Below are positions 1 to 46,308 of a DNA stretch of 46,308 nucleotides, in pieces. How positions within the stretch are numbered: the first letter of the stretch is position 1; each line of letters begins with the position of its first letter. A model generated the notes under the pieces. It saw only the letters and a program-made list of their open reading frames with translations, did not search any database and was not told the DNA's origin. Made by a program: the position numbers and the translations under genes. Source of the DNA: Bacteroidales bacterium (GTDB lineage: Bacteria; Bacteroidota; Bacteroidia; Bacteroidales; FEN-979); the NCBI GenBank assembly GCA_025355465.1, contig JANXZO010000047.1:1-46308 (forward strand), given 5' to 3'.

Positions 1-126
1 TTGGTCATCCAGTAATTTTGCGAATAAGGCAATTGATTGATGCCCGGGAAAATGTCAAATATTTTATTTTTTTGTATCATTACATGTTGTTCGTTGCTAT
101 AGTTTCAGTAAATTTACCCACTTAGA

Positions 127-516
127 TTGGCAAAGTGCCAAGATTTTGGCACATTTGGTGACTTTGGTGAGTTGCCTTTTATGGAAATTCGCAGGTTAGG
201 GGAACAACATTTTCTTGAAGTATTCCACTCTTTTTCAAATATGGGATGCACCGTAGGGGGCACGTTATATGCGCACTTGCCATCATTACAAATGTCAATA
301 GATATCCAAGACAGTTATTGTGCTGGACAAGATAGCGAAATGTATAAAGACAATGAAAATTATTATGATAGCTTAGTGGATAGTTCAGGAAAAGACATCA
401 CGAAGGTGATGGTTATAAGAAAAAAGTGGAAAGGTTCTGGTGATAATCCCATAACCATTGAAAGAACTGAATATGTGCTCAATGATTCCTGTATATTCAG
501 ACCAGTAACAAAATGA
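127..516 (+). CDS. Hypothetical protein (start uncertain)
   Basis: This is an open frame of up to 129 residues with no family that I recognise. The longest form starts at a TTG codon; an ATG at 181 (protein beginning MEIRRLGEQH) is the more conservative start and gives 111 residues. There is no signal peptide or membrane segment. The C-terminal half is charged and looks like a small soluble alpha/beta protein. The stop overlaps or nearly touches the next gene (possible ATG at 513, preferred ATG at 522), so the two are probably co-transcribed. Bases 3-125 are also open in another frame and end just before this gene, so the 3' end of an upstream gene cannot be excluded. Confidence 0.5.
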   Translation: MAKCQDFGTFGDFGELPFMEIRRLGEQHFLEVFHSFSNMGCTVGGTLYAHLPSLQMSIDIQDSYCAGQDSEMYKDNENYYDSLVDSSGKDITKVMVIRKKWKGSGDNPITIERTEYVLNDSCIFRPVTK

Positions 517-521
517 GGCAG

Positions 522-911
522 ATGAAAATAATTTCATTAATACTGTCGCTCTTCCTTTTCTCAACTTTGAGTTTCAGCCAGTATTTCTATGATGGCGCAG
601 GCAAGAAAATCGGCAGATTTGATGGGGATTTCGTTTATAATGGTTCGGGAAAGAAAATTGGTCGGATTGATGCAGACAGAATCTACGATGGATCAGGTCG
701 TCAGATTGGCAGGGTTGACGGCAATTATTTATATGATGGTTCAGGCAGGCAGATAGGAAGGGTTGATGGCAATTATCTGTACAGTGGTTCAGGAAAACAA
801 ATCGGCAGGATTGACGGCGATTTTGTTTATGATGGGTCAGGTAGAAAAATTGGCAGGGCTGACGGGTTGAGAAGGATACAGATTGTCATTTTCTATTATT
901 TCTTTTATTAG
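522..911 (+). CDS. Secreted six-repeat protein, 5-fold beta-flower-like
   Basis: The gene encodes a 129-residue protein with a clear N-terminal signal peptide (MKIISLILSLFLF, cleavage near SFS-Q). Almost the whole mature protein is six perfect-length 16-residue repeats of the form [F/V/I/L]Y-D-G-S-G-[R/K]-[Q/K]-I-G-R-x-D-G-x-x. It ends in a hydrophobic, aromatic tail (IVIFYYFFY). The pattern matches proteins that I recall being annotated as '5-fold beta-flower' in Bacteroidota, whose function is unknown to me. An ATG at 513, overlapping the upstream stop, would add three residues; I prefer 522 because it gives a standard signal peptide. The next gene encodes a lipoprotein 33 bp downstream. 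Periplasmic or surface location is inferred from the signal peptide only. Confidence 0.75.
   Translation: MKIISLILSLFLFSTLSFSQYFYDGAGKKIGRFDGDFVYNGSGKKIGRIDADRIYDGSGRQIGRVDGNYLYDGSGRQIGRVDGNYLYSGSGKQIGRIDGDFVYDGSGRKIGRADGLRRIQIVIFYYFFY
585..872 (+). repeat. Six tandem 48-bp coding repeats
   Basis: Six consecutive 48-base units each encode one 16-residue Y-x-G-x-G-[KR]-x-I-G-R-x-D repeat. Units three and four are nearly identical as protein and very similar as DNA. The copy number could change by recombination. Confidence 0.8.
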
Positions 912-944
912 TACAGGGTAAATTTCATTAAAACCGTATTACAG

Positions 945-2261
945 ATGAAAAAATATTTGTCGATCCTATTGGTTGCTGTAATCGTATTATTAAGCGGCTG
1001 TAACAATAAAACTGACATCAAAGACATAGTGCTTAGCGATAGTGTGTATTTTAAAAAAGACCTATGGGGAAATCTGAAGCTATACAATGGGAAAGTGACT
1101 GAGAAACGTTTCGAAACTTTAGATGGTGGAACAGGTCTTTTAACAGAACATACAGTTGTTAATGGTATAATCATAAATTCTGTAAGCGTTGATGATAGTA
1201 ATCATAAAAGGGTTGAAACTTTCTATCAGAACAAACTAAGGACAAAAAAGATTTGTTGGTATGGTAATGGTAACACATTATCGGAAACAAACTACAAAAA
1301 AAGTGCGATTATAGAAGAAACGTCTTTTTTTGCTACAGGAATAAAAAGACGCTATGATGAATATGTATTCTTTGACCCAACGTCTGCAAAACGAAAAAGC
1401 ATTGAGTATGACAGGTCGGGGGCTACATATCGAAAATGGTCTTACGATGTTGATTATGGTAAAAAGCAATCCAGATTGAGAGAACTTGTTGAATATAAGT
1501 ATGGGAAAAAATATTCTGTTGAGATAAATAATGTTTATGATGATTTAGGACATAGTGAGGGAAAAAACAGTGTATATTTTCCGAATGGCGGATTAAACTT
1601 TGAAAGTCAAAGAATTAACTCTTCTATGTTTTCAAGTTCATTTTTCCCTAATGGATCGGTTAGAATGTATATGTCACGAGGTTCATATGGTAGTGAAGTC
1701 ACTGAATACGGATTAAATGGAAAGCTTATCCTTCAAATAAAAAACGATGCGCGGAACCAATTAATATCAAAAGAAGAGTTCGGTAAAGACACTTTAGGTG
1801 CTGAACAATGCTTTGATGCCATTTGGGTTGAAAATAACTCAATTGTTTTTATGAGCAGCTATTGGCATCAAAGCAAGTATGCCATTATTTATTCAGGGTT
1901 TTTAAGAAAACCTGTATTTATTATCAAAGACTCAACAATATTAGACTTCAGCACTAAGGGAATAATTGCACGTGTTTCTGGCAATGTTATAAAGAATGGG
2001 AATGGGAAAGAAGCCCTTTACGTGTTTGAAGGCAAATTTTATGATGTGAATAAAAATTATAATCAATATCCTGCTTTCTCAGATACGATAATAGTGAAAA
2101 ACGGTTCTGATCAAAAGATTCTGTTCAAAATAGCAGGCACAGATATTTATCTTGGGGGTACAGATAAAATTGCTTACACAAAGTGTGATTACAAAATGCA
2201 AAAAGAAGATTTGGCGGCTTTCCTTCTTATGCAAAAAATGAAAAAAGAACCTGACGAATAA
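945..2261 (+). CDS. Lipoprotein with MORN/YwqK-like repeats
   Basis: The protein has 438 residues and begins with a lipoprotein signal (hydrophobic stretch ending in the lipobox LLSGC, Cys at about residue 19). The middle part contains degenerate units such as FFPNGSVRMYMSRG, WYGNGNTLSETNY and YFPNGGLNFESQ. They resemble the toxin-antitoxin 'YwqK' / variant MORN repeats that are common in Bacteroidota lipoproteins. This assignment is by motif only. The C-terminal 150 residues look like a separate beta-rich domain that I do not recognise. It lies 33 bp after the beta-flower-like gene and 11 bp before the next gene, so the first four genes may form one transcript. Confidence 0.65.
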   Translation: MKKYLSILLVAVIVLLSGCNNKTDIKDIVLSDSVYFKKDLWGNLKLYNGKVTEKRFETLDGGTGLLTEHTVVNGIIINSVSVDDSNHKRVETFYQNKLRTKKICWYGNGNTLSETNYKKSAIIEETSFFATGIKRRYDEYVFFDPTSAKRKSIEYDRSGATYRKWSYDVDYGKKQSRLRELVEYKYGKKYSVEINNVYDDLGHSEGKNSVYFPNGGLNFESQRINSSMFSSSFFPNGSVRMYMSRGSYGSEVTEYGLNGKLILQIKNDARNQLISKEEFGKDTLGAEQCFDAIWVENNSIVFMSSYWHQSKYAIIYSGFLRKPVFIIKDSTILDFSTKGIIARVSGNVIKNGNGKEALYVFEGKFYDVNKNYNQYPAFSDTIIVKNGSDQKILFKIAGTDIYLGGTDKIAYTKCDYKMQKEDLAAFLLMQKMKKEPDE

Positions 2262-2272
2262 CTCTGACTATT

Positions 2273-2623
2273 GTGTCCCAACCCTTCTGCGATATTAAGC
2301 GTTATAACCTTGATCCTGTCTTCCTGTTAAGGATGACAAGACAAGTAGTTGCAGATCAGGGCTGGGTGATCAAGCAGGAGTACAAATCAGAGATCGTTGC
2401 AAGTGTGCAGGGTTTGAGTGGTTATCCCAATTTGGTTGTTACGGTCAATGTGTGTCACGGCTATATTACTTTAAGTATTGAAACGGACGAGGAGCATTAC
2501 TTTTATACAGATCAATGGAATATTGCTGAACGTTTCTTTCAAACCATTAACAAACGGATAAGTGAAGTCCCCGCTAAGCAAAGGAAAACCATTAAAGAAT
2601 CATATGGACTATCGTTCAGGTAG
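2273..2623 (+). CDS. Hypothetical protein, GTG start
   Basis: This is a 116-residue soluble protein starting with GTG, 11 bp after the lipoprotein stop. I do not recognise the family. The sequence is moderately hydrophobic in the centre (GYPNLVVTVNV) with a basic, lysine-rich C terminus; there is no signal peptide or membrane segment. Its close spacing suggests co-transcription with the three genes before it. A consensus promoter and a hairpin follow before the next gene, so it probably ends the transcript. Confidence 0.5.
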   Translation: MSQPFCDIKRYNLDPVFLLRMTRQVVADQGWVIKQEYKSEIVASVQGLSGYPNLVVTVNVCHGYITLSIETDEEHYFYTDQWNIAERFFQTINKRISEVPAKQRKTIKESYGLSFR

Positions 2624-2657
2624 GATATTTTAAAAGTTGCAAATGGTCTGTTTTTCA

Positions 2658-2689
2658 TTTGGTAAATCCAAATATTGTTCGTATCTTTG
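2658..2689 (+). promoter_or_regulatory. Consensus Bacteroidota promoter for the DUF2130 gene
   Basis: TTTG at 2658-2661 and TATCTTTG at 2682-2689 are separated by 20 bases, close to the Bacteroidota pattern TTTG-N19-TAnnTTTG. Transcription would start near 2695, giving a leader of about 110 bases that contains a strong hairpin. Confidence 0.55.
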
Positions 2690-2726
2690 ATTTACGTTCA
2701 TAGCCGAACAAAAGTGACTGAAACAG

Positions 2727-2761
2727 CGAAAGCATCGGGAAATCAAATCTCGATGCTTTCG
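2727..2761 (+). promoter_or_regulatory. Stem-loop in the leader of the DUF2130 gene
   Basis: The arm CGAAAGCATCG (2727-2737) pairs exactly with CGATGCTTTCG (2751-2761). Three further pairs, one of them G-U, extend inward around a seven-base loop. No clear T-run follows, so a simple intrinsic terminator is doubtful. It sits downstream of a consensus promoter and could be an attenuator, a processing or stability element, or a weak terminator of the upstream operon. Confidence 0.5.
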
Positions 2762-2804
2762 GCTTTATATAAGCATATCCGTTAAACCCAATTATTCCCA
2801 AAAT

Positions 2805-4076
2805 ATGGAAACCGAAGTATCAACCGTGAAATGCCCAGAATGCGGGGCTGAGATCAACGTCAGCGATGTCCTATTCCATCAAGTACAGGAGCAGCTCAAA
2901 AAGGATTTTGAAGCCCAAATAGCGGCTAAGGACAAAGAATTCAAGGCAAAGGAACAAAAGCTTCAACAGGAAAAGGAAACGCTCACAAAGGCTCAGGATG
3001 CATTGCAGGAGCAAGTTAACACTGCCGTCAAGCAGAAGCTGTCAGTTGAGAAAGCCAGTCTGGAAAAAAGCCTGAGAAAGCAGCTCGACGAGGAAAAATC
3101 GGAACAGGTGAATGCACTGGAAACTGAACTCAAGGAGAAGTCAAAACAGATCACGGATCACAACAAGCTCAAAGCCGACTATGCCAGACTGCAACGCAGC
3201 ACAGAAGAACTGAAAGGGCAGGTTGAAGCGGAAGCTGAACAGAGATTCAATGACCTTCTTGCTCAGGAGAAAGAGAAGATCAGGTCTTCTGAATCCGAAA
3301 AGAACCAAAATCAAATTAAGCTCAAGGACAAGTTGATTAGCGATTTGACTAAGAAAGTCGAGGAAGTTACCTTACGGTTGGAACAAAATTCGAATAAGCA
3401 GGTCGGGGAAATTTACGAGATTGAACTCAGGGAGTTCTTAAAGGCTGAATTCCCTTTCGATCTGGTTGATGATGTTCCGTCGGGCATCCGTGGTGCAGAT
3501 GTAATTCAAACGGTACGGAACAATACTGGCACCATAAGCGGAAAAATCCTTTTTGAAAACAAGAAGACAATGAATTTTAGTGAAGGCTGGATCGGCAAGC
3601 TCAAGCAAGATGGGCGTGCAGTCCAAGCCAATGCGCTTGTGCTCGTTACCCAAGCATTTCCAAAAGACAAAACGGAGAGCCATATCAGGGACGGGGTTTG
3701 GGTCTGTTCAATCGACGACCTCAAGATCATCGTCACATTGTTACGGGACGGAATCGTTAAAACTGCCAACGCGATGACCAGCCAGCAGAACAAGGGAACC
3801 AAGATGGAAGCTCTCTATGACTTCCTCATTTCACCCCAGTTCGCAAATTCCGTGAACGCTTTACTTGAAAACTTCCGAAAGACGGAAAAGCTTATTGCGA
3901 AAGAAAAGGAACAAGCCCTGAAAACCTTTGCTGAGCGTGAAGCCCACCTTTGGATGTCCAAGAGGGCATTGCTTGAACTTTATGGAAATATCAGTGGTAT
4001 TGCGGCTGACGGGCTGAACCAGTTAACGGAACAGGTCAACTTGCTTGAAGAACCAGCCCGTCCAGCCGAATCCTGA
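2805..4076 (+). CDS. DUF2130 domain protein (coiled coil plus nuclease-like domain)
   Basis: This 423-residue cytoplasmic protein has three visible parts. A CPECG knuckle (Cys10, Cys13) starts it, like half a zinc ribbon. A long charged coiled coil rich in K/E/Q follows, roughly residues 25-205. The third part is a globular domain containing GKILFENKKTMNFSEGWIGK (about 245-265) and a later DGVWVCSIDDL segment, which are hallmarks of the DUF2130 family. The layout recalls RmuC-type proteins, and the E-x-K region resembles the core of PD-(D/E)xK nuclease folds, but activity is not established. It has its own promoter and a hairpin leader. The downstream neighbour is convergent, so it is a single-gene unit. 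Confidence 0.8.
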   Translation: METEVSTVKCPECGAEINVSDVLFHQVQEQLKKDFEAQIAAKDKEFKAKEQKLQQEKETLTKAQDALQEQVNTAVKQKLSVEKASLEKSLRKQLDEEKSEQVNALETELKEKSKQITDHNKLKADYARLQRSTEELKGQVEAEAEQRFNDLLAQEKEKIRSSESEKNQNQIKLKDKLISDLTKKVEEVTLRLEQNSNKQVGEIYEIELREFLKAEFPFDLVDDVPSGIRGADVIQTVRNNTGTISGKILFENKKTMNFSEGWIGKLKQDGRAVQANALVLVTQAFPKDKTESHIRDGVWVCSIDDLKIIVTLLRDGIVKTANAMTSQQNKGTKMEALYDFLISPQFANSVNALLENFRKTEKLIAKEKEQALKTFAEREAHLWMSKRALLELYGNISGIAADGLNQLTEQVNLLEEPARPAES

Positions 4077-4094
4077 ATCATCGGACATTGCACA

Positions 4095-4481
4095 TCAGGC
4101 AACACGTTTGAGCTTCCTGCGCGTGTTAGATTTCCCCTTTGACATAAAAGCGTTTGAATGCTTAATCACCAGTGCGATGGCTGCAATGCAGTCTTCCTTG
4201 GTGATTTCATCGTATTTCTTGTTTTCCCGAATGTGGTCATAGATTTGTTCAGGACTCACAGTGTATGGCAGGTTTGTGTTCCAGTCCGTTTCCTCAATGG
4301 CAAAGCCAATCCCAATGGTTCCGAATTTTGGAAACGCAACAATAGCTTGGTCTTTGAATAATTTGACGCGGAACAGCCAGTAGTCCTGTCCGACTGGCGG
4401 GGTTATCATTGCCACTGCCTTGCCGATAACGAAGGTGTCGTCGGCGGGCTTGAATCTGGTGTTAAATTCTACGGTTGTCAT
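4095..4481 (-). CDS. Hypothetical protein of the mobile-element cluster
   Basis: The protein has 128 residues, with no signal peptide or membrane segment. I do not recognise a named family. The central part (IAFPKFGTIGIGFAIEETDWNTNLPY) suggests a beta-rich core, and the C terminus is basic (KGKSNTRRKLKRVA). It is the last gene of a leftward series that begins with the RadC-like gene at 6345, separated from the preceding short gene by 24 bp. It converges on the DUF2130 gene with an 18-bp gap. A role in the mobile element is inferred from position only. Confidence 0.55.
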   Translation of the reverse strand: MTTVEFNTRFKPADDTFVIGKAVAMITPPVGQDYWLFRVKLFKDQAIVAFPKFGTIGIGFAIEETDWNTNLPYTVSPEQIYDHIRENKKYDEITKEDCIAAIALVIKHSNAFMSKGKSNTRRKLKRVA

Positions 4482-4505
4482 ATGGGTATGTTTTTGGGTT
4501 ATTTC

Positions 4506-4685
4506 TCAGGAATGCCTGCGGCTTCTCGCCACTCTTTTTGAACAGAGCTGAATAAAGAGCCTTTTGCCACCCAGCTCAAAACCACGACAAAGCAGTTTTG
4601 CATCCACCACGCTTTTCCAGTTGGTGGGCTTGGTCAGCTCGACCATTTTCCCGTCAATGTTATCCAGCACCAGAATGTATTTCAT
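4506..4685 (-). CDS. Small hypothetical protein, 59 residues
   Basis: A 59-codon ATG frame (protein beginning MKYILVLDNIDGKMVELTKP, ending KRVARSRRHS) sits between its neighbours with gaps of 24 bp downstream and 17 bp upstream. It follows the orientation and spacing of the cluster, and without it there would be a gap of over 200 bp in an otherwise tightly packed series. No family is recognised. Confidence 0.5.
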   Translation of the reverse strand: MKYILVLDNIDGKMVELTKPTNWKSVVDAKLLCRGFELGGKRLFIQLCSKRVARSRRHS

Positions 4686-4702
4686 AGGTTTGTGGTTTTA
4701 AA

Positions 4703-5044
4703 TCAATATCGCTGTTGGAATTCAACACTCCCGAAGGTTTCTTCCAGCCATTCGATGGCATCCATTTCACCGTCCAGAACCTGATTCCAGAACCTCACTG
4801 AATTAAGGAATGTGCCCTTGGTGCCCTGTTTAAGGTCATTCCGTGAGGGGACACGGTTCCCGTAATAGTCATATTTGGGTTGAAGGGGCAGCATACAAGC
4901 CCCCGTTTCAAGGCAGGACATTGCGAACCTGCCCGTTGATCCTTCCATTTTCCAGCACTGACCAGTGTTTATAGATTCCTGCATTCCGCTGACGCCATAA
5001 GCTTTTTGAAGCTTGGTGATCTGTAAAAAGGTTAAGTGTTTCAT
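4703..5044 (-). CDS. Conserved hypothetical protein of Bacteroidota conjugative elements
   Basis: The protein has 113 residues and begins MKHLTFLQITKLQKAYGVSG. It contains the segments INTGQCWKMEGSTGR, DYYGNRVPSR and LKQGTKGT. I recall very similar unnamed proteins in Bacteroides conjugative transposons and plasmids; no biochemical function is known to me. It has no signal peptide. It lies 11 bp downstream of the broken 58-codon gene and 17 bp upstream of the next gene in the same direction. The family recall is from memory and not from a search. Confidence 0.65.
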   Translation of the reverse strand: MKHLTFLQITKLQKAYGVSGMQESINTGQCWKMEGSTGRFAMSCLETGACMLPLQPKYDYYGNRVPSRNDLKQGTKGTFLNSVRFWNQVLDGEMDAIEWLEETFGSVEFQQRY

Positions 5045-5055
5045 TTTGTTGGCTT

Positions 5056-5232
5056 TTATTGGTTTTCAAGCGAGTTTTTAATTCTGATAACCTTTAGGAA
5101 CAACTTTCTATATTCCCGCTGAACCTCGAACGTTGTTTGGTTGTTCGGGTTGGTGAAGCTATCTGCAATCCAGAATGTCAGGGCTTAGGTGATTTTCCGC
5201 AAATCTGCTATGGTTAGAGTTTCTGTTTTCAT
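5056..5232 (-). pseudogene. Small element gene broken by an in-frame TAA at codon 16
   Basis: Read leftward from the ATG at 5232, the frame gives MKTETLTIADLRKIT, then TAA (5185-5187), then ALTFWIADSFTNPNNQ and continues to a second TAA at 5056, 58 residues in all. The downstream part reads like ordinary protein, and small proteins of this kind (a short I-x-D-L-x-x-I-T start followed by A-L-T-x-W-x-A-D-S-F) are frequent in Bacteroidota mobile elements as far as I recall. A single CAA-to-TAA change would explain the break. The gene fills the space between its neighbours exactly (11 bp and 9 bp). Confidence 0.6.
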
Positions 5233-5241
5233 ATAATGTGG

Positions 5242-5613
5242 TTAGATTTTTCCGTTTTCAATTTCCCGACGAAGGTTTCCAATCAATATTTCATCCGTTC
5301 TTCCCGAAATGAAAACCTTGTCCAGTTCAAACTCCCAAAAGTTTTTGCATCGGTACGGTCTTTTTGCTGCCATTGTCCAGACAATCATATACCGAAAACT
5401 GGGAATATGAATACTATTTTTGTGCATTACCGAGGACACGTAAAAGTGCCTTATCCCTGAGCTTTGAACCAAAGCCTTGTCCTTATTTAGGAATTCAGTG
5501 GCTGGCAGGACTTTGGTGCCGAAAAAGCTCTTTTCGGAAATTTCAACGTTTGTACCGTTTACGAATACAAAATCTCTTAACAGGTTCTTCAACCGTTTTT
5601 CAAGGTTTTTCAT
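5242..5613 (-). CDS. Hypothetical protein of the mobile-element cluster
   Basis: The protein has 123 residues from the ATG at 5613. A longer version starting at a TTG at 5673 would overlap the upstream gene by 50 bases, so I choose the ATG, which lies 10 bp after the upstream stop. The protein is basic at the N terminus (MKNLEKRLKNLLRDF), with a tryptophan- and phenylalanine-rich centre and a charged C terminus. No family is recognised and no export signal is seen. It is part of the leftward series running from 6345 to 4095. Confidence 0.55.
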   Translation of the reverse strand: MKNLEKRLKNLLRDFVFVNGTNVEISEKSFFGTKVLPATEFLNKDKALVQSSGIRHFYVSSVMHKNSIHIPSFRYMIVWTMAAKRPYRCKNFWEFELDKVFISGRTDEILIGNLRREIENGKI

Positions 5614-5623
5614 CACTATCGTG

Positions 5624-5860
5624 TTAAATGCGTTCTTCAACAAAGGTTTGAGCTTGGTCGGATAACTCGTCAATGGTTATCTTTTTGCCCAAATGGTTGG
5701 TTTTTCTGCTTGTCCACTGGTCTATGTTCCCGCAGTACTGCCCAAAACCTTGGGGGTGGAAAGGATGATCGTCAAACCCGAAAACGTCGCCGTCACCGTT
5801 GATCAGGGTGTAACGGTCGGCGGTCTTTCCGCCGTTATCAAATATTTCAATGTTGTTCAT
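5624..5860 (-). CDS. Conserved hypothetical small protein of mobile elements
   Basis: The protein has 78 residues from the ATG at 5860; a TTG two codons upstream is less likely. The sequence contains IEIFDNGGKTADRYTLING, then HPQGFGQYCGNI and HLGKKITIDELSDQAQ. Proteins of this type, with the D-N-G-G-K-T-x-D-R-Y-T core, recur in phage and conjugative-element gene clusters of Bacteroidota as far as I recall, without known function. It sits 23 bp after the RadC-like gene and 10 bp before the next gene, consistent with co-transcription. Confidence 0.65.
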   Translation of the reverse strand: MNNIEIFDNGGKTADRYTLINGDGDVFGFDDHPFHPQGFGQYCGNIDQWTSRKTNHLGKKITIDELSDQAQTFVEERI

Positions 5861-5883
5861 TGTCAAAATCTATATGGGTATGG

Positions 5884-6345
5884 TTACAGAACACCGTCAT
5901 CGGCAAAGGAATAGAAGCCCTCAGCGGTGATTATCAGGTGATCAAGCACAGCTATTTCCAAGAAAATCCCAGCCTGTTTGATCTTTTCCGTTATCCTCAC
6001 ATCGGCTTCACTTGCTATTGTGCTACCACTGGGATGATTGTGGCAAAGGATTATTGATGAACAACCAGACAACAAAGCGGTTGCAAATACGCGTTTCGGA
6101 TCGACCACACAGCCAGATACCCCTCCGTTTCCTATCACACTGATCCCTAAAACCTTATTTGCCTTGTTCAGCATTACAATTTTGAAGGATTCGTAAAGCT
6201 CAAGCGTATCATCCCACGATTTCAGCAATAGGTCATATGCATCGCTGGAACGAGAAATTTTAATCCTTTGGCTTGGTTTTACCTTGTTTTGGTAGGTGAC
6301 GGAAATTTCGGTAACTTGGTGAATTATTTCGCTTGTCGTATCCAT
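5884..6345 (-). CDS. radC: RadC-family JAMM/MPN domain protein
   Basis: The 153-residue protein carries the full JAMM metal site of the RadC family: Glu52 (YESF), then His102-Asn-His104-Pro-Ser107-Gly and Asp115. It is shorter than chromosomal RadC (about 220-230 residues) because it lacks the N-terminal helix-hairpin-helix part, as is normal for the RadC-like genes of plasmids and integrative elements. 'RadC' is a historic name. A DNA-repair role is not secure, and a role in element biology or zinc-dependent hydrolysis is inference. It is the first gene of the leftward cluster, with a well-formed promoter about 45-75 bp upstream, and is divergent from the XRE regulator. Confidence 0.88.
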   Translation of the reverse strand: MDTTSEIIHQVTEISVTYQNKVKPSQRIKISRSSDAYDLLLKSWDDTLELYESFKIVMLNKANKVLGISVIGNGGVSGCVVDPKRVFATALLSGCSSIILCHNHPSGSTIASEADVRITEKIKQAGIFLEIAVLDHLIITAEGFYSFADDGVL

Positions 6346-6389
6346 ATTTAAGTTTTTGTATGTACCTGGGGATTAATTAAATAACAATA

Positions 6390-6420
6390 CAAATATACCA
6401 CTATTTTCTGGACTATACAA
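6390..6420 (-). promoter_or_regulatory. Promoter of the radC cluster
   Basis: Read leftward, TTG (6420-6418), a 20-base spacer and TATATTTG (6397-6390) match the Bacteroidota housekeeping promoter well. The expected start near 6384 leaves a leader of about 40 bases. Confidence 0.6.
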
Positions 6421-6453
6421 GTAATATGTGTACGTTTATGCGGATATTCAGAA

Positions 6454-6469
6454 TATATTTGTACATTTG
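6454..6469 (+). promoter_or_regulatory. Two -7 boxes ahead of the XRE regulator
   Basis: TATATTTG (6454-6461) and TACATTTG (6462-6469) both fit TAnnTTTG. No good -33 element is visible. Transcription from the second would give a leader of only about 10 bases before the ATG at 6487. Divergence from the radC promoter suggests that the regulator could act on both. Confidence 0.4.
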
Positions 6470-6486
6470 TAGCCTGGATACCATAA

Positions 6487-6705
6487 ATGATGAAACCGAA
6501 GTATAACAGGATAACCGAAGTCCTTCAGCAGCAAGGTAGATCGCAGCGGTGGTTGGCAAAGCAGCTTGGCATATCAGCTAACGCAATGAATAGCCTGTGC
6601 ACCCAAAAATCCCAAAGCTTGGAGCGGTTGTTTTCCATAGCTGAAATCCTTGGGGTGTCCGTGGTCGACCTGATCAATGTGGACTACAAGCCTGAAAAGG
6701 AGTAA
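6487..6705 (+). CDS. XRE/Cro-CI family transcriptional regulator
   Basis: This 72-residue protein is essentially one helix-turn-helix domain. RITEVLQQQGRSQRWLAKQL forms helices 1-2, GISANAMNSLCTQKSQ the recognition region, and LERLFSIAEILGVSVVDLI the closing helices typical of the Cro/C1 family. It has no extra sensory domain. It is transcribed divergently from the RadC-headed cluster across a 141-bp region with promoter motifs on both strands. A repressor of that cluster and of itself is the simplest reading, but this is inference. Confidence 0.85.
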   Translation: MMKPKYNRITEVLQQQGRSQRWLAKQLGISANAMNSLCTQKSQSLERLFSIAEILGVSVVDLINVDYKPEKE

Positions 6706-7320
6706 CCCCGATTTGCTATGGGAGCTGGAATGGTCAGGTATCTGATTGAACCAGCAGGTTGAAGATTGGGGGTAAATGGTAGCTTATTGGGCTGGAAAGC
6801 ACCGAGGGACAATTACTAAAAAATGTCCGAAACGGCTGATTTTACTGATGGTTTCGTGGATTCCAACAACACTTGACACCGAGGTACCGTTAGGTTATCC
6901 CCAATTCATTCAAACACATCATATTTATTTTGCACTCCGATAACTGCGCTATTCACAGCTGGTCTGCTGATGGTGTTATTTATGCGATTTAAACTTGTAC
7001 CTTTCGCGATCCGATGATTAATATTCTTAAAAGATTTTGGGAATGGGCTGGGTGAAAATTTTATTTGTTAGTTGCGTTCAGCACCCCCGCCAGTGGGGGG
7101 CTGCCCGCCAGGCGCGGTGTCCTCTCCGCCTATGACGATCCCGCCCCCCTAAGTCTGGGCGATAAGAATGTGGTCAAACCTCTAAAAAAATCCAGGGGAG
7201 AAACTTAACCATTTTTGGAAAGGAAGGGCATCTCTTGAAAAAATCCAGGAAAAAAATAATTCCAGAACTTTCGGACAGCTACCTCAATGTTCAAAGCGGA
7301 AAGGTGGGTGGAATTCTAAC
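6706..7320. other. 615-bp gap without a convincing gene; GC-rich patch
   Basis: I see no open frame of useful length on either strand here. Most of it is AT-rich, but 7081-7160 is sharply GC-rich with C-runs and G-runs (including CCCCC..GGGGGG around 7083-7100) that can form short hairpins. It may be decayed coding sequence, a site for element DNA processing, or a structured RNA. Nothing decides between these. Confidence 0.4.
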
Positions 7321-8589
7321 CTAAATAGACTTTTTATATTCTTCTACTAATTCCATTTTCGAAATACTATGGGTTTTTGAAACCTTAAAATATCTTTTCA
7401 TAACGTTGTAGCTTTCTTGACCAACCATTTTTAACAAACTTGGAACATCAATCCCACTTTCAAGGCTATTGGTAATGAACGTATCACGACCATTATGAGA
7501 AGTATAGGACTGTTTAAATATTTTTGGTTGTTTCTTAATCAATACTTTAAACATATCACTTAGTCCGACATTATATTTTTGGTTTGTTATTTTCAAAGCT
7601 GACATATCATAATTGTACTTTTCCAATATGGATTTAGATAACGGATTCAACGGAACAATAACCAGATTATCTCGTTTATGTACGGTTTTTTTAGGGCGAT
7701 ATTCTATGCATTTATCCTTGATGTTCTTCCTTGAAATCAGGAACATATCTCCGAACCTTATACCTGTTGAACATTGAAACAAGAATCTTTCCTTCATCCT
7801 GTTTAATGTGTTAGTGTCGAATTTATATTTCAGCAGTGTGTTAAATTCCTTCTTTGATAATGGTTCGGGATCATTGACTGATGCTTCACCCCGTTTGAAT
7901 GATTTTAACAAGTATTTACTGCTTAGTTTAATGTTGAACTCTTCCTGTCTTACGTAAAAGTGATTCAGAATGGTAATTAGGATGGCATAGGTCTTATGTA
8001 TAGTGCCCGTTGCATATTTTTCGCTAAGCAGGAACGAGTAAAAGCTGTCCGAAAACCCTAAAGTTATATCATCAAAAGTAAGTTTAAGATTTTTGGAATT
8101 TTCGTAACGTTCCAATCTCTTCTTACACGTCGTAAATTCTTTGAGCGTTCCCCTGGGCGTGTTTACAGACTTTCGATAAGCGATGTAATCATCAATATAA
8201 TTTGTCAGTGTCTTAGTAACTTTCGGAAACATTTCATCAAGACTGATAAGTGTATCAGTGACGGTAGATTCATCCCAAGTTCCCTGCTCTCTTTTTTGCA
8301 ACTGCAAAATATAATCAAAATATATTTTGTTGGTTTTAGCGTTCTTGTCAATTGATTCTGGGTCTTTGGCTGATACCGTTCCGTCATCTTTTTTTGACTC
8401 CCAATTTTTCGGATTTACACTTACCCCAGTTGGGATTCGTATTGTCTTACGGGTATTATCAGCATAAAAAGCGATTATTTCGACAGAAATCTTGCAGGTG
8501 CCGTCCTTGTTAATATTTCTACCACCCTTTAAAATTATTTTGCGAACGCTGATGTTGGTTCCGCCGAATTTATACTTTGACTTGATCAT
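7321..8589 (-). CDS. Tyrosine recombinase / integrase
   Basis: The 422-residue protein has the usual layout of Bacteroidota element integrases: an arm-binding N-terminal domain (about 1-100), a SAM-like core-binding domain (about 120-230) and a catalytic domain (about 240-420). Numbered from the ATG at 8589, the visible active-site residues are Arg278 (GIRFGD), Lys301 (KKTVHK), His365-x-x-Arg368 (SHNGRD) and the nucleophile Tyr400 (MKRYFKV). The usual His/Trp of the G-H-x-S motif is Gln391 (MVGQES), a deviation. I choose the ATG at 8589 over a TTG at 8628. It probably mobilises the region to its left and lies next to a tRNA-Thr gene. Confidence 0.9.
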   Translation of the reverse strand: MIKSKYKFGGTNISVRKIILKGGRNINKDGTCKISVEIIAFYADNTRKTIRIPTGVSVNPKNWESKKDDGTVSAKDPESIDKNAKTNKIYFDYILQLQKREQGTWDESTVTDTLISLDEMFPKVTKTLTNYIDDYIAYRKSVNTPRGTLKEFTTCKKRLERYENSKNLKLTFDDITLGFSDSFYSFLLSEKYATGTIHKTYAILITILNHFYVRQEEFNIKLSSKYLLKSFKRGEASVNDPEPLSKKEFNTLLKYKFDTNTLNRMKERFLFQCSTGIRFGDMFLISRKNIKDKCIEYRPKKTVHKRDNLVIVPLNPLSKSILEKYNYDMSALKITNQKYNVGLSDMFKVLIKKQPKIFKQSYTSHNGRDTFITNSLESGIDVPSLLKMVGQESYNVMKRYFKVSKTHSISKMELVEEYKKSI

Positions 8590-8668
8590 TGGTTTATAAA
8601 ATAAAGATTTGTAATTTTGCGCCAGCAACAGCGGGCAAACTGGATGTAATGTATTTTATCCGTTATTG

Positions 8669-8676
8669 CAAAAGTA
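8669..8676 (-). promoter_or_regulatory. Possible -7 box of the integrase gene
   Basis: Read leftward, TACTTTTG fits TAnnTTTG and would start transcription about 70 bases before the ATG at 8589. No matching -33 element is seen. Confidence 0.35.
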
Positions 8677-8794
8677 CTGTAAATTCAGGGATTTGAAGAA
8701 GTATTTTGTAAAGAAGAAAAAATGTAATGTAATTGCTGATCTTGATAATCAGCTAATTACGAGAATAAAATAATCTTCTCATCCCGACTTTTTT

Positions 8795-8867
8795 GCCTCT
8801 TTAGCTCAGTTGGTAGAGCAACTGATTCGTAATTAGTAGGTCGGGGGTTCAAGTCCCCTGAGAGGCT
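8795..8867 (+). tRNA. tRNA-Thr (anticodon CGU)
   Basis: A complete 73-base cloverleaf can be folded. The acceptor GCCTCTT pairs with GAGAGGC, the D-stem GCTC with GAGC, the anticodon stem ACTGA with TTAGT around the loop TTCGTAA, and the T-stem GGGGG with CCCCT around TTCAAGT. The anticodon CGT reads the threonine codon ACG. The discriminator base is T and CCA is not encoded. It lies between the integrase gene and the convergent end of the giant surface-protein gene. Confidence 0.95.
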
Positions 8868-8889
8868 CAGAATCAAACGGTCATTCCGC

Positions 8890-11800
8890 TCAGCGATTGA
8901 TCAGCACCTTCATTACAACTTTTCTTTCACTGCCCACAAATAACACCGAATACAAGCCATCGGGCAAATGACGAACGTCAATGTTCTCCTTGTGGATTCC
9001 ATTTACACTGAATCCGGCGGTCTGGTGAACCATAACCCCCAGGGTGTTGTAGATCTGAATCCGGAAGTCTTCGGTTTGGGATGAGCTGATTTCCGCCGTG
9101 AACAAACCCTTGTTTGGAACGGGATAAACCCTGCATGAAAGGGCCTCGTTTTCCCCCACTCCTACTTCGGCAATATACACCTGGTTGGAAGAATCTGAAT
9201 AGCATCCTTCAAGGCCTACCACGGTAAGGTACCATCCCGGATAGCCTACAGGTACTTCGTAAACCTGCGAAGTGGCGCCCGTAACTGCTGTCCCGTTCCG
9301 ATACCATTGGTTTCCGGCAGAGGCACTGCTTGTGAGGGTGTTGCCGTCAACCGTCACCACAGGTGTTGCGGGTTGCGGATTCACTGTAACTGCAAAAGAA
9401 GGCGATACTGTTCCTACTCCGCAGCTGTTGGTGCCGAACACAGTCACATTGCCTGAGACCGCAGTAATGCTGAAGTTAACGTAAATGGAATTGGTATTGG
9501 CACCTGAGGCAATGCTGGCGCCGGGAGGTAAAGTCCAAGTGTAACCTGTTGCATGTTCAATCGGAGCTGTTGAGTAAGCAATTCCTGTCACATCCTGACA
9601 TACCTCTGCAGTTCCGGTGATCACTTCGGCGCCGCCCGGCTGGTAGGTCACCAAAATCTGCACTGGAGGCGAGGATTGACCGTTGCCACACTGATTGTTG
9701 CCGGAGACTGTAACCGAGCCGGGTATCGCATTGGCTGCAAAATCAACCAGGATCGAGTTTGTATATTGTCCAGCGACAATGGTTGCTCCCGGGGGTAAAG
9801 ACCAGCTGTAAGCCGAAGCTCCGGCTACCGGTGCAACGGAATAGCTTATGCCGTTTGAAGGGGCGCAAACTGCCGACGGACCAGTGATCGATCCGGCAGT
9901 GCCCGGCACATTGTTCACGGTTACGTTTAGCTGAGTAGGAGCGGCGGCCGCACATCCGTAACTATTGCTGTATATGACCTTGACCCATTGTGCCCCGGGA
10001 GTGACCCACGTCACCTGGATCTGGTTGGTCCCGGCTCCCCAGGTGATTAATCCGCCAGCTGAGATGGTCCACACATAACCGGTCATGCCTGATTCGGTAG
10101 TGTAATTATAGTAACCCGAGTTGACGCACAGGTTTGTGGAACCAGTGATGGTTGGCACAGGAACAGGATTTACAGTTATTGTCACGCTGTTCGTGGGCAG
10201 GGGGCCTCCGCTGGTGCCGGTGGAATTCTGTATCTGGCGGAAATAAGTCGTGGCAGTGAGCACTCCCGGACTATAAGTTGCGGCCACCTGTCCTGCAATA
10301 TCGGAGTATGTGATATTGTTGGGCGAACTTTGCCATTGATAGGTCGGGGAAGTTCCGTTGGGAGGTGTGCTTGTGAGGGTAGGAGCAGCTGAACCGCTGC
10401 AGATCACTGCATTCTGGGAAACAGTTCCAGGCACCAGGACGAGATTATTCACAGTCACGGTTGAAAGAGCGCTGTACGCCGATCCGCAGGTACCGCTCAT
10501 CACCTCCGCACGGTAGTCGTAGACACCCACAGAAGCGGGCGTTTCAGAATAGGTAGGAAGGGTGTTTGGAATATCAATGTAGGGCCCGCCATTAAACCGC
10601 CTTTGCCATTTCTGGATGATCCCGGTATAATTTCCAAGGGTTAGCGTTCCCGTGGAAGAGCCTATAATTATGGTCAAGGCAGCAGGATTTATGCTGCCCC
10701 CGACCGAAGCCGGGTTTACGGAAACATTATATACAGCAGGAGTGGGACCGGGTATGCCGCTGGAGTTCTGGTAATTTACGCTTAACGATTGCAATCCAGC
10801 CGTGTTCCAGGTTATTGTTACCGTATTGCTGGCGGATGTTCCACCGGCCGTTATCGTGCCGCCCACCACGGTCCATACATAGTTCGACTTCCCCGACTGC
10901 GTGGTGTACACATTTCCGGCTACCCCTGAACAAACCGGGGTCGGACCCGAGATGGAAGGTGTTGGCATCATATCAAAGGTCATATCCGCTCCGTAGTATT
11001 TTGTTGTGCCTACAGTTCCAACGGCCCGGTAATGGTAAAGGGTATTGGCAGTAAGACCCGAAAGGGATCTGGAGATTGCGGTAGAGACATTACCGCTTAC
11101 ATTCAAAGGCGTGGCGCTTACAGTGTTTCCGTAAGAAGTTGTGAGACCGTACTCGAAGGAAGTAACCACATTTTGCGCACACGCATTCACTGTACCGTTC
11201 ATGACAGCTGCAGTCTGAGTGACAGAAGTCGCAGCCGTGGTAGTTACCTGGGGCATTTCATAAGCGCCTATGGTAGGAATAGTTGCTCTCGTAATTCCGG
11301 CATAGTCGGTCGTGATGCCAGTAACCGGGGTTCCTGCAACCAGCAAGGGTTGCTGCGGATGAAGATCCGCAGTCGAAATAAATAACGGATCCGTACTCAA
11401 AGAATGGGCATCCTGTCCTGTTATACTTTGCCAGGCAGCCAGATTAGCCTGATCGGCTGAATTATAACGGCTAAACGGTCCGGCTACAGTATAATAATCA
11501 TTATAATCAGAGGCCATCGGAGGCAGGTCCAGGGTATAGAGGACATAATGTTTGCCTGTCCCGCCTGCACCCCTTAAATTGGAAAAAATGTTGTTTTTAA
11601 ACTCAAGTGAACAAGTTATATAGTTGTAAAATGCATACGTTGAAGATGTTGCCGTCGGAGGACCGCTGATCAGAAAATCATTATAATAAAATTTCAGAGT
11701 CATATTTGACCATCCGTCACCGTAAAATCCATAGATCGTCGGGTTGGTTGCAGCCCCGGCATCGAGGCTGATGATGTTGTTGGAGTATTCGTTGACAGTA

Positions 11801-14800
11801 TTAATCTCACCGCGGGCCCAAATTCCATTGACAACCGGTGTAAGGGCTGTATTTGATGCGGAGATGCCGAAGATCTTGTTTTTTCTTGCATTCACAGAAT
11901 ATACGTACATGCCATATACCGTGGGTGTTCCGGAAGTAGCGGTAAGTGACCAGTTCCCGAAGATGTTGTTCTCCACCGTGTTGTTCTGATTGACCGAGGT
12001 AAGGTAGAGTCCGTAAACATTTCCGGTTCCTGCGTAAGTTATGGAGCCCGCAACGGTTTCACTGCCCACGGTGTTGTTCATGATGTTGAATAATCCGCCC
12101 CCGATTTTCAGTCCGTAGAAGTTGGGTGCACCGGAACTGGTCAAGGCAATATTCCGGATGATGTTGTTGGATAAAGTTCTTGCACCTGCATTCGTTCCCT
12201 CTGAGTATATTCCTGCAAAGATCCCCGTACCCGGATAGGTCCAGGCATTTCCCTGGCAAAGAGGGGCCTGGCCACCGATGTAATTGTTTGTTATCAGGTG
12301 GTTGAATGTGATATCCATAAAGTAAATGCCATACTGCTCTCCGGAGGGTGCCGTGGAAGAGTTATAAAAGACACTGTTTCCGCTGACGACAGCCCCATTG
12401 GCAGCAGCGATAATAAGTATGCCGTAGCTGTTGAAGTTGTACACATTATTGTTCAGGATGCTCAGGGAATTGGTCTGGGAGGCAGAATAAATCCCAACGG
12501 CCGGAATTCCGGTTGTTCCTGCCGTTGCATTGCGGATATCATTTCCAGAGATCTCAACCGAATTGCTTCCTGTATTTCCGATGGTCACGGTACCATAATA
12601 GGTCGAGTTGTAGTTATTTTCAAGGGTCGAGTTTTTCAGATAGCAGGTTTGGGAGCCATTGTCGAAAAGTACCGTTCCTGCAGTGCTGGCCGGTGTTGCC
12701 GTGGTATTTCTGAATTTCAGGTATTTACCACCTTGTCCGTTGATGGTGAACCGGCTTGCGCCATTGGTTCTGATCAAAGCCGGTGTAGAAGCCGAATACG
12801 TGAGTGTACCGCTGATTGTTCTCAGGGTGCTGGCATCAGGTTTGATCAGGAGGGTGTAGTTTGACCCTGCAGGGTTTTCCGTCCAGGCATTCAGTGCATA
12901 GGTACCGGGTTCGATGAGATCGGCTGTGATGTTGATGGTGGTATTTCCGTTCAGTCCCCCGGCATTGATCGCTTCAAATGCGCCACCCACACCGGTCAGG
13001 GTAGGATAGTTCCCGGGGACTGTTATTTCTGTTATAACATTACCATGGGTAGTAAAGGAATACACCGTTGACCAAATACTGCGATCTCCGCTTCCGCAGT
13101 TGGAGCGAACCCATACGTAATACAGGGTCCCCATGGTCAGGGGAGTCATCGTATAAGTCGTTACTCCCGCTGCCACCGAGCCACTGGGGGTGGTACCCGA
13201 GGTCGGTGGTGTGGAGGAAGTGCAGTAATAAATGTCATATCCGCCCGAAGGTGCCAATGCCGGGGGTGTCCAGGCTATGCTGGCCGTTGTCTGTCCGATG
13301 GAGGTTGCCACAACAGCGGTAGGCTCGGAACATGCAGGCAGCAGGGTAAAGGACATATCGGCCCCGTAATAGTTTGCAGTGCCAACTGTCCCAACCGCCC
13401 TGTAATGGTAGAGGGAGTTCGGGGTAAGGCCCGAGAGCGCAGCGGTGATCGCTGTGGCACTATTCCCTGTAACGGGTGAAGGAGTGGCAGCAACGCTGCT
13501 TCCGTAAGCGGTCGTGAGACCGTAGTCAAAGGAAGTGACTAAAGTTTGCGAACAGGCATTCACTGTGCCGTTCAGGGTCGCTCCGGTCTGAGTGACTGAA
13601 GTCGCAGCAAGAGTAGTTACCTTGGGCATTTCATAAGCGCCTATGGTTGGAACAGTTGCTCTCGTATTTCCGGCATAGTCGGTGGTGATGCCTGTTACCG
13701 GTGTTCCTGCAACCAGCAGAGGTTGCCGGGGATGAAGATCTGTGGAGGAAACAAATAAAGGATCGGTACTCAGAGAATGGGCATCCTGCCCTGTAGCAGT
13801 TTTCCACTCAGCCAGGTTACTCTGGTCAACAGAATTATAATGAGTAAGCGGTCCGGCAACAGAATAAAAATCATTATAATCTGAGGTCAACGGAGGGTTA
13901 CCCACAAATATGGAATAATGCTTGCCTGTCCCGCCTAAACTCCTCAGGTTGGAAAAAATGTTGTTTTTAAATTCGAGGACGGAGTTTACTAAGCTATAAT
14001 AGGCATACGTTGATGATGTTCCCGTAGACGGACCGCTGATATGGATATCATTATAATAGAATTTCAAGGTCATACTGGTATAGCCGTTATTGTAAAATCC
14101 ATAGATGATCGGGTTTGTTGCAGCCCCAGCATCGAGGGAGATGATGTTGTTTGAGTATTCATAAACTGTACTAGCCGCGCCACGGGTCCAGATGCCATAT
14201 ATTGTTGGCGTGAGGGCTGCATTTGAAGCAGATATATTGAAGATCTTGTTTTTCTTCGCATTCACCGAATAAACGTACATTCCGTAGACCGTCGGGGACC
14301 CGGTGGCGGCAGTCAGTGACCAGTTCCCGAAGATGTTGTTCTCCACTACGTTGGAAGGATTGACCGATCTGAGGAAAAGTCCGTGAAAATATCTTGTTCC
14401 TGCATAGGTGATTGATCCCGCAGCAGTTTCACTGCCCACAGTGTTGTTCGTAATGTTGAAAAGTCCGTCTTGGATTTGTATCCCGTAAAAGTTTGACGGT
14501 CCGGAACTGGTCATGGCAATATTCCGGATCACATTGTTCGAAATAGTTATAGGACCTGCATTAGTGCCAGATGCATATATCCCGTTAAAGTTTCCTGTGA
14601 CCGGATATGTCCAGGCACTCCCCTGGCAAAGCGGGGCCTGACCGCCTATGTAATTGTTGGTTACCACGTGGCCGAACGCGTTGTCAGTGAGATATATGCC
14701 ATATATTATTATGTATTGTGCCGCGGGGGAATTATAAAATATACTGTTTCCGCTTATGATCGAGCCACTGGAATTAGAAGCTATACCTAATTCGCAGAAG

Positions 14801-17021
14801 TTATACACATTATTGTTCAGTACGCTCAGTGAACTGGTCGTGGAAATACAGAAAATCCCGATTTGTGGAATTCCGATTGTCCCTGCCGTTGCGTCACGCA
14901 CATCGTTGCCCGAGATCTCGACCGAATTGTTGCCGGTATTTCCAATGGTCACGGTTCCATATGATGAGAAGTTGTAGTTACCCTCAATGGTCGAGTTTTT
15001 CAGATAACAGTTCTGGGAGCTGTTGTTGAACAGTATAGTGCCGGCTGTGCCGGAAGGCGTTGCAGTGGTATTCCTGAAGGTGAGGTATTTGCCTGCCTGT
15101 CCGTCGATGGTAAAACGACAAGCGCCGTTGGTTCTGATCAGGGCCGGCTGGGATTCCGAATAAGTGAGGGTGCCGCTGATCGTGCGCAGGGTGGAGGCAT
15201 CAGGTTTGATCAGCAGGGTATAGTTTGAGCCTGCAGGGTTTTCATTCCAGGCATTCAGTGCATAGGTACCGGGTTCGGTGAGATCGGCTGTGATGCTGAT
15301 GGTGGTATTCCCACTCAATACGCCGCAATTGATTGCTTCAAATGCACCACCCACACCGGTCAAATTCGGATAGGTTCCAGGGACTGTAATCGCTGTAGGT
15401 ACGGTACTAAGCGTTGAAAAGGAATATACCGTTGACCACGTACTGAGATCTCCGCTTCCGCAGTTCGAACGAACCCATACATAATACGATGTCCCCGGTG
15501 TGAGGGGAGTCATCGTATAGCCGGTGACCCCGGCTGCGACCGAAGCTGTGGGAGTGGTGCTGACGGTCGGGGGTGTAGAAGAAGTGCTGTAGTAAATGTC
15601 GTATCCGCTGGCAGGCGCCGATGCCGGCGGGGTCCAGGCGATGCTGGCCGAAGTCTGGCAGAGGGCTGTTGCTGTGACAGCAGTCGGCGGAAAACATGAA
15701 TAGGTCAGGCTTACCTGGATGTCATCGAGGGTGATGTAATACGGGGGTGGGGGGCCGGTGGTGACCCCGTGGATGCCGATATAATAGTCGCCGCTGGTCG
15801 CCGGGGCGAAGGATCCGGAGATTTGTGTGTAGCTTGTGGTAAGTCCCGTGGCAGACTGGATAGCGCCGGTCATACCGGCAGGGGTATTCACACTGCCGTA
15901 TTTCAGTTCAACAGTAGCAGCCGAAGGGATTGAACCATCCTGCTTTGCCCAGCAGGAAACGGTGTAATACATTCCGCCGGTTAAGGTAAATTTCCTGAAC
16001 ATCCAGCCATTGCCGTACATCCCCAGGGTTGCATCCCAGCTTCCGGTGCGCGGTGTGCGGTTGGACGTAGTCTGGGAGCTGTTGGCCAGCCAGTAAGTTT
16101 CGTAGATTCCTCCATCCTGTGTCCAGCAACCGCCCACGGGAATCTGATCGGTATAACCCGACTCGAATCCTTCGTTGAACGGAAGCACGCTCACCGGATT
16201 GCATAGGGTCGTAAAAGAATAAACATTCGTCCAGGAACCGCTTGAGCTCCCGCAATTTGAACGCACCCAGGCGTAATAAAGCGTGTTTGCGCTCAGAGAG
16301 ACCATATTATACGAGGTGATTCCCGCACCTACCGTTGCCGTGGGGACGGTGGATGGAGTCGGGGGCGTGGAAGATGTGCTGTAATAAATGTGATAGCCGT
16401 TGGAGGGGGGCGAGGCGGGAGCCGTCCAGCCAAGGGTAGCCGAAGTGTTCGTGATCCCTGTTGCGTTCACAGCGGTGGGCACAGGACATAAGTTCGTAAC
16501 TTCCATATGCACATTGTCGACGTACCATCCATCCGCAAAAGACCCTTCATATTTCCAGGCAATGTAAACGGTCGTTCCCGCATAACCGGTCAGCGTATAA
16601 GTAGGGGAGAGTGCCCAGTCCCAGTCAACTGCTCCCAGGTTGTCATTGATGGCCGTCCATGCCGACAGGTTCTGTTCGCCGGTGGTGGAGTAATACAGTC
16701 CGTGCTTTAAATAAGAACTCGGCCAGCCAGCCTTCTGATAAAAGCTGATATCAACCGATCCTCCGGCCGGGACGGTGATTGATTTTGAGATTAGCCAGAT
16801 GGTGCCGTCGTACCAGCTGAAGGCGCAGCCTTCGGTTGTCCCCCCCCCATCCCGAAAGTCGCAACCCAGGAATCTCCTGTGCCAGCCGATTGCCAGGAGA
16901 CCCATCCTGCAGGCAAATCAGAATAGGATGGAAAAGTTTCAGTAAAAGGCAGGGTGTATTGCGCCCGTGAGCTTCCGGCCCATGCAAGCAATACAATTAA
17001 CAATAGTACACACTTCTTCAT
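8890..17021 (-). CDS. Giant modular T9SS surface protein, frameshifted in a G9 tract
   Basis: One gene of about 2,710 codons is split by a frameshift. The start (ATG at 17021) encodes a signal peptide (MKKCVLLLIVLLAWAGSSRA) and the first 62 residues. The frame then breaks at a run of nine G (C on the plus strand, 16840-16848); ten G would restore it. In order the protein shows: a choice-of-anchor/jelly-roll domain (to about 175), an fn3 domain, a second jelly-roll (about 275-440), then two copies of [fn3, right-handed beta-helix with N-G/N-N-x-x turns, fn3-like domain]. After these come several PKD/Ig-like domains and a T9SS type A sorting domain (about 2625-2710, VYPVPNKGLF, DGLYSVLFVG). It is presumably exported and anchored at the surface; adhesion or glycan binding is inference. 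A consensus promoter lies about 130 bp upstream. Confidence 0.85.
10960..13325 (-). repeat. Internal duplication, copy 2 (C-terminal)
   Basis: This about 2.37-kb unit encodes [fn3 + beta-helix + GAYEMP linker + fn3-like domain] and is repeated immediately upstream in the gene. DNA identity is high in places, for example the blocks at 12841 and 15205, 2,364 bp apart. Edges are approximate. Confidence 0.75.
13325..15690 (-). repeat. Internal duplication, copy 1 (N-terminal)
   Basis: This is the partner of the copy ending near 13325, in direct orientation. Both carry the same order of motifs: P-T-A-V start of fn3, ITVPG-x-YP, the SGTLTYS segment, and the DYAG-x-TRAT-x-PTIGAYEMP end. Edges are approximate. 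Confidence 0.75.
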
Positions 17022-17154
17022 ATAGCAGGGTTAATTGGTGGCTTGTGATGGGTGGTGGGTGGTTCTCTGGCATCTGACTTCTCATAGTTTGCTGTGAGTA
17101 GCTGGTTCTCTGATTTTAGGCAGTGTTTTCGAGGTAGAATCCTCAAGGAGTGAT

Positions 17155-17184
17155 CAAATATAATCCATTTTGGGCGAAAAGCAA
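17155..17184 (-). promoter_or_regulatory. Promoter of the giant surface-protein gene
   Basis: Read leftward, TTG (17184-17182), a 19-base spacer and TATATTTG (17162-17155) fit the Bacteroidota consensus. A start near 17148 gives a leader of about 127 bases. The rest of the 17022-17356 gap shows no gene. Confidence 0.55.
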
Positions 17185-17356
17185 CATCTTTTTGGAAAAT
17201 AGTAAGGAAAATGTAAGGAAGGTCGTGAGCCGTGACTCGTGGGTCATGAGGAAACACTAATAAACAACGCTCTGAAACAGACTCTCAAATGGCTGTTGGA
17301 TATTAGGTATATAAAAGGTACAATTATTATATTTATATTCTTAAAGTAAACCGATG

Positions 17357-17395
17357 AAAACAAAAAACCCGGCTTTTGGCCGGGTTTTTTGTTTT
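17357..17395 (-). terminator. Strong intrinsic terminator
   Basis: A 17-bp perfect stem with core CCCGGC/GCCGGG, flanked by A-run and T-run arms, encloses a five-base loop. It lies about 20 bp past the stop of the small secreted-repeat gene. Because the arms are A-rich on one side and T-rich on the other, it should work in both directions. Confidence 0.85.
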
Positions 17396-17415
17396 CGGGG
17401 AGTTATATAGATGGT

Positions 17416-17799
17416 TTACACCAGGTCTTCGAAATCGGCTTCCACAGGTGTTACCGGGGTCAGGTTAATGTTTGGCAGGGTGGATTCGCTGTCATTGAAG
17501 TCGGCCTCTGAAGGTAACTCCGGCGCCAGGTTCATCAGGTTGCCAGACTCATTTAATTGTGCAGGTTCTTCAAACGAAGCCACTTTGGGGTTTGCCGGGG
17601 CAAGATGGTTGTAGTTATTAGAACTTTCCGGGGCAACATCACTGAAGTCAGCCTCTCTCGGAGTTCCCGGAGCAAGGGCTGATAAATCCGTCAGGTTGAT
17701 TTCTTTATTGCTGAGGTTGCTGCCTGAGGTGAGGTTTGATGCAACCAGCATGTTGAATTGTAATCCGAGAATGGCAGTGAGGATATAGAAGGTTTTCAT
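17416..17799 (-). CDS. Secreted protein with four LAP-x-x-P-x-E-A-D-F repeats
   Basis: The protein has 127 residues from the ATG at 17799; ATGs at 17808 and 17826 are also in frame. MKTFYILTAILGLQFNMLVAS is a signal peptide or signal anchor. The mature part is acidic and built from four spaced repeats: LAPGTPREADFSD, LAPANPKVASFEE, LAPELPSEADFND and LTPVTPVEADFEDLV, the last at the very C terminus. No catalytic motif or cysteine is seen. I do not recognise a named family, though similar short repeat proteins seem to occur in Bacteroidota. A strong terminator follows and a possible activator array precedes it, so it is a single-gene unit. Confidence 0.7.
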   Translation of the reverse strand: MKTFYILTAILGLQFNMLVASNLTSGSNLSNKEINLTDLSALAPGTPREADFSDVAPESSNNYNHLAPANPKVASFEEPAQLNESGNLMNLAPELPSEADFNDSESTLPNINLTPVTPVEADFEDLV

Positions 17800-17943
17800 A
17801 GTTATCATATTGTTTTTTGTTTTCATTTTGGCAATCGGTTTTACTGTTTTGTGAGCATAAGACGCGGTGGTCTTTTATATGTTACAACTTTTAGAGATTT
17901 AACAATTATTTAACAACGCATTGAAATTAAATTAATTACGATG

Positions 17944-17951
17944 CAAATATA
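17944..17951 (-). promoter_or_regulatory. Possible -7 box of the small secreted-repeat gene
   Basis: Read leftward, TATATTTG matches TAnnTTTG. The nearest TTG upstream gives a spacer of only 16 bases, so the -33 part is poor, as would suit an activator-dependent promoter. Confidence 0.45.
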
Positions 17952-17980
17952 CAATCTTATTTAGACTCAATTTAAGATTA

Positions 17981-18043
17981 ATCGACCAAAGGAGACTTCA
18001 ACCCGACGAAAGGTGGAAAAAAGTCGACGAAATTGTTAAGTGC
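17981..18043 (-). promoter_or_regulatory. Three direct repeats at 21-bp period, putative activator sites
   Basis: The core CGAC[C/G]AAA occurs at 17983, 18004 and 18025 on the plus strand, spaced by exactly 21 bp (two helical turns), with GG or TT following. The array lies about 30-80 bp upstream of the -7 box of the small secreted-repeat gene. The rest of the 17827-18160 gap holds no gene. Confidence 0.5.
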
Positions 18044-18152
18044 AGAAAATCAATGATATATGTAAGCAGGTAAGGGCTTAAGTCAGGTGATTGATAGGCC
18101 GTTACGTTAGATAAGCCGGCCCCGAATATCGGTCAGACTGTCAGAAACAGCG

Positions 18153-18173
18153 CCTGAAATCTATTTTTTCAGG
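18153..18173 (-). terminator. Weak hairpin at the end of the S9 peptidase gene
   Basis: CCTGAAA and TTTCAGG form a seven-base stem that spans the stop codon of the peptidase gene. It is short and may or may not end the operon transcript. Confidence 0.25.
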
Positions 18174-20299
18174 TAGTCTTCAAAGTAATTGACCATCTTC
18201 TGATTGAGATGTACCCTGTCTTTACCTCGCACATTGTGCTCATGACCAGGGTAGATAAAAAAGTCGACCTGCTTCCCTTCATCTACGCACTTTTTAAGAA
18301 AGGAGAGGCTGTTTTGTGGCACTACTGTCTCATCCTGGTAATCATGTATAATAAGCAACTTGCCTTTCAGCTCCTTCACATAATTGAGCAGGCAGGCTGC
18401 CTTGTAGCCGTCAGGGTTGTTTTCCGGAGTGTCCATATAACGCTCGCCGTACATAATCTCGTAATATTTCCAGTCAATCACAGGTCCACCGCAAACGGCA
18501 ACTTTAAATGTGCCCGGATGCTTCAGGAACATGGAAATGGTCATGAAGCCCCCATAACTCCATCCATTGATGCCAATCCGTGCAGAGTCGACCCATGGTT
18601 GCGATTTAAGGAACCTGACACCGGTCATCTGGTCGTCAACTTCGGCAACGCCAAGATTTCTGAAGATTGATTGTTCGAATTCAGCACCACGGTTCGATGT
18701 GCCCCGGTTATCCAGGGTGAAAACAACATAGCCAAGATCGGCCAGGTAATTGAGGAAAAGCCCTCCACCGCCAAGCCATGAGTTGGTTACCAGCTGAGAG
18801 TGCGGACCTCCGTATACATATATGATAACCGGGTATCTCTTTGTTGAATCAAAATCCACAGGTTTTATCAGCCGGCAGTAAAGATCGGTATTGGTGGCAT
18901 TTTTCAGGGTGATCAGTGAAGTTTGGCCAAGTTTGTAATCTGTGAGGGGATTCTCTGCTTTTAACAGGAGCTGGAGCAACTTCCCTTTGCGGTCGGTGAG
19001 CTCAACCTGGCGGGTAACCGATGTGCTGTTGTAACTGTCAAGAACAAATTTTCCGTCAGCAGAAACTTGTGGGTTATGGGTACCCGGAACCTGTGTGATC
19101 TGGATGGGTTCCCCTTTTTTCAGGTTGACTGAATAAAGAAGACGGTCAAGAGGACTATTTTTATTGCACATGAAAAAAGCCTCCGTGTTCTTGTCGTCGA
19201 ACTTCAGAAAATCGAGAACCACCCATGGCCCGCTTGTGAGCTGGCGGATCAGGGTTCCCTCCTCATCGTAAAGGTAGAGGTGATTATACCCGTCACGCTG
19301 GCTTTGCCACACAAAGCGGGTGGGGTCATTGTTCAGAAATTCCGGCCCCTGCTGTGGTTCAACGTATTTTTCGCTTTTTTCCGTGAAAAGAGTCTTGACG
19401 AAAGTTCCTGTTGCTGCATCGTATTTATTGAGGTTCATTACATTCTGATCCCGGTTAAGGCAGGCGATGTAGATATGTTTCTCGTCGGGGCTCCAGGTAA
19501 TGTTGGTGAGGTATTCAATACCTTCAGTCTGAAGATAGGTAGTCTTTCCGGAAGCGATATTATACACTCCCAGCGTGACTTTGTGGCTCGTCATGCCTGC
19601 CATTGGATATTTTACGGGTACCGCAGTGGCGATCCGCGTACTGATATCCACCAGTGGATAGTCGGTAACCTGCGTTTCATCCATGCGGTAAAACGCAAGA
19701 AAATTGCCTTTGGGCGACCAGAAAGCACCTTTGGTGATACCGAATTCATTGCGGTGTACACGATTGGTCCCGAAAAGGATCCCCTTATTCGCATCGCCGG
19801 CCACCATTGTTTCCTGGTCACGGAAGGCAATATAAAGGTTATTGTCGCGGGTGAAGGCAATTTTATAGGTGGCATTGTCGAGATCAATGTTCTCTGACTT
19901 GGGGTCGCACGAATTCAACACCCTCGCTGTTCCGCCAGCAAGGTCATACCGGATATATTTCCCGGAGGTATTAAACAGGAAGGAAGTTTCGTTCAGCCAG
20001 GTAAGGGCCGGAAATCGTTTCATTGGTTCAATAACCATTCCTTTCAGCGATAAGTTAAGTCCATCGAGGGTCAGCAAGGTGTCTCGCTTCGGGCTGCTCA
20101 CCGTTCCTTTTACAAGCGAATTCCTGGAGATATGGGAAAAATTTTCACTTTTGCCGATCCACTTGAGCTGTGACACGTTTGCCACATTCAGCCCGGGATT
20201 CATGTTGGTGGCGTCTTCGATGGTAAGCATCCGGGTTTGGGAAAACAGGAAGAGCGGGAGGATAAGCCCGGTAAGCTGTAAAATGGATCTACGAAACAT
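18161..20299 (-). CDS. Dipeptidyl peptidase IV-like S9 serine peptidase
   Basis: The 712-residue protein has a signal peptide (ending LFLFSQ), a DPP IV-type eight-bladed propeller (about 40-440) and a C-terminal alpha/beta-hydrolase domain. The catalytic triad is visible: Ser in GWSYGG (about 580), Asp in HDYQDETVVP (about 653) and His in GHEHNVRG (about 687). A G-G-P-H-S oxyanion-region motif and the D-N-R-G-T-S-N-R-G segment are also present. Members remove X-Pro dipeptides from peptide N termini; a periplasmic location follows from the signal peptide. It starts 10 bp after the GGGP synthase gene, so it is probably the last gene of that transcript, although its function is unrelated to the methionine genes. 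Confidence 0.9.
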   Translation of the reverse strand: MFRRSILQLTGLILPLFLFSQTRMLTIEDATNMNPGLNVANVSQLKWIGKSENFSHISRNSLVKGTVSSPKRDTLLTLDGLNLSLKGMVIEPMKRFPALTWLNETSFLFNTSGKYIRYDLAGGTARVLNSCDPKSENIDLDNATYKIAFTRDNNLYIAFRDQETMVAGDANKGILFGTNRVHRNEFGITKGAFWSPKGNFLAFYRMDETQVTDYPLVDISTRIATAVPVKYPMAGMTSHKVTLGVYNIASGKTTYLQTEGIEYLTNITWSPDEKHIYIACLNRDQNVMNLNKYDAATGTFVKTLFTEKSEKYVEPQQGPEFLNNDPTRFVWQSQRDGYNHLYLYDEEGTLIRQLTSGPWVVLDFLKFDDKNTEAFFMCNKNSPLDRLLYSVNLKKGEPIQITQVPGTHNPQVSADGKFVLDSYNSTSVTRQVELTDRKGKLLQLLLKAENPLTDYKLGQTSLITLKNATNTDLYCRLIKPVDFDSTKRYPVIIYVYGGPHSQLVTNSWLGGGGLFLNYLADLGYVVFTLDNRGTSNRGAEFEQSIFRNLGVAEVDDQMTGVRFLKSQPWVDSARIGINGWSYGGFMTISMFLKHPGTFKVAVCGGPVIDWKYYEIMYGERYMDTPENNPDGYKAACLLNYVKELKGKLLIIHDYQDETVVPQNSLSFLKKCVDEGKQVDFFIYPGHEHNVRGKDRVHLNQKMVNYFEDYLKK

Positions 20300-20309
20300 G
20301 ATGTTGAAT

Positions 20310-21041
20310 TTAATGAATCACACTGCCGATTCTGGTTATCACTGACGGGTCTTTTTCAATGGCATTCCCGACAACAATAACATCGGCGCCGGCATTGAGA
20401 GCGGCTTTGGCCTTTAGTGGTGTGTTTATTCCTCCACCGATGATCAGCGGAACGCTGGTACTTGATTTTACCTTTTCGATCATGGAAACAGGAACAGGGT
20501 TCTGCGCGCCACTTCCTGCATCCATATAAATGAGTCCAAGTCCCAGCATTTCTCCCGCCATGGCCGTACAAACTGCGATCTCGTCCTTATTTGACGGGAT
20601 GGGCGTAGTGCCGCTCATATACGCTACAGAGGTCATCCGGCCGCTTTCAATAAGCATATAACCGGTTGGGAGGATCTCCAGTTTGCTGGCCTTCAAAAAG
20701 GGGGCCGATATAACATGTCGGCCGATCAGCATATCCGGATTCCGGCCTGATATCAGGGAAAGAAGCAGGATCGCATCTGCCTTGTTGTTTAACTGCTGGC
20801 TGTTGCCTGGAAAGAGAACTACCGGAACAGCGGTATTATCCTTGATCCAGGTAATGAAATCTGTCTGACTGTCGCTGGTTAACAGGCTCCCTCCGAAGAA
20901 AAAATAATCTGCTCCTGCTTTCACGGAGATTTCTGCTGCTTTCCTGAGCGACGGAAGCGTGTACTTGTCGGCATCGATCAGAACTGCGAATTTTTTTTTG
21001 CCTGCACGGGCATCTTTCTGAAGCGCGGAGTAAAGGGTCAT
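20310..21041 (-). CDS. Geranylgeranylglyceryl phosphate synthase / PcrB family
   Basis: This 243-residue TIM-barrel prenyltransferase shows the family markers: LIDADK near the N terminus, FFFGGSLLT, LFPGNSQQL, a long ILPTGYMLIESG segment, the Y-M-D-A-G-S-G-A phosphate-binding motif, and IIGGGINTP plus A-D-V-I-V-V-G-N near the C terminus. Family members join a prenyl diphosphate to sn-glycerol-1-phosphate. The long version with the SGTTPIPSN region resembles the archaeal/Bacteroidota type that uses geranylgeranyl diphosphate, rather than the Bacillus heptaprenyl enzyme, but chain length cannot be read reliably. It lies 9 bp after metF and 10 bp before the S9 peptidase gene. The later ether-lipid enzymes are not in the window. 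Confidence 0.88.
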   Translation of the reverse strand: MTLYSALQKDARAGKKKFAVLIDADKYTLPSLRKAAEISVKAGADYFFFGGSLLTSDSQTDFITWIKDNTAVPVVLFPGNSQQLNNKADAILLLSLISGRNPDMLIGRHVISAPFLKASKLEILPTGYMLIESGRMTSVAYMSGTTPIPSNKDEIAVCTAMAGEMLGLGLIYMDAGSGAQNPVPVSMIEKVKSSTSVPLIIGGGINTPLKAKAALNAGADVIVVGNAIEKDPSVITRIGSVIH

Positions 21042-21050
21042 GGCTAACGG

Positions 21051-22007
21051 TTAAAAAACAGATTTCGCAATTTGGCATATGTTTTCACTGATTCCGACAG
21101 TAAAATAATGAAGTACAGGTACGCCAAACCTGATGAGCTCCTTCGATTGCATGATCCCCCATTCAATACCTACCTTAAAAGCATCTTCGTTGTTGCGGCA
21201 TTTCATGATCTCTTTCACAAGTTCATCCGGAATGTCGATGTTGAAAATCTGGGGAAGCACATTGATCTCACGAATGGTACATAGTGGTTTTAATCCGGGT
21301 ATGATGGGTACGGTTATGCCCTCCTTACGGCAGGCATCAACAAAATCAAAATACTTCTGGTTGTCGAAGAACATCTGGGTCACAATGTATTCCGCTCCGG
21401 CATCCACCTTGGCCCTCAGGTACTTCAGATCATAGGCAAGATTCGGTGATTCGATGTGCTTTTCGGGATATCCGGCAACACCCACGCAGAAATTCGTATT
21501 AAAGGTGTTCTGCAGGTGGTCGTCGAGGTATTTCCCGTTATTCATGTCACTGATCTGTTTTACCAGCTCATTGGCATACGCATGGCCGGTTGGCTCCGGG
21601 GTGAAGGTGCGCTGGTTCTTTGGCGCATCGCCGCGGAGCGCGAGGATGTTGTCTATGCCGAGGTAATGGAAATCGATCAGGGCATATTCGGTTTCTTCCT
21701 TGGTAAAACCTCCGCAGATAATATGGGGCACTACTTCAACAGAGGGGTACTTATATTTGATGGCGGCTGAAATCGCAACAGTTCCCGGGCGCTTTCTGAC
21801 TGTTTTTTTCTCGAGAAGTCCGTTCTCATGCTTTTTGTAAATGACCTCTTCCTGGTGATAGGTTACGTTGATAAAAGTCGGGTCGAACTCCAGCAATGGA
21901 TCAATGGTTCGGTAAATGCTGTTGATATTATGTCCGCGAAGCGGAGGCAGCAACTCAAAGGAAAATAGTGTTTTATCGGATTTATTGATAAGGTCTATGA
22001 CTCTCAT
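21051..22007 (-). CDS. metF: Methylenetetrahydrofolate reductase
   Basis: The 318-residue TIM-barrel flavoprotein reduces 5,10-methylene-THF to 5-methyl-THF, the methyl donor for MetH. Visible motifs are the N-terminal FSFELLPP (catalytic Glu), NVTYH, the HIICGGFTKEE stretch, DNILALRGDAP, TQMFFDN and PIIPGLKP. The length is usual for the bacterial type. It begins 2 bp after the metH stop, so translational coupling is likely, and the two enzymes act in sequence. Start ATG at 22007 (MRVIDLINKS). Confidence 0.96.
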   Translation of the reverse strand: MRVIDLINKSDKTLFSFELLPPLRGHNINSIYRTIDPLLEFDPTFINVTYHQEEVIYKKHENGLLEKKTVRKRPGTVAISAAIKYKYPSVEVVPHIICGGFTKEETEYALIDFHYLGIDNILALRGDAPKNQRTFTPEPTGHAYANELVKQISDMNNGKYLDDHLQNTFNTNFCVGVAGYPEKHIESPNLAYDLKYLRAKVDAGAEYIVTQMFFDNQKYFDFVDACRKEGITVPIIPGLKPLCTIREINVLPQIFNIDIPDELVKEIMKCRNNEDAFKVGIEWGIMQSKELIRFGVPVLHYFTVGISENICQIAKSVF

Positions 22008-22009
22008 GT

Positions 22010-25000
22010 TTAATAATTCAGGTTAGTATTCAGATATTTTTCCGCGCGGTCAAAACTAATATTTTTTCTCTTTGCATAATCAGTCACTTGGTCTTTGCTG
22101 ATACGGCCGAGATTAAAATACTGAGATTGCGGATGGGAAAAGTAGAACCCACTCACAGACGCACCGGGGTACATGGCGAAATTCTCGGTGAGTTGAATAT
22201 CTGCCCTGCTGTTAGCTTCAAGAAGGTCGAAAAGGGTCCTCTTTTCAGAATGGTCGGGGCAGGCAGGATACCCCGGGGCGGGTCTTATCCCCTGGTACTC
22301 CTCACGGATCAATGCAGGTACATCAAGCGCCTCATCACTGGCGAATCCCCAGAATTCTTTACGTACACGCTGGTGCATGAGCTCTGCGAAGGCTTCTGCC
22401 AGACGATCGGCCAGGATCTTTACCAGGATGGCATTGTAATCATCCAGTTCCTGCTCAAATTTTTCGGCCCATTCTTCAACACCAAGTCCTGCAGTAACAG
22501 CAAAACCTCCGATATAGTCGACCTTGCCCGATTCTTTCGGCGCCACAAAATCTGATAAACAAAGATTGGGTTGCCCTGGCTCCTTTTGCTGTTGATTGCG
22601 GAGAAAACGGAAGGTGCAAAGAACCTTGCGGCGCTCAACATCTGCATAAACCTCAATGTCGTCGCCGGATGAATTGCAGGGATAAATGCCGGCGATTCCG
22701 CGGGCGATCAGCATCTTCTTGCCAAGAATGTCATCCAGCATTTTCTGTGCATCGTCGAAAAGCTTCCGGGCTTCCGTTCCTTTCACAGGATCGTTAAAGA
22801 TCGCCGGATATTTTCCGTTCATTTTCCACGCATGGAAAAAAAAGGTCCAATCGATAAATTTTCTGATCTCTTCAAGGGGATAATCATAAAATAACTTGGT
22901 CCCGATAAGGTTCGGCTTAAGGATATGATGGCTGTTCCAGTCGATTTTAATCCTGTTCTTTCGTGCATCGGTCAGTGCGATGTAGGTATGATTAGCCTTC
23001 TTGTCGTAATGATCGCGCATGCTCTGGTACTTCTTTTTTATGGTTTCAGCATAGGCTGGTTTAAATTCAGCAGACAGCAGATTGGAAACCACGCCCACCG
23101 CTTTGGATGCATCCTTCACATGAATGACCGGACTTGAATAAAAGGGCTCGATCTTAACTGCCGTATGGATTTCCGAAGTGGTGGCGCCGCCGATCATCAG
23201 CGGAATACTGAATCCCAGCCGTTCCATCTCCTTTGCTACGTGTGCCATCTCCTCCAGTGACGGGGTGATCAGGCCGCTCAGGCCGATGATGTCAGCATTT
23301 TGTGCGCGGGCTGCGCTGAGGATCTTATCGGCAGGTACCATAACACCAAGGTCGATAATGTCGTAATTATTGCAGGCCAGAACCACACCCACAATATTTT
23401 TACCGATGTCATGAACATCGCCTTTTACCGTGGCAAGCAACACCCTGCCGTTTTGCCTGGGTTCACCCTTCAGGGCAGCTTTTTCGGCTTCCAGGCGCGG
23501 TGTAAGCCGGGCAACGGCTTTCTTCATAACACGCGCACTCTTCACAACCTGAGGAAGGAACATCTTCCCTGCACCGAAAAGGTCACCTACCACATTCATC
23601 CCGTCCATGAGCGGTCCTTCAATGATCTTCAGCGCAGAATCAAAAAGCGGCATGGCTTCATCGATGTCTGTGTCGATAAATTCGGCATTGCCCTTCACAA
23701 GCGCGTGTTGCAGCCTTTCTTTCACAGGAAGCGCGCGCCATTCTGCGGCAATGATCTCCCGCTTTCCCTGGTCAGTCATCTGGTCGGCATAGGCAAGTAA
23801 CCGTTCGGTGCCGTCTTTCCTCCGGTTGAGGATCACATCTTCCACCAGTTTAAGCAGATTCCCGGGGATTTCATCATACACCGGAAGAGCGCCGGCATTA
23901 ACGATACCCATGTCGAGTCCTGCCTGTATCGCATGAAACAGGAAGGCTGAATGCATGGCTTCACGCAAAGGGTCATTCCCGCGGAAAGAAAAGGAGAGGT
24001 TGCTTATTCCGCCACTCACACTGGCGTAAGGAAGATTTTCCTTGATCCATCTGACGGCATGTAAAAACTCAATGGCGTAGTTGTTATGTTCCTCGATCCC
24101 GGTAGCAACAGTAAGAATGTTAGGGTCGAAGATAATATCCTCTGCCGGAAACTTCAGCTCGCCGGTAAGGATGTTATAGGCACGTTTTGCGATATTTATC
24201 CTTTGCTCAAGGGTAGTCGCCTGCCCCTCCTCGTCAAAGGCCATGATCACCGTGGCAGCTCCGAATTTTCTGAGGTACACGGCGTGTTCGCGAAAAGCAT
24301 CTTCACCCTCCTTCAGACTGATAGAGTTAACGATGGGTTTGCCCTGGATGCATTTCAACCCGGCCCGGATGACGGAAAACCTGGAGGAGTCGATCATTAC
24401 CGGAACCCTGGCAACGTCGGGGTCGGAAGCCACCATGTTAAGGAAGTTTACCATGGCATTCTCCGCATCGAGCATGGCTTCATCCATGCTGATGTCAATT
24501 ACCTGTGCACCGTTCTCAACCTGTTGACGGGCTACAGAGAGCGCCTCTTCATATTTCTCTTCCTTGATAAGGCGGGCAAATTTCCTGGACCCGCTTACAT
24601 TCGTGCGTTCCCCGATATTGATGAAATTACTGCCGCTGAACAGGGTGAGCGGTTCGAGGCCGCTGAGCCGGAGTTCATGCTTTCGTTCCGGCACTGCACG
24701 GGGCACGGCAAGTGCTGTAAGTTCTGCGAATTTCCGGATGTGCTCCGGTGTTGTACCGCAGCATCCACCCACCAGGTTAACAAAACGGTGGTCCAGAAAA
24801 TCTTTCACAAAACCTGCCATCACTTCGGGCGACTGTTCATACTCACCAAACTGGTTGGGCAGACCCGCATTGGGATAGGCAATGACCGGGAAGGGTGCTT
24901 TCTGCGATAATTCTTCAACGTATGGTCTGAGTTCGTTGGCGCCCAGGGAACAGTTCAGTCCAAGGGCGAAAAGATCAAAATGCGAAACCGAACACAGGAA

Positions 25001-25720
25001 GGCATCCAGCGTTTGACCGGACAAGGTTCTTCCCGAGGCATCGGAGATAGTAACCGACGCAATTACCGGAAACAAGCGTTGAGTTTCCCCAGGTGAATCG
25101 CCCATTATTGCATGGGTTGTCCGCCGTGCTTCCAGTTCATCGAAAATGGAGATCAGGGCAGCTTTCGCGTTGAGTGTATCAAAAATGGTCTCCACCATCA
25201 GAATGTCTGTGCCTCCGTCGAGGAGACCGCAGGCCTGTTCGCGGTAAGCGGCATAGAGTTCATCGAAGGTTACAGCCCGGTAAGCCGGGTTCTGAACATC
25301 GGGCGACAGGGAAGCGGTACGGTTTGTAGGGCCGATGGAACCTGCTACCCATCGGGGTTTTGAAGGATCTGCGGCAGTATACCGGTCAGCGGCTTCACGG
25401 GCAAGTTTTGCGGCCGTGAAATTCAGCTCATAAACAAGGTCTTCCATGTGGTAATCGGCCATGGAAATGCGGTTGGAGTTAAAGGTGTCGGTTTCGATGA
25501 TATCGGCTCCGGCCTCCAGGTACTGTTCATGAATCTCACGGATCACTCCCGGCTGGGTGAGCACCAGCAGGTCGTTGTTCCCTTTGAGGGGGTGAGGGAA
25601 ATCCTTGAACCGATCGCCCCTGTAGCCGGCTTCATCCAGTTTATATCGTTGCACCATCGTTCCCATAGCGCCATCCAGAACAAGCACCCGCGAACGTATT
25701 GCATCATGTATGTTGGTCAT
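22010..25720 (-). CDS. metH: Cobalamin-dependent methionine synthase
   Basis: The 1,236-residue enzyme is full length and has all four modules. The homocysteine-binding barrel has its zinc cysteines (LNCSLGANE near 253; GGCCGTT near 315-320). Next come the pterin-binding barrel ([15 protein letters not shown] onward) and the cobalamin cap and binding domains, with the DVHDIG box whose His (about 768) is the lower cobalt ligand. The C-terminal reactivation domain has the [12 protein letters not shown] motif for AdoMet. It transfers the methyl group of 5-methyl-THF to homocysteine. No cobalamin or SAM riboswitch can be made out in the 73-base gap upstream. It heads the metH-metF pair and lies behind the phosphopantetheinyl transferase gene. 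Confidence 0.97.
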
Positions 25721-25793
25721 TTTATCGGTTCGTTAAATTAATCATCGTCCTGCACAACAAAAGCAGACCGGTCGGGATGATGACCTGTTTAAA

Positions 25794-26435
25794 TTAAAAT
25801 GCGATGGTCAGCATATATCTGCCCATCTTTTCATAGTACAGATCAACCTCCCTTGTATATTCTGGTGTTGTAAGGGTTGCGTTGCAGAATCCCGGCATAT
25901 TGCAAAGGTAATCAAACGGATGAATATAAATATCCCTTTTGAAGTCCACCTCAGGGGTTCCATACAACTTATACAATGCCTCTTTGGCTCCCCACAAAAC
26001 ATAAAGTTTTTCGAGGCGGTATTCGGTGTCGAGCCCGGCCAGTTCCTGTGCGCAAAGGAACCGTTCCTTTACCCGCTCAATGCGGTCCCGGAGTTCCTCA
26101 ATATCAATTCCGACCGAAGCATTTTTACTGCATACAACGGCCGCATAGTCACCTGAATGAGAAACCGAAATAAACCGGGCATTTTCGGCAAGCATGGGTT
26201 TGCCGTGTTCATCATAAATAAAATTGGCCGGGATGGAAGGCGGGAGAATGCACCGTAATGCGGCACGGCTGGCCAGCCACTGTGATTTACGTCCCGTGTG
26301 TGAAAAGGTTTGGTATAATTCCAGCTCCCTATCAGTAAGATGAATAAATTCAAGAAGTTCGTCGGGGTTCTCGGTGATGTGCCATATTCCAACCTGTACA
26401 CCCTCGCCCAAACTGAATTCTCTGCTTAATGGCAT
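25794..26435 (-). CDS. 4'-phosphopantetheinyl transferase (Sfp type)
   Basis: The enzyme moves the phosphopantetheine arm from CoA to the serine of carrier proteins. Motifs of the superfamily are present: FISVSHSGDYAAVV (start of the N-terminal half's partner motif), VGIDIEEL with the magnesium-binding Asp and Glu (about 105-112) and LWGAKEALYKLYG (W-x-x-K-E-A, about 147-158). I choose the ATG at 26435 (213 residues). A longer frame to 26528 would run through the promoter region shared with ahcY, and a -7 box lies 36 bp upstream of the chosen start. The target carrier protein is not identifiable here. It may be co-transcribed with metH, 73 bp downstream. Confidence 0.9.
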   Translation of the reverse strand: MPLSREFSLGEGVQVGIWHITENPDELLEFIHLTDRELELYQTFSHTGRKSQWLASRAALRCILPPSIPANFIYDEHGKPMLAENARFISVSHSGDYAAVVCSKNASVGIDIEELRDRIERVKERFLCAQELAGLDTEYRLEKLYVLWGAKEALYKLYGTPEVDFKRDIYIHPFDYLCNMPGFCNATLTTPEYTREVDLYYEKMGRYMLTIAF

Positions 26436-26470
26436 CCCGGAAAAGTAAAATTGAAACGACTTTCGGGCGG

Positions 26471-26478
26471 CAAAAATA
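26471..26478 (-). promoter_or_regulatory. -7 box of the phosphopantetheinyl transferase gene
   Basis: Read leftward, TATTTTTG fits TAnnTTTG and would start transcription about 30 bases before the ATG at 26435. This supports the shorter protein start. No clear -33 element is seen. Confidence 0.45.
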
Positions 26479-26512
26479 CAACAATATCCGGTGCGGATAT
26501 CCGATTTTTTAT

Positions 26513-26520
26513 TACTTTTG
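26513..26520 (+). promoter_or_regulatory. -7 box of ahcY
   Basis: TACTTTTG fits TAnnTTTG and lies 30 bp before the ahcY ATG, giving a short leader. No clear -33 element is seen. Confidence 0.45.
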
Positions 26521-26550
26521 CGGCCCAATTAAAACGTAACAGAACCACAG

Positions 26551-27972
26551 ATGAAAAACGTAACCTTTGAAAAAGATATGAAATACAAGGTGGCAGATAT
26601 GAAGCTGGCCGAGTGGGGTCGCAAAGAGATTGAGATCGCCGAAAAAGAGATGCCCGGCCTGATGGCTATCCGCAAAAAACATTCCGCTGAGAAGCCTTTG
26701 AAAGGGGTACGTATCAGTGGATCGCTTCACATGACCATCCAAACTGCCGTACTGATCGAAACATTGGTTGAACTGGGTGCAGATGTACGTTGGGCTTCCT
26801 GTAATATATTTTCCACTCAGGATCATGCTGCTGCTGCCATTGCTGCTGCCGGTGTGCCGGTTTTTGCATGGAAGGGTGAATCCCTTGATGAATACTGGTG
26901 GTGTACCAGCATGGCACTCTTGTTCCCTGGCGGAAACGGACCGAACCTGATCGTTGACGATGGAGGAGATGCCACCATGATGATCCACAAGGGGTTTGAA
27001 ATTGAAAAAGAGTCCTCACTGTTGAATGTTGTTCCCGAAACGGCCGATGAAAAGGCCTTTATGAAACAATTGCAGGATATCTATGTAGAAGATAAAACAC
27101 GGTGGCAACGCACCGTCGCCGAATGGAAAGGCGTATCCGAAGAGACGACTACAGGTGTTCACCGGCTATACCAGATGAAGGAGCGGGGAACCCTCCTCGT
27201 CCCTGCCATCAATGTGAATGATTCAGTCACCAAATCAAAGTTTGACAACCTGTATGGATGCCGTGAATCCCTTGCCGATGGCATAAAACGGGCCACCGAT
27301 GTGATGATCGCAGGGAAAGTGGTGGTTGTGCTTGGTTACGGTGATGTTGGAAAAGGTTGCGCCAGGTCGATGCGGTCCTACGGAGCCCGTGTAATTATTA
27401 CCGAAATCGATCCCATCTGTGCCCTTCAGGCTGCCATGGAAGGTTTTGAAATTACGACCATTGAAGAGGCTTTGCCAGAAGGTAACATATATGTAACCAC
27501 AACCGGCAACAAGGATGTAATTACGGCGGAACATCTTTCGAAAATGAAGGATGAAGCGATCGTATGCAACATCGGACACTTCGATAACGAAATTCAGGTT
27601 GAACAGCTTAACAACTGGCCGGGTATTCAGATGGTGAACATTAAACCTCAGGTTGATAAGTATATCTTCCCCGATGGCCGCTGCATCTATCTTCTGGCAG
27701 AAGGGCGCCTGGTTAATCTTGGTTGTGCAACCGGACATCCCTCTTTCGTCATGTCGAACTCCTTCACAAACCAAACCCTGGCTCAGCTCGACCTCTGGCA
27801 AAATAATTATGAAGTTGGTGTTTACCGCCTGTCGAAACGTCTGGATGAAGAGGTAGCACGCTTACACCTTGACCAGCTCGGCGTAAAACTTACCAAACTT
27901 ACCCCCGAACAAGCCGCTTATCTTGATGTTCCTGCCGAAGGTCCTTACAAGCCGGAGCATTACCGGTACTAA
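26551..27972 (+). CDS. ahcY: Adenosylhomocysteinase
   Basis: The 473-residue enzyme hydrolyses S-adenosylhomocysteine to adenosine and homocysteine with bound NAD. Clear family blocks are [39 protein letters not shown] (active-site Lys/Asp), the NAD loop [10 protein letters not shown] (about 263-272), [10 protein letters not shown], and [20 protein letters not shown]. The canonical C terminus ends K-P-E-H-Y-R-Y, whose lysine and tyrosine reach the partner subunit. Its product homocysteine is the substrate of MetH, encoded divergently next door, so the locus covers most of the activated methyl cycle. Its stop overlaps the stop of the convergent lipoprotein gene by four bases. Confidence 0.98.
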
Positions 27973-28415
27973 TTAGAAATGTACAGCATATTCCCATCGT
28001 AATTGGTGGTATATTGCTTTAACGGATAACGGGATACTCCTTCGTAAGGTGTTCCGTCAACCATGATATACTTTGAATTGCAGACAGGGCAGTAACAGGT
28101 GATGCCGGAGGTGTCAACCCGCACCTGGGCGCCGGTAATGAGGGGGTCGTAAGGACAGGCTCGTTCAAATGCGGAGAATTCATTAACTGATTTTCTAAAG
28201 ATCAGGATCCCCTTGTACCCCCCCGTAACAGTCTCCCATCCGTTCACGGAATTAAGATGAATATACTGGGTGCCGTTCGGGTTCAGGATGAAATTAACAT
28301 AGACATAGGGAATTTCCGGAGGAGGGGTTTCCTTCTTGCAGGCGACTGTAAATATGCCCGACAGACAAAAAAGGGATATTACCCTAACAGTTAGGCTCCA
28401 AGGATAGGTTTTCAT
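27969..28415 (-). CDS. Rieske-like lipoprotein with altered metal ligands
   Basis: The protein has 148 residues with a lipoprotein signal ending in TVAC (Cys26). The C-terminal half follows the Rieske fold pattern: an A-C-P-Y box, then C-P-V-C-N-S-K-Y followed by [17 protein letters not shown], which parallels the usual C-x-H ... C-P-C-H-G-S-x-F ... G ... P-L-x-x-Y. Both histidine ligands are replaced (Tyr in the first box, Cys in the second), so an ordinary Rieske [2Fe-2S] centre is not expected. Related unnamed lipoproteins seem common in Bacteroidota. Its 3' end overlaps the ahcY stop (convergent) and it is divergent from the next small lipoprotein gene. Function unknown. Confidence 0.7.
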
Positions 28416-28509
28416 ACAACAAACTTGGTTAAATTAACGTTTCGATCCTGTTAATATTATAATAAGGTGTATTATTGTGGCTGCAGACGAGATTAAACAA
28501 TGGCAATTT

Positions 28510-28761
28510 ATGAAAGTGTCCACCCGATGGCTCCTCATCGTCCTGATAGCGCTCACTCCTTCATTTTTTTCCTGCTCCCCCAAAGGGACAAATGTAAACC
28601 AAAAAAAAATTGACAGAGAGAGAGCCAAAAAAGATAAGGAAGCACAAAGACAATTCGATCAAGCAATTAGCCGGCATAAGCAGATTCAGACCCGGGAGAC
28701 CAGAGACCGGATGAAGCAGTCGAAAAAGGAGGCAAAAAAGCTTACGCCGATCGAACGCTGA
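28510..28761 (+). CDS. Small lipoprotein with charged helical tail
   Basis: The protein has 83 residues from the ATG at 28510; a GTG at 28477 would put eleven residues ahead of the signal and is less likely. The hydrophobic segment WLLIVLIALTPSFFSC ends in a lipobox-like Cys. After a short linker comes an uninterrupted Lys/Arg/Glu/Gln-rich helix to the end, suited to a single amphipathic or coiled-coil rod. I do not recognise a family. The stand-alone position between divergent and tandem neighbours gives no functional hint. Confidence 0.6.
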   Translation: MKVSTRWLLIVLIALTPSFFSCSPKGTNVNQKKIDRERAKKDKEAQRQFDQAISRHKQIQTRETRDRMKQSKKEAKKLTPIER

Positions 28762-28953
28762 CACTCGTTTTTCAACTCCGGTTTTTCAAGATTGGGCGAT
28801 GGTTTAAAGCGGTTTGTATAATACGTTGCAGACTAATTTAGAATGGTTATATATTTATGTCAAAGTTTTACTGGGGTGGGATTTCATTTCAAATAATTAT
28901 TACTTTTACCACCTTTTAATGCGCATTTATAATCTAACATAAAATTATATGGT

Positions 28954-31900
28954 ATGTTAAGAAATTTACTATTAACTATTGGAGTCGTACTGGCAACCAA
29001 CTTGTTGGTGTTTTCGCAAACCGGGTCTGGAACTCTTAAAGGAAAAATCATTGACAAGCAGACAAAAGAACCGATTTCGTTTGCCAATGTTGTTGTTGAA
29101 GTTGGCGGTGTCCAGGTAGGCGGCTCTACTTCCGATTTTGACGGAAACTTCCAGATCAAACCGGTGCCTCCGGGAAAAGTAGATTTAAAGGCCTCTTTTG
29201 TGGGATACAAACCTTTTATGGTAAAGGGTATTGTAGTTTTTTCTGACAAGATCTCGTTCCAGAATCTCGAGTTGGAAGCCTCCACAACAAACCTCCAGGA
29301 AATAGAAGTTGTCGATTATAAGGTTCCTCTGATCTCCAAAGACCAGACCACTTCCGGTGGTACGGTGACCTCAGAAGAAATTTCAAAGATGGCCAATAAA
29401 TCTGCATCGGCCGTTGCCACAACTGTGGGGGGTGTCACCACCGATGCAAACGGCGGTATCTCCAGTTTACGTGGAGCCCGTACCAGTGGTACTGTTTACT
29501 ACATCGACGGTATGCGCGTTACCGGTAGTAACTCCCTGCCCCAATCAGCCATCGAACAGGTTGAAGTTATTCTTGGTGGTACCCCGGCCGCCTACGGTGA
29601 TGCAACCGGTGGTATTATCAACGTGACCACAAAAGGCCCTTCCAAGGATTTTTCCGGCGGTGTCGATATTCAGACTTCCCAATATCTGGATGCATTCGGG
29701 TATAATCGTTTGGGATTGAACTTTACCGGTCCGCTGATTTCGAAAAAAGATACCGTCCGTGGAACCAAGACCCCCATCATGGGCTTCTTTATTGCCGGCG
29801 ATTTTATCTATCAGAAAGATGGAGCGCCTGCCGCATATCCGCTGTGGAAAGTTACAGATGACATGCAAAATTACCTGAAAACCAATCCGCTCCGTCTTTA
29901 CGGACAAAGTCAGGCAGTCTTCTACAACGCTGAGTTCCTCACCTTTGACCAGATGGAACAAACGAAAAGCACCTTAAATTCAGCCGGAACCAGTATCAAC
30001 GTATCGGGTAAACTTGACTTCCGTATTTCGCCAACGATCAACCTCTCCTTCGGTGGTACTTTCTCATGGTACGACAGTCGTAACTTCAGCTTCGGCAATT
30101 CCCTGATGAACTGGAACTACAACTCACACTCCACAGGTTACACATGGCGTGTTAATGGAAGGTTCACCCAGCGTTTTCCCACCGCTGCCGACAGCAAGTC
30201 TTTTGTTAAGAATATGTACTACTCCATTGGCGCCGACTTTACCCGCACCTATGCAAAAACAGAAGATGCCCAGCACAAGGAAGATTACTTCCGCTATGGC
30301 TATGTCGGTAGTTTTGCTACCCAGACCATCCGGGCCTATACGCCTACGCTGGCCTACGACTCCGTATCCGGAAAATGGGCTCACCTTCAGAATGGTACCC
30401 GCGATACAATCGTCATCTTTAAAGGATCGGATATCAATCCCGAATCATCGAACTGGACAAACCAGTATTACGGTTTCTTTAATGACCCCGCCGGACATTA
30501 CCAGAACCTGGATGAAATCATTGCAGGCCGCGGTCTTGTTAACGGACAAGAACCTGCCTCTCCGTATGGGATTTGGTCGAACATTGGAAATCGTACCAAC
30601 GGTTTTGCGAAAAACACTTCCGACCAGATTGCTGTAAATGCTTCATTTGCGGCCGACTTTGGCAATCATGAAATCCAGCTTGGATTACAGTATCAGCAAC
30701 GTAAAGCTGCCGGCTACAACAATACAGCTACACTTTTCTGGGATGCCATGCGCGGGTTAACCAACTCGCAGCTCCGCGATCTCGATCTTTCGAATCCCCA
30801 GCTTGTTTATCGCGATGGTGTTTTTATGGATACAATTACCTACTTCCGTAAATATGTTCCTGTTCTGCAACGTAATTTCGATATCAACCTCCGTAAAAAA
30901 ATGGGACTCCCTGTTGACGGAACCGACTGGATCGATGTCTTCTCCTACGATTATTCAGGAAATACCATCAATTACTACGATGCAAACATGAAACTCCATA
31001 CCTATACTGGTTCAAGTCCGATCTTCTCAATAGATATGTTCAGTGCCGATGAATTGCTGAATAACGGTTCTCCGCTGGTAGGTTATGCTGGTTATGACTA
31101 TAAGGGAAATAAACTGAACTCACGACCCAGTTTTGATGACTTCTTCAGTGCCAAAGATGCCAACGGAAATTACACCCGCCCCATCGGTGCATATGAACCC
31201 ATCTACATGGCCGGCTATATCCAGGATAAATTTGCTTTTAAAGACCTTATTTTCAACATTGGGGTACGTGTCGACCGCTTCGATGCAAACCAGATGGTAT
31301 TAAAGGATCCCTATCTCTTCTATCCTGCAAAATCGGCAGGTGAAGTGACCGAGCTAAACGGACAGGCAGTGAACCACCCGGGAAACATCGGCAGCGGTTA
31401 CGTGGTGTATGTTGATGATGCAAGCAATCCTTCGTCGATCACGGGTTATCGCAATAATAGCGTATGGTATAATGCAGAAGGAAGCCAGATAACCGACCCC
31501 GTTCGTATTCTCGACCGCGGCAATGGTGTGCAGCCTTACCTGGTTGATCCTTCCAACAAAACGATCACGTCGGGTGTATTCAAGGATTACGAGCCGCAAA
31601 CAAACTGGATGCCGCGTATCTCCTTCTCTTTCCCGATTTCCGACGATGCCTTGTTCTACGCACATTACGACATTCTGACCCAGCGCCCATCCTCGGCCGA
31701 AGTACAGATCGACCCGGTTTCCTATTATTTTATCGGTGTTACCGGAAGTTCAGGAACCATCAACAACCCTGCACTCAAGCCGGAAAAGACGATCGACTAT
31801 GAGTTGGGCTTCCAGCAAAAAATAAATAATGCCTCCTCCCTTAAGTTGGCCGTATTTTATCGCGAAATGCGCGACCAGATCCAGCAGTATCGCCTCTCAG

Positions 31901-32667
31901 GAGCTTATCCCAAAACATATTACTCCTATACCAACATCGACTTTGGAACTGTAAAAGGGTTGACCTTAACTTACGACCTCCGCAGAACAGGAAACGCCCG
32001 AGTTCGGTTTAACTACACCCTGCAGTTTGCTGATGGAACAGGTTCCGACCCGAATGCAGCCAGTACGATCATCCGTACTGACCAGCCGAACCTTCGTACA
32101 CTGAATCCGCTCAACTTCGACCGTCGTCACCAGTTCAATATCAGTCTCGACTACCGCTGGGGAAGTGGCAAAGATTATAACGGACCAGTTATCAACCGCA
32201 AAAAGAAAGGTAAAGCACCGGTGCAGGTCCTGTCAAACTTCGGTGGAAACGTTACCATCACGGGAGGTTCCGGAACTCCGTTTACCAAAACCAGCAGCAT
32301 CCTTCCGTTTGGTGCAATGGGCCCCATCAAGGGTTCTATCAACGGTGCACGTCTGCCCTGGCAATTCCTGATCAACTTCCGCCTCGATAAGGACTTTAAT
32401 TTTGCCCTCAACAAAAAGAAGATGGGTACCATCAACGTCTATGTCGAATTCTCGAATCTCTTAAACACCAAAAACGTAACTGCAGTTTACCCCGCAACGG
32501 GCAGCCCCAGTGACGACGGTTATCTCACTGCACCCGAATGGCAGAATGCAATCAGCCAGCAGGTTGATCCCCAGTCTTACCGCGACCTTTATACAATTCA
32601 GATGGAGAGCCCCTATCGTTACAGCTCGCCGAGGACGATCAGACTGGGTGTTATGTTTAACTTCTAA
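28954..32667 (+). CDS. TonB-dependent receptor with carboxypeptidase-regulatory-like domain
   Basis: The 1,237-residue outer-membrane protein has a signal peptide (to about residue 22, VFSQ) and a CarboxypepD_reg-like beta-sandwich (GKIIDKQTKEPISFANVVVE to about 110). A plug follows with GTVYYIDGMRVTGSNSLPQ and the typical IEQVEVILGGTPAAYGDATGGIINVTTK segment, then a long barrel ending in a C-terminal phenylalanine (RLGVMFNF), as outer-membrane barrels do. It is not an obvious SusC/RagA protein: the usual SusC-type signature is absent and no SusD gene follows. It starts a three-gene unit with the 1,406-residue exported protein and the PorV/PorQ-like protein. The substrate is unknown. Confidence 0.92.
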   Translation: MLRNLLLTIGVVLATNLLVFSQTGSGTLKGKIIDKQTKEPISFANVVVEVGGVQVGGSTSDFDGNFQIKPVPPGKVDLKASFVGYKPFMVKGIVVFSDKISFQNLELEASTTNLQEIEVVDYKVPLISKDQTTSGGTVTSEEISKMANKSASAVATTVGGVTTDANGGISSLRGARTSGTVYYIDGMRVTGSNSLPQSAIEQVEVILGGTPAAYGDATGGIINVTTKGPSKDFSGGVDIQTSQYLDAFGYNRLGLNFTGPLISKKDTVRGTKTPIMGFFIAGDFIYQKDGAPAAYPLWKVTDDMQNYLKTNPLRLYGQSQAVFYNAEFLTFDQMEQTKSTLNSAGTSINVSGKLDFRISPTINLSFGGTFSWYDSRNFSFGNSLMNWNYNSHSTGYTWRVNGRFTQRFPTAADSKSFVKNMYYSIGADFTRTYAKTEDAQHKEDYFRYGYVGSFATQTIRAYTPTLAYDSVSGKWAHLQNGTRDTIVIFKGSDINPESSNWTNQYYGFFNDPAGHYQNLDEIIAGRGLVNGQEPASPYGIWSNIGNRTNGFAKNTSDQIAVNASFAADFGNHEIQLGLQYQQRKAAGYNNTATLFWDAMRGLTNSQLRDLDLSNPQLVYRDGVFMDTITYFRKYVPVLQRNFDINLRKKMGLPVDGTDWIDVFSYDYSGNTINYYDANMKLHTYTGSSPIFSIDMFSADELLNNGSPLVGYAGYDYKGNKLNSRPSFDDFFSAKDANGNYTRPIGAYEPIYMAGYIQDKFAFKDLIFNIGVRVDRFDANQMVLKDPYLFYPAKSAGEVTELNGQAVNHPGNIGSGYVVYVDDASNPSSITGYRNNSVWYNAEGSQITDPVRILDRGNGVQPYLVDPSNKTITSGVFKDYEPQTNWMPRISFSFPISDDALFYAHYDILTQRPSSAEVQIDPVSYYFIGVTGSSGTINNPALKPEKTIDYELGFQQKINNASSLKLAVFYREMRDQIQQYRLSGAYPKTYYSYTNIDFGTVKGLTLTYDLRRTGNARVRFNYTLQFADGTGSDPNAASTIIRTDQPNLRTLNPLNFDRRHQFNISLDYRWGSGKDYNGPVINRKKKGKAPVQVLSNFGGNVTITGGSGTPFTKTSSILPFGAMGPIKGSINGARLPWQFLINFRLDKDFNFALNKKKMGTINVYVEFSNLLNTKNVTAVYPATGSPSDDGYLTAPEWQNAISQQVDPQSYRDLYTIQMESPYRYSSPRTIRLGVMFNF

Positions 32668-32726
32668 TTCGGTGTAAACTGATGGTAACGAGAATAAATT
32701 CCAGATTGATAATAAATAATACAACT

Positions 32727-35700
32727 ATGAAAAATATACTTCGCTTTTTAGTGATTGGATTCTGCTGCCTGTTGATAAGCAATGTCATTTTAGCAGAAGA
32801 AGTTCACAGAGTTGGTACAAAAAGCACCAATACCATCAAGGAGATTGCTGCCGGCTGTGAATCCGGTTCGCAATACAAATACCTTGATATAAATAACGTT
32901 CGCACCCTGATGTATTCCTATGGAAACGGATGGTTCCTTGAAAATGCGGAGTATGAAATTCCTAAAGGTTCCAAGAAGACCTCCCTGTTTTCAACGGCTC
33001 TCTGGATCGGGGGTATTGACGTAAACAACAACCTGAAACTTGCCGCTTACCGATATGGTCAGGGCCCGACAGGTGGTACAGCCCATACCAAAAATGACTT
33101 CTGGCCCGGTCCGCTTACTGTTGACGGAACTGCTGCTGTTGATGCGGAAACCTGTGCGAAGTATGATAAACTTTACCCGATTACACGGGCAGAAGTTCAG
33201 GAGTTTCTTGCGTGGTATGAGAATCAGGCTGAGTATCCCAACTATCAGATCCCGAAATCGATCCTCGACTGGCCGGCCCATGGAGATCGTTCCAAACAAC
33301 AGGCCTATTACCTGGCTCCTTTCTTCGACAACAAAGGTGATGGTATCTACGATCCACGCGATGGAGACTACCCTTATTATGACCTTGGTAACACACTTTG
33401 CCCGAAATTCCTGAAACCAGGAGAACGTCAGGCTCGCGCCAAGCTCCGTAATGGGGAACCTGATGATACATTGGGTATCCTCGTCGACCAAGTTTTAAAA
33501 GGCGACCAGACGATCTGGAGTGTTTACAACGATAAAGGAAATTACCATTCAGAAACGACAGGAGAACCCATCGGTCTGGAAATTCGTTCGCAATATTTTG
33601 CATTCGCTACGAACGACGAAATAAATAACATGACGTTCTACTCCTACGAAGTTATCAACCGTTCCACCTATACCCTCACCGGTACCTATTTCAGTCAGTG
33701 GGTTGACCCCGACCTGGGTTATGCCAACGATGACTATGTGGGATGCGACGTAAAACGCGGACTGGGTTATTGTTACAATGGTACTCCCGTTGACGGAACC
33801 GGTCAGTTCTACGCTTACGGTGCCCATCCTCCTGCAGTAGGTATTGACTTCTTCCAGGGACCTTACATGGATGCTGATAACAGGGATAACCCCAGATTTA
33901 CAGGCGATTGCTCAATTGTGTCCAGCGAATTCCCACTCGACCAGATGGCCATCAACGGCGTAAATTTCGGTGATGGAATCGTTGATAATGAACGTTATGG
34001 GATGCGCCGCTTCGTTTATCACAACAACAGCAATGCCGGGGTTCCCAACTACATGACCGACCCCAACTATGCTCCTGAATATTACCTCTTCCTCAGAGGT
34101 ATCTGGAAAGATAACACCAAGATGGAATACGGCGGTAACGCTAACAGATCGGCCGGTGCCTATGGACCTGCCTGCGACTTCATGTTCCCAGGTGATTCCG
34201 ATCCCTGCGATTGGGGTACCGGAGGTCAACCTCCCAACGGACCAAAATACTGGAGTGAGGTCACTGCCAAGAACAACCCACAGGACCGCCGTTTTATGCA
34301 GTCGGCCGGCCCCTTCACCCTCAACCCCGGAGCCTGTAACTATATTACTGTAGGTATCCCCTGGGCACGTTCGGTTTCAGGAACTCCGCTGGAGTCTGTT
34401 GAGCTTCTTCGTATTGTTGATGATAAATGTCAGAGTCTCTTCGACAACTGCTTTGCTGTACTAAACGGTCCCAATGCTCCTGACCTTACCATTGAGGAGA
34501 TGGATAAGGAATTGTTAATTTATATTTCCAACCGCAGAACCAACGACAAGGGAAACAACTACCAGGAAAAATATTTCGAATTTGATCCGAATATCCCAAA
34601 TCCTGATACCCTTCCGCACAATAAACGCAACGACTCGTTGTATCACTTTGAAGGGTACCAGATCTATCAGTTGAAAGACGCTACCGTTTCGGCAGCTGAT
34701 ATTGATGATGCCAGTAAATCGCGCCTTGTTGCACAATGTGATATTCAGAACGGCATCAAGAAACTTGTGAACTGGACATTTGATCAGAACCTCGGGGGTA
34801 ATGTTGGTCAGGTAATGGTCGAAGGCGCCAATATTGGTATTCGCCATTCATTTGTATTTAACACGGATAAGTTTGCCACCGGAGATGAGAATCTGATCAA
34901 CCACAAACAATATTATTATGTGGCTGTTTCCTATGCATACAACGAATTCAAAAAATACAACCCCAATGAAGTTACCGGACTCGACGGACAGAAGAAACCT
35001 TACCTGAGAGGCCGCAGCAACATTAAGGTTTACACTGCCATTCCGCATATTCCTGTCGGACAGGTTATTCGTTCAGGATATGGTGAAAGTCCTGTGATCA
35101 CCCGTATCCAGGGTCAGGGCAACGGAGGAATGACGCTCTTCCTGTCTTCCGCAACCCGCACAGAGATTCTTTCCAAACCCCCTGCGGATTCATTAAATAC
35201 CTATGGCGGCCCGGATTATCCGATCTCCTACAATCCTACTTACGTTGAAAATGGTGGGCCGCTGAAGGTTCGTGTAATTGACCCGCTCAATGTGATCAAC
35301 GGTGAGTATTCAGTTAAATTTGATTCCATGGTTGCGGGTCCGGCAAATAAGCCGTTCACCAACCCTTCCATTCTATTTGGAAAATGGACGCTTATCGACA
35401 ATAAAACCGGTAAAGTGTACCGGGCAGATACCACTACCATCTATCCTTACGAGCAGCTATTCCTCGACCTTGGACTGGCGTTGACAATCAACCAGGTTCC
35501 TAATCCCGGAGATACACTTCCTGACGGAACAGTGTCGGATAATAACGGACTCCTGTGGGCTCCTGCGGCTGTTTATGAAGACAGTACCAGGGCATGGTTG
35601 GCTGGCGTTCCTGACTACGATATCCCTGCCTCCTTCTTTAACTGGATCAGGTCCGGAACTTACAAAGGTGCCGAGTCGAGTTTCTACGACTGGGATATGG

Positions 35701-36947
35701 GTTCAAACCATCCTTGGGACCCCAATAAAAACTACCAGAAAATTCAGCGTGGAACAGTTGCTCCATATGCACTGTGCGCCTATCCGGAGCAGAACCCGAT
35801 GGGACCTGCCTACAACAAGTTTTCAAAACAGATTGCAACCATGGATAACATCGGAAGTGTCGACATCATTCTCACCCCCGATAAAAATCTCTGGACACGC
35901 TGCCCGGTAATTGAACTCTGTCCCGACGATTCACTGTCGCAGGGGCATGCGAAAGCATTTGATTTCCGGAATGCTCCATCCGTTAATGCATATGGTGAAA
36001 TTGGTAAGTCAAGCTCAAATCCGCTGGAAAATTCAAACTATATCAGTGAAACAGGGATGGGTTGGTTCCCGGGTTATGCCATCAACATTGAAACCGGGGA
36101 ACGGCTAAACCTGATGTTTGGTGAGAATTCCTGGCTTGTTGCAGACAACGGTCGCGACATGCTTTGGAATCCCAGCACAAGGGTTATGGACGCCTCAGGA
36201 ACCGCAGTTTTCGGGGGGATGCATTATGTGTATGTGATGAACCATAAGTCATTTACCGTACAGCAAATACAACTTGATTTCCCGGCTTATGATGCCGGAG
36301 CTTATCTCCGCTCACACCTGATGATTAGTCCGGCGATGGTTTACAAATCGTATTCCTATGGAACGGCCATGTATACCAGCATCCCGCTGGCTATTCAGGG
36401 CCAGGAATGGCTGAGTAACGCGGCAGCTATCTATATCCGTGTTTCAAAGCCCTATCAGCAATACTATTCGCTGCCATTGCCAAAGGATTCGAAGGATACC
36501 CTGAACAAGAACTGGCCGATGTATACTTTTAATACCTCGACCATCTCCACGTCCAAGGATAATCCTGACAAGGCGACCACTGATCTCGACCTGATCAATG
36601 TTGTTCCGAATCCTTATTATGCATATGATGATTACGAAAGAAACCAGCTTGACAATCGTATAAAGATCGTTAACCTGCCAACCAAGTGTACAATCACAAT
36701 ATTCGATATGAGTGGAACCATGATCCGCCAGTATATTGTCGATAAATCCGGTATTCCTGAACCCAGATCCTCCAATGCCGGGTTAAATACCGACTCGAAA
36801 ACTTCCATCGACTGGGATCTGAAGAATTTCTCCGGCATTCCTATCGCCGGCGGAGTTTACCTGATTCATGTAAAAGCTGATGGACTTGGCGAAAGGACTT
36901 TGAAATGGTTCGGAATATTGCGGCCTGTTGACTTGAATTCATTATAA
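32727..36947 (+). CDS. Large exported protein with C-terminal FlgD/T9SS-like Ig domain
   Basis: The protein has 1,406 residues from the ATG at 32727, which begins a clean signal peptide (KNILRFLVIGFCCLLISNVILA). The body is rich in aromatic residues, Asn, Gly and Asp, with TALWIGGID, FFDNKGDGIYDPRDGDYP and WDMGSNHPWDP segments, but has no enzyme motif that I recognise. The last 115 residues form an Ig-like unit (VVPNPYYAYDDYE ... ITIFDMSGTMIRQY ... IPIAGGVYLIHVKADG) like FlgD-type and T9SS sorting domains, though it continues past the usual end with LRPVDLNSL. It lies 59 bp after the receptor gene and just before the PorV/PorQ-like gene, suggesting a partner exported to the surface. Function unknown. 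Confidence 0.8.
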   Translation: MKNILRFLVIGFCCLLISNVILAEEVHRVGTKSTNTIKEIAAGCESGSQYKYLDINNVRTLMYSYGNGWFLENAEYEIPKGSKKTSLFSTALWIGGIDVNNNLKLAAYRYGQGPTGGTAHTKNDFWPGPLTVDGTAAVDAETCAKYDKLYPITRAEVQEFLAWYENQAEYPNYQIPKSILDWPAHGDRSKQQAYYLAPFFDNKGDGIYDPRDGDYPYYDLGNTLCPKFLKPGERQARAKLRNGEPDDTLGILVDQVLKGDQTIWSVYNDKGNYHSETTGEPIGLEIRSQYFAFATNDEINNMTFYSYEVINRSTYTLTGTYFSQWVDPDLGYANDDYVGCDVKRGLGYCYNGTPVDGTGQFYAYGAHPPAVGIDFFQGPYMDADNRDNPRFTGDCSIVSSEFPLDQMAINGVNFGDGIVDNERYGMRRFVYHNNSNAGVPNYMTDPNYAPEYYLFLRGIWKDNTKMEYGGNANRSAGAYGPACDFMFPGDSDPCDWGTGGQPPNGPKYWSEVTAKNNPQDRRFMQSAGPFTLNPGACNYITVGIPWARSVSGTPLESVELLRIVDDKCQSLFDNCFAVLNGPNAPDLTIEEMDKELLIYISNRRTNDKGNNYQEKYFEFDPNIPNPDTLPHNKRNDSLYHFEGYQIYQLKDATVSAADIDDASKSRLVAQCDIQNGIKKLVNWTFDQNLGGNVGQVMVEGANIGIRHSFVFNTDKFATGDENLINHKQYYYVAVSYAYNEFKKYNPNEVTGLDGQKKPYLRGRSNIKVYTAIPHIPVGQVIRSGYGESPVITRIQGQGNGGMTLFLSSATRTEILSKPPADSLNTYGGPDYPISYNPTYVENGGPLKVRVIDPLNVINGEYSVKFDSMVAGPANKPFTNPSILFGKWTLIDNKTGKVYRADTTTIYPYEQLFLDLGLALTINQVPNPGDTLPDGTVSDNNGLLWAPAAVYEDSTRAWLAGVPDYDIPASFFNWIRSGTYKGAESSFYDWDMGSNHPWDPNKNYQKIQRGTVAPYALCAYPEQNPMGPAYNKFSKQIATMDNIGSVDIILTPDKNLWTRCPVIELCPDDSLSQGHAKAFDFRNAPSVNAYGEIGKSSSNPLENSNYISETGMGWFPGYAINIETGERLNLMFGENSWLVADNGRDMLWNPSTRVMDASGTAVFGGMHYVYVMNHKSFTVQQIQLDFPAYDAGAYLRSHLMISPAMVYKSYSYGTAMYTSIPLAIQGQEWLSNAAAIYIRVSKPYQQYYSLPLPKDSKDTLNKNWPMYTFNTSTISTSKDNPDKATTDLDLINVVPNPYYAYDDYERNQLDNRIKIVNLPTKCTITIFDMSGTMIRQYIVDKSGIPEPRSSNAGLNTDSKTSIDWDLKNFSGIPIAGGVYLIHVKADGLGERTLKWFGILRPVDLNSL

Positions 36948-36994
36948 TGGTTTGTACGGTTCATAACAAGATAACAATAAAAAATACCCGGATT

Positions 36995-38071
36995 ATGAAA
37001 AAAATATATAGCTGCTTCATCGCAATTTTCTTGATGGGATTGGTTGTCGTTCCGCTGGACAAGGTTACAGCAGGGAACAAAGACCGGTCCGGGCAGGCTG
37101 GCGCTTCTGAATTACTTATCAATCCCTGGGCACGCAGCTCCGGTTGGGGAAATGTAAGCACTTCCTGTGGTCAGGGGCTTGAAGCTCTTTTTACCAATGT
37201 TGCCGGCACAGGTTTCACCAAGGGTACCGAAATCATCTTCACGTATACCAACTGGCTCAAAGGATCCGGAGTAAATGTGATGGCTTTTGGTTTAAGCCAG
37301 AAGCTGGGGACCCATGGCGGAGTTTTGACGGTTGCCATCATGAACATGAACTTCGGTGAGATCAACATCACAACCACAAATTCACCGGAGGGCGGCTTAG
37401 GCACCTTTAAACCCAGCTACCTGAATATTAACCTGGCCTATGCAAAGGCGTTCTCCAATAGCATCTACGGAGGTATTAATATCAAAATCATCAACGAATC
37501 CATCTCTGATGCCAGCGCCACAGGAATCGCGCTTGATGCGGGTATTCAATATGTAACCGGGGAAAAGGATCAGATCAAGTTTGGGATTGCACTGAAGAAT
37601 GTTGGTGCACCGATGAAGTTCAGCGGCGACGGCCTCTCATTCCGCGGTATCATTCCCGGACACGGAAATGACAACGAACAGTTTACCGTTGAACAGCGGT
37701 CGGCCGACTATGAGCTACCGGCAACCCTGCGCATTGGAGCTTCTTACGACTTCCTCATTGGCGAGATGCACCGCATTACCCTTGCCGGAAATTTTGCCTC
37801 CAACTCATTTACAAAAGACCAGTTTTCACTCGGTCTTGAGTATGGCCTTAAATATTATTTTATGGTCAGGGCTGGCTATACCTACCAGGATGGTATGTTC
37901 AACAGCAATGTTTCCGACCGTGGCAACGTATTCACCGGACCAAGTGCTGGTTTCACGGTTTCGGTTCCGTTTAGCAAGGAGAAGGAAACCGGCATCTCGA
38001 TCGATTACTCATACAGGGCTACCAATCCATTCCAGGGAACCCATAGCGTAGGTTTAAAACTTAACTTTTAG
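36995..38071 (+). CDS. PorV/PorQ-family outer-membrane protein
   Basis: The protein has 358 residues from the ATG at 36995; an upstream ATG at 36947 overlaps the previous stop and would put a non-signal-like stretch first. It has a signal peptide, then the family's start (GASELLINPWARSSGWGNVSTSCGQGLEAL), internal strands such as LSYAKAF-like NLAYAKAFSNSIYGGI, and a terminal strand SVGLKLNF ending in Phe. PorV and PorQ act in late T9SS steps (substrate shuttling and C-terminal signal processing). This copy, beside a receptor and a candidate exported substrate, is more likely a paralogue dedicated to its neighbours than the housekeeping PorV. That reading is inference. A terminator follows. Confidence 0.85.
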   Translation: MKKIYSCFIAIFLMGLVVVPLDKVTAGNKDRSGQAGASELLINPWARSSGWGNVSTSCGQGLEALFTNVAGTGFTKGTEIIFTYTNWLKGSGVNVMAFGLSQKLGTHGGVLTVAIMNMNFGEINITTTNSPEGGLGTFKPSYLNINLAYAKAFSNSIYGGINIKIINESISDASATGIALDAGIQYVTGEKDQIKFGIALKNVGAPMKFSGDGLSFRGIIPGHGNDNEQFTVEQRSADYELPATLRIGASYDFLIGEMHRITLAGNFASNSFTKDQFSLGLEYGLKYYFMVRAGYTYQDGMFNSNVSDRGNVFTGPSAGFTVSVPFSKEKETGISIDYSYRATNPFQGTHSVGLKLNF

Positions 38072-38110
38072 TCGCGCTCAGGAGAGTTTTCATTAACTTC
38101 GTTTCTTTAA

Positions 38111-38140
38111 GCAAAAGGACCCTTAGAAAGGGTCTTTTGC
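38111..38140 (+). terminator. Intrinsic terminator after the outer-membrane cassette
   Basis: GCAAAAGGACCCTT pairs with AAGGGTCTTTTGC, with one bulged G, and is followed by a T-rich stretch. It separates the PorV/PorQ-like gene from greA. Confidence 0.75.
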
Positions 38141-38167
38141 CTTATTATAACAACAAATTTACCGGAT

Positions 38168-38650
38168 ATGTCGGACATTAAATATTATACCCAGGAAGGC
38201 CTTGATAAGCTCAAGGACGAACTGTATCAGCTTGTTTCTGTTGAGCGGCCTTCAATTTCAAGACAGATTGCCGAGGCACGCGACAAAGGAGATTTGTCCG
38301 AAAATGCGGAGTACGCTGCTGCAAAAGAGGCCCAGTCGATGCTGGAACTCAAGATCTCCAAACTTCAGGAGGTTTTTGGCAATGCAAGGTTACTGGATGA
38401 GCGTAAGCTGGATATTACAAAGGTTCTGATATTTTCTACTGTTAAATTGAAAAATACGCAGAACGGTGCTGTTATGAGTTATACGCTGGTGCCCGAAAAT
38501 GAAGCAAATATCAAAGTCGGCAAACTTTCGGTAAGCTCACCCATTGCAAAAGGATTACTCGGGAAGAGCCTTGGAGATAAAGTAGAAATATCTATTCCGT
38601 CCGGTAGTATCGCCTTTGAGATTATTGAAATTTCCCGTTTAAACGCTTAA
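38168..38650 (+). CDS. greA: Transcript cleavage/elongation factor GreA
   Basis: The 160-residue protein has the two GreA domains: an N-terminal antiparallel coiled coil (about 1-75) with the tip motif D-K-G-D-L-S-E-N-A-E-Y, whose acidic residues enter the polymerase secondary channel, and a C-terminal FKBP-like domain with V-S-S-P-I-A-K-G-L-L-G and GDKVEISIPSG. It rescues backtracked RNA polymerase by stimulating RNA cleavage. It lies 3 bp upstream of the HIT-family gene, a frequent pairing in Bacteroidota as far as I recall. Confidence 0.96.
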   Translation: MSDIKYYTQEGLDKLKDELYQLVSVERPSISRQIAEARDKGDLSENAEYAAAKEAQSMLELKISKLQEVFGNARLLDERKLDITKVLIFSTVKLKNTQNGAVMSYTLVPENEANIKVGKLSVSSPIAKGLLGKSLGDKVEISIPSGSIAFEIIEISRLNA

Positions 38651-38653
38651 TCA

Positions 38654-39049
38654 ATGGCAACAATTTTCACACGGATCGTAGAAGGGGAGATTCCCTGTTA
38701 TAAAGTGGCGGAGAACGAAAATTACCTGGCGTTTCTCGATATTAACCCGTTGCAGGAAGGACATACCCTTGTTATCCCCAAAAAGGAGTTCAATTATATT
38801 TTCGATGTGGACGATGACCTCCATGCCGGCCTGTGGAACTTTGCCAAACAGGTGGCCAATGCCATTGAAAAGGTCGTTCCCTGCCAGCGGATTGGCGTGA
38901 CCGTGATCGGCCTTGAGGTTCCCCACGCCCACATCCACCTGATTCCGCTGAAAACAATGTATGATATGGATTTCCGGAAGCCCAAGCTGAAATTCACACC
39001 GGAACAGCTTGAAGCAACCGCCAAAAGGATTTCTGCGGAAATAGGATAG
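38654..39049 (+). CDS. HIT-family hydrolase
   Basis: The 131-residue protein has the histidine triad PHAHIHLIPL (His91, His93, His95) and the family's N-terminal FTRIVEGEIPCYKV, LAFLDINPLQEGHTLVIPK blocks. HIT proteins of this branch hydrolyse nucleoside phosphoramidates or adenylated compounds; the exact substrate cannot be told. It follows greA by 3 bp and converges on the PurF-type gene. Confidence 0.93.
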   Translation: MATIFTRIVEGEIPCYKVAENENYLAFLDINPLQEGHTLVIPKKEFNYIFDVDDDLHAGLWNFAKQVANAIEKVVPCQRIGVTVIGLEVPHAHIHLIPLKTMYDMDFRKPKLKFTPEQLEATAKRISAEIG

Positions 39050-39112
39050 CGAAATTGAGAAATGGGGAAGCGGCGAAAAAATCGTCAACAGTAGCTCGAA
39101 AGTAGTAAATCG

Positions 39113-41014
39113 TCAGTAAGCCCTTACGTTTCTTCCCTCAATGTAATTTATAAAAGCCCGGTTCACTACCTTGTTCCCTCCGGGTGTTGGGTAGTCCCCT
39201 GTAAAATACCAGTCGCCTGTATGTTTAGGGATTGCTTCATGCAGGTCATCAATCGTCTGGAAGAGAATGTGCACCTTCGCCTCACAGGAGGCCGGAGTGA
39301 GTAAGTCTGATATCTTTTCAGAGATTTTCTCATCCGTAAAGGGTTTGTAAATATCCTTCACATGGTTGATGATCTTTTCTTTTGGCAGTTTTTCCTGGGC
39401 TTTTGATTTAACATAAACCTCATTGATGATGTTTTCCTGATGGGTTTCCCTGAGGAGTTCAATGGCAGCCTTGAAGGCAATGAAATCGGTGATTTTGGCC
39501 ATGTCGATCCCGTAGCAGTCCGGATAGCGGATCTGCGGGGCAGAGGAGGCGATCACGATTTTTTTGGGTCCGAGCCTGTCAAGGATCCGGAGAATGCTCT
39601 GCTTTAATGTAGTACCACGAACAATGCTGTCGTCGAGTACCACGAGGTTGTCAATACCCCTTCGGATACTGCCGTAGGTAATGTCATAAACATGGGCTGC
39701 GAGGTCATCACGCTGGGAATCCTGTGTGATGAAAGTACGTAGCTTGACATCCTTTACCGCAACTTTCTCGGCCCTGGGTTTTAATTTTAAAATTTCTTTA
39801 AGGGTCTTGCTATTCAAAGATTTACCCGCTTCCAGTATCCGCTCTGCCTTGATTTTATCGCAAAATCTGTCAACCTCCTCTATCAATCCATAATAAGCAT
39901 CGATGGCCGTGTTGGGGATGTATGAAAAAACAGTGTTTTCAAGGTCATGGTCGATGCTTCTGAGGATGGCGGGTGTAAGGTTTTTACCCAGGTGCTTTCG
40001 CTCGCGGTAGATCTCCTTGTCGGTCCCCCTGGAAAAATAAATATGCTCAAAGGAACAGGACTTTTTAAGGGTTGGCTTGCTGAACTCCTTTTCGGAAACA
40101 CGACCATCTTTTTTGACGATCAGGGCATGTCCGGGTTTAAGTTCATGAATGCTGGCGAAGGTTACATTAAAGGCAGTCTGGATAACTGGCCGTTCTGAAG
40201 TTACAACCACTACTTCGTCATCCTGATAGTAATAGGCTGGCCGGATACCGGCAGGATCGCGCATCACAAAGGCATCTCCGTGGCCGAACATGCCGGCAAT
40301 AACATATCCTCCGTCCCACAACTTGGCCGACCGGCGTAGAATTTTCCGGACATTCAGATTTCTGGCAATCTCGAACGTGATAGCACGTTTGCCAAAACCT
40401 TTTTCCTTGAATTTCTGATAAAGCTCTTCATTTTCTTCATCCAGAAAATGGCCCATCTTCTCAAGTATTGTAATGGTATCGCTCGTTTCAACAGGATATT
40501 GACCGAGGTCGATGAGTTTTTCAAACAGCTCATCAACATTGGTAAGGTTAAAGTTCCCGGCAAGGACGATATTTTTAGTCATCCAGTTGTTTTCGCGAAC
40601 AAAAGGATGGATGGAGAGAAGGCTATTCTTGCCAAAGGTTCCGTAACGAAGATGACCCAGGTAGAGTTCTCCCAGCATTTCTACGTTGGACTTCAGCCAT
40701 TGAACGTCGTTGAAGCGGCCCGGGGTCCTCTCCTCAATTTCTTTAAGTCCTTTCCCGACTTTCCCGAAAATTTCCTGAAGCGCATTTCCGGCATTGGACC
40801 GAACTCTGTTTATAAACCTTGTTCCCGGCTCAAGATCGAACTTTATGGTCGCAATACCGGCTCCATCCTGTCCGCGGTTATGCTGCTTCTGCATGAGAAG
40901 GTGCAACTTATTAAGTCCGTAAAAGGCGGTACCGTATTTTGCGAGATAGTATTCAAGCGGTTTGAGAAGCCGCACCATGGCGATACCGCATTCATGTTGA
41001 ATTACATCGCTCAT
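39113..41014 (-). CDS. PurF-type amidophosphoribosyltransferase, long Bacteroidota form
   Basis: The 633-residue protein has an N-terminal class II glutamine amidotransferase domain: Cys9 in HECGIAMV is the expected nucleophile after removal of a short propeptide, followed by QKQHNRGQDGAGI. It also has a C-terminal phosphoribosyltransferase domain with the PRPP loop VVLDDSIVRGTT (about 457-468). CSFEHIYFSRGTD and PDCYGIDMAK match PurF blocks. It is over 100 residues longer than ordinary PurF, with extra sequence between and after the domains. The standard role is the first step of purine synthesis. Because Bacteroidota often carry a second, standard-length PurF, this one may be a paralogue; that cannot be decided here. 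Divergent from mnmH. Confidence 0.85.
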   Translation of the reverse strand: MSDVIQHECGIAMVRLLKPLEYYLAKYGTAFYGLNKLHLLMQKQHNRGQDGAGIATIKFDLEPGTRFINRVRSNAGNALQEIFGKVGKGLKEIEERTPGRFNDVQWLKSNVEMLGELYLGHLRYGTFGKNSLLSIHPFVRENNWMTKNIVLAGNFNLTNVDELFEKLIDLGQYPVETSDTITILEKMGHFLDEENEELYQKFKEKGFGKRAITFEIARNLNVRKILRRSAKLWDGGYVIAGMFGHGDAFVMRDPAGIRPAYYYQDDEVVVVTSERPVIQTAFNVTFASIHELKPGHALIVKKDGRVSEKEFSKPTLKKSCSFEHIYFSRGTDKEIYRERKHLGKNLTPAILRSIDHDLENTVFSYIPNTAIDAYYGLIEEVDRFCDKIKAERILEAGKSLNSKTLKEILKLKPRAEKVAVKDVKLRTFITQDSQRDDLAAHVYDITYGSIRRGIDNLVVLDDSIVRGTTLKQSILRILDRLGPKKIVIASSAPQIRYPDCYGIDMAKITDFIAFKAAIELLRETHQENIINEVYVKSKAQEKLPKEKIINHVKDIYKPFTDEKISEKISDLLTPASCEAKVHILFQTIDDLHEAIPKHTGDWYFTGDYPTPGGNKVVNRAFINYIEGRNVRAY

Positions 41015-41035
41015 TTCAAAGGTCTAAATGGGCTT

Positions 41036-41043
41036 CAAAGTTA
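41036..41043 (-). promoter_or_regulatory. -7 box of the PurF-type gene
   Basis: Read leftward, TAACTTTG fits TAnnTTTG and lies about 22 bases before the ATG at 41014. No clear -33 element is seen. Confidence 0.4.
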
Positions 41044-41089
41044 CAAATTATTTGGGATTGGCCGACACCTTGATTATTACAGAAAAGCC

Positions 41090-41120
41090 TTGTTTCGATG
41101 GTCAAACCAAACTAATTTTG
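41090..41120 (+). promoter_or_regulatory. Promoter of the selenium operon
   Basis: TTG (41090-41092), a 20-base spacer and TAATTTTG (41113-41120) fit the Bacteroidota consensus. The ATG at 41130 follows almost at once, so the mRNA would be nearly leaderless. This supports that start for mnmH. Confidence 0.55.
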
Positions 41121-41129
41121 ACAACCAGT

Positions 41130-42197
41130 ATGAAACGACCCTTGATTAACCCGGTAGCCCCCGACTACTTTCTGGAACAATCTGAATTCACCCCGGTGGT
41201 TGATGTAAGGGCTCCGGTTGAATTTAACCGCGGGCATATTCCGGGCGCTGTGAACATACCGTTGTTCGACGACCGGAGTCGTGCGGCCGTGGGAACGGTT
41301 TATCGCAACGAAGGGCATGATGCTGCGGTTGCCCTTGGCTACGGGATTGCAAACCCCAGGCGGCAGCATTATCTGGAAACTCTCGCGAACAATGTGGCAG
41401 GCAGTGACATTCTGTTGCATTGCTGGCGAGGCGGAATGCGGAGTGCTGAAATGGCCAGACTTTTCAGTGAGTCGGGGTATACCGTGCAGGTACTTTCAGG
41501 TGGATATAAGGCTTACCGGAGGTATATCCGGCAGGAACTGGGGCGGCCTGCAGATGTTTTCGTCCTGGGAGGTTTAACCGGCAGCGGAAAAACTGAATTG
41601 CTGACACTCCTTAAACACAAAGGCGAACAGGTCATCGACCTGGAACAGCTTGCATGTCATAAAGGATCTGTTTTTGGCGCACTGGGACAGATGCCGCAGC
41701 CAACGAATGAACAGTTCGAAAATGATCTCTACCTTGCTTGGTCGCAACTTGATCTCAGCCGTCCGGTCTGGATTGAAGATGAAAGCCGGATGATCGGCAC
41801 CATCACGCTGCCCGACCCGGTTATTTCGCACCTTAACGGGGGAACTCTTGTAACTGTGGAACTTGAATTTTCACGCAGAATTGAACGACTTGTGTCAGAA
41901 TATGCCCGGTTCGGCAGGACCCAACTCGCTGAGGCCATTTGCAAGATAAGCGAAAGGTTGGGAGGCACCCATACGAATGCGGCGTTGGCGGCGCTTGAGA
42001 AGGGATTGTATGATGAGGTTGCCGGGATCATGCTGGCTTATTATGATAAAGCCTACCGGCATTCCATGAGCCGGCGAAACCCTGCGAAAATTGTTTCCGT
42101 CGGTCCTCTTGATGGGAAAAATGAAGACAACGTTGTCAGAATTTGTGAATCTGCTTATAAACATTTGAAAAATGGATCCGATCTACCTCGATTTTAA
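41130..42197 (+). CDS. mnmH: tRNA 2-selenouridine synthase
   Basis: The 355-residue protein (also called SelU or YbbB) has an N-terminal rhodanese domain with the catalytic Cys in LLHCWRGGMRS (about residue 97) and a C-terminal P-loop domain with GGLTGSGKTE (about 148-157). It replaces the sulfur of 2-thiouridine at tRNA wobble position 34 by selenium from selenophosphate, through a geranylated intermediate. I start at the ATG at 41130 because the preceding bases contain a consensus promoter and the family starts about here. Its last 26 bases overlap the start of the next gene, whose SelD half makes selenophosphate, so substrate and consumer are translationally coupled. Confidence 0.95.
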   Translation: MKRPLINPVAPDYFLEQSEFTPVVDVRAPVEFNRGHIPGAVNIPLFDDRSRAAVGTVYRNEGHDAAVALGYGIANPRRQHYLETLANNVAGSDILLHCWRGGMRSAEMARLFSESGYTVQVLSGGYKAYRRYIRQELGRPADVFVLGGLTGSGKTELLTLLKHKGEQVIDLEQLACHKGSVFGALGQMPQPTNEQFENDLYLAWSQLDLSRPVWIEDESRMIGTITLPDPVISHLNGGTLVTVELEFSRRIERLVSEYARFGRTQLAEAICKISERLGGTHTNAALAALEKGLYDEVAGIMLAYYDKAYRHSMSRRNPAKIVSVGPLDGKNEDNVVRICESAYKHLKNGSDLPRF

Positions 42198-44388
42198 CGC
42201 CACAACCCCTATTGATCCTGGTGTTGCTGAAGTCATGCGCCCTTTTCTTGACCTGGCTTTCGGAAACCCGAGCAGTTTGCATAAGTTTGGCGTCGAGGCG
42301 AAACTAGCCGTCGAAAAGGCACGCAAACAGGTGGCCATCCTGCTGAATGCCTTCCCGGATGAAATTATTTTCACCAGTGGCGGCAGTGAGTCGAACAACA
42401 TGGCCATTAAAGGTGCTGCCTTTGCACTTCGTGAGCAGGGAAACCATATCATCACTTCGACGGTTGAACACCCGGCAGTGACCGAGGTCTGCCGCTACCT
42501 GCAAGGTGTTGGTTTCCGAATTACATGGTTGCCGGTGGATGCCTTTGGAAGAGTGAACCCGGCAGATGTGGAATCGGCACTGACAAAGGAGACCATCCTG
42601 ATATCAGTAATGCATGCCAATAATGAGACAGGTACAATCCAGCCTGTGCAGGAAATCGGGGCCCTCGCCCGGAAGCACAATATACTTTTTCATTCGGATG
42701 CTGCCCAGTCGGTGGGTAAAATTCAGGTTGATGTTAAGGAGATGCAGACCGACCTGCTTTCGGTCGCCGGACACAAATTTTATGCCCCCAAAGGAGTTGG
42801 TGTGCTGTATGTTAAGCGAGGTGTCAAACTTGAAAAGCTCATTCACGGTGCCGACCATGAATCAAACCTCAGGGCGGGAACCGAAAATGTGATGCAGATT
42901 GCAGGACTCGGAGCCGCAGCCGAACTTGCTATGCATTACTTGTCGCAGGCCACCGTAGCCCCGGGTTCTATTTCTGGACAAATGAAAAAATGCCGCGACA
43001 TGTTGCAGGAAGGGCTCATGAACGATATCCCTGAAATCCGCCTTAACGGGCATCCGGAAGAGCGTTTGCCAAATACGGTTAGCCTTGGTTTTCCAGGGGT
43101 AGAAGCAGCGCTCCTGCTGCAGGAGATCAAGGGTGTTGCAGCTTCGGCGGGTGCCGCCTGTCATACCGAGGATGCTGAAATATCAGGCGTTCTGAAAGCC
43201 ATGAACGTCCCGGAAGCGTATGCGATCGGAACGGTAAGGTTTTCGACAGGCCGCACGACTACCGAAGAGGAAATTTTGCGGGCCATACCGATGATTTCGG
43301 AGGCATACCGAAGGCTGACAGGGGATGCTGCTTTTGAAGGAATTCCAGAACACCCCGATGTCAGGCTTACGGAATATACACATGCCCTTGGGTGTGCCTG
43401 CAAGATCAGACCCCAGCTGCTTGATAGAATTCTTCAGGAGCTTCCTGCGGGATCGGATCCCGACGTATTGGTGGGTTTTGAAACGGCGGATGATGCGGCT
43501 GTTTACAGGCTGGATGCTGAGCGTGCAATAGTACAGACAGTGGACTTCATTCCGCCTGTGGTGGATGATCCCTATGCTTACGGCGCCATCGCAGCGGCAA
43601 ATGCCCTGAGTGATGTATATGCCATGGGCGGGAAACCTTTGTTTGCACTGAGTATCGTGGGGTTTCCCGATAAAAAACTTCCCATCGGGGTACTGCATCG
43701 AATCCTTAAAGGAGCAAATGACAAGGTGGCGGAGGCGGGGATAAGGATCATCGGTGGACACAGTGTCGAGGACAGTGAACCGAAATTCGGACTCGTTGTC
43801 ACCGGGATGGTTCATCCTGGAAAGATCCTTCGCAATTCGGAGGCTAAACCAGGAGATATGCTGGTATTGACCAAACCAATCGGAACCGGGATCATTACTA
43901 CTGCTATAAAGCGTGGACTGGCCGATGAAAAAACCAAAAATACGGTGATGGAGATCATGGCCGGGTTGAACCGAAAGCCGGGAGAGATTATGCTTGACTT
44001 TGCCGTGAATGCTTGTACCGATGTAACCGGATTTGGGTTACTTGGTCACCTTCGTGAAATGGTGAAAGGAGGGGGCGTGTCTGCGGAACTTTTTTCGGAT
44101 AAAATCCCGTTTATTTCTGAAGCCTGGGGTTACGCTGCTGCAGGCGCCATTCCGGGAGGGACCAGAAACAACATGCTATATGTGGCCGACATTATACGAT
44201 GGGGTGGAAGTATCCCCGAATTGATGAAGGTATTGCTGTCGGATGCCCAGACATCCGGCGGATTGTTAATCTCCATTCCTGAAAAGGATGCTATGAATAT
44301 GGTTACTGCAATGCACGATGCCGGCATCAGTTATGCCTCCATCATTGGGAAAATATCGGATGGAGAACCGTTGATCCGCGTGAATTAG
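42172..44388 (+). CDS. selD: Fusion of selenocysteine-lyase-like cysteine desulfurase and SelD
   Basis: This 738-residue protein has two enzymes in one chain. Residues 1 to about 385 are a PLP-dependent NifS/IscS-class desulfurase: IYLDFNATTPIDP, EHPAV, HANNETGTIQP, the PLP lysine in GHKFYAPKG (about 202) and the active Cys in SAGAACHTED (about 329). That last block resembles the GAACH site of eukaryotic selenocysteine lyase. Residues from about 395 to the end are selenophosphate synthetase: LTEYTHALGCACKI (catalytic Cys and Lys about 407-410), ADDAAVY, ANALSDVYAMGG, GGHSVEDSEPKFG and TDVTGFGLLGH. The joint reaction would free selenium from a seleno-amino acid and phosphorylate it. SelD here uses Cys, not Sec. 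No SelA or SelB is in the window. Confidence 0.95.
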   Translation: MDPIYLDFNATTPIDPGVAEVMRPFLDLAFGNPSSLHKFGVEAKLAVEKARKQVAILLNAFPDEIIFTSGGSESNNMAIKGAAFALREQGNHIITSTVEHPAVTEVCRYLQGVGFRITWLPVDAFGRVNPADVESALTKETILISVMHANNETGTIQPVQEIGALARKHNILFHSDAAQSVGKIQVDVKEMQTDLLSVAGHKFYAPKGVGVLYVKRGVKLEKLIHGADHESNLRAGTENVMQIAGLGAAAELAMHYLSQATVAPGSISGQMKKCRDMLQEGLMNDIPEIRLNGHPEERLPNTVSLGFPGVEAALLLQEIKGVAASAGAACHTEDAEISGVLKAMNVPEAYAIGTVRFSTGRTTTEEEILRAIPMISEAYRRLTGDAAFEGIPEHPDVRLTEYTHALGCACKIRPQLLDRILQELPAGSDPDVLVGFETADDAAVYRLDAERAIVQTVDFIPPVVDDPYAYGAIAAANALSDVYAMGGKPLFALSIVGFPDKKLPIGVLHRILKGANDKVAEAGIRIIGGHSVEDSEPKFGLVVTGMVHPGKILRNSEAKPGDMLVLTKPIGTGIITTAIKRGLADEKTKNTVMEIMAGLNRKPGEIMLDFAVNACTDVTGFGLLGHLREMVKGGGVSAELFSDKIPFISEAWGYAAAGAIPGGTRNNMLYVADIIRWGGSIPELMKVLLSDAQTSGGLLISIPEKDAMNMVTAMHDAGISYASIIGKISDGEPLIRVN

Positions 44389-44424
44389 AGATGCCTTCGA
44401 TGGGTCTCTTCTTGCAAAGCATCC

Positions 44425-46200
44425 TTATTTTAATCCGGATATCACTGCACGGTCGTATATTTTTCCAATAGGATAAATTTTTAAGCGACTGTCGACATAA
44501 GGCGATTTGTCGTAAAACCAATTCAAGATATCCCGCGAATTTTTGGCGAAGGCCGTATCCGATGCTCTCTTTTTCTCAAATTCTTCCTTCAGGGCAGGAT
44601 CGGCGGCCAGCATATCAAGTGCCATCTTCTCAATAACGTAAGATTCCCCATACTCCTTCTGCTCAAAGGTGGCATCGAAAAATCCCCAGTAAACGTATGA
44701 TCCGTTGCCCTTTGGTTCCAAAATGTGAGGGATTATGCGGCCTGCCGGCTGCATGGTCTCAACAATCACCGATCCTGCCGGGAACCATTGCTCCTCGGTA
44801 ACCGCTTCAGTTTCGATATTTGTCATGGGATGTCGGCCCTCGTACGGGCTTGCCTGCCATTTCGGATTTTTAAACCGGTATGTCTCAATCTTCAATGTGA
44901 CCGGTTTTTCGATCGTCTTCAGCCGGATACCGTGAAGCCTGAGTTTATCAATAACATCCTTCCATTGGGCAGGAATGACATATGCATAAGGCAACCGGAT
45001 TGTTTCAGTCGGGCGGGTTTTGCAGAAATAGGGAAGTTTGAAGGTGACCGGTGTTTTACTGTATTTAAACCAGTTGCCCCCACTCAGATCGCTCTTGTCG
45101 GTACGATACTCTATCCCCAGAAAATCCACCATGGTACTGTCGTTCATCAGGGTTTCGAATTGAAGCGGAAAGCGGCTGGTGAGAAATGATTCGCCGCACA
45201 AGGATTCATCGGCTTTTGAGACCAGCGTTCGAAGTGCAGACGATTCTTTGCCAAGGATTTCGAGGGTAGTTATAAAGCACTCATAGGTGGCATCAACCCG
45301 CTGTTTATATGGTTTTAGCATGTGCGTCTCAATAAGCAGGCCGGGTCGGTTTCTTAATGCTGCATATCCCTGAGAAAGCATCGGAGGAGCAACCTCGGTG
45401 ATGAGGCCACTGCGGGGATCATGCCAGTTACGGAAATCCACGTAGGGGAAAACCGGAAAACCACCGGCATTCATGTGTTCTTTGAATACAGGGATAAAGC
45501 GGTTACGCGACCAGCTGGTGAGATTCTCGTCCATATCTCCGAAAATCTCCATCTGGTAAGTTAAAACGTATTGGTAATCTGCCCCATCTGTAGTATGGGC
45601 ATCGATGAAAAAGTCGGGCATCCATCTGTTGAACAGCCGGAGCCAGCATTGCATCTCCGGGGCATCGGCTTTGAGGTAGTCGCGGTTCAGGTTGAGGTTG
45701 TTTGCAGTGACACGCCAGCCCATCTCCCGGGGACCATTCTGGTTTATCCGGTTGTAGGCTCCGAAACGCTCATGCCCATCAACATTAAAAATTGGAATGA
45801 AGAGGATCGACACGTTCTGCAAAAGATCTGGATTTTTGCTCATTGCCAGGTCGCGAAACAGCATTAACCCAGCGTCTTTTCCTTCGCATTCACCCGCATG
45901 AATGCATGCCTGGATGAGCAGAATGGTTCTTCCGGAAGCACGGATCGCCTCAGGCTCCGTTAAACCATCCCTGTCGAGGATCAGCAAAGGGAGGTCGCGG
46001 CCCTGCGGACTGGTACCGAAAGCGGTATAAGTAACGAAAGCGGAGGCATCGGCCAGTCGCTTACAATAGTTGATGGTTTCCTCGTATCGCGGGGTGTCAG
46101 TAAATCCTGACTTCTCGTAGGTGGTTTGCCAGTCGGTATTCTGTGCAAAGCAAACCGCCGAAATAAGGAATGCCGGCAGAAGGGTTAAATATTTTATCAT
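44425..46200 (-). CDS. Secreted M14-family zinc carboxypeptidase-like protein
   Basis: The 591-residue protein has a signal peptide (MIKYLTLLPAFLISAVCFA-Q). The M14 zinc ligands are visible: His101-x-x-Glu104 in HAGECEG and His202 in DAHTTDG. An Arg in NLNLNRDY (173) takes part in substrate binding. The catalytic glutamate is probably in GLLIETHML further on, but I am less sure. The C-terminal 200 residues form an extra domain of unknown function, usual for this Bacteroidota subgroup. Members are thought to trim peptides in the periplasm or outside. The stop lies 36 bp from the convergent fusion gene. Upstream, an apparent insertion element starts about 10 bp from the ATG. Confidence 0.88.
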   Translation of the reverse strand: MIKYLTLLPAFLISAVCFAQNTDWQTTYEKSGFTDTPRYEETINYCKRLADASAFVTYTAFGTSPQGRDLPLLILDRDGLTEPEAIRASGRTILLIQACIHAGECEGKDAGLMLFRDLAMSKNPDLLQNVSILFIPIFNVDGHERFGAYNRINQNGPREMGWRVTANNLNLNRDYLKADAPEMQCWLRLFNRWMPDFFIDAHTTDGADYQYVLTYQMEIFGDMDENLTSWSRNRFIPVFKEHMNAGGFPVFPYVDFRNWHDPRSGLITEVAPPMLSQGYAALRNRPGLLIETHMLKPYKQRVDATYECFITTLEILGKESSALRTLVSKADESLCGESFLTSRFPLQFETLMNDSTMVDFLGIEYRTDKSDLSGGNWFKYSKTPVTFKLPYFCKTRPTETIRLPYAYVIPAQWKDVIDKLRLHGIRLKTIEKPVTLKIETYRFKNPKWQASPYEGRHPMTNIETEAVTEEQWFPAGSVIVETMQPAGRIIPHILEPKGNGSYVYWGFFDATFEQKEYGESYVIEKMALDMLAADPALKEEFEKKRASDTAFAKNSRDILNWFYDKSPYVDSRLKIYPIGKIYDRAVISGLK

Positions 46201-46210
46201 GAGGGAGGCC

Positions 46211-46308
46211 TAGTGTCACGTCACAATTAATATGACGTAATTAATATAATTTCGTATCTTAGCCGAAAAAAGGCTATGACTACATATAAGGTTACTCTTA
46301 CAAAGGAA
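46211..46308 (+). mobile_element. Probable left end of an IS630-type insertion element (partial)
   Basis: From a TA at 46211 the sequence TAGTGTCACGTCAC starts a stretch with short palindromes (TGACGTAATTAATAT and relatives) that looks like an IS terminus. A transposase-like frame follows 65 bp later. The element runs off the window, so the second end and target duplication cannot be checked. The family is inferred from the TA edge and the protein start. Confidence 0.45.
46276..46308 (+). CDS. Start of a putative IS630-family transposase (partial)
   Basis: Only the first eleven codons are present (MTTYKVTLTKE). Bacteroidota IS630-family transposases commonly begin with a Y-x-V-x-L-T-x-E-E pattern, which this fits. 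A short hairpin AGCC-N7-GGCT immediately precedes the ATG. The call rests on little sequence. Confidence 0.45.
   Translation, partial: MTTYKVTLTKE

Follow-up and report, generated by a model that had tools for sequence, protein, structure and literature searches.

A desulfurase-SelD fusion overlapping mnmH appears to be the selenouridine form of a fusion that seems common in uncultured bacteria

The fusion gene, its mnmH neighbour and its SelD half

The window, a 46,308-nucleotide stretch of a Bacteroidales contig, carries two overlapping genes on the forward strand. The upstream gene is mnmH (selU/ybbB; 41130..42197), which encodes a tRNA 2-selenouridine synthase of 355 aa from ATG 41130, the likely start of a frame that is open from 41028. 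Its product matches TIGR03167 (336.1 bits against a cut-off of 219.75) and contains the P-loop GLTGSGKT and a rhodanese Cys98 that corresponds to Cys97 of E. coli SelU. The downstream gene (42172..44388) encodes 738 aa in a single frame without an internal stop, and its start overlaps the end of mnmH by 26 bp (42172..42197). The sequence-only reading had described this overlap and one frame that joins a desulfurase to a complete Cys-type SelD, and the Pfam and TIGR models agree with that description: Aminotran_5 covers residues 4-368, AIRS 440-547 and AIRS_C 559-732.

The desulfurase or selenocysteine-lyase-like domain (42172..43317; residues 1-382) is a group-I desulfurase with conserved PLP-site residues. 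Its PLP lysine K202 (42775..42777) aligns with K206 of E. coli IscS, and its catalytic Cys330 (43159..43161), located in an SAGAACH loop, aligns with C328. A linker of about residues 383-395 (43318..43356), of which 386-395 are predicted with pLDDT below 50, leads to the SelD domain (43357..44385; residues 396-738). This half matches TIGR00476 with 386.5 bits against a cut-off of 125 and is of the Cys type, with a GCACK motif and no CxxC. Cys408 (43393..43395) occupies the Sec/Cys position, and C408, C410 and K411 are equivalent to C17, C19 and K20 of E. coli SelD. The residues C408, K411, D441, D458, N477, D481 and D617, which we take to be the positions that matter, are all kept. The predicted model of the SelD half superimposes on A. 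aeolicus SelD (2yye) with a Z score of 44.7 and an rmsd of 1.9 over 334 aligned residues, in a structural-comparison match list filled mostly by the desulfurase half. Active-site residues are thus retained in desulfurase, SelD and MnmH alike in the residue comparison.

An artefact of assembly or frameshift that fused two genes is practically excluded. Nothing favours it for the frame at 42172-44388 itself, and with every stop counted the fusion still reads through as one frame at 77 distinct places (79 rows minus two repeats). The same scrutiny led to the rejection of a second, independent fusion of a group-II desulfurase with SelD (genome G060, 'open frame 798') and of a SelD-first fusion in Bacillota; in each of these, a TGA stop separates two neighbouring genes.

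Active-site loop and class of the desulfurase half

The active site had been read as closer to eukaryotic selenocysteine lyase (SCLY) than to IscS. This is correct for the loop, in which His331 directly follows Cys330 as His follows Cys in the GAACH loop of the human chain, whereas IscS and NifS carry an SGSACTS-type loop. It does not extend to the whole domain, which scores 321.6 bits with E. coli IscS and 203.1 bits with SCLY. The N-terminal half is 44.9% identical to E. coli IscS and keeps eight of ten PLP/active-site positions, the only exceptions being T76 to Ser and S203 to Ala. It shares the PLP fold of animal SCLY (Z 49) at 36-37% identity in the structural alignment. The window protein remains below the cut-offs of the IscS model (385.1 of 643.2 bits) and the NifS model (464.7 of 530.75 bits). 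A specific Sec lyase is described as absent from bacteria and archaea in a passage of a 2022 review (PMC9312934). NCBIfam now holds a bacterial Sec lyase model, SclA (NF040779), a class-V PLP enzyme named for selenocysteine cleavage; the window protein reaches 103.9 of its 525 bits.

In both trees of the kind that had been proposed, the N-terminal half falls outside the rows for IscS, NifS and group II; the two NifS rows group as a branch of their own, and group II is represented by four rows other than E. coli SufS. It joins SCLY in one clade (99/97*, and 95/98* without the loop columns), but AU tests keep other placements (p 0.38-0.58), and close kinship with SCLY is not established. The label 'lyase-like' is therefore supported by the loop and by the position outside the other classes, and is opposed by the residue at the position of human SCLY D146. 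In human SCLY, D146 is the deciding residue for selenium specificity, and H389T without D146K leaves cysteine activity undetectable, as the mutant data given in PMC3266270 indicate. The D146 position is Pro101 in the fusion, with Pro in 40/40 fusions compared, and the V256 position is Ala199; overall, the SAGAACH lineage has Pro/Ala/Cys/His at human D146/V256/C388/H389. Since D146 decided in the human enzyme, GAACH by itself does not settle selenocysteine specificity, for which support is lacking here: selenium preference cannot be read off these residues. Pro at the D146 position also occurs in one IscS-type row (L151), so it is not exclusive to the lineage.

Selenium genes, distribution and descent

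The source genome, which is 98.77% complete, contains mnmH, SelD and mnmA (344 bits against 236.95). Neither selA nor selB, which the sequence-only reading had suggested looking for, was found elsewhere in it, nor was tRNA-Sec. No selA exceeded the cut-off in the profile search; the best selB match (185.2 bits, cut-off 242.25) lies in a frame of 400 aa, the length of EF-Tu; and the best tRNA-Sec score was 45.4, below 47, with 8 of the 10 matches fetched being Ser, Trp, Cys, Tyr and Leu tRNAs. Because of the degree of completeness these absences are not absolute. In a search of this genome that covered mnmH, SelD, mnmA, selA, selB and tRNA-Sec, selenouridine is the only selenium sink found.

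The fusion is present in 36 of the 37 genomes of the host family with all stops counted, two copies being cut by a contig end, and mnmH is its immediate upstream neighbour in 35 of these 36, which bears out the proposed coupling. Across the source genome and 60 relatives, mnmH exceeds the cut-off in all 42 fusion-bearing genomes, the five genomes with mnmH and no fusion carry a separate SelD, and mnmH is over the cut-off in none of the 14 genomes without SelD among the matches listed. Fusion presence tracks mnmH among the listed matches of this set, and selA exceeds the cut-off in 0/61. None of 197 other genomes of the phylum (at least 90% complete, five candidates scored in each) gave a hit spanning the two halves at E 1e-90; the family result and this sample point in opposite directions on how frequent the fusion is in the phylum.

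A wider collection scan yielded 35 fusion frames, 33 full and two cut (L077 and L107). As one of the genomes (L060) is also a member of the host family (G015), counts outside the family are out of 33. The same two-domain order was thus found, in the search that had been called for, in 33 further genomes from about 14 phyla as labelled. Outside the family, selA occurs in 18/33 fusion genomes and mnmH in 15/33, so the fusion cannot be called a selenouridine device there. The earlier 'selenouridine-only' description applies to the host family and fails for the fusion in general. In the 34 genomes surveyed (G015 included, the cut L107 left out), selA or mnmH is present in 31, and neither exceeds the cut-off in three.

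The fusion had also been called rare, which agrees with the published record and with the even phylum sample, but not with the host family or the collection scan. The relevant passages of two papers mention a NifS-SelD fusion only in Geobacter sp. FRC-32, with CxxU in SelD (Zhang & Gladyshev 2008, PMC2398784), and two prokaryotic NifS-SPS instances besides Acanthamoeba and Naegleria, with Sec machinery in genomes that have extended SelD (Mariotti 2015, PMC4561486). The domain order is the same, desulfurase N-terminal and SelD C-terminal. The window fusion differs from the cases described there in its Cys-type GCACK, in its overlap with mnmH, and in a source genome in which selA, selB and tRNA-Sec were not found; Sec machinery characterizes the published cases without strictly defining the fusion. 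An NADH dehydrogenase-SelD fusion likewise places an N-terminal partner on a Cys-type SelD, but the partner is another one and CxxC is reported there (PMC2398784). Desulfurase-SelD fusions look far more widespread than the literature found reports, which corrects the picture, drawn from these passages, of isolated oddities tied to selenoproteins; the frame at 42172-44388 seems to be the selenouridine form of the published fusions, a kind that seems common in uncultured bacteria.

The 39 fused SelD halves that were tested all fall into a single clade, which indicates that fusion on the SelD side probably happened once. A single origin of the desulfurase half was rejected in the second tree, where N-terminal halves held as one clade gave p-AU 0.0025; in this test L085, labelled stand-alone in both trees and cut by a contig end, was grouped with the fusions. 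Stand-alone forms lie among the fusion N-terminal halves in the same tree. The two halves may therefore differ in history, either through loss of the SelD half or through exchange of N-terminal halves.

A proposed selenium hand-over

We consider it probable that the fusion is a dedicated selenium-donor enzyme that feeds SelD and then MnmH. Family chemistry and the conserved residues suggest that the PLP domain would take selenium off selenocysteine, and probably sulfur off cysteine as well. An alternative at this step is that SelD is joined to a non-specific cysteine desulfurase, which would mobilize mainly cysteine sulfur, perhaps for 2-thiolation by MnmA, and handle selenium in passing. The greater similarity to IscS than to SCLY and the absence of D146 are in its favour. 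The IscS-like ORF of the source genome lacks about 100 aa, the PLP lysine among them, and in four relatives (G028, G032, G002 and G006) the matches listed at E 1e-20 are the fusion and one other, a 409-420-aa frame of about 31-36% identity that is presumably SufS; the sulfur for MnmA would therefore come from SufS or from the fusion. However, fusion presence tracks mnmH (in a survey of the fusion, SelD and mnmH), the fusion frames compared from different phyla retain the (S)GAACH loop with His331, and of 23 genomes that carry stand-alone relatives of the N-terminal half, 20 have a SelD above the cut-off. Together these make the non-specific enzyme rather unlikely.

In the dedicated-donor reading, the chalcogen would then be left on Cys330 in its mobile loop. 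Cys-S-Se adducts are known for desulfurases as well as Sec lyases (PMC3266270), and the fused domain could instead act as a perselenide relay that carries selenium from reduced selenite, rather than from free selenocysteine, to SelD. Since no Sec-decoding genes were found in the source genome, internal selenocysteine is not expected there in quantity, which agrees with such a relay. The PLP site of the domain and the substrate residue Arg356 are nonetheless invariant in 17 aligned fusions and would be needless for a bare carrier, and we regard the relay as improbable.

From Cys330, the selenium of the donor enzyme would pass over the flexible linker to the mobile Cys408/Lys411 loop of SelD. 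The predicted mobile stretches are 224-236, the donor loop 328-334 (pLDDT below 50), the linker and the acceptor loop 403-412. Desulfurase and SelD families are both homodimeric, and because the predicted full-length model reaches a pTM of only 0.54, contact of the two active sites is not derivable from it. The fusion might merely set equal amounts of the two enzymes without direct hand-over, a reading that suits the two dimeric families and a linker of 9-92 aa over the strict frames with no conserved sequence. On the other side, the mobile stretches include both active-site loops, and the single SelD clade with the link kept over many phyla suggests some benefit; equal amounts alone therefore stay a possible, though not our favoured, account. 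Precedents for a hand-over are given in sections of PMC7595633: SCLY of T. brucei binds SelD in a manner that depends on the N-terminal region of SelD, and NifS-like proteins of E. coli are cited as supporting selenophosphate synthesis from selenocysteine. SelD would form selenophosphate with ATP by its established chemistry, for which the residues are conserved, and MnmH, encoded upstream, would exchange the MnmA-made sulfur of s2U34 for selenium, also by established chemistry. In hosts from other phyla, this fusion probably supplies the synthesis of selenocysteine, in place of selenouridine or alongside it.

The probable donor role thus draws on the folds and catalytic residues, the co-occurrence with mnmH, SelD in 20/23 genomes with stand-alone relatives, and the mobile loops. 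Against it stand Pro/Ala at the D146/V256 positions, the pTM of 0.54, the 3/34 genomes without selA or mnmH, and the neighbours of the stand-alone relatives, where the selenium-pathway models matched 0/20 proteins (10 of 24 loci). Tentatively, the SAGAACH enzymes could be a bacterial selenium-donor desulfurase lineage, a functional counterpart of SCLY, and the fusion a selenide-channelling machine that was fused once on the SelD side, exchanged between phyla, and serves the selenium trait of its host, here selenouridine alone. To our knowledge, the enzyme that delivers selenium to SelD inside bacterial cells, and the possible escape of toxic selenide on the way, are not settled. A natural donor-acceptor fusion, in genomes where a single tRNA modification is the sole use of selenium found, makes both points directly testable. 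It also provides a sequence pattern by which a desulfurase lineage possibly dedicated to selenium can be recognized.

Fusion candidates from a phage collection, at three places covering at least 80% of the query, were rejected: two of them are each split into two parts, and the third (Enterococcus) consists of two neighbouring genes. These records are labelled phage yet look bacterial. Among the stand-alone relatives, one (L101) has mnmH one gene away, and another (L106) adjoins a molybdopterin oxidoreductase, a superfamily that includes some selenoproteins.

Architecture of the fusion protein

The fusion gene (42172-44388, + strand) encodes a 738-aa protein in one frame. A domain search matched residues 4-368 to a class-V aminotransferase and residues 440-732 to the two AIRS domains of SelD, in agreement with the sequence-only reading that a desulfurase is joined to SelD. 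At 386.5 bits, the SelD half is above the SelD model's cut-off of 125, and C408, C410, K411, D441, D458, N477, D481 and D617 align with their counterparts in E. coli SelD, which bears out a complete Cys-type SelD. The top model for the desulfurase half is NifS (464.7 bits), yet this score is below the cut-off of 530.75, and the IscS score is far below its cut-off (385.1 against 643.2 bits). C330, H100, D176, Q179, K202 and R356 align with E. coli IscS counterparts. The 5´ ORF encodes MnmH (336.1 bits; cut-off 219.75), whose C98 corresponds to C97 of E. coli SelU, and shares 26 bp with the fusion gene, as had been claimed.

The AlphaFold model of the fusion has a pTM of 0.54 and a mean pLDDT of 83.9, with pLDDT below 50 at residues 224-236, 328-334 (Cys330 loop), 386-395 (linker) and 403-412 (Cys408 loop). 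The modeled N-half superimposes on human NFS1 (Z 53.0, rmsd 3.0, 380 aligned), E. coli IscS (Z 51.5, rmsd 2.1, 371 aligned) and rat SCLY (Z 49.2, rmsd 2.1, 374 aligned), and residues 396-738 superimpose on A. aeolicus SelD (Z 44.7, rmsd 1.9, 334 aligned). Selenium probably passes from the desulfurase half to the SelD half. A divergent PurF-like gene (39113-41014, - strand) encodes a long, atypical, glutamine-amidotransferase-like protein that scores 134.9 bits, far short of the amidophosphoribosyltransferase cut-off of 350.

Co-occurrence with mnmH in the genome, family and order

The window's genome (3.54 Mb, 98.77% complete) contains no selA match. Its best selB match (185.2 bits; cut-off 242.25) lies in a frame of 400 aa, the length expected of EF-Tu, and its best tRNA-Sec match reaches 45.4 bits (cut-off 47). 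Eight of the ten tRNA-Sec matches were retrieved, and all eight proved to be tRNAs for Ser, Trp, Cys, Tyr or Leu. mnmA is present (344 bits). Of the Sec and SeU traits, this genome thus shows selenouridine alone. An in-frame stretch of about 100 aa that contains the PLP lysine is missing from an IscS-like ORF of this genome (G000:C43:11427-12290; locus L002 1030-1893, - strand; 287 aa), and copies in relatives are longer; a deletion or an assembly error may be the cause.

With every stop honoured, 36 of the 37 family genomes, including the window's, carry the fusion (contig-end partial in G010 and G034). mnmH lies immediately 5´ of it in 35 and on a different contig in G025; the remaining genome, G024, has neither gene. 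Outside the family but within the order, six of 24 genomes carry the fusion (G041, partial; G046, G049, G050, G056 and G058). mnmH is above cut-off in all 42 fusion genomes among these 61; five further mnmH genomes encode SelD as its own gene (in pieces in G053), and the other 14 have no SelD among the matches listed and no mnmH above cut-off. At the 18 junctions with a script-detected mnmH motif and both ends usable, nine show an overlap of 10-26 bp between the two genes and nine a gap of 1-21 bp; the motif missed mnmH elsewhere, and L010 and L023 were left out for an unusable start or order.

Phylogeny and specificity residues

In a tree of 74 SelD sequences, the 39 fused ones form one clade (100/99), whose neighbours are mostly Sec-type; bootstraps of this and the two following trees fell short of full convergence. 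On the SelD side, these sequences probably record a single fusion event with Cys fixed. The desulfurase tree (84 rows) has a 61-row clade (98/93) that unites the fused proteins with all but a few stand-alone relatives, outside E. coli IscS, the order's IscS-like proteins, NifS and four group-II rows. After deletion of the catalytic loop and D146 region (56 rows), a wider 47-row clade including SCLY (95/98) is still separate from IscS/NifS, but SCLY sits on a long branch and AU tests leave alternative placements unrejected (p 0.38-0.58). A single clade of fused N-halves is rejected (p-AU 0.0025).

The proposed lyase-like active site held in part. At the positions of human SCLY D146, V256 and H389, 40 fusions carry Pro (40), Ala (39) or Val (1), and His (40), so that His is shared with both SCLY rows (Asp, Val, His) but Asp is replaced. 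Ten IscS/NifS rows carry Asp (6), Ala, Lys, Pro or Ser (1 each); Asn (6) or Ser (4); and Ser (8) or Thr (2). The available text of PMC3266270 describes D146K in SCLY as both necessary and sufficient for using cysteine; the order's IscS-like proteins have Asp there, and the single-residue rule is therefore not simply transferable.

SelD is above cut-off in 20 of 23 genomes hosting stand-alone relatives (L083 left out), and the SelD gene has an in-frame TGA in 16 of the 20, which hints at a link to selenium. One of the 23, L110, has GAACT in place of GAACH. Two unannotated stand-alone STGSACH desulfurases (L135, L136; ~57% identity to the N-half) reside on rhizobial megaplasmids of Rhizobium and Microvirga. 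At L159 (genome G060) and L142, a group-II (EF2568-like) desulfurase gene lies directly 5´ of selD with a TGA between; the gene order is identical to that of the fusion, but the genes are separate. A SirA/YedF-like gene precedes the desulfurase gene at L159.

Spread across phyla and earlier reports

A genome-collection scan, in which the best 80 of at least 561 confirmed loci were used and counts are thus lower bounds, yielded at least 35 one-frame fusions (33 full; L077 and L107 partial), all with Cys-type SelD. One of the 35, L060, repeats the family genome G015; its record places the family in Bacteroidales, in agreement with the label. By record labels, the 35 span at least 15 phyla or candidate divisions, with Spirochaetota counted on partial L107 only and one record unassigned; nearly all are MAGs, so individual labels may be wrong. 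Bacteroidota contribute 15 of the 35. In 34 fusion genomes (L107 left out), selA is above cut-off in 18, mnmH in 16, both in three and neither in three (18 and 15 of 33 without the G015 repeat); the fusion therefore accompanies either trait. The suggested selenouridine-only pathway fits the window's genome and its family but not the fusion in general; in the family and order set, selA is above cut-off in 0 of 61.

Two papers in the open-access literature searched describe such fusions. In their available portions, PMC2398784 reports a NifS-SelD fusion from Geobacter sp. FRC-32 only, and PMC4561486 reports two prokaryotic and two protist NifS-SPS instances; the prokaryotic genomes whose SelD is extended also encode selenoproteins and the Sec machinery. 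These portions describe neither mnmH next to the fusion nor a host with selenouridine alone. The fusion type is already known and appears far more widespread than that literature reports, and the variant here is new to it. Of the expectation "known but rare", the first part stands; rarity agrees with the absence of the fusion from 197 other genomes sampled evenly across the window's phylum, but not with the scan or the family counts.

Two loci run contrary to surveys in which, per the available text of PMC5322559, Sec decoding is absent from Bacteroidetes. In a Lentimicrobium MAG (L196, G067:C86, 2343-6679), selA adjoins a SelB gene, and a neighbouring gene encodes a type IX secretion sorting domain. 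In a Bacteroidales MAG (L197, G089:C378, 2-2479), selA adjoins a partial SelB-like GTPase gene, together with a tRNA-Sec. These Sec genes may reflect mis-binning; the G+C of both stretches resembles that of the fusion contig.
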